Positions 1 to 36,673 of a stretch of DNA of 36,673 bases are shown one piece after another. Source of the stretch: Candidatus Eisenbergiella pullistercoris (lineage in GTDB: Bacteria; Bacillota; Clostridia; Lachnospirales; Lachnospiraceae); contig DXDD01000143.1 in assembly GCA_019115665.1 (NCBI GenBank), positions 1 to 36,673 of the forward strand. The letters are read 5' to 3'. The notes beneath the pieces are model-generated. The model saw nothing but the letters and a program-made list of their open reading frames with translations, did not search any database and was not told the origin of the DNA. Each line of letters begins with the position of its first letter. Positions within the stretch are counted from its first letter, which is position 1. A program made the translations under genes and the position numbers.

Positions 1-142
1 ACTGTTTTGGGTTTGTCCCTTCCGCCCTTTCGGACTTCCGAGACCGTTCCTCTGAATAATTCTTTTTGGAATTTTCAGGGTCGCATTACTGTTTATTTGT
101 CAAGGTGCTTTGTCTTGGCTTTCCTCAGCCGCAACGATGATT
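1..142 (-). other. Probable rRNA operon 5' leader (16S gene beyond left edge)
   Basis: Read on the minus strand, this stretch lies just downstream of two strong tandem promoters and contains GCACCTTGACAAATAAACAG followed by TAATGCGACCCTGAAAATTCC. This resembles the conserved leader or spacer motif (xxCCTTGAcAAxTxAACAG) that precedes 16S or 23S genes in Clostridia. Several short hairpin-forming blocks follow toward the edge. No protein is credible here; the 121-aa plus-strand ORF is low complexity and antisense to the promoters. That an rRNA gene begins to the left is inferred, because no mature rRNA sequence lies inside the window. Confidence 0.6.
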
Positions 143-171
143 ATCATATCACAACCGTCCGCTTTCGTCAA
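143..171 (-). promoter_or_regulatory. rrn-type promoter P2
   Basis: Minus strand TTGACG, 17-base spacer, TATGAT, with the -10 nearest the leader. It is the second of two promoters reading left, the tandem layout usual for rRNA operons. Confidence 0.7.
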
Positions 172-234
172 GCACTTTTTTCAACATTTTTAGTTGAGGT
201 TTTTTGTTTGGCTGTTTTCCTTCAGCGGAGTTTT

Positions 235-264
235 ATTATAGCACTTTCTTCCTTTTTATGTCAA
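235..264 (-). promoter_or_regulatory. rrn-type promoter P1
   Basis: Minus strand TTGACA, 18-base spacer, TATAAT (perfect hexamers), preceded by an A-rich tract (AAAGAAATGAAAAAAG) that could act as an UP element. It reads left into P2 and the leader. Confidence 0.75.
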
Positions 265-324
265 CAACTTTTTTCATTTCTTTTACCAGAAATTGACACG
301 CTGTTAACATCCGCCAGAAGGGCG

Positions 325-357
325 AAAAAAAGGAATCTCAATCGCTCGAGATTCTTT
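325..357 (-). terminator. Intrinsic terminator of tRNA-Ser
   Basis: On the minus strand GAGATTC/GAATCTC form a 7-bp stem around an 8-base loop, followed by a CCTTTTTTTC tract. It lies just downstream of the tRNA and separates it from the rrn-type promoters. Confidence 0.75.
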
Positions 358-404
358 CCTTCCGAGCTATAACAAAGCTTTCCGTATCCTTTTGGTAAAG
401 GAAA

Positions 405-492
405 CGGAGAAAGAGGGATTTGAACCCTCGCGCCGCTTGCGCGACCTACACCCTTAGCAGGGGCGCCTCTTCGGCCTCTTGAGTATTTCTCC
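405..492 (-). tRNA. tRNA-Ser (anticodon GCU)
   Basis: The reverse strand starts GGAGAAATACTC and ends TTTCTCC plus a G discriminator, giving a 7-bp acceptor stem. The anticodon arm reads CCCTGCTAAGGG, so the anticodon is GCU. A long variable arm follows (GGTCGCGCAAGCGGCGC region), as expected for serine tRNAs. The T arm is GAGGGTTCAAATCCCTC. Length is about 88 nt. The 3' CCA is not encoded, since the next bases are TTT. The gene stands alone between its own promoter and terminator. Confidence 0.95.
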
Positions 493-556
493 GCAAACCG
501 AACTGCCCTTTACCAATATGAATACGGACGCGCCGCTTATCTGTGACGCATGAGTT

Positions 557-585
557 ATTATACATAAGCGGAAGCGGTTTGTCAA
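557..585 (-). promoter_or_regulatory. Consensus promoter of tRNA-Ser
   Basis: Minus strand TTGACA, 17 bases, TATAAT: a perfect sigma-A type promoter about 65 bases upstream of the tRNA. It begins only 22 bases after the end of the upstream acyltransferase gene. Confidence 0.85.
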
Positions 586-606
586 TCACTTTTTGCTGCT
601 CCGTTC

Positions 607-1347
607 TTAGGACCGCTTCGCAGGCCATTTCGCGTTTTTTGACGGATGCGCCGCTATCGCTTCGTCGATCCTTCTTTTCACCTCCTCCGCGATCTGCGTG
701 GTCTTCATGTTCCGGTATTCTTCATAATATAAAGGCTTCAGGTAGTACAGCTGGACGGTGACGGGACGGATGCTGTTTTCGTCAAAGGGAATGAAGGAAT
801 CGATCAGGGCGCAGGGAACGATGGGGCATCTGGCCTTCACCGCGCTCTTGAAGGTACCTCCCTTGAATTCCAGGGTATGGTTTCCCTGTCTGCTCCGGGT
901 TCCCTCCGGGAAGATCAGGAAATTTCTTCCTTTTTTCACTTCCTCCGCCATGGTCTGGATCACCTTCATGGACTGGCGGATATCTTCTCTGTCCATGACA
1001 AGGGAGCCAAGCGCCTTCCGCACCTGTTTGAGCAGGATAATGTCGGCCGCTTCCTTTTTAATAACGAAGGCAAAGGGACGCGGGCAGGATTCCAGAAAGA
1101 CCAGGACGTCGAACAGGCCCTGGTGATTTGGGAACAGAATGAAGCCGTCCTTTTCCGGAAGGTTTTCCTGGCCATGGGCGTCGATCGTGACTCTTCCGGC
1201 CCGGTTTGCCAGGATCGTCGTCCTTTTGATCCAGCGGAAGCTCTCCTCATAACTGATGTCTTCCCGGGAAGCGCATCTGCAGATATGATAAAAATAGTAA
1301 AAGGCTTTGAAAATAAGGCGGAATACCATTAACGCGATTCTTTTCAT
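607..1347 (-). CDS. plsC: 1-acyl-sn-glycerol-3-phosphate acyltransferase (PlsC-like)
   Basis: 246 aa, the usual size for a short PlsC. It would transfer an acyl chain to lysophosphatidate at the membrane in phospholipid synthesis. A hydrophobic N-terminus (residues 4-22) is followed by the catalytic HX4D box in NHQGLFD (residues 74-80) and the substrate-binding FPEGTR (146-151), both family hallmarks. A lysine-rich C-terminal tail ends the protein. The start is supported by AAAGGACC about 10 bases upstream. It lies 16 bp behind fumarase beta, so it is probably the last gene of that transcript, although lipid synthesis and fumarase have no obvious shared task. Family assignment is firm; the exact acyl acceptor is inferred. 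Confidence 0.88.
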   Translation of the reverse strand: MKRIALMVFRLIFKAFYYFYHICRCASREDISYEESFRWIKRTTILANRAGRVTIDAHGQENLPEKDGFILFPNHQGLFDVLVFLESCPRPFAFVIKKEAADIILLKQVRKALGSLVMDREDIRQSMKVIQTMAEEVKKGRNFLIFPEGTRSRQGNHTLEFKGGTFKSAVKARCPIVPCALIDSFIPFDENSIRPVTVQLYYLKPLYYEEYRNMKTTQIAEEVKRRIDEAIAAHPSKNAKWPAKRS

Positions 1348-1363
1348 AATATATAGAGGTCCT

Positions 1364-1915
1364 TTATTCCTTCCGGTACTGCTCCAGCGCGGTTTTGTAG
1401 AGGTCGTTTCCCTGACTGTCCATCACGACGATCACGGGGAAGTCCTTCACGGTCAGCTTCCGGACCGCTTCCGTTCCCAGGTCTTCGTAGGCGACGACCT
1501 CCGCATGAAGGATGGATTTGGACAGGAGCGCGCCCGCTCCTCCTACGGCGGCGAAGTAGACGGCTTCGTTTCTTATGACCGCCTCTCTGACGGCGTCGCT
1601 TCTTTTTCCCTTTCCGATCATGCCGCGAAGGCCAAGATCCAGAAGGGCCGGCGTATACTTATCCATCCGGCTGGCTGTTGTCGGGCCGGCGGAGCCGATG
1701 GGCTGTCCCTCCCTGGCAGGAGAAGGCCCCATATAATATATGACGTTTCCGCTGATCTCAAAAGGCAGGGGCCGGCCCGCGTCCAGCGCTTCCTGCATCC
1801 TTTTATGGGCGGCGTCCCTTGCGGTGTAAATGGTTCCCGTGAGGTAAACGCAGTCTCCGGCCTTCAGACTGCGGGCTGTTTCCCTGTCAAAGGGGACCGT
1901 ACATCTTTTTTCCAT
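1364..1915 (-). CDS. Class I (Fe-S) fumarate hydratase, beta subunit
   Basis: 183 aa. This is the C-terminal half of a two-subunit iron-sulfur hydro-lyase of the fumarase/tartrate dehydratase family, which interconverts fumarate and malate in the cytosol. Typical motifs are LTGTIYTARDAAH near residue 30, YYMGPSP, GSAGPTTASRMD (about 75-86) and GMIGKGKRS. A strong SD (GGGAGG) stands 5 bases before ATG. The alpha subunit lies 121 bp upstream in the same orientation. L-tartrate dehydratase has the same architecture; fumarase is the commoner role in Clostridia, but sequence reading alone does not separate the two. Confidence 0.9.
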   Translation of the reverse strand: MEKRCTVPFDRETARSLKAGDCVYLTGTIYTARDAAHKRMQEALDAGRPLPFEISGNVIYYMGPSPAREGQPIGSAGPTTASRMDKYTPALLDLGLRGMIGKGKRSDAVREAVIRNEAVYFAAVGGAGALLSKSILHAEVVAYEDLGTEAVRKLTVKDFPVIVVMDSQGNDLYKTALEQYRKE

Positions 1916-1960
1916 ATTTTCCTCCCTGTCGGAGCGCCTGTGCTCCGATCCTTCTTCCCG

Positions 1961-2057
1961 TTTCTGTTTTCAGAGCGTGCGGACCGCATGGCTTCTGCTT
2001 TCAGAGTACGCGGGCCGCACAGCTTCTGTTCTCATCTCAAAGTATGCGGACCGCGTG
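1961..2057 (-). repeat. Three degenerate tandem copies of the fumarase alpha 3' end
   Basis: On the minus strand the last codons of the alpha subunit gene (CGCGGTCCGCATACTTTGA) recur twice downstream as CGGCCCGCGTACTCTGA and CGGTCCGCACGCTCTGA, each followed by a variant of AACAGAAGC. Units are 37, 30 and 30 bp (2021-2057, 1991-2020, 1961-1990). Each later copy keeps an A-R/V-x-L-stop reading frame of its own. Just beyond it, CGGAGC/GCTCCG (1930-1947) can form a small hairpin ahead of the beta gene. Confidence 0.8.
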
Positions 2058-2879
2058 GCGGTTTACATGGCAGCAGATATTCACGGCTACCGGAAGGCCC
2101 GCGATGTGCGTCGGATACGTGTTGATATTGACGCCCAGCGCCGTCGTAGTCCCGCCCAGGCCGCCGGGGCCGATGCCGGAACGGTTGATCCGCTCAAGAA
2201 GCTCCTCTTCCATCGCGCGTACCCAGGGAATCTCCGAACGCACATCCAGGGGCCGCGTCAGGGCCTGCTTTGCCATCAGCGCGCATTTTTCAAAGGTGCC
2301 GCCGATCCCAACGCCGACCACCATGGGCGGGCAGGCATTGGGTCCCGCATCCTTCACCGCCGTGAGAACGGCGTTCTTTACGCCCTCCTCCCCGTCCGCC
2401 GGCTTGAGCATGAAGATGCGGCTCATGTTTTCGCTGCCGAAGCCCTTGGGGGCCGCGGTGATCTTTATCCGGTCTCCGGGAACGATGGAGTAATGAATGA
2501 CTCCCGGCGTATTGTCGTTCGTATTTACGCGAAGAAGCGGGTCTGAAACCACGGATTTGCGCAGGCAGCCTTCCGTATAGCCTCTGCGTATGCCTTCGTT
2601 TACGGCCTCCTCCAGAGCGCCGCCTTCCAGATGGACCTCCTGTCCCACCTCAAGAAAGATGACCGCCATCCCGGTGTCCTGGCAGATCGGAATGGAGTCC
2701 TCCCCGGCGATCTGAAGGTTGCGGGAAAGCTGCTCCAGAACGCTCCTTCCCAGGGGCGCTTCCTCCTTCTGCCGGGCCTGCTCCAGCGCGTTTTCCATAT
2801 CCTTTGTCAGAAACAGATTGGCTTCTATGCACATTTCCTTTACCGCGTCCGTGATCTGTGAAACCGGTATTGTTCTCAT
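2037..2879 (-). CDS. Class I (Fe-S) fumarate hydratase, alpha subunit
   Basis: 280 aa, standard for the alpha subunit of two-component Fe-S fumarase/tartrate dehydratase, which supplies the [4Fe-4S] cluster ligands. Visible family blocks are ICQDTGMAVIFLEVG (about 62-76), the Cys in CLRKSVVSDPL, NACPPMVVGVGIGGTFEKC (about 180-198), GPGGLGGTTTALGVN and the terminal AVNICCHVNRHA. It is the first gene of the leftward fumarase operon, behind a consensus -10. The SD is AAAGGCGG about 8 bases before ATG. Its last 15 or so bases form part of the 30-bp tandem repeat that continues into the spacer. Confidence 0.92.
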   Translation of the reverse strand: MRTIPVSQITDAVKEMCIEANLFLTKDMENALEQARQKEEAPLGRSVLEQLSRNLQIAGEDSIPICQDTGMAVIFLEVGQEVHLEGGALEEAVNEGIRRGYTEGCLRKSVVSDPLLRVNTNDNTPGVIHYSIVPGDRIKITAAPKGFGSENMSRIFMLKPADGEEGVKNAVLTAVKDAGPNACPPMVVGVGIGGTFEKCALMAKQALTRPLDVRSEIPWVRAMEEELLERINRSGIGPGGLGGTTTALGVNINTYPTHIAGLPVAVNICCHVNRHAVRIL

Positions 2880-2945
2880 CCTTTTTCCGCCTTTCCTGAA
2901 AATATCCTCCTGATCGGAAAGCTGTTGTTTTCCTCATACGGTTTC

Positions 2946-2974
2946 ATTATAAGGCAGGAGGGTTTCTTTTGTCA
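2946..2974 (-). promoter_or_regulatory. Promoter of the fumarase operon
   Basis: Minus strand TGACAA, 17 bases, TATAAT. The -35 lies in the nearer of two exact 17-bp repeats. The -10 ends 67 bases before the alpha subunit ATG. Confidence 0.7.
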
Positions 2975-2995
2975 CGATGTTTCTTTTGTCACGAT
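2962..2995. repeat. Perfect 17-bp tandem direct repeat over the fumarase -35
   Basis: GTTTCTTTTGTCACGAT occurs twice with no gap (2962-2978, 2979-2995). On the minus strand each copy offers a TGACAA -35 sequence, so a second -35 lies one spacer length upstream. It sits in the divergent region between the fumarase operon and the M42 peptidase and could be an operator or a recent duplication. Confidence 0.85.
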
Positions 2996-3151
2996 TATTC
3001 TGGATTTTCCCGTTTAAAAGTGCTACTCTGGAAGGGCAGCCGGCGGCAGGCGGAAAGAGGACTGCACGCAGGCGGCAGGAAGAACATTGATCAGATCGAG
3101 GCGCGGGCTCCCTGGAGCCTCAGTGCAGGGCGCTTCGGAACGGAGGTAAAA

Positions 3152-4225
3152 ATGAAGGATTATGCGGAATATATCGCAGAGCAGGCACAGAAGCTTCTGG
3201 CCATTGACAGCCCTTCGGGCTATACGAAAAACGCAGCGCAGTATCTGTGCGGCATTTACCGAAAGCTCGGCTATGAGCCTCAGCTCACGGTGAAGGGCGG
3301 GGTCCTGGTAAAGCTGTGCGAGGGAACCGGAGCGGTCCCGGAAGCAGAAGGAACCGGATACGGGGATCCGTCCCGCGGCCCCATCCTGCTGATGGCGCAT
3401 ACGGATACGCTTGGGGCCATGGTTTCCGGGATCACGCCCGAGGGAAGGCTGAAGCTCACTCCTCTGGGCGGGCTGAACCCCAATAATACGGAGGCGGAAA
3501 ACTGCCGGATCGTCACCAGAAAAGGGAAGGTTTATACGGGAACCTTCCAGCTCGCCAACGCTTCCATTCATGTAAACGGGGATTATAATGAGAAAAAGAG
3601 AAGCTACGACAGCATGGAGGTGCTGGTGGACGAGCCCGTAAAGAGCGCGGACGATGTGAAGCGGCTCGGGATCATGACGGGCGATATCGTCTGCTTTGAT
3701 CCGAGAACCACGGTCACTCCGTCCGGCTATCTCAAGAGCCGTTTCCTGGACGATAAGCTGAGCACGGCGATCCTTCTGGGCTATGCGGCCTATCTGAAGG
3801 AAGAAGGGATCTCCCCGGAACGGACTGTCTATGAGCATATCACGGTATTTGAGGAGGTCGGACACGGCGCCTGCGCTTCCGTTCCGGAAGGGGTGACGGA
3901 GCTGCTTTCCGTGGACATGGGATGTGTGGGAGAAGGGCTTTCCTGCACGGAGCATCAGGTTTCCATCTGCTCCAAGGACAGCCACGGGCCGTATCATTAT
4001 GATGTGGTCAGCGGACTGATCGACGCGGCGGACAGAGCGGGCGTGGATTACGCCGTGGATGTCTATCCTCATTACGGCTCCGACGCGGACGCGGCTCTGG
4101 ATGCGGGAATCGACGCCAGGCACGGGCTGATCGGTCCCGGCGTCTATGCCTCCCACGGCTATGAACGCGCCCACCTGGACGGGGTGAAAAATACCTTTGA
4201 GCTGCTGAAGGCTTATCTGGGATAA
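3152..4225 (+). CDS. M42 family metallopeptidase (glutamyl/leucyl aminopeptidase type)
   Basis: 357 aa from the chosen start. M42 enzymes are cytosolic dimetal aminopeptidases forming large tetrahedral shells that trim peptides. Metal and catalytic blocks are visible: MAHTDTLG (about 81-88), FLDDKLSTA (about 200), EEVGHGA (about 236) and SVDMGC. The ORF track start at 2969 would add 61 residues with no family character; ATG 3152 has GGAGG 5 bases upstream and begins a normal M42 N-terminus (MKDYAEYIAEQ). It is transcribed divergently from fumarase and ends in a hairpin shared with the convergent cyclase gene. M42 members are also annotated as endoglucanase, a misnomer. Confidence 0.88.
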   Translation: MKDYAEYIAEQAQKLLAIDSPSGYTKNAAQYLCGIYRKLGYEPQLTVKGGVLVKLCEGTGAVPEAEGTGYGDPSRGPILLMAHTDTLGAMVSGITPEGRLKLTPLGGLNPNNTEAENCRIVTRKGKVYTGTFQLANASIHVNGDYNEKKRSYDSMEVLVDEPVKSADDVKRLGIMTGDIVCFDPRTTVTPSGYLKSRFLDDKLSTAILLGYAAYLKEEGISPERTVYEHITVFEEVGHGACASVPEGVTELLSVDMGCVGEGLSCTEHQVSICSKDSHGPYHYDVVSGLIDAADRAGVDYAVDVYPHYGSDADAALDAGIDARHGLIGPGVYASHGYERAHLDGVKNTFELLKAYLG

Positions 4226-4234
4226 CAAACGCTG

Positions 4235-4269
4235 CCGGAAGCGTCCTTCGTCCTGAAAGGCGCTTCCGG
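4235..4269. terminator. Hairpin between convergent genes
   Basis: CCGGAAGCG...CGCTTCCGG form a perfect 9-bp stem, extended by CCTT/AAGG inside. No clear T tract follows on either strand. Its place between the ends of two convergent genes fits a bidirectional terminator. Confidence 0.55.
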
Positions 4270-4285
4270 ACAGACCTGTACGGAT

Positions 4286-5623
4286 TCATACGGGAAAGGG
4301 AATTTTCGCCAGAGGGGTGAAATTTCCTTTCCCGGTCTTTTTTACCTGATAAAGCCGGTCGTCCGCTTCCTTCAGAAGCTCCTCCAGCTCCATCTTTTCC
4401 CGGCTGAGCGCAATTCCCATGCTGACGGAGAGCTGTGCTCTGTCAAACTCCTCTCCCGCTTCCCGGAAGGAGCGGCAGATATTCTCCGCTCTTTTTTCCA
4501 GCACGCTTCCCAGGGTGCAGCCGGGCAGAAAAAGGATAAATTCGTCTCCGCCGATCCTTGCCGCCACATCCTGCGCTCTGGAATTCGCCCGGATGATCTC
4601 CGCCAGACGGATCAGCATCCTGTCCCCTGTCTGATGTCCGTAGGTGTCGTTCAGCTTCTTGAAATTATCGATATCCATCGCAAACAGCGCGCCCTGCCGG
4701 CCTTCCTTCAGGCACTGTCCGATTCGGGTGAGCGCTCCTTTTCTGTTGTAAATGCCGGTCAGAGGATCCTCCAGGACTTCTTTTTTCAGCCTCTCCTGAA
4801 GACGGACGCCGTCGTTTATGTCCAGCATGACGCTGACCATGGCCTTTCTTCCGTCCTCCGTGGTTATGCTGCGCCCCTTATCATCGACCCACAGTCTTGT
4901 CCCGTCTTTTCTCACCACACGGTACTGTACGTCGTATTCGCCGGTTTTTTCTATGCTGTCATAGATCGTCCGCTCCACTCTGTCCCAGTCCTCGGGAGCG
5001 ATCACCTTCTGCATTTCCTCGCCGGTCGCTTCCACCAGCTCGTCATAGGTATAGCCCAGGTAGTCCAGCATGGTGTCGTTGATGATATAAAGAGGAAAGC
5101 CCTTTTCCAGATAGCCTCCCATGATCCCGCCCGGCAGCATGGACATCATGAGTTCGATCAGCTTTCTTCCCGCCGCCGCGTCCATCCTTCCGATCGCCTG
5201 GCGGCCGTATTTGATCGGAAAAAATTCCTCTCCCTCCTGCTGATCGGAGGGCGCCGACATATGAAGGCTTGAAATCTTCCAGCCTTCGCGCTCCTTCACC
5301 GCCGACATGGTCAGTCTCGTCCGGAAGGTCAGCTCCCCTCCCGCTTCGTCCGGCATGGCAGTAAGGACATTGCAGAACACGATACATACCTGATCCGTAC
5401 AGGCTTTTTCGCAGTAGTCGCTGATCTCATAGCGGAAGCCTCCGGGAATGCACTCAAACTCCTCGCGCATCAGCTCCCGAAGCTCCTCCTTGTTCCGGGC
5501 GATCTCCTGCGCGCCGGTTCCAAGGCTGATCACATCGTCAGAAAGGAAGGCCAGGGCTTCCTCCAGGCTCCTTCTCACCAGATAAGCGTCAAAAAACTGT
5601 ATCAGCAGATCCTTAACGAGCAT
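4286..5623 (-). CDS. Diguanylate cyclase, SnoaL-like - PAS - GGDEF
   Basis: 445 aa soluble signalling protein predicted to make c-di-GMP from two GTP. Order of parts: residues 1-125 resemble a SnoaL/NTF2-like cone-fold domain (FFDAYLVRRSLEEALAFLSDDV), about 160-275 is a PAS domain (YIINDTMLDYLGYTYDEL through YRVVRKDGTRLWVDDKGRSI), and about 285-440 is GGDEF. The active-site loop is intact (RIGGDEFILFL), and an RAQD sequence five residues before it matches the RxxD product-inhibition site. No transmembrane segment is seen, so the PAS and SnoaL parts probably sense a cytosolic ligand. SD AGGAGG lies 8 bases from ATG. It is monocistronic, with its own promoter inside a dyad. Confidence 0.92.
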   Translation of the reverse strand: MLVKDLLIQFFDAYLVRRSLEEALAFLSDDVISLGTGAQEIARNKEELRELMREEFECIPGGFRYEISDYCEKACTDQVCIVFCNVLTAMPDEAGGELTFRTRLTMSAVKEREGWKISSLHMSAPSDQQEGEEFFPIKYGRQAIGRMDAAAGRKLIELMMSMLPGGIMGGYLEKGFPLYIINDTMLDYLGYTYDELVEATGEEMQKVIAPEDWDRVERTIYDSIEKTGEYDVQYRVVRKDGTRLWVDDKGRSITTEDGRKAMVSVMLDINDGVRLQERLKKEVLEDPLTGIYNRKGALTRIGQCLKEGRQGALFAMDIDNFKKLNDTYGHQTGDRMLIRLAEIIRANSRAQDVAARIGGDEFILFLPGCTLGSVLEKRAENICRSFREAGEEFDRAQLSVSMGIALSREKMELEELLKEADDRLYQVKKTGKGNFTPLAKIPFPV

Positions 5624-5642
5624 ACTGCCGTCCTCCTGTCAA

Positions 5643-5674
5643 CTGTTTTCAGACTTCATTATATCACAAAACAG
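5643..5674 (-). promoter_or_regulatory. Extended -10 promoter of the cyclase inside a dyad
   Basis: Minus strand TGATATAAT is an extended -10 (hexamer at 5658-5663); the -35 is poor. CTGTTTT and AAAACAG (5643-5649, 5668-5674) flank the -10 symmetrically, and CAGACTT/AAGTCTG forms a second inverted pair. This is consistent with an operator, but no regulator is identified. Confidence 0.5.
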
Positions 5675-5726
5675 AAAGTCTGTGTAAAATCCGTGTTAAA
5701 ATTGAAGCCGGAAAACAGTTTCGGAC

Positions 5727-5774
5727 AAAAAAAGCCGCCTCCGGTCTGAGAATCTCTCATTGCCGGCAGCGGCT
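5727..5774 (-). terminator. Terminator of the pst-phoU operon
   Basis: Minus strand AGCCGC-TGCCGG pairs with CCGG-AG-GCGGCT, followed by TTTTTTTG. It lies 39 bases beyond the phoU stop. Confidence 0.85.
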
Positions 5775-5812
5775 CTTTATGTCGTGCTCTTTTTTGTCCG
5801 GCGCGGCGCCGT

Positions 5813-6475
5813 TTACATCAGACGGATATCCCGGATGGAGCCGCTTTCCTGGAACAGCTCCCACTCCGCGATGTTTACCGCATGATCGCCGATCCGTTCC
5901 AGATACTTGGCGATCAGCAGAACGTCCACGCAGGCGTCCACATCAGATACGCCCTCCTGCAGCCTTCTCACCAGGTCGTCCTTCACCTTGGAGAACAGTT
6001 CGTCCACCACGTCGTCATGGCGGATCACCTCGTCCGCCGCCCTGCTGTCACGGTTCACGAAGGCGTCCACGGCATCATGCACGATCTCCTTGGCAACTCC
6101 CAGCATGCCGGTGATGTGTCTGGAATAAAGATCCAGCTCGCTCCCCTTCATGCGCAGCATCAGCTCCGCGATATCGGCGGTCTGGTCGCCGATGCGTTCG
6201 ATATCCGTCACCACCTTCAGGGCGGCGGAGATCATGCGCAGGTCCCCGGCGATGGGCTGCTGTCTGGTGATCAGGGACAGGCACCTGGATTCGATGTTTC
6301 TCTCCATATCGTTGATCACTCTGTCCCCGCTGATGATCCTCATCTCCAGATCCTCATCCTTGCTGTCCACGGCGGACAGAAGCTGGTCAAAGGAAGCCTC
6401 AACGGCCTCTCCCATCTCCTTCACGCTTCTGCGCAGGCTGTCCAGCTCTTCCATGTAGTTTATTCTCATTGCCAT
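5813..6475 (-). CDS. phoU: Phosphate transport system regulator PhoU
   Basis: 220 aa, the usual length. PhoU is a cytosolic helical-bundle protein that links PstB activity to Pho signalling and restrains phosphate uptake. Two repeated three-helix units are evident, each with the metal-binding signature: DRVINDMERNIE (about 50) and RHDDVVDELFSKV (about 150), preceded by RIGDQTADIAEL (about 95) and followed by RIGDHAVNIAEW (about 196). SD GGAGAGG precedes ATG. It is the last gene of pstSCAB-phoU, 23 bp after pstB, and ends at a strong terminator. Confidence 0.96.
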   Translation of the reverse strand: MAMRINYMEELDSLRRSVKEMGEAVEASFDQLLSAVDSKDEDLEMRIISGDRVINDMERNIESRCLSLITRQQPIAGDLRMISAALKVVTDIERIGDQTADIAELMLRMKGSELDLYSRHITGMLGVAKEIVHDAVDAFVNRDSRAADEVIRHDDVVDELFSKVKDDLVRRLQEGVSDVDACVDVLLIAKYLERIGDHAVNIAEWELFQESGSIRDIRLM

Positions 6476-6498
6476 CTTTTTCCTCTCCTTATTCTCGA

Positions 6499-7257
6499 TC
6501 AGCCAAACCGGCCGGTGATATAGTCCTCGGTTCTCTTATCCTTAGGCCTGGAGAAAATATTTCCGGTGGAATCCTTTTCCACCACCTCTCCCACGAGGAA
6601 AAACGCGGTATCGTCGGACACGCGGGCCGCCTGCTGCATGTTATGGGTGACGACGACGACCGTGTATTTCTTTTTCAGCTCCTCCATCAGATCCTCGATC
6701 TTCAGGGTGGAAATGGGGTCGAGAGCGGAGGTGGGCTCGTCCATGAGAAGCACCTCGGGCTGTACGGCAAGAGCTCTCGCGATACAGAGTCTCTGCTGCT
6801 GACCGCCGGAAAGGCCGAGGGCGGATTTTTTCAGGCGGTCCTTGACCTCGTCAAAGATGGCCGCTCCCTTCAGGCTCTCCTCCACGATCTGATCCAGCTG
6901 AGATTTATTCTTAATGCCATGGATCCTGGGGCCGTAGGCGATATTGTCGTAGATGCTCATGGGGAAGGGGTTGGGCTGCTGGAACACCATGCCCACTTTT
7001 TTGCGCAGGAGGGTGGTATCCACCTTTTCATCATAGATGTTTTCCCCGTCGATGGTGACCTCTCCCTCGATCTTCACGCCGTCGATCAGATCGTTCATGC
7101 GGTTCAGGGTTTTTAAGAAGGTGGATTTTCCGCAGCCGGAGGGGCCGATGAAGGCGGTGATGGCGTTGGGGCGGATGTCCATGTCGATGTCCTTCAGCGC
7201 ATGGTTGGTCCCATAATATAAATTCAGCTTTCTGGTACTGATCTTTACGTTTTCCAT
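6499..7257 (-). CDS. pstB: Phosphate ABC transporter ATP-binding protein PstB
   Basis: 252 aa. This is the ATPase that drives high-affinity phosphate import with PstA and PstC at the inner face of the membrane. Walker A is GPSGCGKST (about 37-45), the Q-loop is [22 protein letters not shown] (the NPFP is PstB-specific), the signature is LSGGQQQR, Walker B is [14 protein letters not shown], and the switch His is [13 protein letters not shown]. The C-terminal [21 protein letters not shown] is characteristic of PstB. Start supported by AAAGGG upstream; 20 bp separate it from pstA. Confidence 0.97.
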
Positions 7258-7277
7258 TGCTTTCCCTTTCTGGTTGT

Positions 7278-8150
7278 TCAGTCTCTTGTTTCCACGTTAA
7301 ACTTTTTGGACAGGTATTTTGTCAGCATGTTGATCGCCAGCACGAATACGAGAAGTACGAGCGCGATGCCGAAGGACTCGTCATACTGGGCCTTCTGCAT
7401 GCACAGATAAAGCTGGATGGTCAGCGTGCCGCCGGACTGGAAGATCTTGTCGAAGAAGCCGGCCGCGGTCTTGGGAAGAAGATAACCGCTTCCCGCGGTG
7501 AACAGAAGGGCCGCGGATTCTCCCACGATACGTCCCACGGCCAGGATGATGCCGGTGATGATGCCGGGCATGGCGGAGGGAAGCAGGATGGTGCGGATCA
7601 TGTACCATTTGGTCGCGCCCATGCCGAGCGCGCCGCTTCTGTAGCTTTCCGGCACGGTCTTCAGCGCTTCCTGAGTATTTCTGGTGATCAGAGGAAGCAC
7701 CATCAGGGTCAGCGTGAACGCGCCGGTCAGAATGGAGTAGCCCAGGCGCAGGGTGGTTCCGAAGAACACCATTCCGAACAGGCCGAAAATGATGGAGGGG
7801 ATGCCGGAAAGGATCTCGGTGGTGAACTCAATGGCGCGCACTACTTTTCCCGGCTTCGCGTACTCGTTCAGATAGATGGCGGAGCCCACGCCGATGGGCG
7901 TCGCAAACAGCAGGGTGATAAGGACGATATAAAGGGTATTCAGCAGGTTTCCCGCGATACCGAAGGTTCCCTTCAGGGTGCTGGGCACCGTGGTGAGGAA
8001 TTCCAGGCTGATGCTGGAAAAGCCCCTGATGAAGGTATAGCACATGATCCCCACGAGAAGCAGGATGGAAATGGACGCCGCCAGATAGATCAGCACCTTC
8101 AGGATCATGTCGGAGATTCTGACTCTTTTTACTAAAACGCTCTGATTCAT
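7278..8150 (-). CDS. pstA: Phosphate ABC transporter permease PstA
   Basis: 290 aa, six hydrophobic segments. The EAA coupling loop, [25 protein letters not shown] (quoted in part: [18 protein letters not shown]), sits at about 190-215, and [12 protein letters not shown] is the conserved PstA/PstC periplasmic-entry block. It pairs with PstC to form the phosphate channel. It starts inside the pstC stop (ATGA overlap), indicating translational coupling. Confidence 0.96.
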
Positions 8151-9169
8151 AAGCTCACCGCTTCCTTTCTCTCAGCCTCGCTCTTTTCAGGCGCATGCTT
8201 CGCGGCTTCCTTTGCCAGCTTCGCGGCTCTCTTCTTTTCCTGAGCCTCCGGATCGCCGGACTTGAGGATATTGGTCAGGCATACGTTGATGACCATGATG
8301 AATACGAACAGCACCAGACCGATAGTAAACAGCACCTGTCTGTGCAGGCCGGACGCGTAGCCCATCTCGCTGACGATGGCCGTGGTCAGGAAACGGACGG
8401 AGTTGAACGGAAGCGGGAAGTTGACCGAGCTTCCGGATACCAGGGTGATGGCCATGGCCTCGCCGATGGCCCTTCCCACACCCAGCACGATGGCGGTCAC
8501 GATACCGGACTTCGCGGCGGGGATCATCACCTTGAAAATGGTCTGGATATGGGACGCTCCCAGCGCCAGGGAGGCGGATTTATACTGGGGCGGAACCGCC
8601 TTCAGGGCGGATTCGCTGATGTTGATCACGGTGGGAAGGATCATGATGGCCAGCACGATCACGGCGGAGATCAGGTTCGCGCCGCCGGTGAACTGGTGGG
8701 TCTCGGAGCCTTTGAAAATCGCCAGCTCCAGCTTATACATCAGGGGGTTCAGGATCATGATGCCCAGCAGGCCGTAAATCACGGAAGGGATTCCGGCCAG
8801 AAGCTCCACGGCGGGCTTAACGATGGCCGCCAGCTTCTTAGGCGCCACCTCCGCCAGGAATACGGCGGTGAGTACACCGATCGGCACGCCGATCAGGATC
8901 GCCAGAAAGGTCCCGACAATACTTGTGAGGATGATGAAGAGGATGCCGAAGGCAGGCTCCTCGGCCGTCGGCTCCCATACGGTTCCGAAAAGGATCTCTC
9001 CCAGACCCACCTGAAAAATGGCGGGCGTTCCGTTTACGATCATATATAATGTGATGGAGAAAACTGCCAGGATGGCGAAAAAGGCGCACACGGTGAAGAT
9101 CACCTTCGCGGTCTTCTCGACCGCGCTTTTCGCGTGTTTGCCATGTATGATGGAAAGAGGTTCGTTCAT
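8147..9169 (-). CDS. pstC: Phosphate ABC transporter permease PstC
   Basis: 340 aa. Hydrophobic helices fill residues 22-300, with the family blocks GVLTAVFLAEVAPKK, ELLAGIPSVIYGLLG and the coupling loop SLALGASHIQTIFKVMIPAAK. It is slightly longer than most PstC because of a charged, Lys/Ala/Glu-rich cytosolic tail of about 35 residues after the last helix. It is the first permease after pstS, from which a 99-bp spacer with a hairpin separates it. Confidence 0.96.
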   Translation of the reverse strand: MNEPLSIIHGKHAKSAVEKTAKVIFTVCAFFAILAVFSITLYMIVNGTPAIFQVGLGEILFGTVWEPTAEEPAFGILFIILTSIVGTFLAILIGVPIGVLTAVFLAEVAPKKLAAIVKPAVELLAGIPSVIYGLLGIMILNPLMYKLELAIFKGSETHQFTGGANLISAVIVLAIMILPTVINISESALKAVPPQYKSASLALGASHIQTIFKVMIPAAKSGIVTAIVLGVGRAIGEAMAITLVSGSSVNFPLPFNSVRFLTTAIVSEMGYASGLHRQVLFTIGLVLFVFIMVINVCLTNILKSGDPEAQEKKRAAKLAKEAAKHAPEKSEAERKEAVSL

Positions 9170-9204
9170 GTTTTTACCTGTCCTTTGCGTTGGAGGCTTA
9201 CCCG

Positions 9205-9236
9205 TTTTGAGGCCCTGTTTTCACAGAGCCTCAAAG
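9205..9236 (-). terminator. Intercistronic hairpin between pstS and pstC
   Basis: TTTTGAGGCCCTG and CAGAGCCTCAAAG pair around a 6-base loop, with one mismatch. There is only a weak T tract. Such hairpins after a binding-protein gene typically cause partial termination or protect the upstream mRNA, letting pstS outnumber the permeases. Confidence 0.6.
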
Positions 9237-9268
9237 TAATCCGTATCAAGTGTATTCCGTTGTCAGAC

Positions 9269-10270
9269 TCAGTCTACCGTGATCAGTCCCACGCTCTCAA
9301 CCAGAGCCTTTCCTTCGTCGGAAGCAAGGTAGGTGAAGATCGCCTGAACCGCTTCGCTCTGCTCGGAAATCTCGCCGTTGGTAGCCATTACGAAGGGTCT
9401 GCTCAGCGCGTAGCTGCCGCCCTTGATGTTCTCAACAGTGGGCTCTACCTCGTCAATGGCAAGAGTCTTAACGGTGTCGTCCAGAACATCCAGGGATACA
9501 TAGCCGATGGCTCCGGGAGTGGAAGCTACCTTGGCCATAACTGCGCCGGTGCTGTCCAGCTCGTTGGCGTATGCGCACTGATCCTCGATCGCAAGCAGCT
9601 CCTCAAAGGCGCTTCTGGTGCCGGATCCCGCTTCTCTTCCTACCACTACGATAGGCTGATCAGCTCCGCCGACCTCGCTCCAGTTGGTGATCTCTCCCTT
9701 GTAGATGGAAGCCAGCTGATCCGCGGTCAGGCCCGCAACCTCGTTGGCGGTATCGGCAACAACGGCGATGCCGTCGATGGCAACGATGTTCTCCATGATG
9801 CCGGCTGCCTTCTCGTCGTCGGTCAGGTTTCTGGAAGCGTTTCCGATGTCAACGCTGCCGGCGGTCACAGCTTCGATACCAGCGCCGGAACCGGTGAACT
9901 CAGCGGTAACGGTAACGCCGGGATAAGCTGCCATAAAGCTCTCTGCCAGAGCGTTTGCAAGCTTCTCCATGGAGGTGGAACCGGCCATGGAAACGGTGCC
10001 GCTCAGATCAGCGGGGATCTCGGCCGCTGCCGCTTCGGAGGAAGTCTCTTCCGTGGAAGCCGCCTCAGTGCCGGCCTCTTCCGTGCTGGCTGCCTCAGTG
10101 GAAGCCGCCTCGGTGGAAGCTGCTTCCGTGCTGGCCGCTTCTGTGGAAGCTGCCTCGGTAGAAGTTGCCGCTGCAGAGCTTTCTGTCGTCGTGTTTGCGG
10201 AACCGCATCCTGCCAGGGCTGCCATAACAAGAGTAGCTGCCGCTGCAATTGCTACGAATTTCTTTTTCAT
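9269..10270 (-). CDS. pstS: Phosphate-binding lipoprotein PstS
   Basis: 333 aa. The signal peptide ends in a lipobox LAGC (Cys22), so the mature protein is lipid-anchored outside the membrane and feeds phosphate to PstCA. Residues 26-75 are a linker of repeated STEAA units. The binding domain follows with SMAGSTSMEKLANAL (about 88-102), GSGAGIEAV, IGNASRNL, VVGREAGSGTRSAFEEL and AIGYVSLDVLD, all typical for PstS phosphate ligands. SD AAAGGAG lies 6 bases upstream. It heads the operon behind a Pho-box-like repeat. Confidence 0.96.
   Translation of the reverse strand: MKKKFVAIAAAATLVMAALAGCGSANTTTESSAAATSTEAASTEAASTEAASTEAASTEAASTEEAGTEAASTEETSSEAAAAEIPADLSGTVSMAGSTSMEKLANALAESFMAAYPGVTVTAEFTGSGAGIEAVTAGSVDIGNASRNLTDDEKAAGIMENIVAIDGIAVVADTANEVAGLTADQLASIYKGEITNWSEVGGADQPIVVVGREAGSGTRSAFEELLAIEDQCAYANELDSTGAVMAKVASTPGAIGYVSLDVLDDTVKTLAIDEVEPTVENIKGGSYALSRPFVMATNGEISEQSEAVQAIFTYLASDEGKALVESVGLITVD
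10040..10165 (-). repeat. Tandem STEAA linker codons in pstS
   Basis: A 15-base unit encoding STEAA (TCNACNGAGGCNGC type, seen on plus as gtggaagccgcctca variants) repeats about seven times with drift, including STEEAGTEAASTEE variants. It encodes the flexible spacer after the lipid anchor and is prone to copy-number change. Confidence 0.8.
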
Positions 10271-10358
10271 AATGTTTCTCCTTTACACAAATCGTTATCT
10301 CGTTTGCGATTGTTATCATAACGGTTCCGTGCAAAAGATAAAAGCAGGATATGGTTTG

Positions 10359-10380
10359 GTTTTTGTAAGGTTTATGTAAA
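10359..10380 (-). promoter_or_regulatory. PhoP-box-like repeats upstream of pstS
   Basis: Minus strand TTTACA-TAAAC-CTTACA-AAAAC shows two TTnACA-type hexamers 11 bp apart, the helical spacing of PhoP boxes in Firmicutes. Candidate -10 sequences (TTTTAT, and TATGAT further down) follow. Induction by phosphate starvation is inferred from this and the operon content. Confidence 0.55.
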
Positions 10381-10389
10381 ATGGACAGG

Positions 10390-10420
10390 CCGCCGGACCG
10401 GTTTGATCCGGACCGGTTTC
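10390..10420. repeat. 15-bp tandem repeat at the end of mntP
   Basis: CCGGACCGGTTTGAT is followed directly by CCGGACCGGTTTCAT (14 of 15 identical), the second copy touching the mntP stop codon. CCGG blocks in it can pair, but no clean terminator is seen. Confidence 0.65.
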
Positions 10421-10991
10421 ATGAAAAGGAAAGAATTCCCAGATGCTCCAGCAGGATCTTGCAGCCCATGAGGATCAGGATGATCCCGCCCGCAAGCTCC
10501 GCCTTCGCCTTGAATCTCAGACCAAACACGTTTCCGATCTTCACGCCCGCGATTCCGAAAACGAAGGTGGTCACGCCGATGAAGGAAACGGCGGGGACAA
10601 TATCCACGTTCAGGAAGGCGAAGGTAACGCCGATTGCGAGAGCGTCAATGCTGGTCGCCACCGCAAGAGGAACCATGGTCTTTACATCGAAGGAATCATT
10701 TTTTTCCTCTTCCTCCTCCTTTGCCAGCGCCTCCTTTACCATATTCGCGCCGATCAGTCCCAGAAGGACAAAGGCGATCCAGTGATCGACGCTGGTGATG
10801 GCGTCCCGGAAGCTCGTTCCCAGGAAATAGCCGATCAGCGGCATGCCGGCCTGAAATCCTCCGAAGTAGAGGCCCGCAAGCGCCGCGTTTTTCCAGCTCA
10901 TCCTCTGCATGGAAAGGCCCTTGCAGATCGCCACGGCAAAGGCGTCCATGGACAGGCCCAATGCGATTACAAAAAGTTCCGCCAGACTCAT
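10419..10991 (-). CDS. mntP: Manganese efflux pump MntP
   Basis: 190 aa, six predicted helices in two homologous halves. Signature acidic helices are present: [15 protein letters not shown] (about 13-27) and [16 protein letters not shown] (about 110-125). An acidic cytosolic stretch (KEEEEEK) joins the halves. It exports excess Mn2+. SD GGAGG lies 8 bases before ATG. The upstream leader is a yybP-ykoY (Mn2+) riboswitch, which independently supports the assignment. It has its own promoter inside the end of the upstream editing-protein gene. Confidence 0.96.
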
Positions 10992-11029
10992 TTTCTTTTT
11001 CCTCCTCGCTGGTGCTTTTTTGGCTGCGT

Positions 11030-11068
11030 TAAAAAAAGACCTACCTGCCCTTTCGGACAGATAAGTCT
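11030..11068 (-). terminator. Riboswitch-controlled terminator of mntP leader
   Basis: Minus strand AGACTTATCTGTCC, GAAA loop, GGGCAGGTAGGTCT make a continuous 14-bp stem (four G.U pairs) followed by TTTTTTT. The 5' arm contains CTTATC, which is also the 3' side of the riboswitch P1 stem. Confidence 0.9.
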
Positions 11069-11150
11069 CATTATTTCAAGCAAAGCCAGATAATCCCTAT
11101 CAGTATGTTGACTTTACTGCGCGGCGGACCGCGCCAACTACTCCCTTATC
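11060..11150 (-). ncRNA. yybP-ykoY manganese riboswitch
   Basis: The aptamer is bounded by P1 GATAAG/CTTATC. It contains GGGAGTAG directly after P1 5', GTCAACATACTG in the distal loop, and AATGAGAC before P1 3'; these are the conserved Mn2+-binding loop elements of the yybP-ykoY class. A GC-rich arm (GGCGCGGTCCGCCGCGC) makes P2. Because P1 and the terminator share CTTATC, metal binding should block the terminator and switch mntP on. The family is well known; the mechanism here is read from the sequence. Confidence 0.92.
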
Positions 11151-11159
11151 GCGGATTTC

Positions 11160-11189
11160 ATCATAGCATAATTGAGAAAATTATGTCAA
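11160..11189 (-). promoter_or_regulatory. Promoter of the mntP riboswitch transcript
   Basis: Minus strand TTGACA, 18 bases, TATGAT with an extended TGC. The -35 overlaps the final codons of the upstream alanyl-tRNA editing gene. Confidence 0.8.
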
Positions 11190-12332
11190 TAAGAATTCCT
11201 CGATCTGCGCCCTTTTTGCCGCGACAGAGCCCTGAATCATGGGATTTCTTCCGCCGCCACGTCCGTTCAGGGCTTCGTTGAAGCGTTTTCCGAACGCCGC
11301 CACGTCCGTTTCCGCCGAGCAGATCACATATTTATAGCCCTCCTCCTCGTTTCCGGAGAAAACAGCGGCAAAGCGGGCCTTTTTCGACAGGCGGTCGGCG
11401 AGCATGCGCACCTCCACGGGATTCAGATCTTCCTCAAAGCAGACGGCCCTTTCCTTTCCCTCCGGCGTTTCCTGCACGATGCGGTCCAGCTGCTTCTGCT
11501 TCATGGCCACATTCGCCGCCTTCAGCTCCTGCAGCTGCTGCAGGAGCTTCCTTACCGCTTCGGCGGTTTCCTGCGGCGGCACGGAGAGAAGGGCCGAGAT
11601 CTCCTTCGTGATCCTGTGCTTCTCCTCATAATCCTCCAGAGCCTTCCAGCCGATCTGCAGACTGATGCGGATGCCGGATTTGTAGTGCTCGCTGGAAACG
11701 GCCTTGATGGGGCCGATCTCGCCGGTGCGCTTCACATGGGTGCCGCAGCAGGCGCACACATCCGCGCCGGGGATTGTGATAATCCGCACCTGTCCCTCCA
11801 GCTCCTTTTTGCTCCGGTAGTCCAGTCTGTCCAGCTCCTCCCGGGAAGGATAGTCTTCCAGAATCTCCAGGTCCGCAAGCACAGCTTCGTTTGACGCCCG
11901 CTCCACCAGAGCAATGTCATCCTCCGACAGCATACCGGAAAAGTCTACGGTAACGCAGTCCTTTCCCATATGGAAGCCGATGTTATCATAGCCGAAGGTT
12001 CTGTGGACAATCCCGGAAAAAATATGCTCTCCGGAGTGCTGCTGCATGAAACGGAAGCGGCGGTCCCAGTCCAGCGTGCCATGAACCGTGCTGCCGGGCT
12101 CAAACGGCCTGTCACAGAGATGGATGACCTCCTCTCCGTCTTCCTTCACATCCAGAACCTTAGCTTCTCCCAGCGTTCCCTGATCCGCAGGCTGTCCTCC
12201 TCCCTCCGGGTAAAAGGCTGTCTGATCCAGGATCACTTCCCAGCCCTGCTTTCCTTCCCGGCAGTCCGTCACCCTGGCGTCGAACTCCCGGCAGTATGCG
12301 TTTTCATAGTACAGTCTTTTTGTCCTGTTCAT
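11181..12332 (-). CDS. Alanyl-tRNA editing protein (AlaX-L type, with DHHA1 domain)
   Basis: 383 aa. A free-standing homologue of the AlaRS editing half, expected to hydrolyse Ser- or Gly-tRNA(Ala). Residues 1-90 form the glycine-rich editing-associated beta barrel (FYPEGGGQPADQG). The zinc-site motifs are QQHSGEH (His99, His103) and CCGTH (Cys195, His199). Coiled-coil residues about 235-290 lead to a C-terminal DHHA1 domain ending GGGRNPMIQGSV, which marks the long AlaX form. Its start overlaps the stop of the ITPase-like gene (ATGA), so the two are probably co-translated. Confidence 0.9.
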   Translation of the reverse strand: MNRTKRLYYENAYCREFDARVTDCREGKQGWEVILDQTAFYPEGGGQPADQGTLGEAKVLDVKEDGEEVIHLCDRPFEPGSTVHGTLDWDRRFRFMQQHSGEHIFSGIVHRTFGYDNIGFHMGKDCVTVDFSGMLSEDDIALVERASNEAVLADLEILEDYPSREELDRLDYRSKKELEGQVRIITIPGADVCACCGTHVKRTGEIGPIKAVSSEHYKSGIRISLQIGWKALEDYEEKHRITKEISALLSVPPQETAEAVRKLLQQLQELKAANVAMKQKQLDRIVQETPEGKERAVCFEEDLNPVEVRMLADRLSKKARFAAVFSGNEEEGYKYVICSAETDVAAFGKRFNEALNGRGGGRNPMIQGSVAAKRAQIEEFLLT

Positions 12333-12973
12333 CCCTGTTCCCTTCCATCACTCTGCGCCCTTTTTTCATGTGCTTCCAACACCGTCTGCCAGAAATGCCG
12401 GAACCCTTTTTCTTCTTCTCCGGTTCCTAAAGCAGAGCCCTCGTCCACGAAATACAGTCCGGTTTTCATGTCCACGGAAATACAGTCAAGCGGAAAGCCC
12501 TTTTCTTTCTGGGATTTGGGCTGATCCACCAGCCAGAAGCTCTCTCCGCTGATGTCTTCTCCGTCGTGCTCATACCGTTCTGTTTCGCTGAAAATGACGC
12601 AGATACCGTTCTGGTAGCGCGTCCTGCACCTTCCGCCAAACCGGGCGGCGACGGCGGCATAGTATCCGGTCATCTCAGAATCCGTCAGAATTTTTCCATT
12701 CCGCCTTCTCACATGGACTCCCGGCTGCTCTTCCTCCGGAAGGCCTTCGATAACCAGCCCGCTGTCGCAGGAAAAAACCGGACGCTTCAGAATCCGGTAA
12801 TAATATTCCGCCTTTCCTCTGGCGTTTTCCAGCGGAGTGCGTCCGTATTCTCCCGGTTCTCCGGGCAGTTCGGACAGCTCGTTCAGTCCGATGATTTTGA
12901 TTCCCGTTCCGGAAAGATAATCCTTCATGAGACGAAGCTTCGCCGGATTTGTCGTTCCGTAGATGATTTCCAT
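12329..12973 (-). CDS. Non-canonical purine NTP pyrophosphatase-like protein (RdgB/HAM1 fold)
   Basis: 214 aa from the chosen start. RdgB/ITPase proteins hydrolyse dITP, ITP and XTP to keep deaminated purines out of nucleic acids. The family opening MEIIYGTTNPAKL (S/TxNxxK motif) is present, followed by LENARGKAEYY (about 47) and FSCDSGLVIEGL (about 64), the metal-site region. The usual C-terminal SHR motif is absent and the end diverges, so this is a divergent subgroup. ATG 12973 is preferred over 12985 because the protein then starts with the standard first strand; neither start has a strong SD. Coupled by a 4-bp overlap to the editing gene. Confidence 0.8.
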   Translation of the reverse strand: MEIIYGTTNPAKLRLMKDYLSGTGIKIIGLNELSELPGEPGEYGRTPLENARGKAEYYYRILKRPVFSCDSGLVIEGLPEEEQPGVHVRRRNGKILTDSEMTGYYAAVAARFGGRCRTRYQNGICVIFSETERYEHDGEDISGESFWLVDQPKSQKEKGFPLDCISVDMKTGLYFVDEGSALGTGEEEKGFRHFWQTVLEAHEKRAQSDGREQG

Positions 12974-13016
12974 TTTAATTCCCATTCCGGAGCGTCACAC
13001 TGCTCCTCAAACCTGC

Positions 13017-13050
13017 ATGAGAGAGGTCTGGCAAAGGACCTCTCTCATGT
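13017..13050. terminator. Perfect 13-bp hairpin after the SIMPL gene
   Basis: CATGAGAGAGGTC and GACCTCTCTCATG pair exactly around an 8-base loop. It sits in the 72-bp gap between the SIMPL gene end and the ITPase-like gene. No T tract follows on either strand, so it may be a processing or partial-termination hairpin. Confidence 0.5.
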
Positions 13051-13057
13051 ATCCCTA

Positions 13058-13864
13058 TCATTCTTCTGCCGCATAATTCAGCCGGACTGTAATCATGGCT
13101 GTTTTCTCTCTGGAGCTGGTATCAAATGCGCCGTCATAGGTGTATTCTCCCGCGCCGGAATTCCTGGCAGTGATCTGGAATACGCCAAGATTGGCGGACA
13201 GCAGCTTTCCCGGCCGGCAGCCGGTCCCCGCCGCCATGATATCGATCCTCTGCTTTGCGTTTTCCGTGGCCTTCTGAATCAGATCCAGCTTCACCTCGTC
13301 CAGGGTGGTGCAGTAGTATTCCGGCGCGTTGGACACGAACTGGACGCCGGACTCGATGAGCTGGGAAATATCCCGGGAGATCTGCTCCACCTTGTCGATA
13401 TCCGCAGAGGTCACCGTCAGGCGCTGATACAGGTCATATCCGTCCGCATAATCCCGGATATAGTTGCCGAACTGGTCATACTCCGTGCGGTAGCGCTTGG
13501 AAATATCCACGGAGCTGAACACCAGCTCCTCCTCGCTGACGCCGTTTTCCAGTAGATACTGCCGGACCAGCTCGGTGTCGTTCTTGATAACGGCGTAGGC
13601 GTCCGCAGTGGTAACCCCATAGGCGGAAAAGCTGCCCCTCCAGACGATCAGATCCGATTCAAAATCGCAGCTCGCCGAGCCTGTCGCCGTCAGTCCCGCT
13701 CCCCCGGAGCTTTTTTTATAGTCCACCAGACTGCCGGTCAGAATGACCACGCAGGCAATCGCCGTCAGCCCGGCGATCAGCGCGATCAGGATCCCTTTCC
13801 ATTCGTGGATCCCGCCTCTTTTTTCTCCTCTTTCCCTCTCCTCATAATCTCTTCTTCCCTCCAT
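13058..13864 (-). CDS. SIMPL (DUF541) domain membrane-anchored protein
   Basis: 268 aa. A charged N-terminus (residues 1-20, rich in R/E/G), one transmembrane helix (about 24-45, GILIALIAGLTAIACVVIL) and an extracytoplasmic SIMPL domain (about 58-265). SIMPL features seen are the opening TATGSASCDFESDLIVW, the SVDISKRYRTEYDQFG block and the closing REKTAMITVRLNYA. The domain forms oligomeric envelope proteins of poorly known role; no enzymatic activity is assigned. SD AGGAG lies 4 bases upstream of ATG. It is 65 bp behind the GNAT gene. Confidence 0.88.
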   Translation of the reverse strand: MEGRRDYEERERGEKRGGIHEWKGILIALIAGLTAIACVVILTGSLVDYKKSSGGAGLTATGSASCDFESDLIVWRGSFSAYGVTTADAYAVIKNDTELVRQYLLENGVSEEELVFSSVDISKRYRTEYDQFGNYIRDYADGYDLYQRLTVTSADIDKVEQISRDISQLIESGVQFVSNAPEYYCTTLDEVKLDLIQKATENAKQRIDIMAAGTGCRPGKLLSANLGVFQITARNSGAGEYTYDGAFDTSSREKTAMITVRLNYAAEE

Positions 13865-13929
13865 ACCTCTCCTTCCTTTCTCTGCTGCCGCATCGGCAGC
13901 GGTTTTTTCCCGCTTCCGCAGTATTTTTA

Positions 13930-14436
13930 TTATACATGGATCACCGCATACAGATAGGAATCCTGAATGCAGCCGTTCTTAAAGATGCTCTTCCGCTTGA
14001 TCCCCTCCAGGGTGAAGCCCGCCTTCTCCAGCACGCCGCGGGAGGCCAGGTTGGTGGAAAAGGGCTCCGAGCTGATGCGGACGAGCTTATAGCGGCGGAA
14101 GGCTTCCTCGACCATCTTCTGCACCGCTTCGGTCATGATCCCCTTTCTCCAGAAGGGCTCGCCCAGCCAGTACCCCAGCTCCGCGCTTCTGCTGTATACG
14201 TCGTCTCCGAACAGCAGGCTGATGCAGCCCACCGCTTCCCCGTCGATGACAATGGCTCTGGAAAACTGCGTTTTTCCTTCTTTTTCCATGCAGTCCTTCA
14301 CAAACCATTCCGCATCCTTCCGGGTATAGGGGTAGGGAAAGGAATCCCTGAGCCTTCCCGCAATCTTTTCATTATCCGCATATTTTGCCACAGACGGAAT
14401 ATATTCCTCAGACCACTCTTCCAATGTAAATTTCAT
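13930..14436 (-). CDS. GNAT acetyltransferase, RimJ/RimL-like
   Basis: 168 aa, a full single GNAT domain that uses acetyl-CoA to acetylate an amine. The order is beta2-3 around ARLRDSFPYPYTRKDAEWF, the CoA-binding region YWLGEPFWRKGIMTEAV (about 91-107, matching the YWxxxxxxGxGxxTEA form of RimJ/RimL relatives), and NLASRGVLEKAGF (about 130-142), a hallmark of this subfamily. The target (ribosomal protein, antibiotic or small amine) cannot be told. SD GGAGG lies 6 bases from ATG. The gene begins 28 bases after a strong terminator that ends a mini-ORF transcript. Confidence 0.9.
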   Translation of the reverse strand: MKFTLEEWSEEYIPSVAKYADNEKIAGRLRDSFPYPYTRKDAEWFVKDCMEKEGKTQFSRAIVIDGEAVGCISLLFGDDVYSRSAELGYWLGEPFWRKGIMTEAVQKMVEEAFRRYKLVRISSEPFSTNLASRGVLEKAGFTLEGIKRKSIFKNGCIQDSYLYAVIHV

Positions 14437-14463
14437 GTTTTCCTCCTTGCCGAAGCGTTTTCT

Positions 14464-14520
14464 CCAAAAAAGAAAACCGCCGGATTCGTTTGAAGATCTT
14501 CAAATCAATCCATGCGGTTT
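14464..14520 (-). terminator. Strong terminator between the mini-ORF and the GNAT gene
   Basis: Minus strand AAACCGC / GCGGTTT, GGATT / AATCC and the palindrome TTTGAAGATCTTCAAA stack into one long hairpin, followed by TCTTTTTTGG. It either ends the mini-ORF transcript or acts as an attenuator for the GNAT gene. Confidence 0.85.
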
Positions 14521-14563
14521 CCTGATTTTCCTCTTATTCAGACCACACAGACACAAGCCTCTC

Positions 14564-14595
14564 GTACCTGTATCTGCCGATTCTCCTACAGGTAC
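14564..14595 (-). other. Inverted repeat overlapping the mini-ORF stop
   Basis: GTACCTGTA and TACAGGTAC (9 bp, perfect) with a 14-base loop. The 5' arm on the transcript covers the last two sense codons and the TAG stop of the mini-ORF, so a terminating ribosome would prevent its folding. Confidence 0.7.
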
Positions 14596-14663
14596 CGGAA
14601 GTTCATAGGCATGCCCATGCGCATCATCATATTCTGTTTTGCAGCGGTCTTCTGTAAGCTCAT
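14586..14663 (-). CDS. Methionine-rich 25-aa mini-ORF (leader peptide or small protein)
   Basis: A 26-codon frame too short for the ORF track. The SD GGCAGGAGA lies 5-6 bases before ATG and a good promoter lies 44 bases further upstream. The peptide begins MSLQKTAAKQ and continues NMMMRMGMPMNFRYL. Seven of its 25 residues are Met including the start, with six Met in a nine-residue block (MMMRMGMPM). It is basic and has no signal peptide or membrane helix. A hairpin covers its stop and a terminator follows 66 bases later, before the GNAT gene. Possible roles are a translation-sensing leader, a Met-type copper-binding peptide or an independent small protein. I do not recognise a family. Expression is inferred from promoter, SD and terminator only. 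Confidence 0.6.
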   Translation of the reverse strand: MSLQKTAAKQNMMMRMGMPMNFRYL

Positions 14664-14706
14664 GTGTGTCTCCTGCCAATATCCGGTTCCGTTTTTAACT
14701 GAGACC

Positions 14707-14735
14707 AGTGTAACAAAAGAATGCGGAAAGGTCAA
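14707..14735 (-). promoter_or_regulatory. Promoter of the mini-ORF / GNAT leader
   Basis: Minus strand TTGACC, 17 bases, TACACT. The expected start is near 14700, giving a leader of about 35 bases before the mini-ORF ATG. Confidence 0.7.
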
Positions 14736-14754
14736 CCGGGTTTGGGAAAAAATC

Positions 14755-15498
14755 TTACCCCTCCTTCACCCGGTACAGCCACGCGTTTCCCTTCTTTCCC
14801 ACCCGCTCCACGGCTCCCGCGTCCGTCAGGATGGGAAGGGCGGACTGGGCAAGGGCGTTTCTGATGTGCGCCGCCTTCGCGAATTCCCGGAAGGTAAAGG
14901 GCTCCGCAAGGCCGTACGGGACGAACTGCATATAGTCCTGCGGGCAGTCGATGCACACTTCCTCCACGATCCGGGTGGGAATCCGGTCGAACCGGGTAGA
15001 GCCCTTCTTTTTATCCCGGCTCCAGCCGTTCAGCAGTCTGTATTCCTCCATATCAAGAAGCACCAGCTTCAGGCGCAGGCCGTCCCGGAGCAGATAGCGC
15101 CGGATCCGGTACAGCTCCTTAAAGGCCATGTAGGGATTTCCGGTCAGGGGGGATTTCCGGGGAGCGGACAGCTCGCCTGTCTCCTCGTCGATCCAGATCA
15201 GCCTTTTTTCATGGGGGATGGGATAGATGATAGTGACGGGGCAGAGAGGGAGAAAACGGTCCAGCTTCTCCCGCAGGCGGTCAAAGCTTCTGGTCTGGAT
15301 CTCCAGGATCTCTTCTCCGGTGCAGATATCCGCCACGCAGCCGCCGACGGAGATCTCATGGGTGCTCTCATCCGGCGCGTAATAATTTTTCAGGACGGCG
15401 TGGACCGTTTTTTCCGATAGCGTACCGATGCCGTTTCTCTCTCTGTCCTGTCCCACTATTTTTTCTTTTGCCAGGTTAAAACGTTTCTGATCGATCAT
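14755..15498 (-). CDS. Uncharacterised protein, possible PD-(D/E)xK nuclease fold
   Basis: 247 aa from the chosen ATG. I do not recognise a named family with certainty. Residues about 10-100 show GIGTLSEKTVHAVLKNYY, then HEISVGGCVADI, then EEILEIQTRSFDRLREKL. An alternating beta pattern with Asp in VADI and an ExQ in EIQT resembles the PD-(D/E)xK nuclease core, followed by a strand VTIIYPIP. The C-terminal 90 residues (FREFAKAAHIRNALAQSALPILTDAGAVERVG) look like a winged helix. There is no signal peptide or membrane helix. The longer start at 15558 would run across the darA promoter and has no SD, so 15498 is preferred, though its SD is also weak. Divergent from darA. Confidence 0.65.
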   Translation of the reverse strand: MIDQKRFNLAKEKIVGQDRERNGIGTLSEKTVHAVLKNYYAPDESTHEISVGGCVADICTGEEILEIQTRSFDRLREKLDRFLPLCPVTIIYPIPHEKRLIWIDEETGELSAPRKSPLTGNPYMAFKELYRIRRYLLRDGLRLKLVLLDMEEYRLLNGWSRDKKKGSTRFDRIPTRIVEEVCIDCPQDYMQFVPYGLAEPFTFREFAKAAHIRNALAQSALPILTDAGAVERVGKKGNAWLYRVKEG

Positions 15499-15544
15499 TT
15501 TGCTTTTTAATTCCGGATTATTCCGGATTTTATGCGAAAACCAT

Positions 15545-15573
15545 TTGCCATTTTCCATCCAAGTGATTATACT
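15545..15573 (+). promoter_or_regulatory. Promoter of darA
   Basis: TTGCCA, 17 bases, TATACT on the plus strand. The same bases read as TATAAT on the minus strand (15566-15571), so the -10 may serve both divergent genes; the minus -35 is poor. Confidence 0.65.
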
Positions 15574-15622
15574 TGAAGAAAAGCAGTTTTTGCCGTTTCA
15601 AGACGGCGGAAAGGAGTGCCCT

Positions 15623-15958
15623 ATGAAAATGATATTGACCATCGTGCGCAACGAGGATGCACCCCTGCTTCTCAGCGAGCTGAATGAAAAGAAGTATTAC
15701 GTCACAAAGCTCGCCACGACAGGCGGATTCCTGAAGAAGGGAAACACCACTCTGCTTCTTGGTATCGAAGACGAGAAGGTGGAGGAGGTCTGCGAGATCA
15801 TCCGGCAGCATTCCGGGAAGCGTCAGCAGATCATGTATACGCCGCCCGCACCCTCCAACGTTAACGTATATAATTCGGTATCCTCCGTTCCCATCAATGT
15901 TGAGGTGGGAGGCGCTACCATTTTCATCCTTCCTGTGGAAGAACAGCGCAAGGTCTGA
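15623..15958 (+). CDS. darA: Cyclic-di-AMP receptor DarA (PII-like)
   Basis: 111 aa from ATG 15623 (SD AAGGAG, 6-base spacer); the ORF-track start at 15500 adds 41 residues that cross the promoter. DarA (also called PstA or YaaQ) is a small trimeric cytosolic PII-like protein that binds c-di-AMP; its partner is unknown. Family features are MKMILTIVRNEDAPLLLSEL, the KLATTGGFLKKGNTTLLLGIED block (quoted in parts: KLATTGGFLKKGN and TTLLLGIED), and the C-terminal VGGATIFILPVEEQRKV. Monocistronic, ended by a strong terminator. Not to be confused with the phosphate permease pstA in this window. Confidence 0.93.
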   Translation: MKMILTIVRNEDAPLLLSELNEKKYYVTKLATTGGFLKKGNTTLLLGIEDEKVEEVCEIIRQHSGKRQQIMYTPPAPSNVNVYNSVSSVPINVEVGGATIFILPVEEQRKV

Positions 15959-15986
15959 AAGATAAAAAGCGAAACAGGCACATCAG

Positions 15987-16021
15987 AACGGCAGTCCGGA
16001 CAGCTTCGGACTGCCGTTTTT
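15987..16021 (+). terminator. Terminator of darA
   Basis: AACGGCAGTCCG / CGGACTGCCGTT, a perfect 12-bp stem with an 8-base loop, followed by TTT. Confidence 0.9.
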
Positions 16022-16037
16022 GTACGGTCGGCCGCCC

Positions 16038-17108
16038 TCAGCGCTCCGCCGTCAGGGCGTCGTACTCCGTCCGGATCCGTTCCGCGATCCGCGCCATCTT
16101 TTCCAGCCCGGAAGCATAATTTTCTCCGGTGACGCGGTAATGATCCTGCGCCATCTCCTCCACCATCCAGTGATTGATATCCTCGCTGAAATGAATGGGA
16201 TCCATATACAGATCCAGATCCAGGATCACATCCTCCTCATTCTGAAAATAATAGATCCTCACGTTGTCATACGAAAGGAGCCGTTCCATGGAAGCCTCCG
16301 CGGCATGCAGGCTCTGCTCCAGCTGTCCGCTCCGGATCATGTTGTCCCACCACAGAAGGGAATAGGGCGGATAAAAGAAGCAGAAGACCGTATCCGGATA
16401 GTCCCGCACCAGCTGTTCCAGAAGATCCACGTTCCCGTCGATGAAGGGCCGGTATTCCTCCGGCGTTTTTTCCTGGAGGATCTCCCGGGGCCTTCCGTAA
16501 TTCGCCAGAGCGTCCTCTCTGGAAAAGCTGTGGTACTGCGCCCAGTTATAGGAGGCTCCCTCGTCGTAGTCGTCCAGAAAGGTCTCCGCCAGCAGATAGG
16601 GAATGTCCTCAAAAATCACGTCCCCGTTCAGCAGATATTTGATATCCGTAAAGGGATTCTCATCGTACAGGTAAAGGGGCATGCTCTCATCCGGAAATTC
16701 CGTATCCGGGTCTCCCGAAAGGGCGAACAGGTCCAGGCTGTAAAACACATAATCCAGCTCTCTTTCCCGCGCGGCCATGCGGATATAATAATCCAGCTGG
16801 GCGGTCACGCCGGAGCTTTTGATGGCCTTGACGGACTGCGTGTCAAAGGCCTCGTCGAACCAGCGGTTGTTGAAATTTTCCGCCGTGGAGGAGCCCGCGA
16901 TCACGCTGTCATAGGAGAAGTTCTGAAGCGTTCCCGGCACCTGGTATTCTTTTTTCGTAAGCACCGCCTTCAGAGGGCCCAGGGGCTCGTGGTAATGAAA
17001 AAAAGGGTCGAACACGAACACCAGCCCGGCCGCCGCCAGAAGCAGGACGGCCGCCGTCAGAAAAAAGCGCCTGAGAAAGGTTTCATACATGCTGTTTTTC
17101 TTTTCCAT
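16038..17108 (-). CDS. SGNH-like membrane-anchored partner of MBOAT acyltransferase
   Basis: 356 aa. One N-terminal membrane anchor (about 14-34) and an extracytoplasmic domain. A GDSL/SGNH block I is seen in SVIAGSSTAENF (Gly72-Ser73-Ser74), and a block V Asp-His pair in MDPIHFSEDINHW near residue 310. Proteins of this layout (AlgJ/AlgX and relatives) transfer or hydrolyse acyl groups on exported glycans using acyl chains handed over by an MBOAT enzyme. The MBOAT gene lies immediately upstream (27-bp gap), which fits that pairing. The acceptor polymer is unknown. It is the last gene of the long leftward run. Confidence 0.75.
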   Translation of the reverse strand: MEKKNSMYETFLRRFFLTAAVLLLAAAGLVFVFDPFFHYHEPLGPLKAVLTKKEYQVPGTLQNFSYDSVIAGSSTAENFNNRWFDEAFDTQSVKAIKSSGVTAQLDYYIRMAARERELDYVFYSLDLFALSGDPDTEFPDESMPLYLYDENPFTDIKYLLNGDVIFEDIPYLLAETFLDDYDEGASYNWAQYHSFSREDALANYGRPREILQEKTPEEYRPFIDGNVDLLEQLVRDYPDTVFCFFYPPYSLLWWDNMIRSGQLEQSLHAAEASMERLLSYDNVRIYYFQNEEDVILDLDLYMDPIHFSEDINHWMVEEMAQDHYRVTGENYASGLEKMARIAERIRTEYDALTAER

Positions 17109-17135
17109 TGCAAAATCCGCTCCCGCCTTCTGCTG

Positions 17136-18692
17136 CTAAAAATTAAAATAAACAAAGGTGCTCACCCCGGACAGGGAGATCACGGACCAGACGAACAGAA
17201 CGGCAAGCCAGAGGGTGAAGCGGAAGCCGGCTGTGCCGCGTTCGATGATCTGCGCCGTGTTTTTCCGGGTAAGCAGGAAAAATCCGATCCCGAATACCAG
17301 GAGCATGGCGGCAAGCTGCGCGGCTCCTGCCAGGGAGGGCAGGACAAGAGAAAGCGCCTTTGTCACCACATAGATCTCCGTCGGCTCCATGGCCGCCGCC
17401 ATCTGAAAGAGCTGTCCGTCCGCCCGGAAGGAAAAAAGCCGGGAAAGAAGCAGGAAGCCGTCTCCGATGCTGTCCGCCCGGAAGAATACGAAGGCAAGGC
17501 AGACATAGGCGAAGGTGGCCGCCTGGCACAGACAGCGCACGGCCCGATTCCGGAACGAAGCTCCGCGCGGCGCAGCCTGCGCGCGGCTTCCGGCGCTGTC
17601 CGGCGATGCCGCTTCCGCGCGGCCGGCGTTCTTATCCCGCCGGGACGCGCCGCCAAGTCCGGCGGCGGCTACGCCGAGCCCGTGAAGGAAACCCCAGAAT
17701 ACGAAGGTCCAGCTGGCTCCGTGCCACAGGCCGCTCAAAAGGAAGGTGATCATGGTATTCAGAAAGGTACGGAGCCTTCCTTTTCTGCTCCCTCCCAGCG
17801 GAAAATACACGTAAGTCTGCAGGAAGCGGCTCAGGGTCATGTGCCAGCGTCTCCAGAAGTCCTTTACGGAAACCGCAAGGTAAGGGGAATTGAAGTTTTC
17901 CGGGATCTCGATCCCAAACAGCCTTCCTGCGCCGATGGCCATGTCGGAATAGCCGCTGAAGTCAAAGTACAGCTCCAGGGTATAGCCCACCGCCGCAAAA
18001 AGGGCCGCGGGAGCATCCAGGGAGGCGAGGTTCTCATAGCCGTAGTTCACGGCAAGGGCAAGCGTATCCGCAAGAAGCACTTTTTTCCCGAGGCCGATGG
18101 TAAACCGCATCACGCCCTTTGCAAAGCCTTCGGAAGAAAAGCGCCTTCTTCCGTAATCCTGAAACTGGGAAACCGTGGAGGCGTGCAGGACGATGGGGCC
18201 GGAGATCAGCGTGGGGAAAAAGGTCACGAAGCTGAGGTAATCCAGAAGCCCGCAATGGGACGCGTCCCCCCGGCAGCGGTCGATGAGGAAGGAAAGCTGC
18301 TGGAAGGTGAAAAAGCTGATCCCAAGCGGCAGCAGAAGCTCCTGTGCCGGCAGCTCTGTCCGGAAAAGGACGTTGATATTCTCCACAAAAAAATTATAGT
18401 ACTTGAAAACGCCCAGCGCCCCAATGTTGCCCGCACATCCGGCGATGAGAAGGATCCTCGCCGTCCGCGGCGTATTCTTTTTCGCCAGCAGGAGGCTCAC
18501 CCCGTAATTGAACAGGCAGCTTCCCAGCATGACCCAGAGAAAGCTCACATTGTACCAGGCATAAAACCACAGGGACATCCCGATGAGATATCCCTGTGCC
18601 AGTTTGAACCGCTTCAGCCTGTTGAGCAGATACCAGCCGGCCAGCGCCAGCGGCAGAAATACAAAAATAAAGAAATAGGAATGAAACTGCAT
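17136..18692 (-). CDS. MBOAT family O-acyltransferase (AlgI/PatA-like)
   Basis: 518 aa polytopic membrane protein that would move an acyl group across the membrane for O-acylation of a cell-surface glycan or teichoic-type polymer. Family motifs are YFDFSGYSDMAIGAGRLFGI (about 230-250), SVKDFWRRWHMTLSRFL and YVYFPLGGSRKG (about 275-300), and the active-site His in LSGLWHGASWTFVFWG (about 325). A polar, Ala/Arg-rich insert of about 45 residues (GLGGASRRDKNAGRAEAAS) follows, longer than usual. SD GGAGC lies 6 bases from ATG; 16 bp separate it from the sugar kinase. Confidence 0.92.
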   Translation of the reverse strand: MQFHSYFFIFVFLPLALAGWYLLNRLKRFKLAQGYLIGMSLWFYAWYNVSFLWVMLGSCLFNYGVSLLLAKKNTPRTARILLIAGCAGNIGALGVFKYYNFFVENINVLFRTELPAQELLLPLGISFFTFQQLSFLIDRCRGDASHCGLLDYLSFVTFFPTLISGPIVLHASTVSQFQDYGRRRFSSEGFAKGVMRFTIGLGKKVLLADTLALAVNYGYENLASLDAPAALFAAVGYTLELYFDFSGYSDMAIGAGRLFGIEIPENFNSPYLAVSVKDFWRRWHMTLSRFLQTYVYFPLGGSRKGRLRTFLNTMITFLLSGLWHGASWTFVFWGFLHGLGVAAAGLGGASRRDKNAGRAEAASPDSAGSRAQAAPRGASFRNRAVRCLCQAATFAYVCLAFVFFRADSIGDGFLLLSRLFSFRADGQLFQMAAAMEPTEIYVVTKALSLVLPSLAGAAQLAAMLLVFGIGFFLLTRKNTAQIIERGTAGFRFTLWLAVLFVWSVISLSGVSTFVYFNF

Positions 18693-18708
18693 TTGAAGCT
18701 CCGATCTG

Positions 18709-19671
18709 TTATCTGGATCCGATAAACCGCTCTACCTCGTCCGGCTCCGGCATGACGCGCAGCGCCCCTTTTCTGGTGGTGACGATGGAAGCCGCCGCGT
18801 TGGCGAAGGTCAGCATCTCTGACAGCCGTTCCTCATTCAGACCGTCCAGGCCGTATTTGAGCACAAAGTGCAGACAGCAGCCGCCGAAGGTGTCTCCCGC
18901 TCCCGTGGTCTCGATGGTCTCCTTCTGCAGGAAGGGAGCCTGCTCCACGCGAAGATCCTTATAATAGGCCCTGCTTCCGTCCTTTCCCATGGAAAGCAGG
19001 ATCAGCGGGATCTCATACTCTTTTCTGAGCTTCTCAATTCCTCTGTCATAATCCTCTTCTCCGGTGAACCACTGGATCTCGTTGTCGGAGATCTTCAGCA
19101 CGTCGCACTGGGAAAAGCCCCAGGCAGCCTGCTCCTTCGCATCCTCCAGGGATTTCCAGAGCGGCGGGCGCAGATTGGGATCGAAGGAAATGACAGCCCC
19201 GCTCTCCTTCGCCAGGCGGATGGCCTTCTTCGTGGCCTCCCGCACGCCCTCATGGGTCATGGAAAGGGTGCCGAAGTGAAACACCTTTCCGCTCCTTACC
19301 AGCTCTTCATCCACCTCGTCCGCGGTCAGCAGCATGTCCGCGCCGGGATTGCGGTAGAAGGAAAAATCCCTGTCCCCGTCCGCAAAGGTCTGCACGAAGG
19401 CCAGCGTGGTTCTCGCGTCCTCATCCACAATCAGGCCGGAGGTATCGATCCCCACCTCCTCCAGAACGGCTTTCAGCTTCAGGCCGAAGATATCCTTTCC
19501 CACCTTGCCGATGAAGGCCGTGGGATGGCCCAGCCTATTCAGCATGGCGAGCACGTTGCAGGGAGCGCCGCCCGGATTGGCCTCGAACAGCGTATTTCCC
19601 TGGGCGCTCTTTCCGTTATCCGTAAAATCGATCAGAAGCTCACCAAGCGTTACCACATCAAATTTTTTCAT
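18709..19671 (-). CDS. PfkB-family carbohydrate kinase, probable fructokinase
   Basis: 320 aa, standard length. It would phosphorylate fructose (or a related sugar) with ATP. The N-terminal VVTLGELLIDFTDNG and NPGGAPCNVLAMLNRLG are fructokinase-type sugar-binding motifs. The C-terminal PfkB signature TTGAGDTFGG (about 255-264) carries the catalytic Asp and anion hole. Within the run it follows a GDPD by 51 bp. A GH32 hydrolase that would release fructose is encoded about 7.5 kb away in another operon, which supports but does not prove a fructose role. Confidence 0.88.
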   Translation of the reverse strand: MKKFDVVTLGELLIDFTDNGKSAQGNTLFEANPGGAPCNVLAMLNRLGHPTAFIGKVGKDIFGLKLKAVLEEVGIDTSGLIVDEDARTTLAFVQTFADGDRDFSFYRNPGADMLLTADEVDEELVRSGKVFHFGTLSMTHEGVREATKKAIRLAKESGAVISFDPNLRPPLWKSLEDAKEQAAWGFSQCDVLKISDNEIQWFTGEEDYDRGIEKLRKEYEIPLILLSMGKDGSRAYYKDLRVEQAPFLQKETIETTGAGDTFGGCCLHFVLKYGLDGLNEERLSEMLTFANAAASIVTTRKGALRVMPEPDEVERFIGSR

Positions 19672-19722
19672 GATCCATACCCCTTTTTGCCGCCGCAGGC
19701 GGTTTTTTCTTATAGGAGTATT

Positions 19723-20772
19723 TTAACAGCATCTTCCGGAAAAGGAAACCTGTTTTTCCAGCCATTCGTTATATTTTCCAAGGCAGTTGGTCTTAAAGCC
19801 GTCGGTTCCGTTCCCGTTCATTTCCTCCCACCAGGAAGGAATGTCTCCCAGATTGGAGAATACCAGGATGCCTTTTTCATGCAGGAAATCCGTTTCCTTC
19901 GTTCCGTAGGTCCCGGCATTCAGGCCCACCTCATACAGATCCCATTCCTGCAGAAAAGGAAGGGTTTTGTCATTGAGGAAGCGGATATTCGCGCCGAGGC
20001 GCAGGCCGTCCGGTTTTCCATTCTCTCTGTAGAAATTCTGGATCTCCTGATTGACGCTGTCGATCCCGGAAAACAGGATGCAGCGGCGGGCCGTACCCGT
20101 ACTGCGGATCAGCCGGTCGGTTTCCTCGACCAGACCGTCCTCCTTGTATTCGATCTCCGCAAAAAAGCCCTCCGGCTGCGTATCCATCCATTTCAGGAAA
20201 TCCTCCAGCGGGATGTAATGATCCAGCCTGCCGTCCCGTTTCTTCAGGACCCGGTAGATATCGCAGTAATTTTCATGGAACCAGGAAAACATCCTCTCAA
20301 ATCGCTCTTCTGCCGGCAGTCCTTCAGATGCGGACAGAAGCTGCATCGCCCTCGCTCTGATGGTCTCCCGGTCGTCCAGATCCCATGGAAAATAACTGTA
20401 CAGTTCATTTGCAAGCCCTTCATCCGGAAAACAGTCCAGAAGATGCCCTGCAAAAGGAAGGGGAATCCGACATACCTGTTCCAGGGTCATTTCCCGGATG
20501 GAACGTTTTTCCGGCTCCGTACAGCCGCACATAACCCGCCCGAAGCCGGCGTCATGAGCGACCACGATCTTCCCGTCCGCCGTCCTGCGGATATCCATCT
20601 CAATTCCCTCGCAGCCTTTACGGACAGCACCCCAAAAGGCCGACATGGTATTTTCCGGGCCTGACCAGATATCTCCCCTGTGGGCTATCCTGGCCGGCCT
20701 GCGGAAAGAGGCGGCTTTTACGGCCGCCCCCTCGCTGCTTTCTTCTATTTCTTTTCTTATTTCTTTTCCCAT
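19723..20772 (-). CDS. Glycerophosphodiester phosphodiesterase (long form)
   Basis: 349 aa. GDPD enzymes cleave glycerophosphodiesters to glycerol-3-phosphate and an alcohol. Active-site elements are intact: IAHRGD with PENT (His31), GIEMDIRRTADG (Glu58, Asp60) and VVAHD (His73). It is about 100 residues longer than a minimal GDPD, with a helical insert (about 125-195, RAMQLLSASEGLPAEERFERM) before FFAEIEYKEDG. There is no signal peptide, so it is cytosolic. Its start overlaps the permease stop by 16 bp with SD GGAGCAGG, tying it to the transporter. Confidence 0.9.
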   Translation of the reverse strand: MGKEIRKEIEESSEGAAVKAASFRRPARIAHRGDIWSGPENTMSAFWGAVRKGCEGIEMDIRRTADGKIVVAHDAGFGRVMCGCTEPEKRSIREMTLEQVCRIPLPFAGHLLDCFPDEGLANELYSYFPWDLDDRETIRARAMQLLSASEGLPAEERFERMFSWFHENYCDIYRVLKKRDGRLDHYIPLEDFLKWMDTQPEGFFAEIEYKEDGLVEETDRLIRSTGTARRCILFSGIDSVNQEIQNFYRENGKPDGLRLGANIRFLNDKTLPFLQEWDLYEVGLNAGTYGTKETDFLHEKGILVFSNLGDIPSWWEEMNGNGTDGFKTNCLGKYNEWLEKQVSFSGRCC

Positions 20773-21602
20773 TCCTGCTCCTTCATATTTGTATGGATAT
20801 AGACTACCGCGGAAACCACGGAAAACAGGAAGATGATAACGGAAAGGGCTGCCGCCCGTTCATAGTGGAAGTTATTGAACAGGCTGTACAGGGCGATTCC
20901 CAGCATCTGCGGGTTGTTTCCGTCCATCAGGTAAGGGGTGGTAAAGGAACCAATGTTGCTCATGAAAATGAAGGTGATGGCAATGAATACATCCTTGTAG
21001 GTCAGTGGAAGGATCATGCTGAAGAACAGCTTCACCTTGCTGGCTCCCGCGTCCTGGGCCGCCTCGATGATGGAGTCCGGGATAGCGGACATGGCGGATG
21101 CCAGAAGCATGGTGGCAAAGGGGATGTTGAACCAGAGGTTCATCATGATCACGCCTTTTTCATTGTACATCAGCCCCAGCTGAAGATTCAGGCCGAAGAC
21201 CTGGCCGATCCGGTTGATGAGACCGGAATCCCGGATGATGGTGATCATTCCGTTGACGGCCACCAGGCCGGGAATGAACCGGGGCAGCAGGTACAGATTT
21301 CCGATCAGCCTGCTGACCCTGCTTTCGGAGAATCTCAGATACATGGCGAGCAGATAGGCGATCACAATACAGGCCGCCACGGTGATAATCACAATCTTCA
21401 GAGTATAGATGATATTGTTCACCTGAATGGGATCGGTGAAAAAGTAGATATAGTTGTCCAGGCCAATCCCGCCTTCCTCCAGCTGGAAGCTTCTTCCCAC
21501 GTTGCTGATGATGGGGAAAAGAACCACCACCATCAAAAGCAGCATGGAAGGAAGAACCAGGAGATAGGGAAGGATTTTGACGAATAAGCTTTTTTCTTTC
21601 AT
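20757..21602 (-). CDS. ABC transporter permease (solute importer, subunit 1)
   Basis: 281 aa from ATG 21602, which has SD AGGAGA 5 bases upstream; the ORF-track start adds 20 polar residues. Six hydrophobic segments, first at KILPYLLVLPSMLLLMVVVL. The coupling loop EAAQDAGASKVKLFFSMILP (about 200-220) is the binding-protein-dependent permease motif. With the second permease, ATPase and lipoprotein it makes a complete importer of the polyamine/iron/glycerol-phosphate class. Substrate unknown, but a GDPD overlaps its 3' end. Confidence 0.88.
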   Translation of the reverse strand: MKEKSLFVKILPYLLVLPSMLLLMVVVLFPIISNVGRSFQLEEGGIGLDNYIYFFTDPIQVNNIIYTLKIVIITVAACIVIAYLLAMYLRFSESRVSRLIGNLYLLPRFIPGLVAVNGMITIIRDSGLINRIGQVFGLNLQLGLMYNEKGVIMMNLWFNIPFATMLLASAMSAIPDSIIEAAQDAGASKVKLFFSMILPLTYKDVFIAITFIFMSNIGSFTTPYLMDGNNPQMLGIALYSLFNNFHYERAAALSVIIFLFSVVSAVVYIHTNMKEQEWEKK

Positions 21603-21636
21603 CGCTTTCTCCTGACTGTCAGATTTCCGTATCGGA

Positions 21637-22788
21637 TTATTCCAGCGTTCCGATTTCTGCATCCCACTTCTCGTTCAGCTGGCTTCCCAGGTCGCCGATG
21701 GCGCTGACGCGGAAGGATTCGATCTTCAGATCGGAGATGGTGGCGGTCAGTTCAGGATCCAGCTGGCCAAAGTCGATGACCGGAATGGCAGCCATGGAGT
21801 CCAGAGCGATATTCTGCGCTTCGGGAGTGAGCATGTAGTCCATGAAGGCATAGGCCGCGTCGTTCTGCGCGCCGATACTGGGCATGCCGAAGCAGACCGT
21901 ATTTCCGGTAAAAGCAGGCTCGATCTGAACCAGCTTGATGGATTCAGGCATGGTTCCCTGCTTCTGCTGGGAAAGCACCATGTCGGCCCAGGCGGGAGTC
22001 ATGTCAATCTCCTTGTTGGCAAGCAGATCCAGGGTTCCCTGGTTCTTGTTGGGATATACCACCTTGCCGGAGGACTGATACATGTAAGGGTGCAGCTCGG
22101 CCAGCAGCTCGAAGCCGGGTCCCCACTGCTCCATGTTCGCCTCGTCGGTGGAGGTCAGAGCGGATTCGTCCATGAAATTATATACGGAGGTCAGCACGAA
22201 GGAGGAGCCTGCTCCGCCGGATCCGGGGGTGTTGTAGGCAAAGCGTCCCGGATTGTCCTTAATCCACTGATAGAGTTCCTCAGCCGTAGTGGGGGGATTG
22301 GTCACCACTTCGGAGTTATAGGCAAGAAGCACGGTGGTTCCGCGGTAGGGAACCAGAAGATCGTTGCGGAAGCTCGCCGTTACCGTAAGATTGTCATAGT
22401 TGGAGAGCTTCTCCGTGTCGATGGGAACGAACAGATCCTCTCCGCCCTGTTCCAGATAGCTGGTAATGGACGCGTCGCTGACCTCCACCAGATCATAATC
22501 CGTTTTGGTCTGCCCTGCCTTCTTCGCCGCAACGATACGGTCGGTCAGTCCCTGCGCGCCGGTTCCGGAGGTGATGAACTCCAGCTTGGCCACGTAGCCC
22601 TCTTCGTTGGTCGCATTAAAGTTCTCAATCTGCTGCTCCAGCTGGACGCGCACATTGTCAGAGCCTTCCGCCCAGATCGTCACCGTCTTGTCGTCCGCTG
22701 CGGAAGCGGTGGAAGCCCCGCATCCCGCAAGAGTAGTTACCGTCATCGCCGCCATGAGCAGCACCGCTGCAATTTTTCTGAATTTCAT
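21637..22788 (-). CDS. Extracellular solute-binding lipoprotein of the importer
   Basis: 383 aa from ATG 22788 (SD GGAG, 8-base spacer); the listed ORF start overlaps the ATPase gene and lacks a signal. The signal peptide ends LAGC (Cys23). The mature protein is a two-lobed type 2 binding fold, with TVTIWAEGSDNVRVQLEQQI at the start, ITSGTGAQGLTDRIVAAK, LLAYNSEVVTNPPTTAEELY and the hinge region FMDYMLTPEAQNIAL near residue 325, as in family 1/PotD-YcjN-like binding proteins. Ligand not deducible by eye; a glycerophosphodiester is suggested by the neighbouring GDPDs. Confidence 0.87.
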   Translation of the reverse strand: MKFRKIAAVLLMAAMTVTTLAGCGASTASAADDKTVTIWAEGSDNVRVQLEQQIENFNATNEEGYVAKLEFITSGTGAQGLTDRIVAAKKAGQTKTDYDLVEVSDASITSYLEQGGEDLFVPIDTEKLSNYDNLTVTASFRNDLLVPYRGTTVLLAYNSEVVTNPPTTAEELYQWIKDNPGRFAYNTPGSGGAGSSFVLTSVYNFMDESALTSTDEANMEQWGPGFELLAELHPYMYQSSGKVVYPNKNQGTLDLLANKEIDMTPAWADMVLSQQKQGTMPESIKLVQIEPAFTGNTVCFGMPSIGAQNDAAYAFMDYMLTPEAQNIALDSMAAIPVIDFGQLDPELTATISDLKIESFRVSAIGDLGSQLNEKWDAEIGTLE

Positions 22789-22849
22789 GTTTTTTTCTCC
22801 TTTTCCTTTTGTTTGTATCAGATTATACAGATGGCATGGCTTTCTTTTT

Positions 22850-23830
22850 TCAGGCGCTGTATTCGCATACCCGGCTGAAGGAAACGGACACCCTGTCCTG
22901 TACGCGGAAATCGTTTGCAAGCGCTCTGTTCAGATAGGACTTGATGGACTGTTTTCCCATCTGCACGCTGATCTCCGCATAGTGGCCGAGCATCATGATG
23001 CTTCGGATGCTGCCCACCATGTCTCCGTGGTCGCCCCTGGTAAGGATAATATCCTCCGGGCGGACCGCCAGAGTCCTTCCATCGTTCTCTTCAATGAAGT
23101 TCATCTCTCCGATGAAGGAGGCCACATATCTGGACGCGGGGTTATCGTAGATCTCTTCAGGCGTTCCGATCTGCTCGATCACACCCTTATTCATAACCAC
23201 GATCCTGTGGGAAAGGGCCATCGCCTCCTCCTGATCATGGGTAACGAATACCACGGTGATGTTCAGCTCTTCCTGGATCCTTTTAAGCTCCTCGCGCATC
23301 TGCTGGCGGATCTTGGCATCCAGCGCGGAAAAGGGCTCATCCAGAAGAAGCACGGAGGGCTTTAACAGAAGTGCTCTGGCAATGGCCACCCTCTGCTGCT
23401 GGCCGCCGGAAAGCTGATTGGGATACTTTTTCCCATAGCCGTCCATTCCCACCAGCTTCAGAGCGTCGTCCGCTTCCTTTTTCATCACATCCTTCGGAAC
23501 CTTTCTCAGCTTCAAACCGAACATCAGGTTCTCGTATACCGTCATATGGGGCCAGAGATTATAGCTCTGGAATACCATGGCTGTGGGCCTTTTTTCCGGA
23601 GGAAGCTCCTGGATCTCCTGCCCGTCCAGCAGAATCTTTCCCCCGTCGATCTTCAGGAAACCTCCCAGCGTTCTTAAAATCGTGGATTTTCCGCATCCGC
23701 TGGGACCCAGCATGGTTACAAATTCCCCTTCGTGCACCTGGATATTGATGTGTTCCACACCGTCTCCGTTGGGATAGGTTTTCTTCATATCTCTGATTTC
23801 CAGTTTGATCTTTTCTTTTATTGATGACAT
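22850..23830 (-). CDS. ABC transporter ATP-binding protein (UgpC/PotA-like)
   Basis: 326 aa. Walker [10 protein letters not shown] (about 41-49), Q-loop MVFQSYNLWPHMTVYENL, signature [17 protein letters not shown], Walker B VLLLDEPFSALD and switch His VTHDQEEAMALSHR are all intact. A TOBE-type regulatory C-terminus (about 235-326; LAVRPEDIILTRGD) places it in the MalK/UgpC/PotA group. SD AGAGG lies 5 bases before ATG. It sits between the two permease genes of one importer, 62 bp before the binding-protein gene. Confidence 0.9.
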   Translation of the reverse strand: MSSIKEKIKLEIRDMKKTYPNGDGVEHINIQVHEGEFVTMLGPSGCGKSTILRTLGGFLKIDGGKILLDGQEIQELPPEKRPTAMVFQSYNLWPHMTVYENLMFGLKLRKVPKDVMKKEADDALKLVGMDGYGKKYPNQLSGGQQQRVAIARALLLKPSVLLLDEPFSALDAKIRQQMREELKRIQEELNITVVFVTHDQEEAMALSHRIVVMNKGVIEQIGTPEEIYDNPASRYVASFIGEMNFIEENDGRTLAVRPEDIILTRGDHGDMVGSIRSIMMLGHYAEISVQMGKQSIKSYLNRALANDFRVQDRVSVSFSRVCEYSA

Positions 23831-23878
23831 TTCTACCTCTTATTTCCGCCGCCGGAAGCGGCAAGCTTTCCTGTTTTC

Positions 23879-24718
23879 CTATTTCATGTTGTAGCCTTTT
23901 GCAATGGCCTCCGGTCCCACATATTTTCTCAGCGCCACCAGAATAACGATGGTGGGAATGATAAGCAGCAGGGAGAGAACGGGACCTGCAGTGATCGGGT
24001 ACTGCATGATCACGCCGTAGAGCTCGACCGGCATGGTCTTAATCTGCGGAAAGCCCACCAGCAGGGTGCCCTGAGATTCCTCAAGGGAGCCAAGGAAGGT
24101 GAATACGGACGCCACGATGATGCCCGGCATCGCCATGGGGAGGGTGATGGAGAAAAAGGTCCTCACCGGTCCCGCTCCCGCGTCCCGCGCCGATTCCTCC
24201 TGCTGGGTGTGGATACTCCGGAATGCGTTGGAGGGGATCCAGGTCATGAACATCATGGAATTCAGCACATGGATCAGGATAACGCCCGGAAGGGTTCCCA
24301 TCAGGTTCAGGCGGTAGAAGATCACGCCGATGGATATGTAAAGTCCCATTTTCGGAAACGCATTGCTTAAAAGGAAGGAAAGCAGGAAGATCCGTTTTCC
24401 TTTAAACTGGAATCTGCCCAGCGCGTAAGCGGCCGGAATGCAGATCAGCATGGAGATGAAGGTTACGAGCACCGCCAGCACAAAGGAAAGGACGATGGAG
24501 CTTACCAGGCTGTCCTGCTCAAATACGAATTTCCACCACTTGAATCCAAATTCCTGCGGGATCACCGCCGGCACCTCATATTTGTTTGCAAAAGCAAGCA
24601 TACAGAGGTTTAACAGGGGAAGATAGAAAAACAGGATGAACACGCCGAACAGGATGTACTCCAGAAAATTCTTTTTCCCCATGGTATGGTACATGGCTCT
24701 TGGACTGAATAATTTCAT
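23879..24718 (-). CDS. ABC transporter permease (solute importer, subunit 2)
   Basis: 279 aa, six hydrophobic segments starting FLEYILFGVFILFFYLPLLN. The coupling loop ESARDAGAGPVRTFFSITLP (about 175-195) matches the second permease of PotC/UgpE-type importers. Its ATG overlaps the GDPD stop upstream (ATGA), so the phosphodiesterase and transporter are translationally linked. Confidence 0.88.
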   Translation of the reverse strand: MKLFSPRAMYHTMGKKNFLEYILFGVFILFFYLPLLNLCMLAFANKYEVPAVIPQEFGFKWWKFVFEQDSLVSSIVLSFVLAVLVTFISMLICIPAAYALGRFQFKGKRIFLLSFLLSNAFPKMGLYISIGVIFYRLNLMGTLPGVILIHVLNSMMFMTWIPSNAFRSIHTQQEESARDAGAGPVRTFFSITLPMAMPGIIVASVFTFLGSLEESQGTLLVGFPQIKTMPVELYGVIMQYPITAGPVLSLLLIIPTIVILVALRKYVGPEAIAKGYNMK

Positions 24719-25389
24719 GACTGCTGTTCCTCATTTCTTAATCTGATCAACTGTTCCGCCTTCCTGGAGGTGATGTTATCCACATGTCTCCGTAAAAAAT
24801 GTCTCTGAAGCGCTTCGTCGTCCACGGTCCAGACGGAAACGCCGGTTCCGGTTTCTTCCGCCAGATCCAGGACCTGCTCCGCCAGGCTGTAGTGCCAGTT
24901 GATCCCCGCCGCGTCGAAGTCTGCAAGCTCACGGATCACCTCAGGAAGCTGATCCGCGATCTCCTTTCTCCCTTCCTCCGTTCCTGCCAGGCGGTAAGCC
25001 TCCGGGCGGAAGACTTCAAAGTTCGCGTACCAGAGCGTTCCGGGAAACCTGCCGCTTCCTTTCCGGAAAAGCTCCGGATTCACATCTCCGGTAAAGATCA
25101 GCCGGTCTTCCATTCCGTAAGCTGCGGCAAGACGGTATACCGCTTCCTCCAGCCCCGTTTCCTTCAGATCGCAGTTTACTTTCTTTTTCGGAAATTCTCT
25201 TGCCATCCGAAAAGCCACTTCCAGAGAGACGGCGTCTTCTTTCGTTTCGTCATGAGAGAGGATCAGTCTCCCGTCCCTGCTTTTTCTGACATCGATCTCC
25301 ACGGCATCGACCTCCATGCCCAGAGCCTTTCCGAGAAATTCCAATGAATTTTCCGGCGTATTATCACAGCCGGAATGCGCTGTTATCAT
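24715..25389 (-). CDS. Glycerophosphodiester phosphodiesterase (short form)
   Basis: 224 aa, a minimal GDPD TIM barrel. Seen are TAHSG with PENSLEFL (His5), VEIDVRKSRDG (Glu31, Asp33) and LILSHDE (His46), with a C-terminal GVSVWTVDDEALQRHF strand typical of the family. The usual HRG is HSG here: the conserved Arg is Ser, which may alter phosphate binding. SD GGAAGGA lies 8 bases from ATG. It is the first gene of the leftward importer run and overlaps permease 2 by 4 bp. Confidence 0.87.
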   Translation of the reverse strand: MITAHSGCDNTPENSLEFLGKALGMEVDAVEIDVRKSRDGRLILSHDETKEDAVSLEVAFRMAREFPKKKVNCDLKETGLEEAVYRLAAAYGMEDRLIFTGDVNPELFRKGSGRFPGTLWYANFEVFRPEAYRLAGTEEGRKEIADQLPEVIRELADFDAAGINWHYSLAEQVLDLAEETGTGVSVWTVDDEALQRHFLRRHVDNITSRKAEQLIRLRNEEQQS

Positions 25390-25692
25390 GCGGCAGATCC
25401 TTCCTTTCTTTTTTCAGCCTTTCATCGGAAGGGATCCTTTTCCTGTCCCTGTCCGCAGATTATCATAGCAGAATCTCTCTTTTCTCATCATCACATTCTT
25501 TTATAAATTCCGTAAAAAGAAAAAACCTGAAAAATTTCTTTTTCAGGCTCCGTGTAAAATCCTCTCCCCGAAAGTCAAATCTCTGTAAAGGCCCTATCTT
25601 TTTCTTCCGTCAGAATGTAAACTGTCTGCGTGGTAGAGGCGTACCGGCCAGCCGGGCATAAGGCCCGCAAAAAAACAGAAAGAAGGAAAACC
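25390..25692. promoter_or_regulatory. Divergent control region between the GDPD/importer and PHP operons
   Basis: 303 bases with no convincing gene. Leftward, an extended -10 TGCTATGAT (hexamer 25462-25467, weak -35) probably starts the importer run. A 22-bp palindrome CCTGAAAAA-TTTC-TTTTTCAGG (25526-25547) lies centrally; on the minus strand TTTTTTCTTTTT follows it, so it could be a terminator or an operator. TGTAAA occurs at 25553, 25584 and 25616, spaced 31 and 32 bp (three helical turns). CGGGC/GCCCG (about 25659-25673) forms a small hairpin before the plus-strand gene. No clear plus-strand promoter was found. Confidence 0.45.
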
Positions 25693-26178
25693 ATGCATAT
25701 GATTACCTTATTAAAAGGAACGTTTCCGAAGGATTATCTGGGAAACATCATCGTTCAGTATCAGCTTCCTTTTCCCTGCAGGGCTCTGAAGATCGTTCTG
25801 CGGACGGAGGAACTGGAACGGAAAACCGCCGCCCTTTCACATGAGAAGGAGGCCGTGGAAGCCTTTCTTCTGCATTGTGAAAGAGCGCCTGAACCGGAAG
25901 AGAAGGAACGGATTCTGGGGCAGATGAAGACGGAGATTCAGCTCGCCGCTTTCCTGTCCGGCGTATTTATGGGAAATATCCACAGGCCCGGAAAAGAAAA
26001 AAGGATGCTGTTCTCTCCCAATGCGGAAAGGACCTGCGGCTGTATGGACATAAAAGGGCCTTATCATGGACTTCTGAAGCTGGTCATAAATTCCTTCGGG
26101 GTCCTGGAGGAAGCGCTTCCCTGGGAGCTGGAGATTTCCGCCGAACCGGCGGAGCGTGAAAGAAAGGAGCGGATCTGA
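25693..26178 (+). CDS. Uncharacterised 161-aa protein preceding PHP phosphoesterase
   Basis: Not recognised. Start ATG 25693 is chosen for AAGGA upstream and because the longer ORF start at 25630 runs through a hairpin. Visible features: an N-terminal strand-rich part (MITLLKGTFPKDYLGNIIVQ), a central charged helix (LERKTAALSHEKEAVEAFLL), and a Cys pair in ERTCGCMDIKGPYHGLL near residue 118. No signal peptide or membrane helix. One base separates its stop from the PHP gene ATG, so the two are certainly co-transcribed and probably functionally linked. Divergent from the GDPD/importer operon. Confidence 0.75.
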   Translation: MHMITLLKGTFPKDYLGNIIVQYQLPFPCRALKIVLRTEELERKTAALSHEKEAVEAFLLHCERAPEPEEKERILGQMKTEIQLAAFLSGVFMGNIHRPGKEKRMLFSPNAERTCGCMDIKGPYHGLLKLVINSFGVLEEALPWELEISAEPAERERKERI

Positions 26179-26179
26179 T

Positions 26180-27151
26180 ATGCTGAAAAGAATCGAGCTT
26201 CATAATCACAGTCTGGAATCGGACGGGCGCATGAGCGTTTCGGAGCTGGTCTCCTGGCTGGTATCCAACCGGATCACAGCTTTTTCCCTGACCGACCACA
26301 ATACGGTCTCCGGCCTTCCCGTTCTGAAAAAGCTTCAGGAAGAAGATCCGGTGTTTGAATATCTGAACGGCTACGAGCTTACCTCCTGGTACGGGCATAT
26401 CCTCTGCCAGAACGTCAGCGGATACATTCCCTGGGACGACTGCGACCGGGAAAACGGAGACGTTCTGTTCGACCGGGTACATGCGCAGGGAGGACTGGCA
26501 GGGATCGCCCACCCGGTCAGCTTTCCCCATCCGGTCTCCAACGGGCTTCGCTTTGAATTTCTGATCCATGACTGGTCAAAAGTGGATTTCATTGAGATCA
26601 TAAACAATTCCCATCCCGCCTTTCCGGACAACGGGAAAGGGATCCGTTATTGGGAGGACCGGTTTCTGAAGGGATATGCGCAGGGCGTCTGCCCCGCTCC
26701 CGTCTCCGGCATGGATCTGCACACCCCCATGGACATGAACCGCACCCATACGACCTGGATGGAGCTGGACGATTCCCTGCTTTTGGCTCCTCTCCGTGTT
26801 CAGCTGGATGCCGCCGTAAAGCAGAACAGAACCATCGTGTCCAATGGTCCTGTTCTGCTTTATGAAAGAAAGGGCGATCTTCTCTCCCTTCAGACGGATC
26901 TGAAAACGGACGAACGGATCCAGGGAATGCCGGAGGAGACTCCTTTCCTTCTCAGTCTGCGCTCTCCCTCGGCTTCTTATTTCAGAAGGCTTCAGGGACA
27001 CGCCGATCTCTCCCTTTCCGCCTGCGGGATCGGAAGCAGCGAACCCATCGTCCTGAAGCTGTATCCCGGATATGCGCGCCCGGAAGAAACGGAGCGCCTT
27101 CTCCCTTCCTGTATCCGCGCGTGTCTGCCGCAGGCTCAGTCAATCCGGTAA
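26180..27151 (+). CDS. PHP domain phosphoesterase
   Basis: 323 aa from ATG 26180, one base after the upstream stop; the ORF-track start overlaps that gene. PHP enzymes are multi-metal phosphoesterases acting on phospho-monoesters, nucleotides or cyclic phosphodiesters. Metal ligands read in order: ELHNHSLESDG (His8, His10, Asp15), FSLTDHNT (Asp39, His40), the Glu in NGYELTS, AHPVSFPHP, and a later SGMDLH (about 187). The C-terminal 120 residues form an extra beta-rich domain. Adjacent GDPDs suggest a glycerophosphate-type ester as substrate, which is inference. Its last 16 bases overlap the end of the convergent GH32 gene. Confidence 0.87.
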   Translation: MLKRIELHNHSLESDGRMSVSELVSWLVSNRITAFSLTDHNTVSGLPVLKKLQEEDPVFEYLNGYELTSWYGHILCQNVSGYIPWDDCDRENGDVLFDRVHAQGGLAGIAHPVSFPHPVSNGLRFEFLIHDWSKVDFIEIINNSHPAFPDNGKGIRYWEDRFLKGYAQGVCPAPVSGMDLHTPMDMNRTHTTWMELDDSLLLAPLRVQLDAAVKQNRTIVSNGPVLLYERKGDLLSLQTDLKTDERIQGMPEETPFLLSLRSPSASYFRRLQGHADLSLSACGIGSSEPIVLKLYPGYARPEETERLLPSCIRACLPQAQSIR

Positions 27152-28659
27152 ATATCCACGGCGGCCTTCTGGGAGACCTCCACAGTCACATTTCCCCGCT
27201 TCCTGTCTGCAGGCAGCTCCAGCACGGCAAGCACAAGCCCGTTCTGCGCGGAAGCCTCCAGGATCTCCCCGTCCGCAAGGAGGGAAAAATCATTGAGATT
27301 CTTTCCGATGGAGCATACCTGCTCTCCCACGGCCAGCCTGCCGCAGTCGGCCGCGTAGGAGATGGGCGTTCCGTAAAGGCTGACGGAAAAATCACCCGGC
27401 CTGTCCATGTGGATGCAGATCTCCAGCGCGCCGTCCCTCTGCGACATGCAGAACACCTTTCCCTCTCCCACGGAGGAATGGACGGCGCTTCTCGCCTGCA
27501 GGAAGCTTTCCGTGGGCGTCAGCCTGATGCGGTATCCTTCTTCCCTTCTCACCAGAGAAAGCTTTCTCGGAAGCCCCATGGCGCCGGTATACAGCTTGTT
27601 CTTATTCTGCATCCGAAGCCAGGGGATCAGGATCACGTCCTGCGTTCCCCAGACCGTCTGGGCGGCATAGGGAATCTCCGTTTTCCACATCTTCCGGCGC
27701 GTGCCGTCCGGCTTAAATTCAAAGCCGTCGAATTCTCCCGTAAAGTAGTAGCCATCGGCGCTGTAGAACACCCATTTTTCCCCTCCGCCTTCCACGGGAA
27801 GCCTTCTTAAATCCGGGCATTCCCAGGCCTTATCCAGGGTCAGCGTCTGGGTCCTTTTCCAGTTCTTCAGATCCCTGGAACGCAGGACGGCGAAATCGTT
27901 TTCCCGCAGATACAGAACCATATAGTAGGCGCCGCTCTCCTCATGCCAGTACACCTTGGGGTCCCTGTTTTCCTCCGCGAGCTGCCTGACCGCGGCTCCC
28001 TCCATTCTCTGAAGGGTCTCTCCCCCGTCCGTGCTGTAGGCGATCCGCTGAGTAAAGGTCTTTCCCCGGCTCCATTCCGACTTGTTTCCCGCGCAGGTAT
28101 AGAAATAGATCTGCGCCTCGCAGTCCAGCCCGAGAAGGCCCTTTTCGTTCACGATCCCGCTTCCGGAATAGACCGTCCCGTCCTCATTGGGATACAGGAT
28201 GGTCCCCTTTCTTTCCCAGTGAAGCAGGTCCGTGCTCACCGCGTGGCCCCAGCACATGTTCTCCCATCTGGTGTCAAAGGGATTATGCTGGTAATAAAGA
28301 TGGTAGGTTCCATCCTGATAAAGCAGCCCGTTGGGATCGTTGATCCATCCCGTATCCGCCGTGAAGTGGATCAGCGGATGGGACTGACAGATCTGCGGAA
28401 CGCTGTCCGACAGACAGAGCGCGTCCAGAAAGCCCTCCGGCACGTCTCCTTCCACAAGCATCTTTTTTCCCGCATACTTTTCCACATTCAGCGGCGCATA
28501 ATAGTGGAAAGCATAAAAGCCTTCCTCATCCCCGCTCACGGGGATCTGAAATTCAAAGGCCTTCCCCTCCGGAACGGAGAAAGAAACGGTTTTCGTCTCC
28601 TTTTCCGCACAGATGGGGATGAGCAGATATTTTCTGTTGATCCGGACAGATTTCTTCAT
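27136..28659 (-). CDS. Glycoside hydrolase family 32 (beta-fructofuranosidase/levanase type)
   Basis: 507 aa from ATG 28659, chosen because it overlaps the upstream stop as ATGA and GGAGG lies upstream; the listed start adds 7 residues. GH32 enzymes release fructose from sucrose, inulin-type or levan fructans. The catalytic triad motifs are present: WINDPNG (Asp108 nucleophile), RDPKV (232-236, transition-state Asp) and WECPDL (Glu280 acid/base). A beta-rich N-terminal extension of about 95 residues precedes the propeller, and a C-terminal beta-sandwich follows. No signal peptide, so intracellular action on imported sugar is likely. Confidence 0.92.
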   Translation of the reverse strand: MKKSVRINRKYLLIPICAEKETKTVSFSVPEGKAFEFQIPVSGDEEGFYAFHYYAPLNVEKYAGKKMLVEGDVPEGFLDALCLSDSVPQICQSHPLIHFTADTGWINDPNGLLYQDGTYHLYYQHNPFDTRWENMCWGHAVSTDLLHWERKGTILYPNEDGTVYSGSGIVNEKGLLGLDCEAQIYFYTCAGNKSEWSRGKTFTQRIAYSTDGGETLQRMEGAAVRQLAEENRDPKVYWHEESGAYYMVLYLRENDFAVLRSRDLKNWKRTQTLTLDKAWECPDLRRLPVEGGGEKWVFYSADGYYFTGEFDGFEFKPDGTRRKMWKTEIPYAAQTVWGTQDVILIPWLRMQNKNKLYTGAMGLPRKLSLVRREEGYRIRLTPTESFLQARSAVHSSVGEGKVFCMSQRDGALEICIHMDRPGDFSVSLYGTPISYAADCGRLAVGEQVCSIGKNLNDFSLLADGEILEASAQNGLVLAVLELPADRKRGNVTVEVSQKAAVDIYRID

Positions 28660-29012
28660 GATCCCAGCTTTTCCTCCCATTCTTTTTCCCGAAAGCCTGT
28701 CAGCACATAATCCTCCGCCACGATCAGCGGCCGCTTCACCAGCATTCCGTCCGTGGCCAGAAGGGCGATCTGCTCCTCTTCCCTCATGTCGGGAAGCTTT
28801 TCCTTCAGGTTCAGCTCCTTATATTTCATCCCGCTGGTATTAAAAAAACGCTTCAGCGGAAGTCCGCTTCTTTTCACCCAGAGCGTAAGCTCCTCCTGCG
28901 TGGGATTTTTTTCCACGATATGCCTGTCCTCATAGCGGATCTTCCTCTCATCCAGCCACTTCTTCGCCTTCTGGCAGGTGGAGCATTTCGGATATTCCAC
29001 AAAAAGAATCAT
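28656..29012 (-). CDS. ArsC/Spx family protein
   Basis: 118 aa thioredoxin-fold protein. It has YPKCSTCQKAKKWL, a CxxC at residues 10-13, then RHIVEKNPTQEEL and LNLKEKLPDM, with the conserved late Arg in LVKRPLIV. This outline fits the ArsC/YffB/Spx group. The RPLI stretch is shared by arsenate reductases and Spx-like regulators, so reductase versus redox regulator is undecided; no ars genes are nearby. Lies between a serine hydrolase (29-bp gap) and GH32 (ATGA overlap). Confidence 0.88.
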   Translation of the reverse strand: MILFVEYPKCSTCQKAKKWLDERKIRYEDRHIVEKNPTQEELTLWVKRSGLPLKRFFNTSGMKYKELNLKEKLPDMREEEQIALLATDGMLVKRPLIVAEDYVLTGFREKEWEEKLGS

Positions 29013-29041
29013 ACGTTTTCCCTTCCTTTCTTTTTCCTACC

Positions 29042-29914
29042 TTAAAGCTGCGGCACGATCACGTCCATGCAGCGCTTCATCATGCTTCCCGCGTCCCGGC
29101 TTTCCGCATTGACGGCGATCACCGCGTTTTTCTCCGGAAGCACGATGGACAGCTGGCCGTACTTTCCGTCCGCCCGGAAGCTTTGATACGGCCCTCTCCA
29201 GAACAGATAGCCGTAGCCCTCCGCGCCGTTTTCCACCTGGGCGCGGGACGCTTCCTTCACATATTCCGCCGGGATCAGCTGTCTCCCGTTCCAGCTTCCC
29301 TCCTGAAGCAGGAGCTGCCCGAACCGCATCAGCTCCGTCACGCTCAGAAACAGGCCGCCCGCTCCGAAGGTGTTCCCCTTCGGGTCCACCTCCCAGACCG
29401 TCCGCCGGATTCCAAGCGGCGCAAAAAGCCTCGGCATCAGATAATCCACCAGGCTGCAGCCGGCCCTTCTCTGCACCAGCACGCCAGCAAGATAAGGACC
29501 CACATTGTTGTAGACAAATTCTGTTCCCGGCTCCGCTTCAAAGGGGCGGGACAGGCTGAAGCGCACCCAGTCGTCCGCCTCCATCACGGGACGCTGCTCT
29601 CCCATCAGCCAGGCCTCCTTCTGCCCCAGGCACATGGTGAGCAGATCCCTCACCCTTGCCTTCTGCAGATTCTCCGGGGGCTGATCCGGAATCTCCTCCC
29701 GAAAGGCGTCACACAGCTTTTCTTCCAGCGAAAGCAGCCCCTCCCCGCAGGCGATCCCCACCGCCGCGCTGGTGAAGCTCTTGCTGGCCGAATACTGATT
29801 TCTCCGTATCTCGCCGTCCCAGTCCCTTTTTACCGTCACTTCCCCGTTCACACAGACCCGCAGATTCAGGATTCGCATCTTTTCCGCATACTGTTCGATC
29901 TCCCGGATGTCCAT
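29042..29914 (-). CDS. Serine hydrolase of the beta-lactamase (class C-like) family
   Basis: 290 aa from ATG 29914, preceded by GGGAGG 6 bases upstream; the listed start adds 9 residues. The active-site SxxK is YSASKSFTSA (Ser42, Lys45) and the YxN element is VYNNVGPYLAG (Tyr135, Asn137); a GAGGLFLSVTEL block follows. No signal peptide, unlike true beta-lactamases, so it is likely an intracellular esterase or amidase of the EstB/penicillin-binding-like group. First gene of the serine hydrolase-ArsC-GH32 operon. Confidence 0.87.
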   Translation of the reverse strand: MDIREIEQYAEKMRILNLRVCVNGEVTVKRDWDGEIRRNQYSASKSFTSAAVGIACGEGLLSLEEKLCDAFREEIPDQPPENLQKARVRDLLTMCLGQKEAWLMGEQRPVMEADDWVRFSLSRPFEAEPGTEFVYNNVGPYLAGVLVQRRAGCSLVDYLMPRLFAPLGIRRTVWEVDPKGNTFGAGGLFLSVTELMRFGQLLLQEGSWNGRQLIPAEYVKEASRAQVENGAEGYGYLFWRGPYQSFRADGKYGQLSIVLPEKNAVIAVNAESRDAGSMMKRCMDVIVPQL

Positions 29915-29978
29915 GATATCCTCCCTTTCCGGACGCCGCAAAGCCGCTGTTCTTCCCCCGTTCGGACGCCCTTTCCCT

Positions 29979-30015
29979 GGCAGTGAACTGCCTTTCTTTC
30001 GTGAACTGCCTTTCT
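29979..30015. repeat. 15-bp direct repeat in the serine hydrolase 5' UTR
   Basis: GTGAACTGCCTTTCT occurs at 29983-29997 and 30001-30015 (period 18). The first copy overlaps the palindrome GGCAGT-GA-ACTGCC (29979-29992). It lies between promoter and start codon. Confidence 0.75.
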
Positions 30016-30023
30016 ATGAAGAA

Positions 30024-30052
30024 ATTATAACCTGAATGAGGGGATTAGGCAA
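30024..30052 (-). promoter_or_regulatory. Promoter of serine hydrolase-ArsC-GH32 operon
   Basis: Minus strand TTGCCT, 17 bases, TATAAT, about 110 bases upstream of the first ATG. Confidence 0.75.
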
Positions 30053-30061
30053 TCGCACAAT

Positions 30062-30095
30062 TTGACTCGACGATGGAAGGAAAATGTACTAAAAT
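30062..30095 (+). promoter_or_regulatory. Weak candidate promoter of the ABC exporter operon
   Basis: TTGACT, 19 bases, TACTAA(AAT) on the plus strand, about 40 bases before the exporter ATG. The spacing is loose. Confidence 0.4.
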
Positions 30096-30133
30096 AGAAG
30101 GAAGATACGATCACTGACGAGGGGGGTCGATTC

Positions 30134-31861
30134 ATGTCGTCATTTTTCAGAAAATATCTTGCATCTTTCAGAAAAGAGCTTTTCGGCTTTCTTCTGTGCT
30201 CTCTCTGCTGTTCCGTCCTGACGGCGGCCTGTTCCGGCATCATGAACCGGATCGTGGAGGAGACTCTGGGCGGGCAGGGGGATGGCTCTCTTTTTCCTTT
30301 TCTCGGGATCCTGGCTGCCCTGGCGCTTGTATGGGTGGTCTTTCTTTTTCTGGAAAAAATGCTGTCCGGCAGGCTGGGGCTTCTGATCTCGCAGGAGATC
30401 CGGCAGGATGTGACGGAGAAGCTGATGCGGCTGAACTATGGATTTTTCATGGAGCAGGAATCCGGAGGCTTTCTGAACCGGCTCAACGATGATGTGCGGG
30501 ACGCGGCGGATTATCTGGAAAAGCTTCTCTCCACGGTTCTGTCCAACGGCGTCCTCATTCTGGTCCTGTCTATATATCTGTGTTCTGTGAACGGGATCCT
30601 CTTTCTTTTTTCCATTCTGTGGATCCCGGCCGTTACGCTGATTTTCCGGCGCGGCTTAAAAAGCATCCAGTCCCTTTCCGGAGAAAAGAAAAGGAATCAG
30701 GACGCCTTTACCGGGCTGGTCCGGGAGGCCTTTGCCGGAACGGAGACGGAAAAAAGCTTTCTGCTGGAGGAACAGAATCTCAGGCGGTATTCCTGCGCCA
30801 TCGACCGGATCCTTTCCGTGGATCTGAAGCAGCAGAAGCGGGAAGCCTTCCTGACTCCGTTTTCCTTCGTCACGCAGGCGCTTCCCACCCTGTCCTGCTG
30901 CCTGTTCGCCGCGCTGCTGTCCTCCTTCGGTTATGTGCAGGTTTCGGAAATGATCTCCTTTCTGGTCCTTCTCGGTTTCCTTTCCCAGCCCATCACCGGC
31001 TTTACCTCCGTGCTCGCCGATCTGAAAAAGGACAGCGTGGGTATACGCCGGCTGCGGGAGCTTCTGTCCGCGCCGGAGGAAAGCTATGGCGGAAGCCCGG
31101 TGATTCCGGCAGAGGACGCGCCCGTCCTTTCCTTTCAGGGAGTTTCCTTTTCCTATCCCCATTCCGGCCCGGTATTACAGGAAATCTCCTTTGCCATCCG
31201 CAAGGGAGAACGCGCTGCCTTCGTCGGAAGCTCCGGCGGAGGAAAATCCACGCTTCTTCTGCTCCTTCTCGGGCTGTATCCGGTCGAAAAGGGAGAATAT
31301 CTCCTCTATGGCGCTCCTTTTCGCGGGCTTGATCTCAGAGAAGCCCGGAAATGCTTCTCCATCGTGGCGCAGGAGCCCTTCCTGTTTCCCGGAACCATTG
31401 CGGAAAACCTCCGCTATGGAAATCCGGACGCCTCCTTCCTGGAGCTGGAAGCGGCCATGAAGGCGGTGGGGCTGGACAGCTATGTACGCAGTCTTCCAAA
31501 AGGGTATGAGACGGTTCTGGAGGAGGGCGGCGCAAACCTTTCCGGCGGGCAGAAACAGCGCCTTTCCATCGCAAGGGCGCTGCTCAGAAAAAGTGAGATC
31601 GTTCTGATGGACGAGCCGACCTCCTCCCTGGACGCTGCTTCCGAGGCGGAGATCGTCCGCCTTGCGGATACCGTCCTCTCAGGAAAAACCATCCTCACCA
31701 TCGCCCACAGGCTGAACACGATCCAAAATTACGACCGGATCTTCGTACTGGATCAGGGAAGGATCGCGGAATGCGGTTCCCACAGGGAGCTGATGGCGCG
31801 AAAGGGCCTGTATTACCGTCTTTTCACGAAACAGGAGCCGGAAAGGGGGAAGGAAATTTGA
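30134..31861 (+). CDS. ABC exporter half-transporter, subunit 1
   Basis: 575 aa. Six membrane helices (about 15-300) fused to an ATPase (about 330-570). ATPase motifs: Walker A GSSGGGKSTLL (about 366), signature LSGGQKQRLSIARAL, Walker B IVLMDEPTSSLD with catalytic Glu, H-loop TIAHRLNTI. This is a type IV (ABCB-like) exporter for lipids, drugs or peptides. SD GAGGGGGG lies 7 bases from ATG. The next gene encodes the matching half and starts within its stop codon, so a heterodimer is expected. Substrate unknown. Confidence 0.9.
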   Translation: MSSFFRKYLASFRKELFGFLLCSLCCSVLTAACSGIMNRIVEETLGGQGDGSLFPFLGILAALALVWVVFLFLEKMLSGRLGLLISQEIRQDVTEKLMRLNYGFFMEQESGGFLNRLNDDVRDAADYLEKLLSTVLSNGVLILVLSIYLCSVNGILFLFSILWIPAVTLIFRRGLKSIQSLSGEKKRNQDAFTGLVREAFAGTETEKSFLLEEQNLRRYSCAIDRILSVDLKQQKREAFLTPFSFVTQALPTLSCCLFAALLSSFGYVQVSEMISFLVLLGFLSQPITGFTSVLADLKKDSVGIRRLRELLSAPEESYGGSPVIPAEDAPVLSFQGVSFSYPHSGPVLQEISFAIRKGERAAFVGSSGGGKSTLLLLLLGLYPVEKGEYLLYGAPFRGLDLREARKCFSIVAQEPFLFPGTIAENLRYGNPDASFLELEAAMKAVGLDSYVRSLPKGYETVLEEGGANLSGGQKQRLSIARALLRKSEIVLMDEPTSSLDAASEAEIVRLADTVLSGKTILTIAHRLNTIQNYDRIFVLDQGRIAECGSHRELMARKGLYYRLFTKQEPERGKEI

Positions 31862-33543
31862 AAACATATCTTTCGCAGCTTCGTTTTGCCTTACAGTATA
31901 TTGCCGACAGGAAATGGAACTATATCCCCGCCCTTCTCGGCGTGGGCATCGGTTATTCCGGCATGAGCATCAGCGTTTCCCTGATCCCGCAGATCCTGAT
32001 CGATTCCGCGGCGGCCGGAGGCCTTCACAGTGCGGGACGGGGCCTTGCGGTATACGCCGGGCTCTTTGTCCTCTCCTCTCTTCTGGCCGTTCTCTCTCAG
32101 TATGCCTACCGGCGCACCGCTCTGCGGGCTGCGGCCTCCCTCAGGCTGCGGATCATGGAGAAAAAGACCCGCCTTCCCATGTCTTTTCTGGAAACCAGCC
32201 ACAGCGGGGAGCTGCTGTCCCGGATGCTTTATGACATGAACCGTGTTGAGGAGCTGTACCGGACGAAGCTGAAGGAGTTCGTCAACCCCATCCTTGCGCT
32301 TATCACCAGCGTGATCCCCATGCTGCTTTTAAACGTACCGCTGACGCTTCTGCTTTTATTTCTGTCCCTGCTCTGCCTGTTCGTCAATACCACCTTTTCC
32401 GGCAGGGTCCGCAGGGCCGGGCTTCTTGCCGCACGCTCCAACGATGTTCTGACAGAACAGTCCGCAGATATCCTCTCCGGCCTTCTGACCATCCGGCAGT
32501 ACCAGCTTGCGGATGCCCTGTCCGCGCGCTACCGCCTGGCCAATGCGGATTTTACGGAAAAATCCCTGAAACGGCAGAGGATCACGGCTCTCCTGGAAGC
32601 CATGAACAAGGGCTTCGACATTCTCTGCAGCATCGTCTTTCTTTCCGCGGGCTCTCTGATGGTAAGCGCCGGACAGACCACCTACGGAACCCTCGTCGCT
32701 CTGATGAGTCTTCAGTCCAGCCTGATCTGGGCCGCTCTGCAGGCCGGCAGGCGGTTTCCGGAGCTGTTTGAAAGCATCGCCAGCGTGGAGCGGATCGACC
32801 GTTTTCTGAAGGAGCCGGAGGAAGAGATCCGCATCCCCGCCTCCTCCAAAACCTGCAGAGACGCCTCCGCCTTCCTCGTCTTTCAGGATGTTTCCTTCTC
32901 CTATCCCCGGCCGGAAAAGGAAGCCGGCGGACAGACCGGGCAGAAAAACATCCTGGAGCATTTTGACCTGAAAATCAGGAGAAACGAAACCCTGCTTCTG
33001 TCCGGCCCCTCCGGCTGCGGGAAATCCACCCTGTTCCGGCTTCTTCTGGGCTTTTACAATGTGAGCTCCGGCGCTGTCCTGATCGATGGAAAATATCTGG
33101 ACGAATATTCCCCGCAGGAGCTTCGGGGAATGATCTCCCTCATCCCTCAGAAGCCCTTCCTTTTCCAGGGAACGATTCTGGAAAATATCCGCTGCGCAAG
33201 GCCGGAGGCTTCAGAGGAGGAAGTGAAAGACGCGGCGAAAGCCGCCTGTGCCCATGACTTCATCACCGCCTTTCCCGGCGGCTATGACCATGTCCTGACG
33301 GAACAGGGCCGCAGCCTGTCCTTCGGCCAGAGACAGCGCATCGCCATCGCCAGAGCATTCCTGAAGGACGCCCCGATCATTCTTTTCGATGAGGCCTCCT
33401 CCGGACTGGACAATGAATCGGAACGGGCCGTACTGGAATCGGTTCATACGCTCATCCGAAATAAGACGGCCATCATCATCGCCCACCGGAACGCCGACAC
33501 CTGGAATGCTGACAGGAAATATTTCTTTACAATATCGCATTAG
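31858..33543 (+). CDS. ABC exporter half-transporter, subunit 2
   Basis: 561 aa. The start is TTG at 31858, overlapping the upstream stop as TTGA with SD AAGGA before it; the listed ATG start lies inside subunit 1. Membrane helices (about 20-300) and an ATPase: Walker [18 protein letters not shown]-loop LIPQKPFLFQGTILENIR, Walker B IILFDEASSGLD, H-loop IIAHRNAD. The signature is LSFGQRQR rather than LSGGQ, so the paired nucleotide sites are probably unequal, as in many heterodimeric exporters. The 3' end contains the promoter of the next operon. Confidence 0.88.
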   Translation: MKTYLSQLRFALQYIADRKWNYIPALLGVGIGYSGMSISVSLIPQILIDSAAAGGLHSAGRGLAVYAGLFVLSSLLAVLSQYAYRRTALRAAASLRLRIMEKKTRLPMSFLETSHSGELLSRMLYDMNRVEELYRTKLKEFVNPILALITSVIPMLLLNVPLTLLLLFLSLLCLFVNTTFSGRVRRAGLLAARSNDVLTEQSADILSGLLTIRQYQLADALSARYRLANADFTEKSLKRQRITALLEAMNKGFDILCSIVFLSAGSLMVSAGQTTYGTLVALMSLQSSLIWAALQAGRRFPELFESIASVERIDRFLKEPEEEIRIPASSKTCRDASAFLVFQDVSFSYPRPEKEAGGQTGQKNILEHFDLKIRRNETLLLSGPSGCGKSTLFRLLLGFYNVSSGAVLIDGKYLDEYSPQELRGMISLIPQKPFLFQGTILENIRCARPEASEEEVKDAAKAACAHDFITAFPGGYDHVLTEQGRSLSFGQRQRIAIARAFLKDAPIILFDEASSGLDNESERAVLESVHTLIRNKTAIIIAHRNADTWNADRKYFFTISH

Positions 33544-33554
33544 CATGCTAAAAT
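33526..33554 (+). promoter_or_regulatory. Promoter of the amino-acid importer operon
   Basis: TTTACA, 17 bases, TAAAAT with an extended TGC. The -35 lies inside the last codons of exporter subunit 2. A 7-bp hairpin (CGCCGGC/GCCGGCG, about 33572-33592) follows in the leader. Confidence 0.65.
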
Positions 33555-33636
33555 GTGAAAGCAGCGTGCATAACGCCGGCGTTATAAGCCGGCGACATGC
33601 GCATCAAAAGAAAATCGACTGGGAGGTTATTTTATT

Positions 33637-34614
33637 ATGAAAAAGTTCCTGTCACTTACCCTGGCCATGCTTCTGGCCTTTTCTCTGACCGCCTGCGGAA
33701 GCTCTTCTTCGGATTCTTCCGGAAGCGCCGCCTCCGGAGCTTCTTCTGAAGCGGAAAGCACGGCGGCCGCATCGGATGCCGCTGAAAGTGAAGCGGCTGA
33801 GACGGCTGCCGACACGAGTGCGGCGGAAACCGAAGCCGCGGAGACGGCTGCTGCCGAAACGGGCGCGGCGGAAACCGAAGCCGCCGGCGAAAGCGATCTG
33901 GCCGCCATTCAGGAAAAGGGCACGCTGGTGGTCGGGATCACCAATTTTGAACCCATGGATTATCAGAACGCGGACGGCGAGTGGATCGGCTTTGACGCCG
34001 ACCTGGCGAAGCAGTTTGCCGAATACCTCGGCGTTTCCGTGGAATTTTCCGAGATCACCTGGGATTATAAGGTAATGGAGCTGGAAGCCGGAAATATCGA
34101 CTGCGTATGGAACGGAATGACGCTCACCGACGAGGTCACCTCCTCCATGGCAACCTCCACTCCCTACTGCACCAACTATCAGGTTCTGGTTTATCCTGCC
34201 GCTTCCGCCGCTGAATTTGAGGGCCTGACCTCTCTGGAAGGCCTGAACGTAGCCGTGGAATCCGGTTCCGCCGGCGAGGACGCCGCGGAAGCGCTGGGAG
34301 CCGCCACCGTTCCGGTGCAGGCGCAGGCGAATACGCTGATGGAAGTGGCCGCGGGAACCTCTGACGCGGCAGTGATCGACGTGCTCATGGCCGCCGCCAT
34401 GACCGGTGAAGGAACCAGCTATGCGGACCTTTCCTACAGCGTCAACCTGAACGAGGCGCAGGGTCTGGACTCCGAGCAGTACGGCGTCGGCTTCCGTCAG
34501 GGTTCCGATCTGGCGGATTCCTTCAACTCCTTCTGGGCGGAAAAGGTCGCGGACGGAACCGTGGAGGAGATCGCCAATACCTACGGCCTGCAGGACGCTG
34601 TCATTCTGGAATAA
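33637..34614 (+). CDS. Polar amino-acid binding lipoprotein (SBP family 3)
   Basis: 325 aa. Signal peptide with lipobox LTAC (Cys20). Residues 21-88 are a Ser/Ala/Glu linker (ETEAAETAAAETGAAETEAA type) like that of PstS here. The family-3 binding domain then begins GTLVVGITNFEPMDY, with FDADLAKQFAEYLGV, WDYKVMELEAGNIDCVWNGMTLT (in part) and the C-terminal FWAEKVADGTVEEIANTYG. Likely ligand is a polar amino acid, e.g. glutamine, glutamate or cystine; not resolvable by eye. SD GGAGG lies 10 bases from ATG. Followed by a hairpin and the permease and ATPase. Confidence 0.92.
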   Translation: MKKFLSLTLAMLLAFSLTACGSSSSDSSGSAASGASSEAESTAAASDAAESEAAETAADTSAAETEAAETAAAETGAAETEAAGESDLAAIQEKGTLVVGITNFEPMDYQNADGEWIGFDADLAKQFAEYLGVSVEFSEITWDYKVMELEAGNIDCVWNGMTLTDEVTSSMATSTPYCTNYQVLVYPAASAAEFEGLTSLEGLNVAVESGSAGEDAAEALGAATVPVQAQANTLMEVAAGTSDAAVIDVLMAAAMTGEGTSYADLSYSVNLNEAQGLDSEQYGVGFRQGSDLADSFNSFWAEKVADGTVEEIANTYGLQDAVILE

Positions 34615-34671
34615 GAATGGAATGCTTCTCTTTCTGTCCGGCATTCTGTCAAAATAATCGTTGACCTGTAT

Positions 34672-34704
34672 CAAAGGCAGAGGCGTATGCTCCCTCTGCC
34701 TTTG
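34672..34704 (+). terminator. Intercistronic hairpin between binding-protein and permease genes
   Basis: CAAAGGCAGAGG / CCTCTGCCTTTG pair perfectly over 12 bp with a 9-base loop and no long T tract. Partial termination or mRNA protection favouring the binding protein is likely, as at pstS-pstC. Confidence 0.65.
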
Positions 34705-34804
34705 AGCGGCTTTTCATCGCCTGCACGGCTCCGGCTGTCATTGTCTGCGCCGCGGCCGGGACGACAGCCAAAGAGCTTTGATGACACGATCGGAGGATGA
34801 CCTC

Positions 34805-35488
34805 ATGTTTTTCTTTTCTGATGAATTTCAGACCGTCGTATCCGCCCTGAACGAGGGATTTATCAAAACGGTCCAGCTGTTTTTTCTGACCCTCATCGGC
34901 GCTCTCCCCCTGGGGCTTATCATTTCCTTCGGCTCCATGAACCGGTTTGCGCCCCTGCGGTGGCTGACCCGCACCGTGGTTTGGATCATCCGGGGAACGC
35001 CGCTGGTGCTGCAGATCCTGATCATCTATTACGTTCCCCCGCTGATGAAGCTGTTCACCTGGGGAGGCGGAGAGACCGGGAGATTTACCGCCGTAACGGC
35101 GGCCTTTATCATCAATTACGCCTTCTATTTTTCCGAGATCTACCGGGGCGGCATCCAGGGTGTTCCCGTCGGACAGCAGGAGGCCGGACATGTGCTCGGC
35201 ATGACCAGGTCCCAGATCTTTTTCCGGGTCACTCTGCTGCAGATGATCAAGCGCATCGTTCCGCCCATGTCCAATGAGATCATCACCCTGGTAAAGGATA
35301 CCTCTCTGGCGCGCGTGATCGCCCTGCAGGAGGTGATCTGGATGGGCGAATCCTTCATGAAGGGAAACCGGGGATATGCGGGCCTGATCTGGCCTCTGTT
35401 CTTCACGGCTGTTTACTATCTGGCCTTCAGCGGCATCGTGACCATCCTGCTGAACCGCCTGGAAAAAAAGCTGGACTTTTTCCGCTGA
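34805..35488 (+). CDS. Polar amino-acid ABC transporter permease
   Basis: 227 aa from ATG 34805 (GGAGG 8 bases upstream); the listed start lacks an SD. HisM/GlnP type with GFIKTVQLFFLTLIGALPLG opening, TVVWIIRGTPLVLQILIIYY (RGTP is diagnostic) and the coupling loop EAGHVLGMTRSQIFFRVTLLQ (in part GHVLGMTRSQIFFRV). About five hydrophobic segments; it likely homodimerises. A 190-bp spacer with a hairpin separates it from the binding-protein gene. Confidence 0.93.
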   Translation: MFFFSDEFQTVVSALNEGFIKTVQLFFLTLIGALPLGLIISFGSMNRFAPLRWLTRTVVWIIRGTPLVLQILIIYYVPPLMKLFTWGGGETGRFTAVTAAFIINYAFYFSEIYRGGIQGVPVGQQEAGHVLGMTRSQIFFRVTLLQMIKRIVPPMSNEIITLVKDTSLARVIALQEVIWMGESFMKGNRGYAGLIWPLFFTAVYYLAFSGIVTILLNRLEKKLDFFR

Positions 35489-35518
35489 AGAAACGTCTGC
35501 GCCAATTTGCACTGAATG

Positions 35519-35551
35519 GGAGATCCGCGGCCCGCGCCGCGCTGACTCTCC
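35519..35551 (+). other. Intercistronic hairpin before the importer ATPase gene
   Basis: CGCGGC / GCCGCG with CCGC loop, flanked by GGAGA / TCTCC. It ends about 5 bases before the SD of the ATPase gene. Confidence 0.5.
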
Positions 35552-35566
35552 GGAATGGAGATAGAC

Positions 35567-36355
35567 ATGGCAATCCTGGAAGTCAAAAACATTGAAAAGC
35601 ATTTCGGATCCACCAGAGTACTGGAGGATATCAGCTTCAATCTGGAACAGGGGCAGGCGCTCGCCATCATCGGCTCCTCCGGAAGCGGAAAGACCACGCT
35701 TCTGCGCTGTCTGAATTTTCTGGAAAAACCGGATCAGGGCCGAATCATCGTTCAGGGGAAGACCCTGTTTGACGCGGCGGATCCTGCCACGCAGAAGGAA
35801 ACGGAGATCCGGAAAAAACGCCTCCATTTCGGGCTGGTCTTCCAGTCCTTCAACCTGTTTCCCCAGTATACAGCCCTGAAAAACGTCACCCTTGCCAAGG
35901 AGCTTCTCGCCAGAGAACAGCCGGACTTCAAGTCCGCAAAAAAACGGATCCTTTCAGAGATCGAAGCGGAAGGCCGCGAGCTTCTTGCCCGGATGGGCCT
36001 TGCCGACCGGGCCGGCCACTATCCTCATCAGCTTTCCGGCGGTCAGCAGCAGCGCGTGGCCATTGCCCGCGCCCTAGCGCTGCATCCGGACATTCTCTGC
36101 TTCGACGAACCCACCTCCGCACTGGATCCGGAGCTCACCGGAGAGGTATTAAAGGTTATCCGATCCCTTGCGCAGCAGAAAACCACCATGATCATCGTCA
36201 CCCATGAAATGGCCTTTGCCCGCGACGTGGCGGATCAGGTGATCTTCATGGACAGCGGCGTGATCGTGGAACAGGGCGACGCCAGACAGGTGATCGAGCA
36301 TCCGTCGCAGGAGCGGACGAAGCAGTTCCTTTCCAGTTATTCCGGGAAGGAGTAA
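35567..36355 (+). CDS. Polar amino-acid ABC transporter ATP-binding protein
   Basis: 262 aa from ATG 35567 (GGAG 7 bases upstream), starting MAILEVKNIEKHFGS as most of the family do. Walker A GSSGSGKTTLLRCLNFLEKP (about 33-52), LVFQSFNLFPQYTALKNVTLA, signature [16 protein letters not shown], Walker [16 protein letters not shown] and VTHEMAFARDVADQVIFM are the GlnQ/HisP set. Last gene of the importer operon, ended by a strong terminator. Confidence 0.94.
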   Translation: MAILEVKNIEKHFGSTRVLEDISFNLEQGQALAIIGSSGSGKTTLLRCLNFLEKPDQGRIIVQGKTLFDAADPATQKETEIRKKRLHFGLVFQSFNLFPQYTALKNVTLAKELLAREQPDFKSAKKRILSEIEAEGRELLARMGLADRAGHYPHQLSGGQQQRVAIARALALHPDILCFDEPTSALDPELTGEVLKVIRSLAQQKTTMIIVTHEMAFARDVADQVIFMDSGVIVEQGDARQVIEHPSQERTKQFLSSYSGKE

Positions 36356-36404
36356 ACGAATTTCAATCCACGCTCCGCTCTATTCTGTACTGTAAAAGAT
36401 ATAG

Positions 36405-36455
36405 AACGTCCGCTGTCTACACGCCGGATAGACGTGAGAAGCGGACGTTTTTTTA
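36405..36455 (+). terminator. Terminator of the amino-acid importer operon
   Basis: AACGTCCGCT / AGCGGACGTT outer stem enclosing GTCTA / TAGAC inner stem, followed by TTTTTTT. About 50 bases beyond the stop codon. Confidence 0.9.
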
Positions 36456-36500
36456 TTGTGATCCCGCCTGGTTCTGCCCTGCAATGGTCTTTTTTCAGAA

Positions 36501-36671
36501 CTACGCCTGTAATTTTATACCCTTTATGCCTGCGAGAATGATCCTTTTATTTTTTTCATGAAGATAATTCTCATTTAATTTTGATTTACTATATCTGAGA
36601 TAAGTGTCTTTGGTTACTTCTGTCAGATAGACTGTAAAAAATCTTTCCCAGCTGAAGTACTTCCTGCTGTC
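36501..36671 (-). CDS. Possible 3' end of an AT-rich leftward gene (partial)
   Basis: An open minus-strand frame of 56 codons enters from the right edge and stops at TAG (36501-36503). It reads SRKYFSWERFFTVYLTEVTK, then TYLRYSKSKLNENYLHEKNK and a basic end RIILAGIKGIKLQA. Composition is protein-like and basic, but codons are far more AT-rich than in every neighbour, hinting at recent acquisition. It is too short for a family call and has no start in the window. Between it and the importer terminator nothing else is seen. Confidence 0.4.
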   Translation of the reverse strand, partial: DSRKYFSWERFFTVYLTEVTKDTYLRYSKSKLNENYLHEKNKRIILAGIKGIKLQA

Positions 36672-36673
36672 TA

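Follow-up and report, generated by a model that had tools for sequence, protein, structure and literature searches.

The locus and its question

What is the function of a methionine-rich mini-ORF of 25 residues that is furnished with expression signals of its own and is separated by a terminator from the acetyltransferase gene behind it? The question is raised by a 36,673-nucleotide stretch of DNA (the window) from Candidatus Eisenbergiella pullistercoris (Lachnospiraceae), for which a first reading of the sequence alone had offered three answers: a leader peptide with a Met run that responds to the supply of Met-tRNA or to stalled ribosomes, a Cu(I)-binding peptide, or a free small protein. 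The collective evidence of the current analysis makes it likely that this is the leader-peptide ORF belonging to a ribosome-mediated transcription attenuator, which would control the GNAT acetyltransferase gene via stalling at Met codons.

Expression signals of the mini-ORF

The mini-ORF (MSLQKTAAKQNMMMRMGMPMNFRYL*, 14586..14663) is read from the minus strand, with its ATG at 14663, its TAG stop at 14588-14586 and a Met run that provides the proposed control codons. The sequence-only reading was silent on the strand; the whole arrangement is on the minus strand, and all the elements it had listed are present there. They comprise a promoter at 14707..14735 (-35 box TTGACC at 14735-14730, a 17-nt spacer, and the -10 box TACACT with TG extension at 14712-14707; 9 of 12 consensus matches), the Shine-Dalgarno sequence AGGAGA (14669..14674), the 26-codon frame, a hairpin over the stop codon and an intrinsic terminator with GC stem and U tract (14519-14465), behind which the GNAT gene starts at 14436. 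A simple terminator scan did not list this terminator because its arm involves a 2x1 internal loop and a long loop. Folding of the leader transcript beats all 200 shuffles (z = -3.78). Immediately upstream of the leader promoter lies a 267-aa ORF (14755-15558, minus strand), which is found in near relatives and has no match in Pfam or NCBIfam.

Four such signals were said to occur together rarely at random. Promoter-like sites number 2 in 1.8 kb, as compared to 0.9 +/- 1.1 in shuffles, and the promoter match taken alone is within chance; as a set, the signals are kept in 11 Eisenbergiella genomes, and the case beyond chance is, as far as the genome sequences tell, a comparative one. The statement that no named family resembles the mini-ORF is upheld for Pfam, NCBIfam and Rfam, the mechanism itself being of a known kind. 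Across the whole window, the sole Rfam match at gathering is a tRNA. In the leader region the best cis-regulatory match of Rfam is the trpB motif (20 vs 59 bits, below gathering), no T-box is matched at the leader, and the search at E <= 10 returned chance-level matches only.

Conservation across Eisenbergiella

The element was recovered by DNA search in 10 of 12 genomes of the same genus, and the covariance search agrees, giving 11 of 13 Eisenbergiella genomes with the window's own counted. The GNAT gene lies behind the element in every one of the 11, and element and gene are both missing in the other two. Down to 76% DNA identity, the 11 genomes retain the Shine-Dalgarno sequence, the start, frame and stop of the mini-ORF, the hairpin over the stop and the terminator; the promoter boxes are visible in all 11 elements as TTGAYY...TACACT, an SD-like stretch is also found in relatives, and the E. 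tayi/porci clade has lost 3 nt with the frame intact.

Codons 2-12 of the mini-ORF show free variation, with many amino-acid changes and no synonymous bias, while Met13, Met14, Met18, Asn21-Phe22-Arg23, Leu25 and the stop are invariant. Within codons 2-20 the invariant positions common to both Eisenbergiella clades are the three Met codons, and Asn21 and Phe22 are invariant beyond. The E. tayi/porci clade has lost Met16, MxM spacing is present in the avian clade, and M20 occurs in most relatives. Absence of synonymous bias had been named beforehand as a sign against a genuine frame; bias is absent from codons 2-12, and yet the frame is open and has the invariant codons listed above, so that the outcome is mixed. 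Judged from the aligned sequences, this pattern is the one to be expected of a translated leader peptide with an unimportant N-terminal sequence, and not of a conserved protein. The search that had been suggested with the 25 residues, run against 299 family genomes, gave the query itself and chance matches only, and it is uninformative because the peptide is too short and too variable. The finding of the elements relied on the DNA search and the covariance model, and the covariance search, also suggested at the outset, found the same scaffold in Eisenbergiella and beyond.

A second conserved block is situated between the attenuator terminator and the GNAT start in 9 of the 11 elements (L004-L012). 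In the avian clade it holds a mini-ORF of the pattern M(N/K)E..PA....TT.NGG[LI].SM[LP]QPQ.* with third-position bias, and in nine genomes an invariant ATG in the block is immediately followed by a GCCGC...GCGGC hairpin. The block is missing from the window and from L003, apparently by deletion.

Mutually exclusive folds of the leader RNA

Five segments on the minus strand make up the predicted switch. Segment 1 (GUACCUGUA, 14587..14595) lies within the codons R-Y-L-stop and has segment 2 (CAGAUACAGGUAC, 14564..14576) as its partner; segment 2 can pair with segment 1 or 3, and segment 3 (CUUGUGUCUGUGUGGU, 14542..14557) with segment 2 or 4. Segment 4 (ACCGCAUGGAUU, 14507..14518) serves both as the 3' arm of the antiterminator and as the 5' arm of the terminator, whose 3' arm is formed by segment 5 (AAUCCGGCGGU) with the U tract (14465..14486). 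At the level of individual pairings, GUACYUGUA of segment 1 (the RYL-stop codons) is matched by UACAGGUAC of segment 2, CAGAUACAGG of segment 2 by CUUGUGUCUG of segment 3, and UGUGUGGU of segment 3 by ACCGCAUG of segment 4, while the whole of ACCGCAUGGAUU pairs with segment 5 to give the terminator.

Both folds are preserved in an alignment of GNAT, aspS and ABC leaders, the rows of which are few and related and include some on which the helices were first drawn: 95.6% of cells are paired in the fold 1:2 + 3:4 and 93.5% in the fold 2:3 + 4:5, as compared to at most 53% in slid controls. Helix 1:2 has 96.5% of its cells paired and six pairs with double changes; the aspS leaders show UA to CG (columns 7/45) and AU to GC (8/44). 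Helices 1:2 and 3:4 were both absent from the covariance model, R1, that found the first aspS leaders. The support for helix 1:2 is independent, because this helix is not in R1 and yet is kept, with compensatory changes, in the aspS leaders. Within the genus, segment 4 (12 nt) is invariant and its terminator partner, segment 5, varies; pairing with a second partner, segment 3, would account for this. A short ORF with Shine-Dalgarno sequence on the same strand, upstream of the structural gene, is found in 11 of 11 elements (translation being predicted); an intrinsic terminator stands ahead of that gene; and the antiterminator and terminator helices exclude one another, as is characteristic of a ribosome-mediated transcription attenuator. 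The putative switch anatomy is well supported.

In the proposed mechanism, a ribosome that reaches the stop codon would cover segment 1, with the effect that 2:3 and 4:5 form and transcription terminates before the GNAT gene. A ribosome held at the Met codons (M18 and the Mets upstream, together with M20 where it is present) would allow 1:2 and 3:4 to form, and the 3:4 pairing would pre-empt the terminator, so that the GNAT gene is transcribed. Ensemble folding of the RNA before segment 5, with the A site at codon 18, has 1:2 + 3:4 dominant in 7 of 8 elements; helix 1:2 no longer forms once segment 1 is covered. At equilibrium the completed terminator is favoured in all states; the switch must therefore be kinetic, as it is in other attenuators. 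Terminator dominance at equilibrium is also seen in the Asp leaders described below. In a quick fold test, which is crude, the His leader L137 gave no switch and the Asp leader L117 was partly unclean.

Sister elements and a codon rule

Model R1, built from Eisenbergiella sequences with helices 2:3 and 4:5 only, matched other genera in the family; the mini-ORFs MRNQRLFTELNRDDDR* and MYRLKFAKLHRDDDIWRL* stand before aspartyl-tRNA synthetase genes, and a third (MLQIMVQSHRLFSVIIEC*) stands before an ABC transporter gene. Two further Asp leaders came from a pattern search, and the Asp and ABC leaders match the GNAT leaders column by column in the alignment. Within the family, 18 of 299 genomes were matched by model R2, and further matches came from the order; a few weak ones are not leaders. 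Asp-run leaders before AspRS genes number 18 (DDD; DED in one), Arg-run leaders before intact argS four (e.g., MTTFFVNSLRRRERRRKFL*), with a fifth before a truncated argS, and His-run leaders before hisS two (MFTTLIAIQQLHHRHKQRL and MYNLNINIKCKHLHHHHK). The argS and hisS elements were all outside the training sets, and the synthetase family was checked on examples. The codon run in these putative synthetase leaders is matched to the downstream synthetase: the residue concerned accounts for 20% of the Asp, 30% of the Arg and 23% of the His leaders, and Met for 23% of the GNAT leaders. Relative to an anchor codon (TTG of TTG-TAG = 0), the runs occupy positions -6 to -4 (Asp), -8 to -2 (Arg) and -9 to -4 (His). 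The window's own genome contains an Asp leader (MYRNQTLQLHRDDDRERLYP*; L128, G000:C86:6760-6875) that has the same scaffold and precedes an aspS-like gene.

Arg-run leaders at L125, L126, L129 and L132 lie upstream of argS in Lachnospiraceae, those at L126, L129 and L132 having no Rfam family; the His-run leaders L137 and L138, which precede hisS, come from families of the order other than this one. An Asn-run leader (MYYSVKCFHLNGNNN*; L116, G084) carries the scaffold before a 5'-methylthioadenosine/SAH nucleosidase gene, and a leader with no clear codon run (MLQIMVQSHRLFSVIIEC*; L028, G380) precedes a drug-type (DrrA-like) ABC transporter. At L136 (G634) the Arg leader is intact, and argS is truncated after about 29 codons and followed by a sigma-factor-like gene. 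The Rfam scan of nine sister loci gave no family above gathering, and in the openly accessible literature that was searched, no report of the scaffold was found. On inspection, none of the weak covariance matches L031-L034, L052, L053, L127, L130 and L133 is a leader element, and the opposite-strand matches L002 and L045-L051 reflect the terminator hairpin, which is symmetric and is matched here from its other side.

The acetyltransferase behind the element

The gene in question (13930..14436, minus strand; Shine-Dalgarno sequence AAGGAGG at 14442..14448) encodes a RimL/MccE/YdaF-like GNAT acetyltransferase of 168 aa (Pfam Acetyltransf_3, 2.6e-23). Its relatives in the PDB by sequence (phmmer) are the YdaF-like 1nsl, MccE (2.6e-10) and RimL (2.2e-9), and Foldseek with the predicted structure, a moderate model (pLDDT 68.6), places MccE first at a TM of about 0.62. 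Identity to MccE/RimL is about 22-24% in the fold alignments, and the RimL family NF007539 of NCBIfam scores 47 bits against a cut-off of 184; we call the enzyme RimL/MccE-like, not RimL, because it falls so far below that cut-off. Fold, as predicted, and detectable homology are thus found to be shared with RimL and MccE. RimL and MccE act as acetyltransferases on aminoacyl-nucleotide compounds that poison synthetases. Acetylation by the two enzymes inactivates a broad range of aminoacyl adenylates (PMC3817062). We conjecture that the GNAT acetylates an inhibitor of the aminoacyl-nucleotide type. Slow decoding of Met codons would then let transcription continue into a detoxifying acetyltransferase, and synthetase poisoning would induce its own antidote.

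The nearest GNAT homolog outside the genus (L068, G027; 60% identity) lies directly behind a MerR-TipAS regulator (TipAS 1.9e-32), and this antibiotic-recognition neighbour would fit a role of the GNAT in drug response. That homolog has no such leader, which counts against our best explanation. The GNAT homologs in other genera (L068-L076) have no clear leader; at L069 a terminator is present just upstream of the gene, with no convincing mini-ORF.

The signal and its alternatives

In the GNAT leaders, Met is found at -7 in 11 of 11 and at -5 in 9 of 11, with more Mets upstream. Segment 1 is not covered by a ribosome that pauses at -7, and the run is thereby placed as a control-codon run of an attenuator should be, the sister runs lying at -9 to -2. 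We infer slow decoding by Met-tRNA as the signal: the GNAT leader would read Met codons because, in the synthetase leaders, the codon run fits the downstream gene. Concerning the original proposal of a Met-run leader peptide, the leader and its attenuator are supported by the exclusive helices and the synthetase homologs, and the Met part follows by extension of the codon-run rule. There are points against Met. The positions -6 to -4, which hold the Asp codons in the Asp leaders, are S-M-N or S-R-N in the GNAT leader; an unvarying Met is found at -7 and at positions upstream of it, but not closer to the anchor, two relatives being without Met at -5; and Met shortage would hamper initiation too. 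Since Asn21 and Phe22 are invariant as well, codons other than Met could carry the signal.

Among the alternatives, an antibiotic-sensing attenuator without codon specificity deserves the most serious consideration, even though we regard it as unlikely. The GNAT would here be a drug-modifying enzyme, and the drug would stall ribosomes on the nascent MSMNFRYL or slow them generally, as in the BmrB, Erm and MsrD leaders. Drug-induced ribosome-mediated attenuation exists in Firmicutes, BmrB of B. subtilis being an example (PMC4191407); conservation of the peptide is highest in its C-terminal NFR[YC]L*; and the closest GNAT outside the genus is the one right behind MerR-TipAS. However, the conserved block overlaps segment 1, which makes its conservation partly an RNA constraint, and the synthetase sisters all carry cognate codon runs, the GNAT leaders having their Met run. 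The same attenuator could also sense Asn21 (AAC, anchor -4), or another invariant codon, in place of Met. Asn21 is indeed invariant and occupies a position at which the synthetase leaders have Asp, His or Arg control codons, but it is a single codon compared to at least two or three cognate codons in every synthetase leader found, and the conservation of AAC-TTC may reflect RNA pairing; we judge this variant quite improbable.

The remaining alternatives fare considerably worse. A free functional small protein or a Cu(I)-binding peptide, with the terminator merely ending its own transcript, could account for the good expression signals and, in the avian clade, for the MxM spacing, but is very hard to reconcile with an N-terminal half (codons 2-12) that is unconserved, an MxM spacing that is broken by the loss of Met16 in the E. 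tayi/porci clade, and an element that is always tied to the same GNAT gene. The conserved helices, moreover, run past the stop into an antiterminator/terminator common to the synthetase leaders, and the neighbours tested, the GNAT and a SIMPL-domain protein among them, include no copper family. A chance mini-ORF beside an ordinary terminator would explain an unexceptional promoter match, but with frame, Shine-Dalgarno sequence, start and stop kept in 11 genomes and the alternative helices kept across genera, its probability is negligible.

The attenuator responding to Met codons, as the preferred reading, lends itself to a wider proposal, which we put forward tentatively, as a possibility with less than even prospects: the scaffold may have been re-keyed by swaps of the control codons (Asp, Arg, His, Asn, Met) and recruited from synthetase genes to an MccE/RimL-like acetyltransferase, so as to give a self-induced resistance circuit. 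MetRS poisoning or shortage of Met-tRNA would cause the stall at the Met run and so turn on the enzyme, which would acetylate the aminoacyl-nucleotide poison. If true, the Met-keyed copy on the acetyltransferase would couple tRNA charging to detoxification and would make an unknown resistance enzyme of gut bacteria directly testable. More generally, a reusable attenuator in which the codon run is fitted to the downstream gene would make signals predictable from sequence, and Rfam is without a model for this leader-attenuator scaffold.

Comparison with known systems

Leader-peptide attenuation is a classical mechanism. The enterobacterial trp, his, leu and thr attenuators resemble the current element in having a mini-ORF with control codons, alternative pairing of four to five segments and a terminator before the structural gene; here, in contrast, the target would be a GNAT and the control codons Met, and the scaffold is common to aspS, argS and hisS elements of Lachnospirales. 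In Rfam, nothing tied the element to the enterobacterial leaders by sequence. Synthetase genes of Firmicutes are usually regarded as T-box controlled. The T-box riboswitches likewise sense tRNA charging upstream of such genes and work by terminator and antiterminator, whereas the sensor here would be a translated leader. A His leader peptide upstream of hisS*/hisZ in bacilli was predicted by Naville and Gautheret 2010 (PMC2965389) and is similar in being a codon-run attenuator of a Firmicute synthetase-family gene that replaces the T-box. That report concerns His codons and bacilli only, whereas the current elements show Asp, Arg, His and Met runs in Lachnospirales, on a scaffold that also serves a non-synthetase gene. 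The BmrB leader of B. subtilis bmrCD (PMC4191407) shares the translated leader, the alternative stem-loops and transcription attenuation in a Firmicute; it senses ribosome-targeting antibiotics and controls an ABC transporter, whereas the gene here is a GNAT. For the GNAT itself, MccE/RimL provide the comparison, MccE as the closest fold match and both as being among the closest sequence matches in the PDB. What is new, then, is the single scaffold re-keyed by its codon run in Lachnospirales, together with the placing of a Met-run copy before a GNAT gene.
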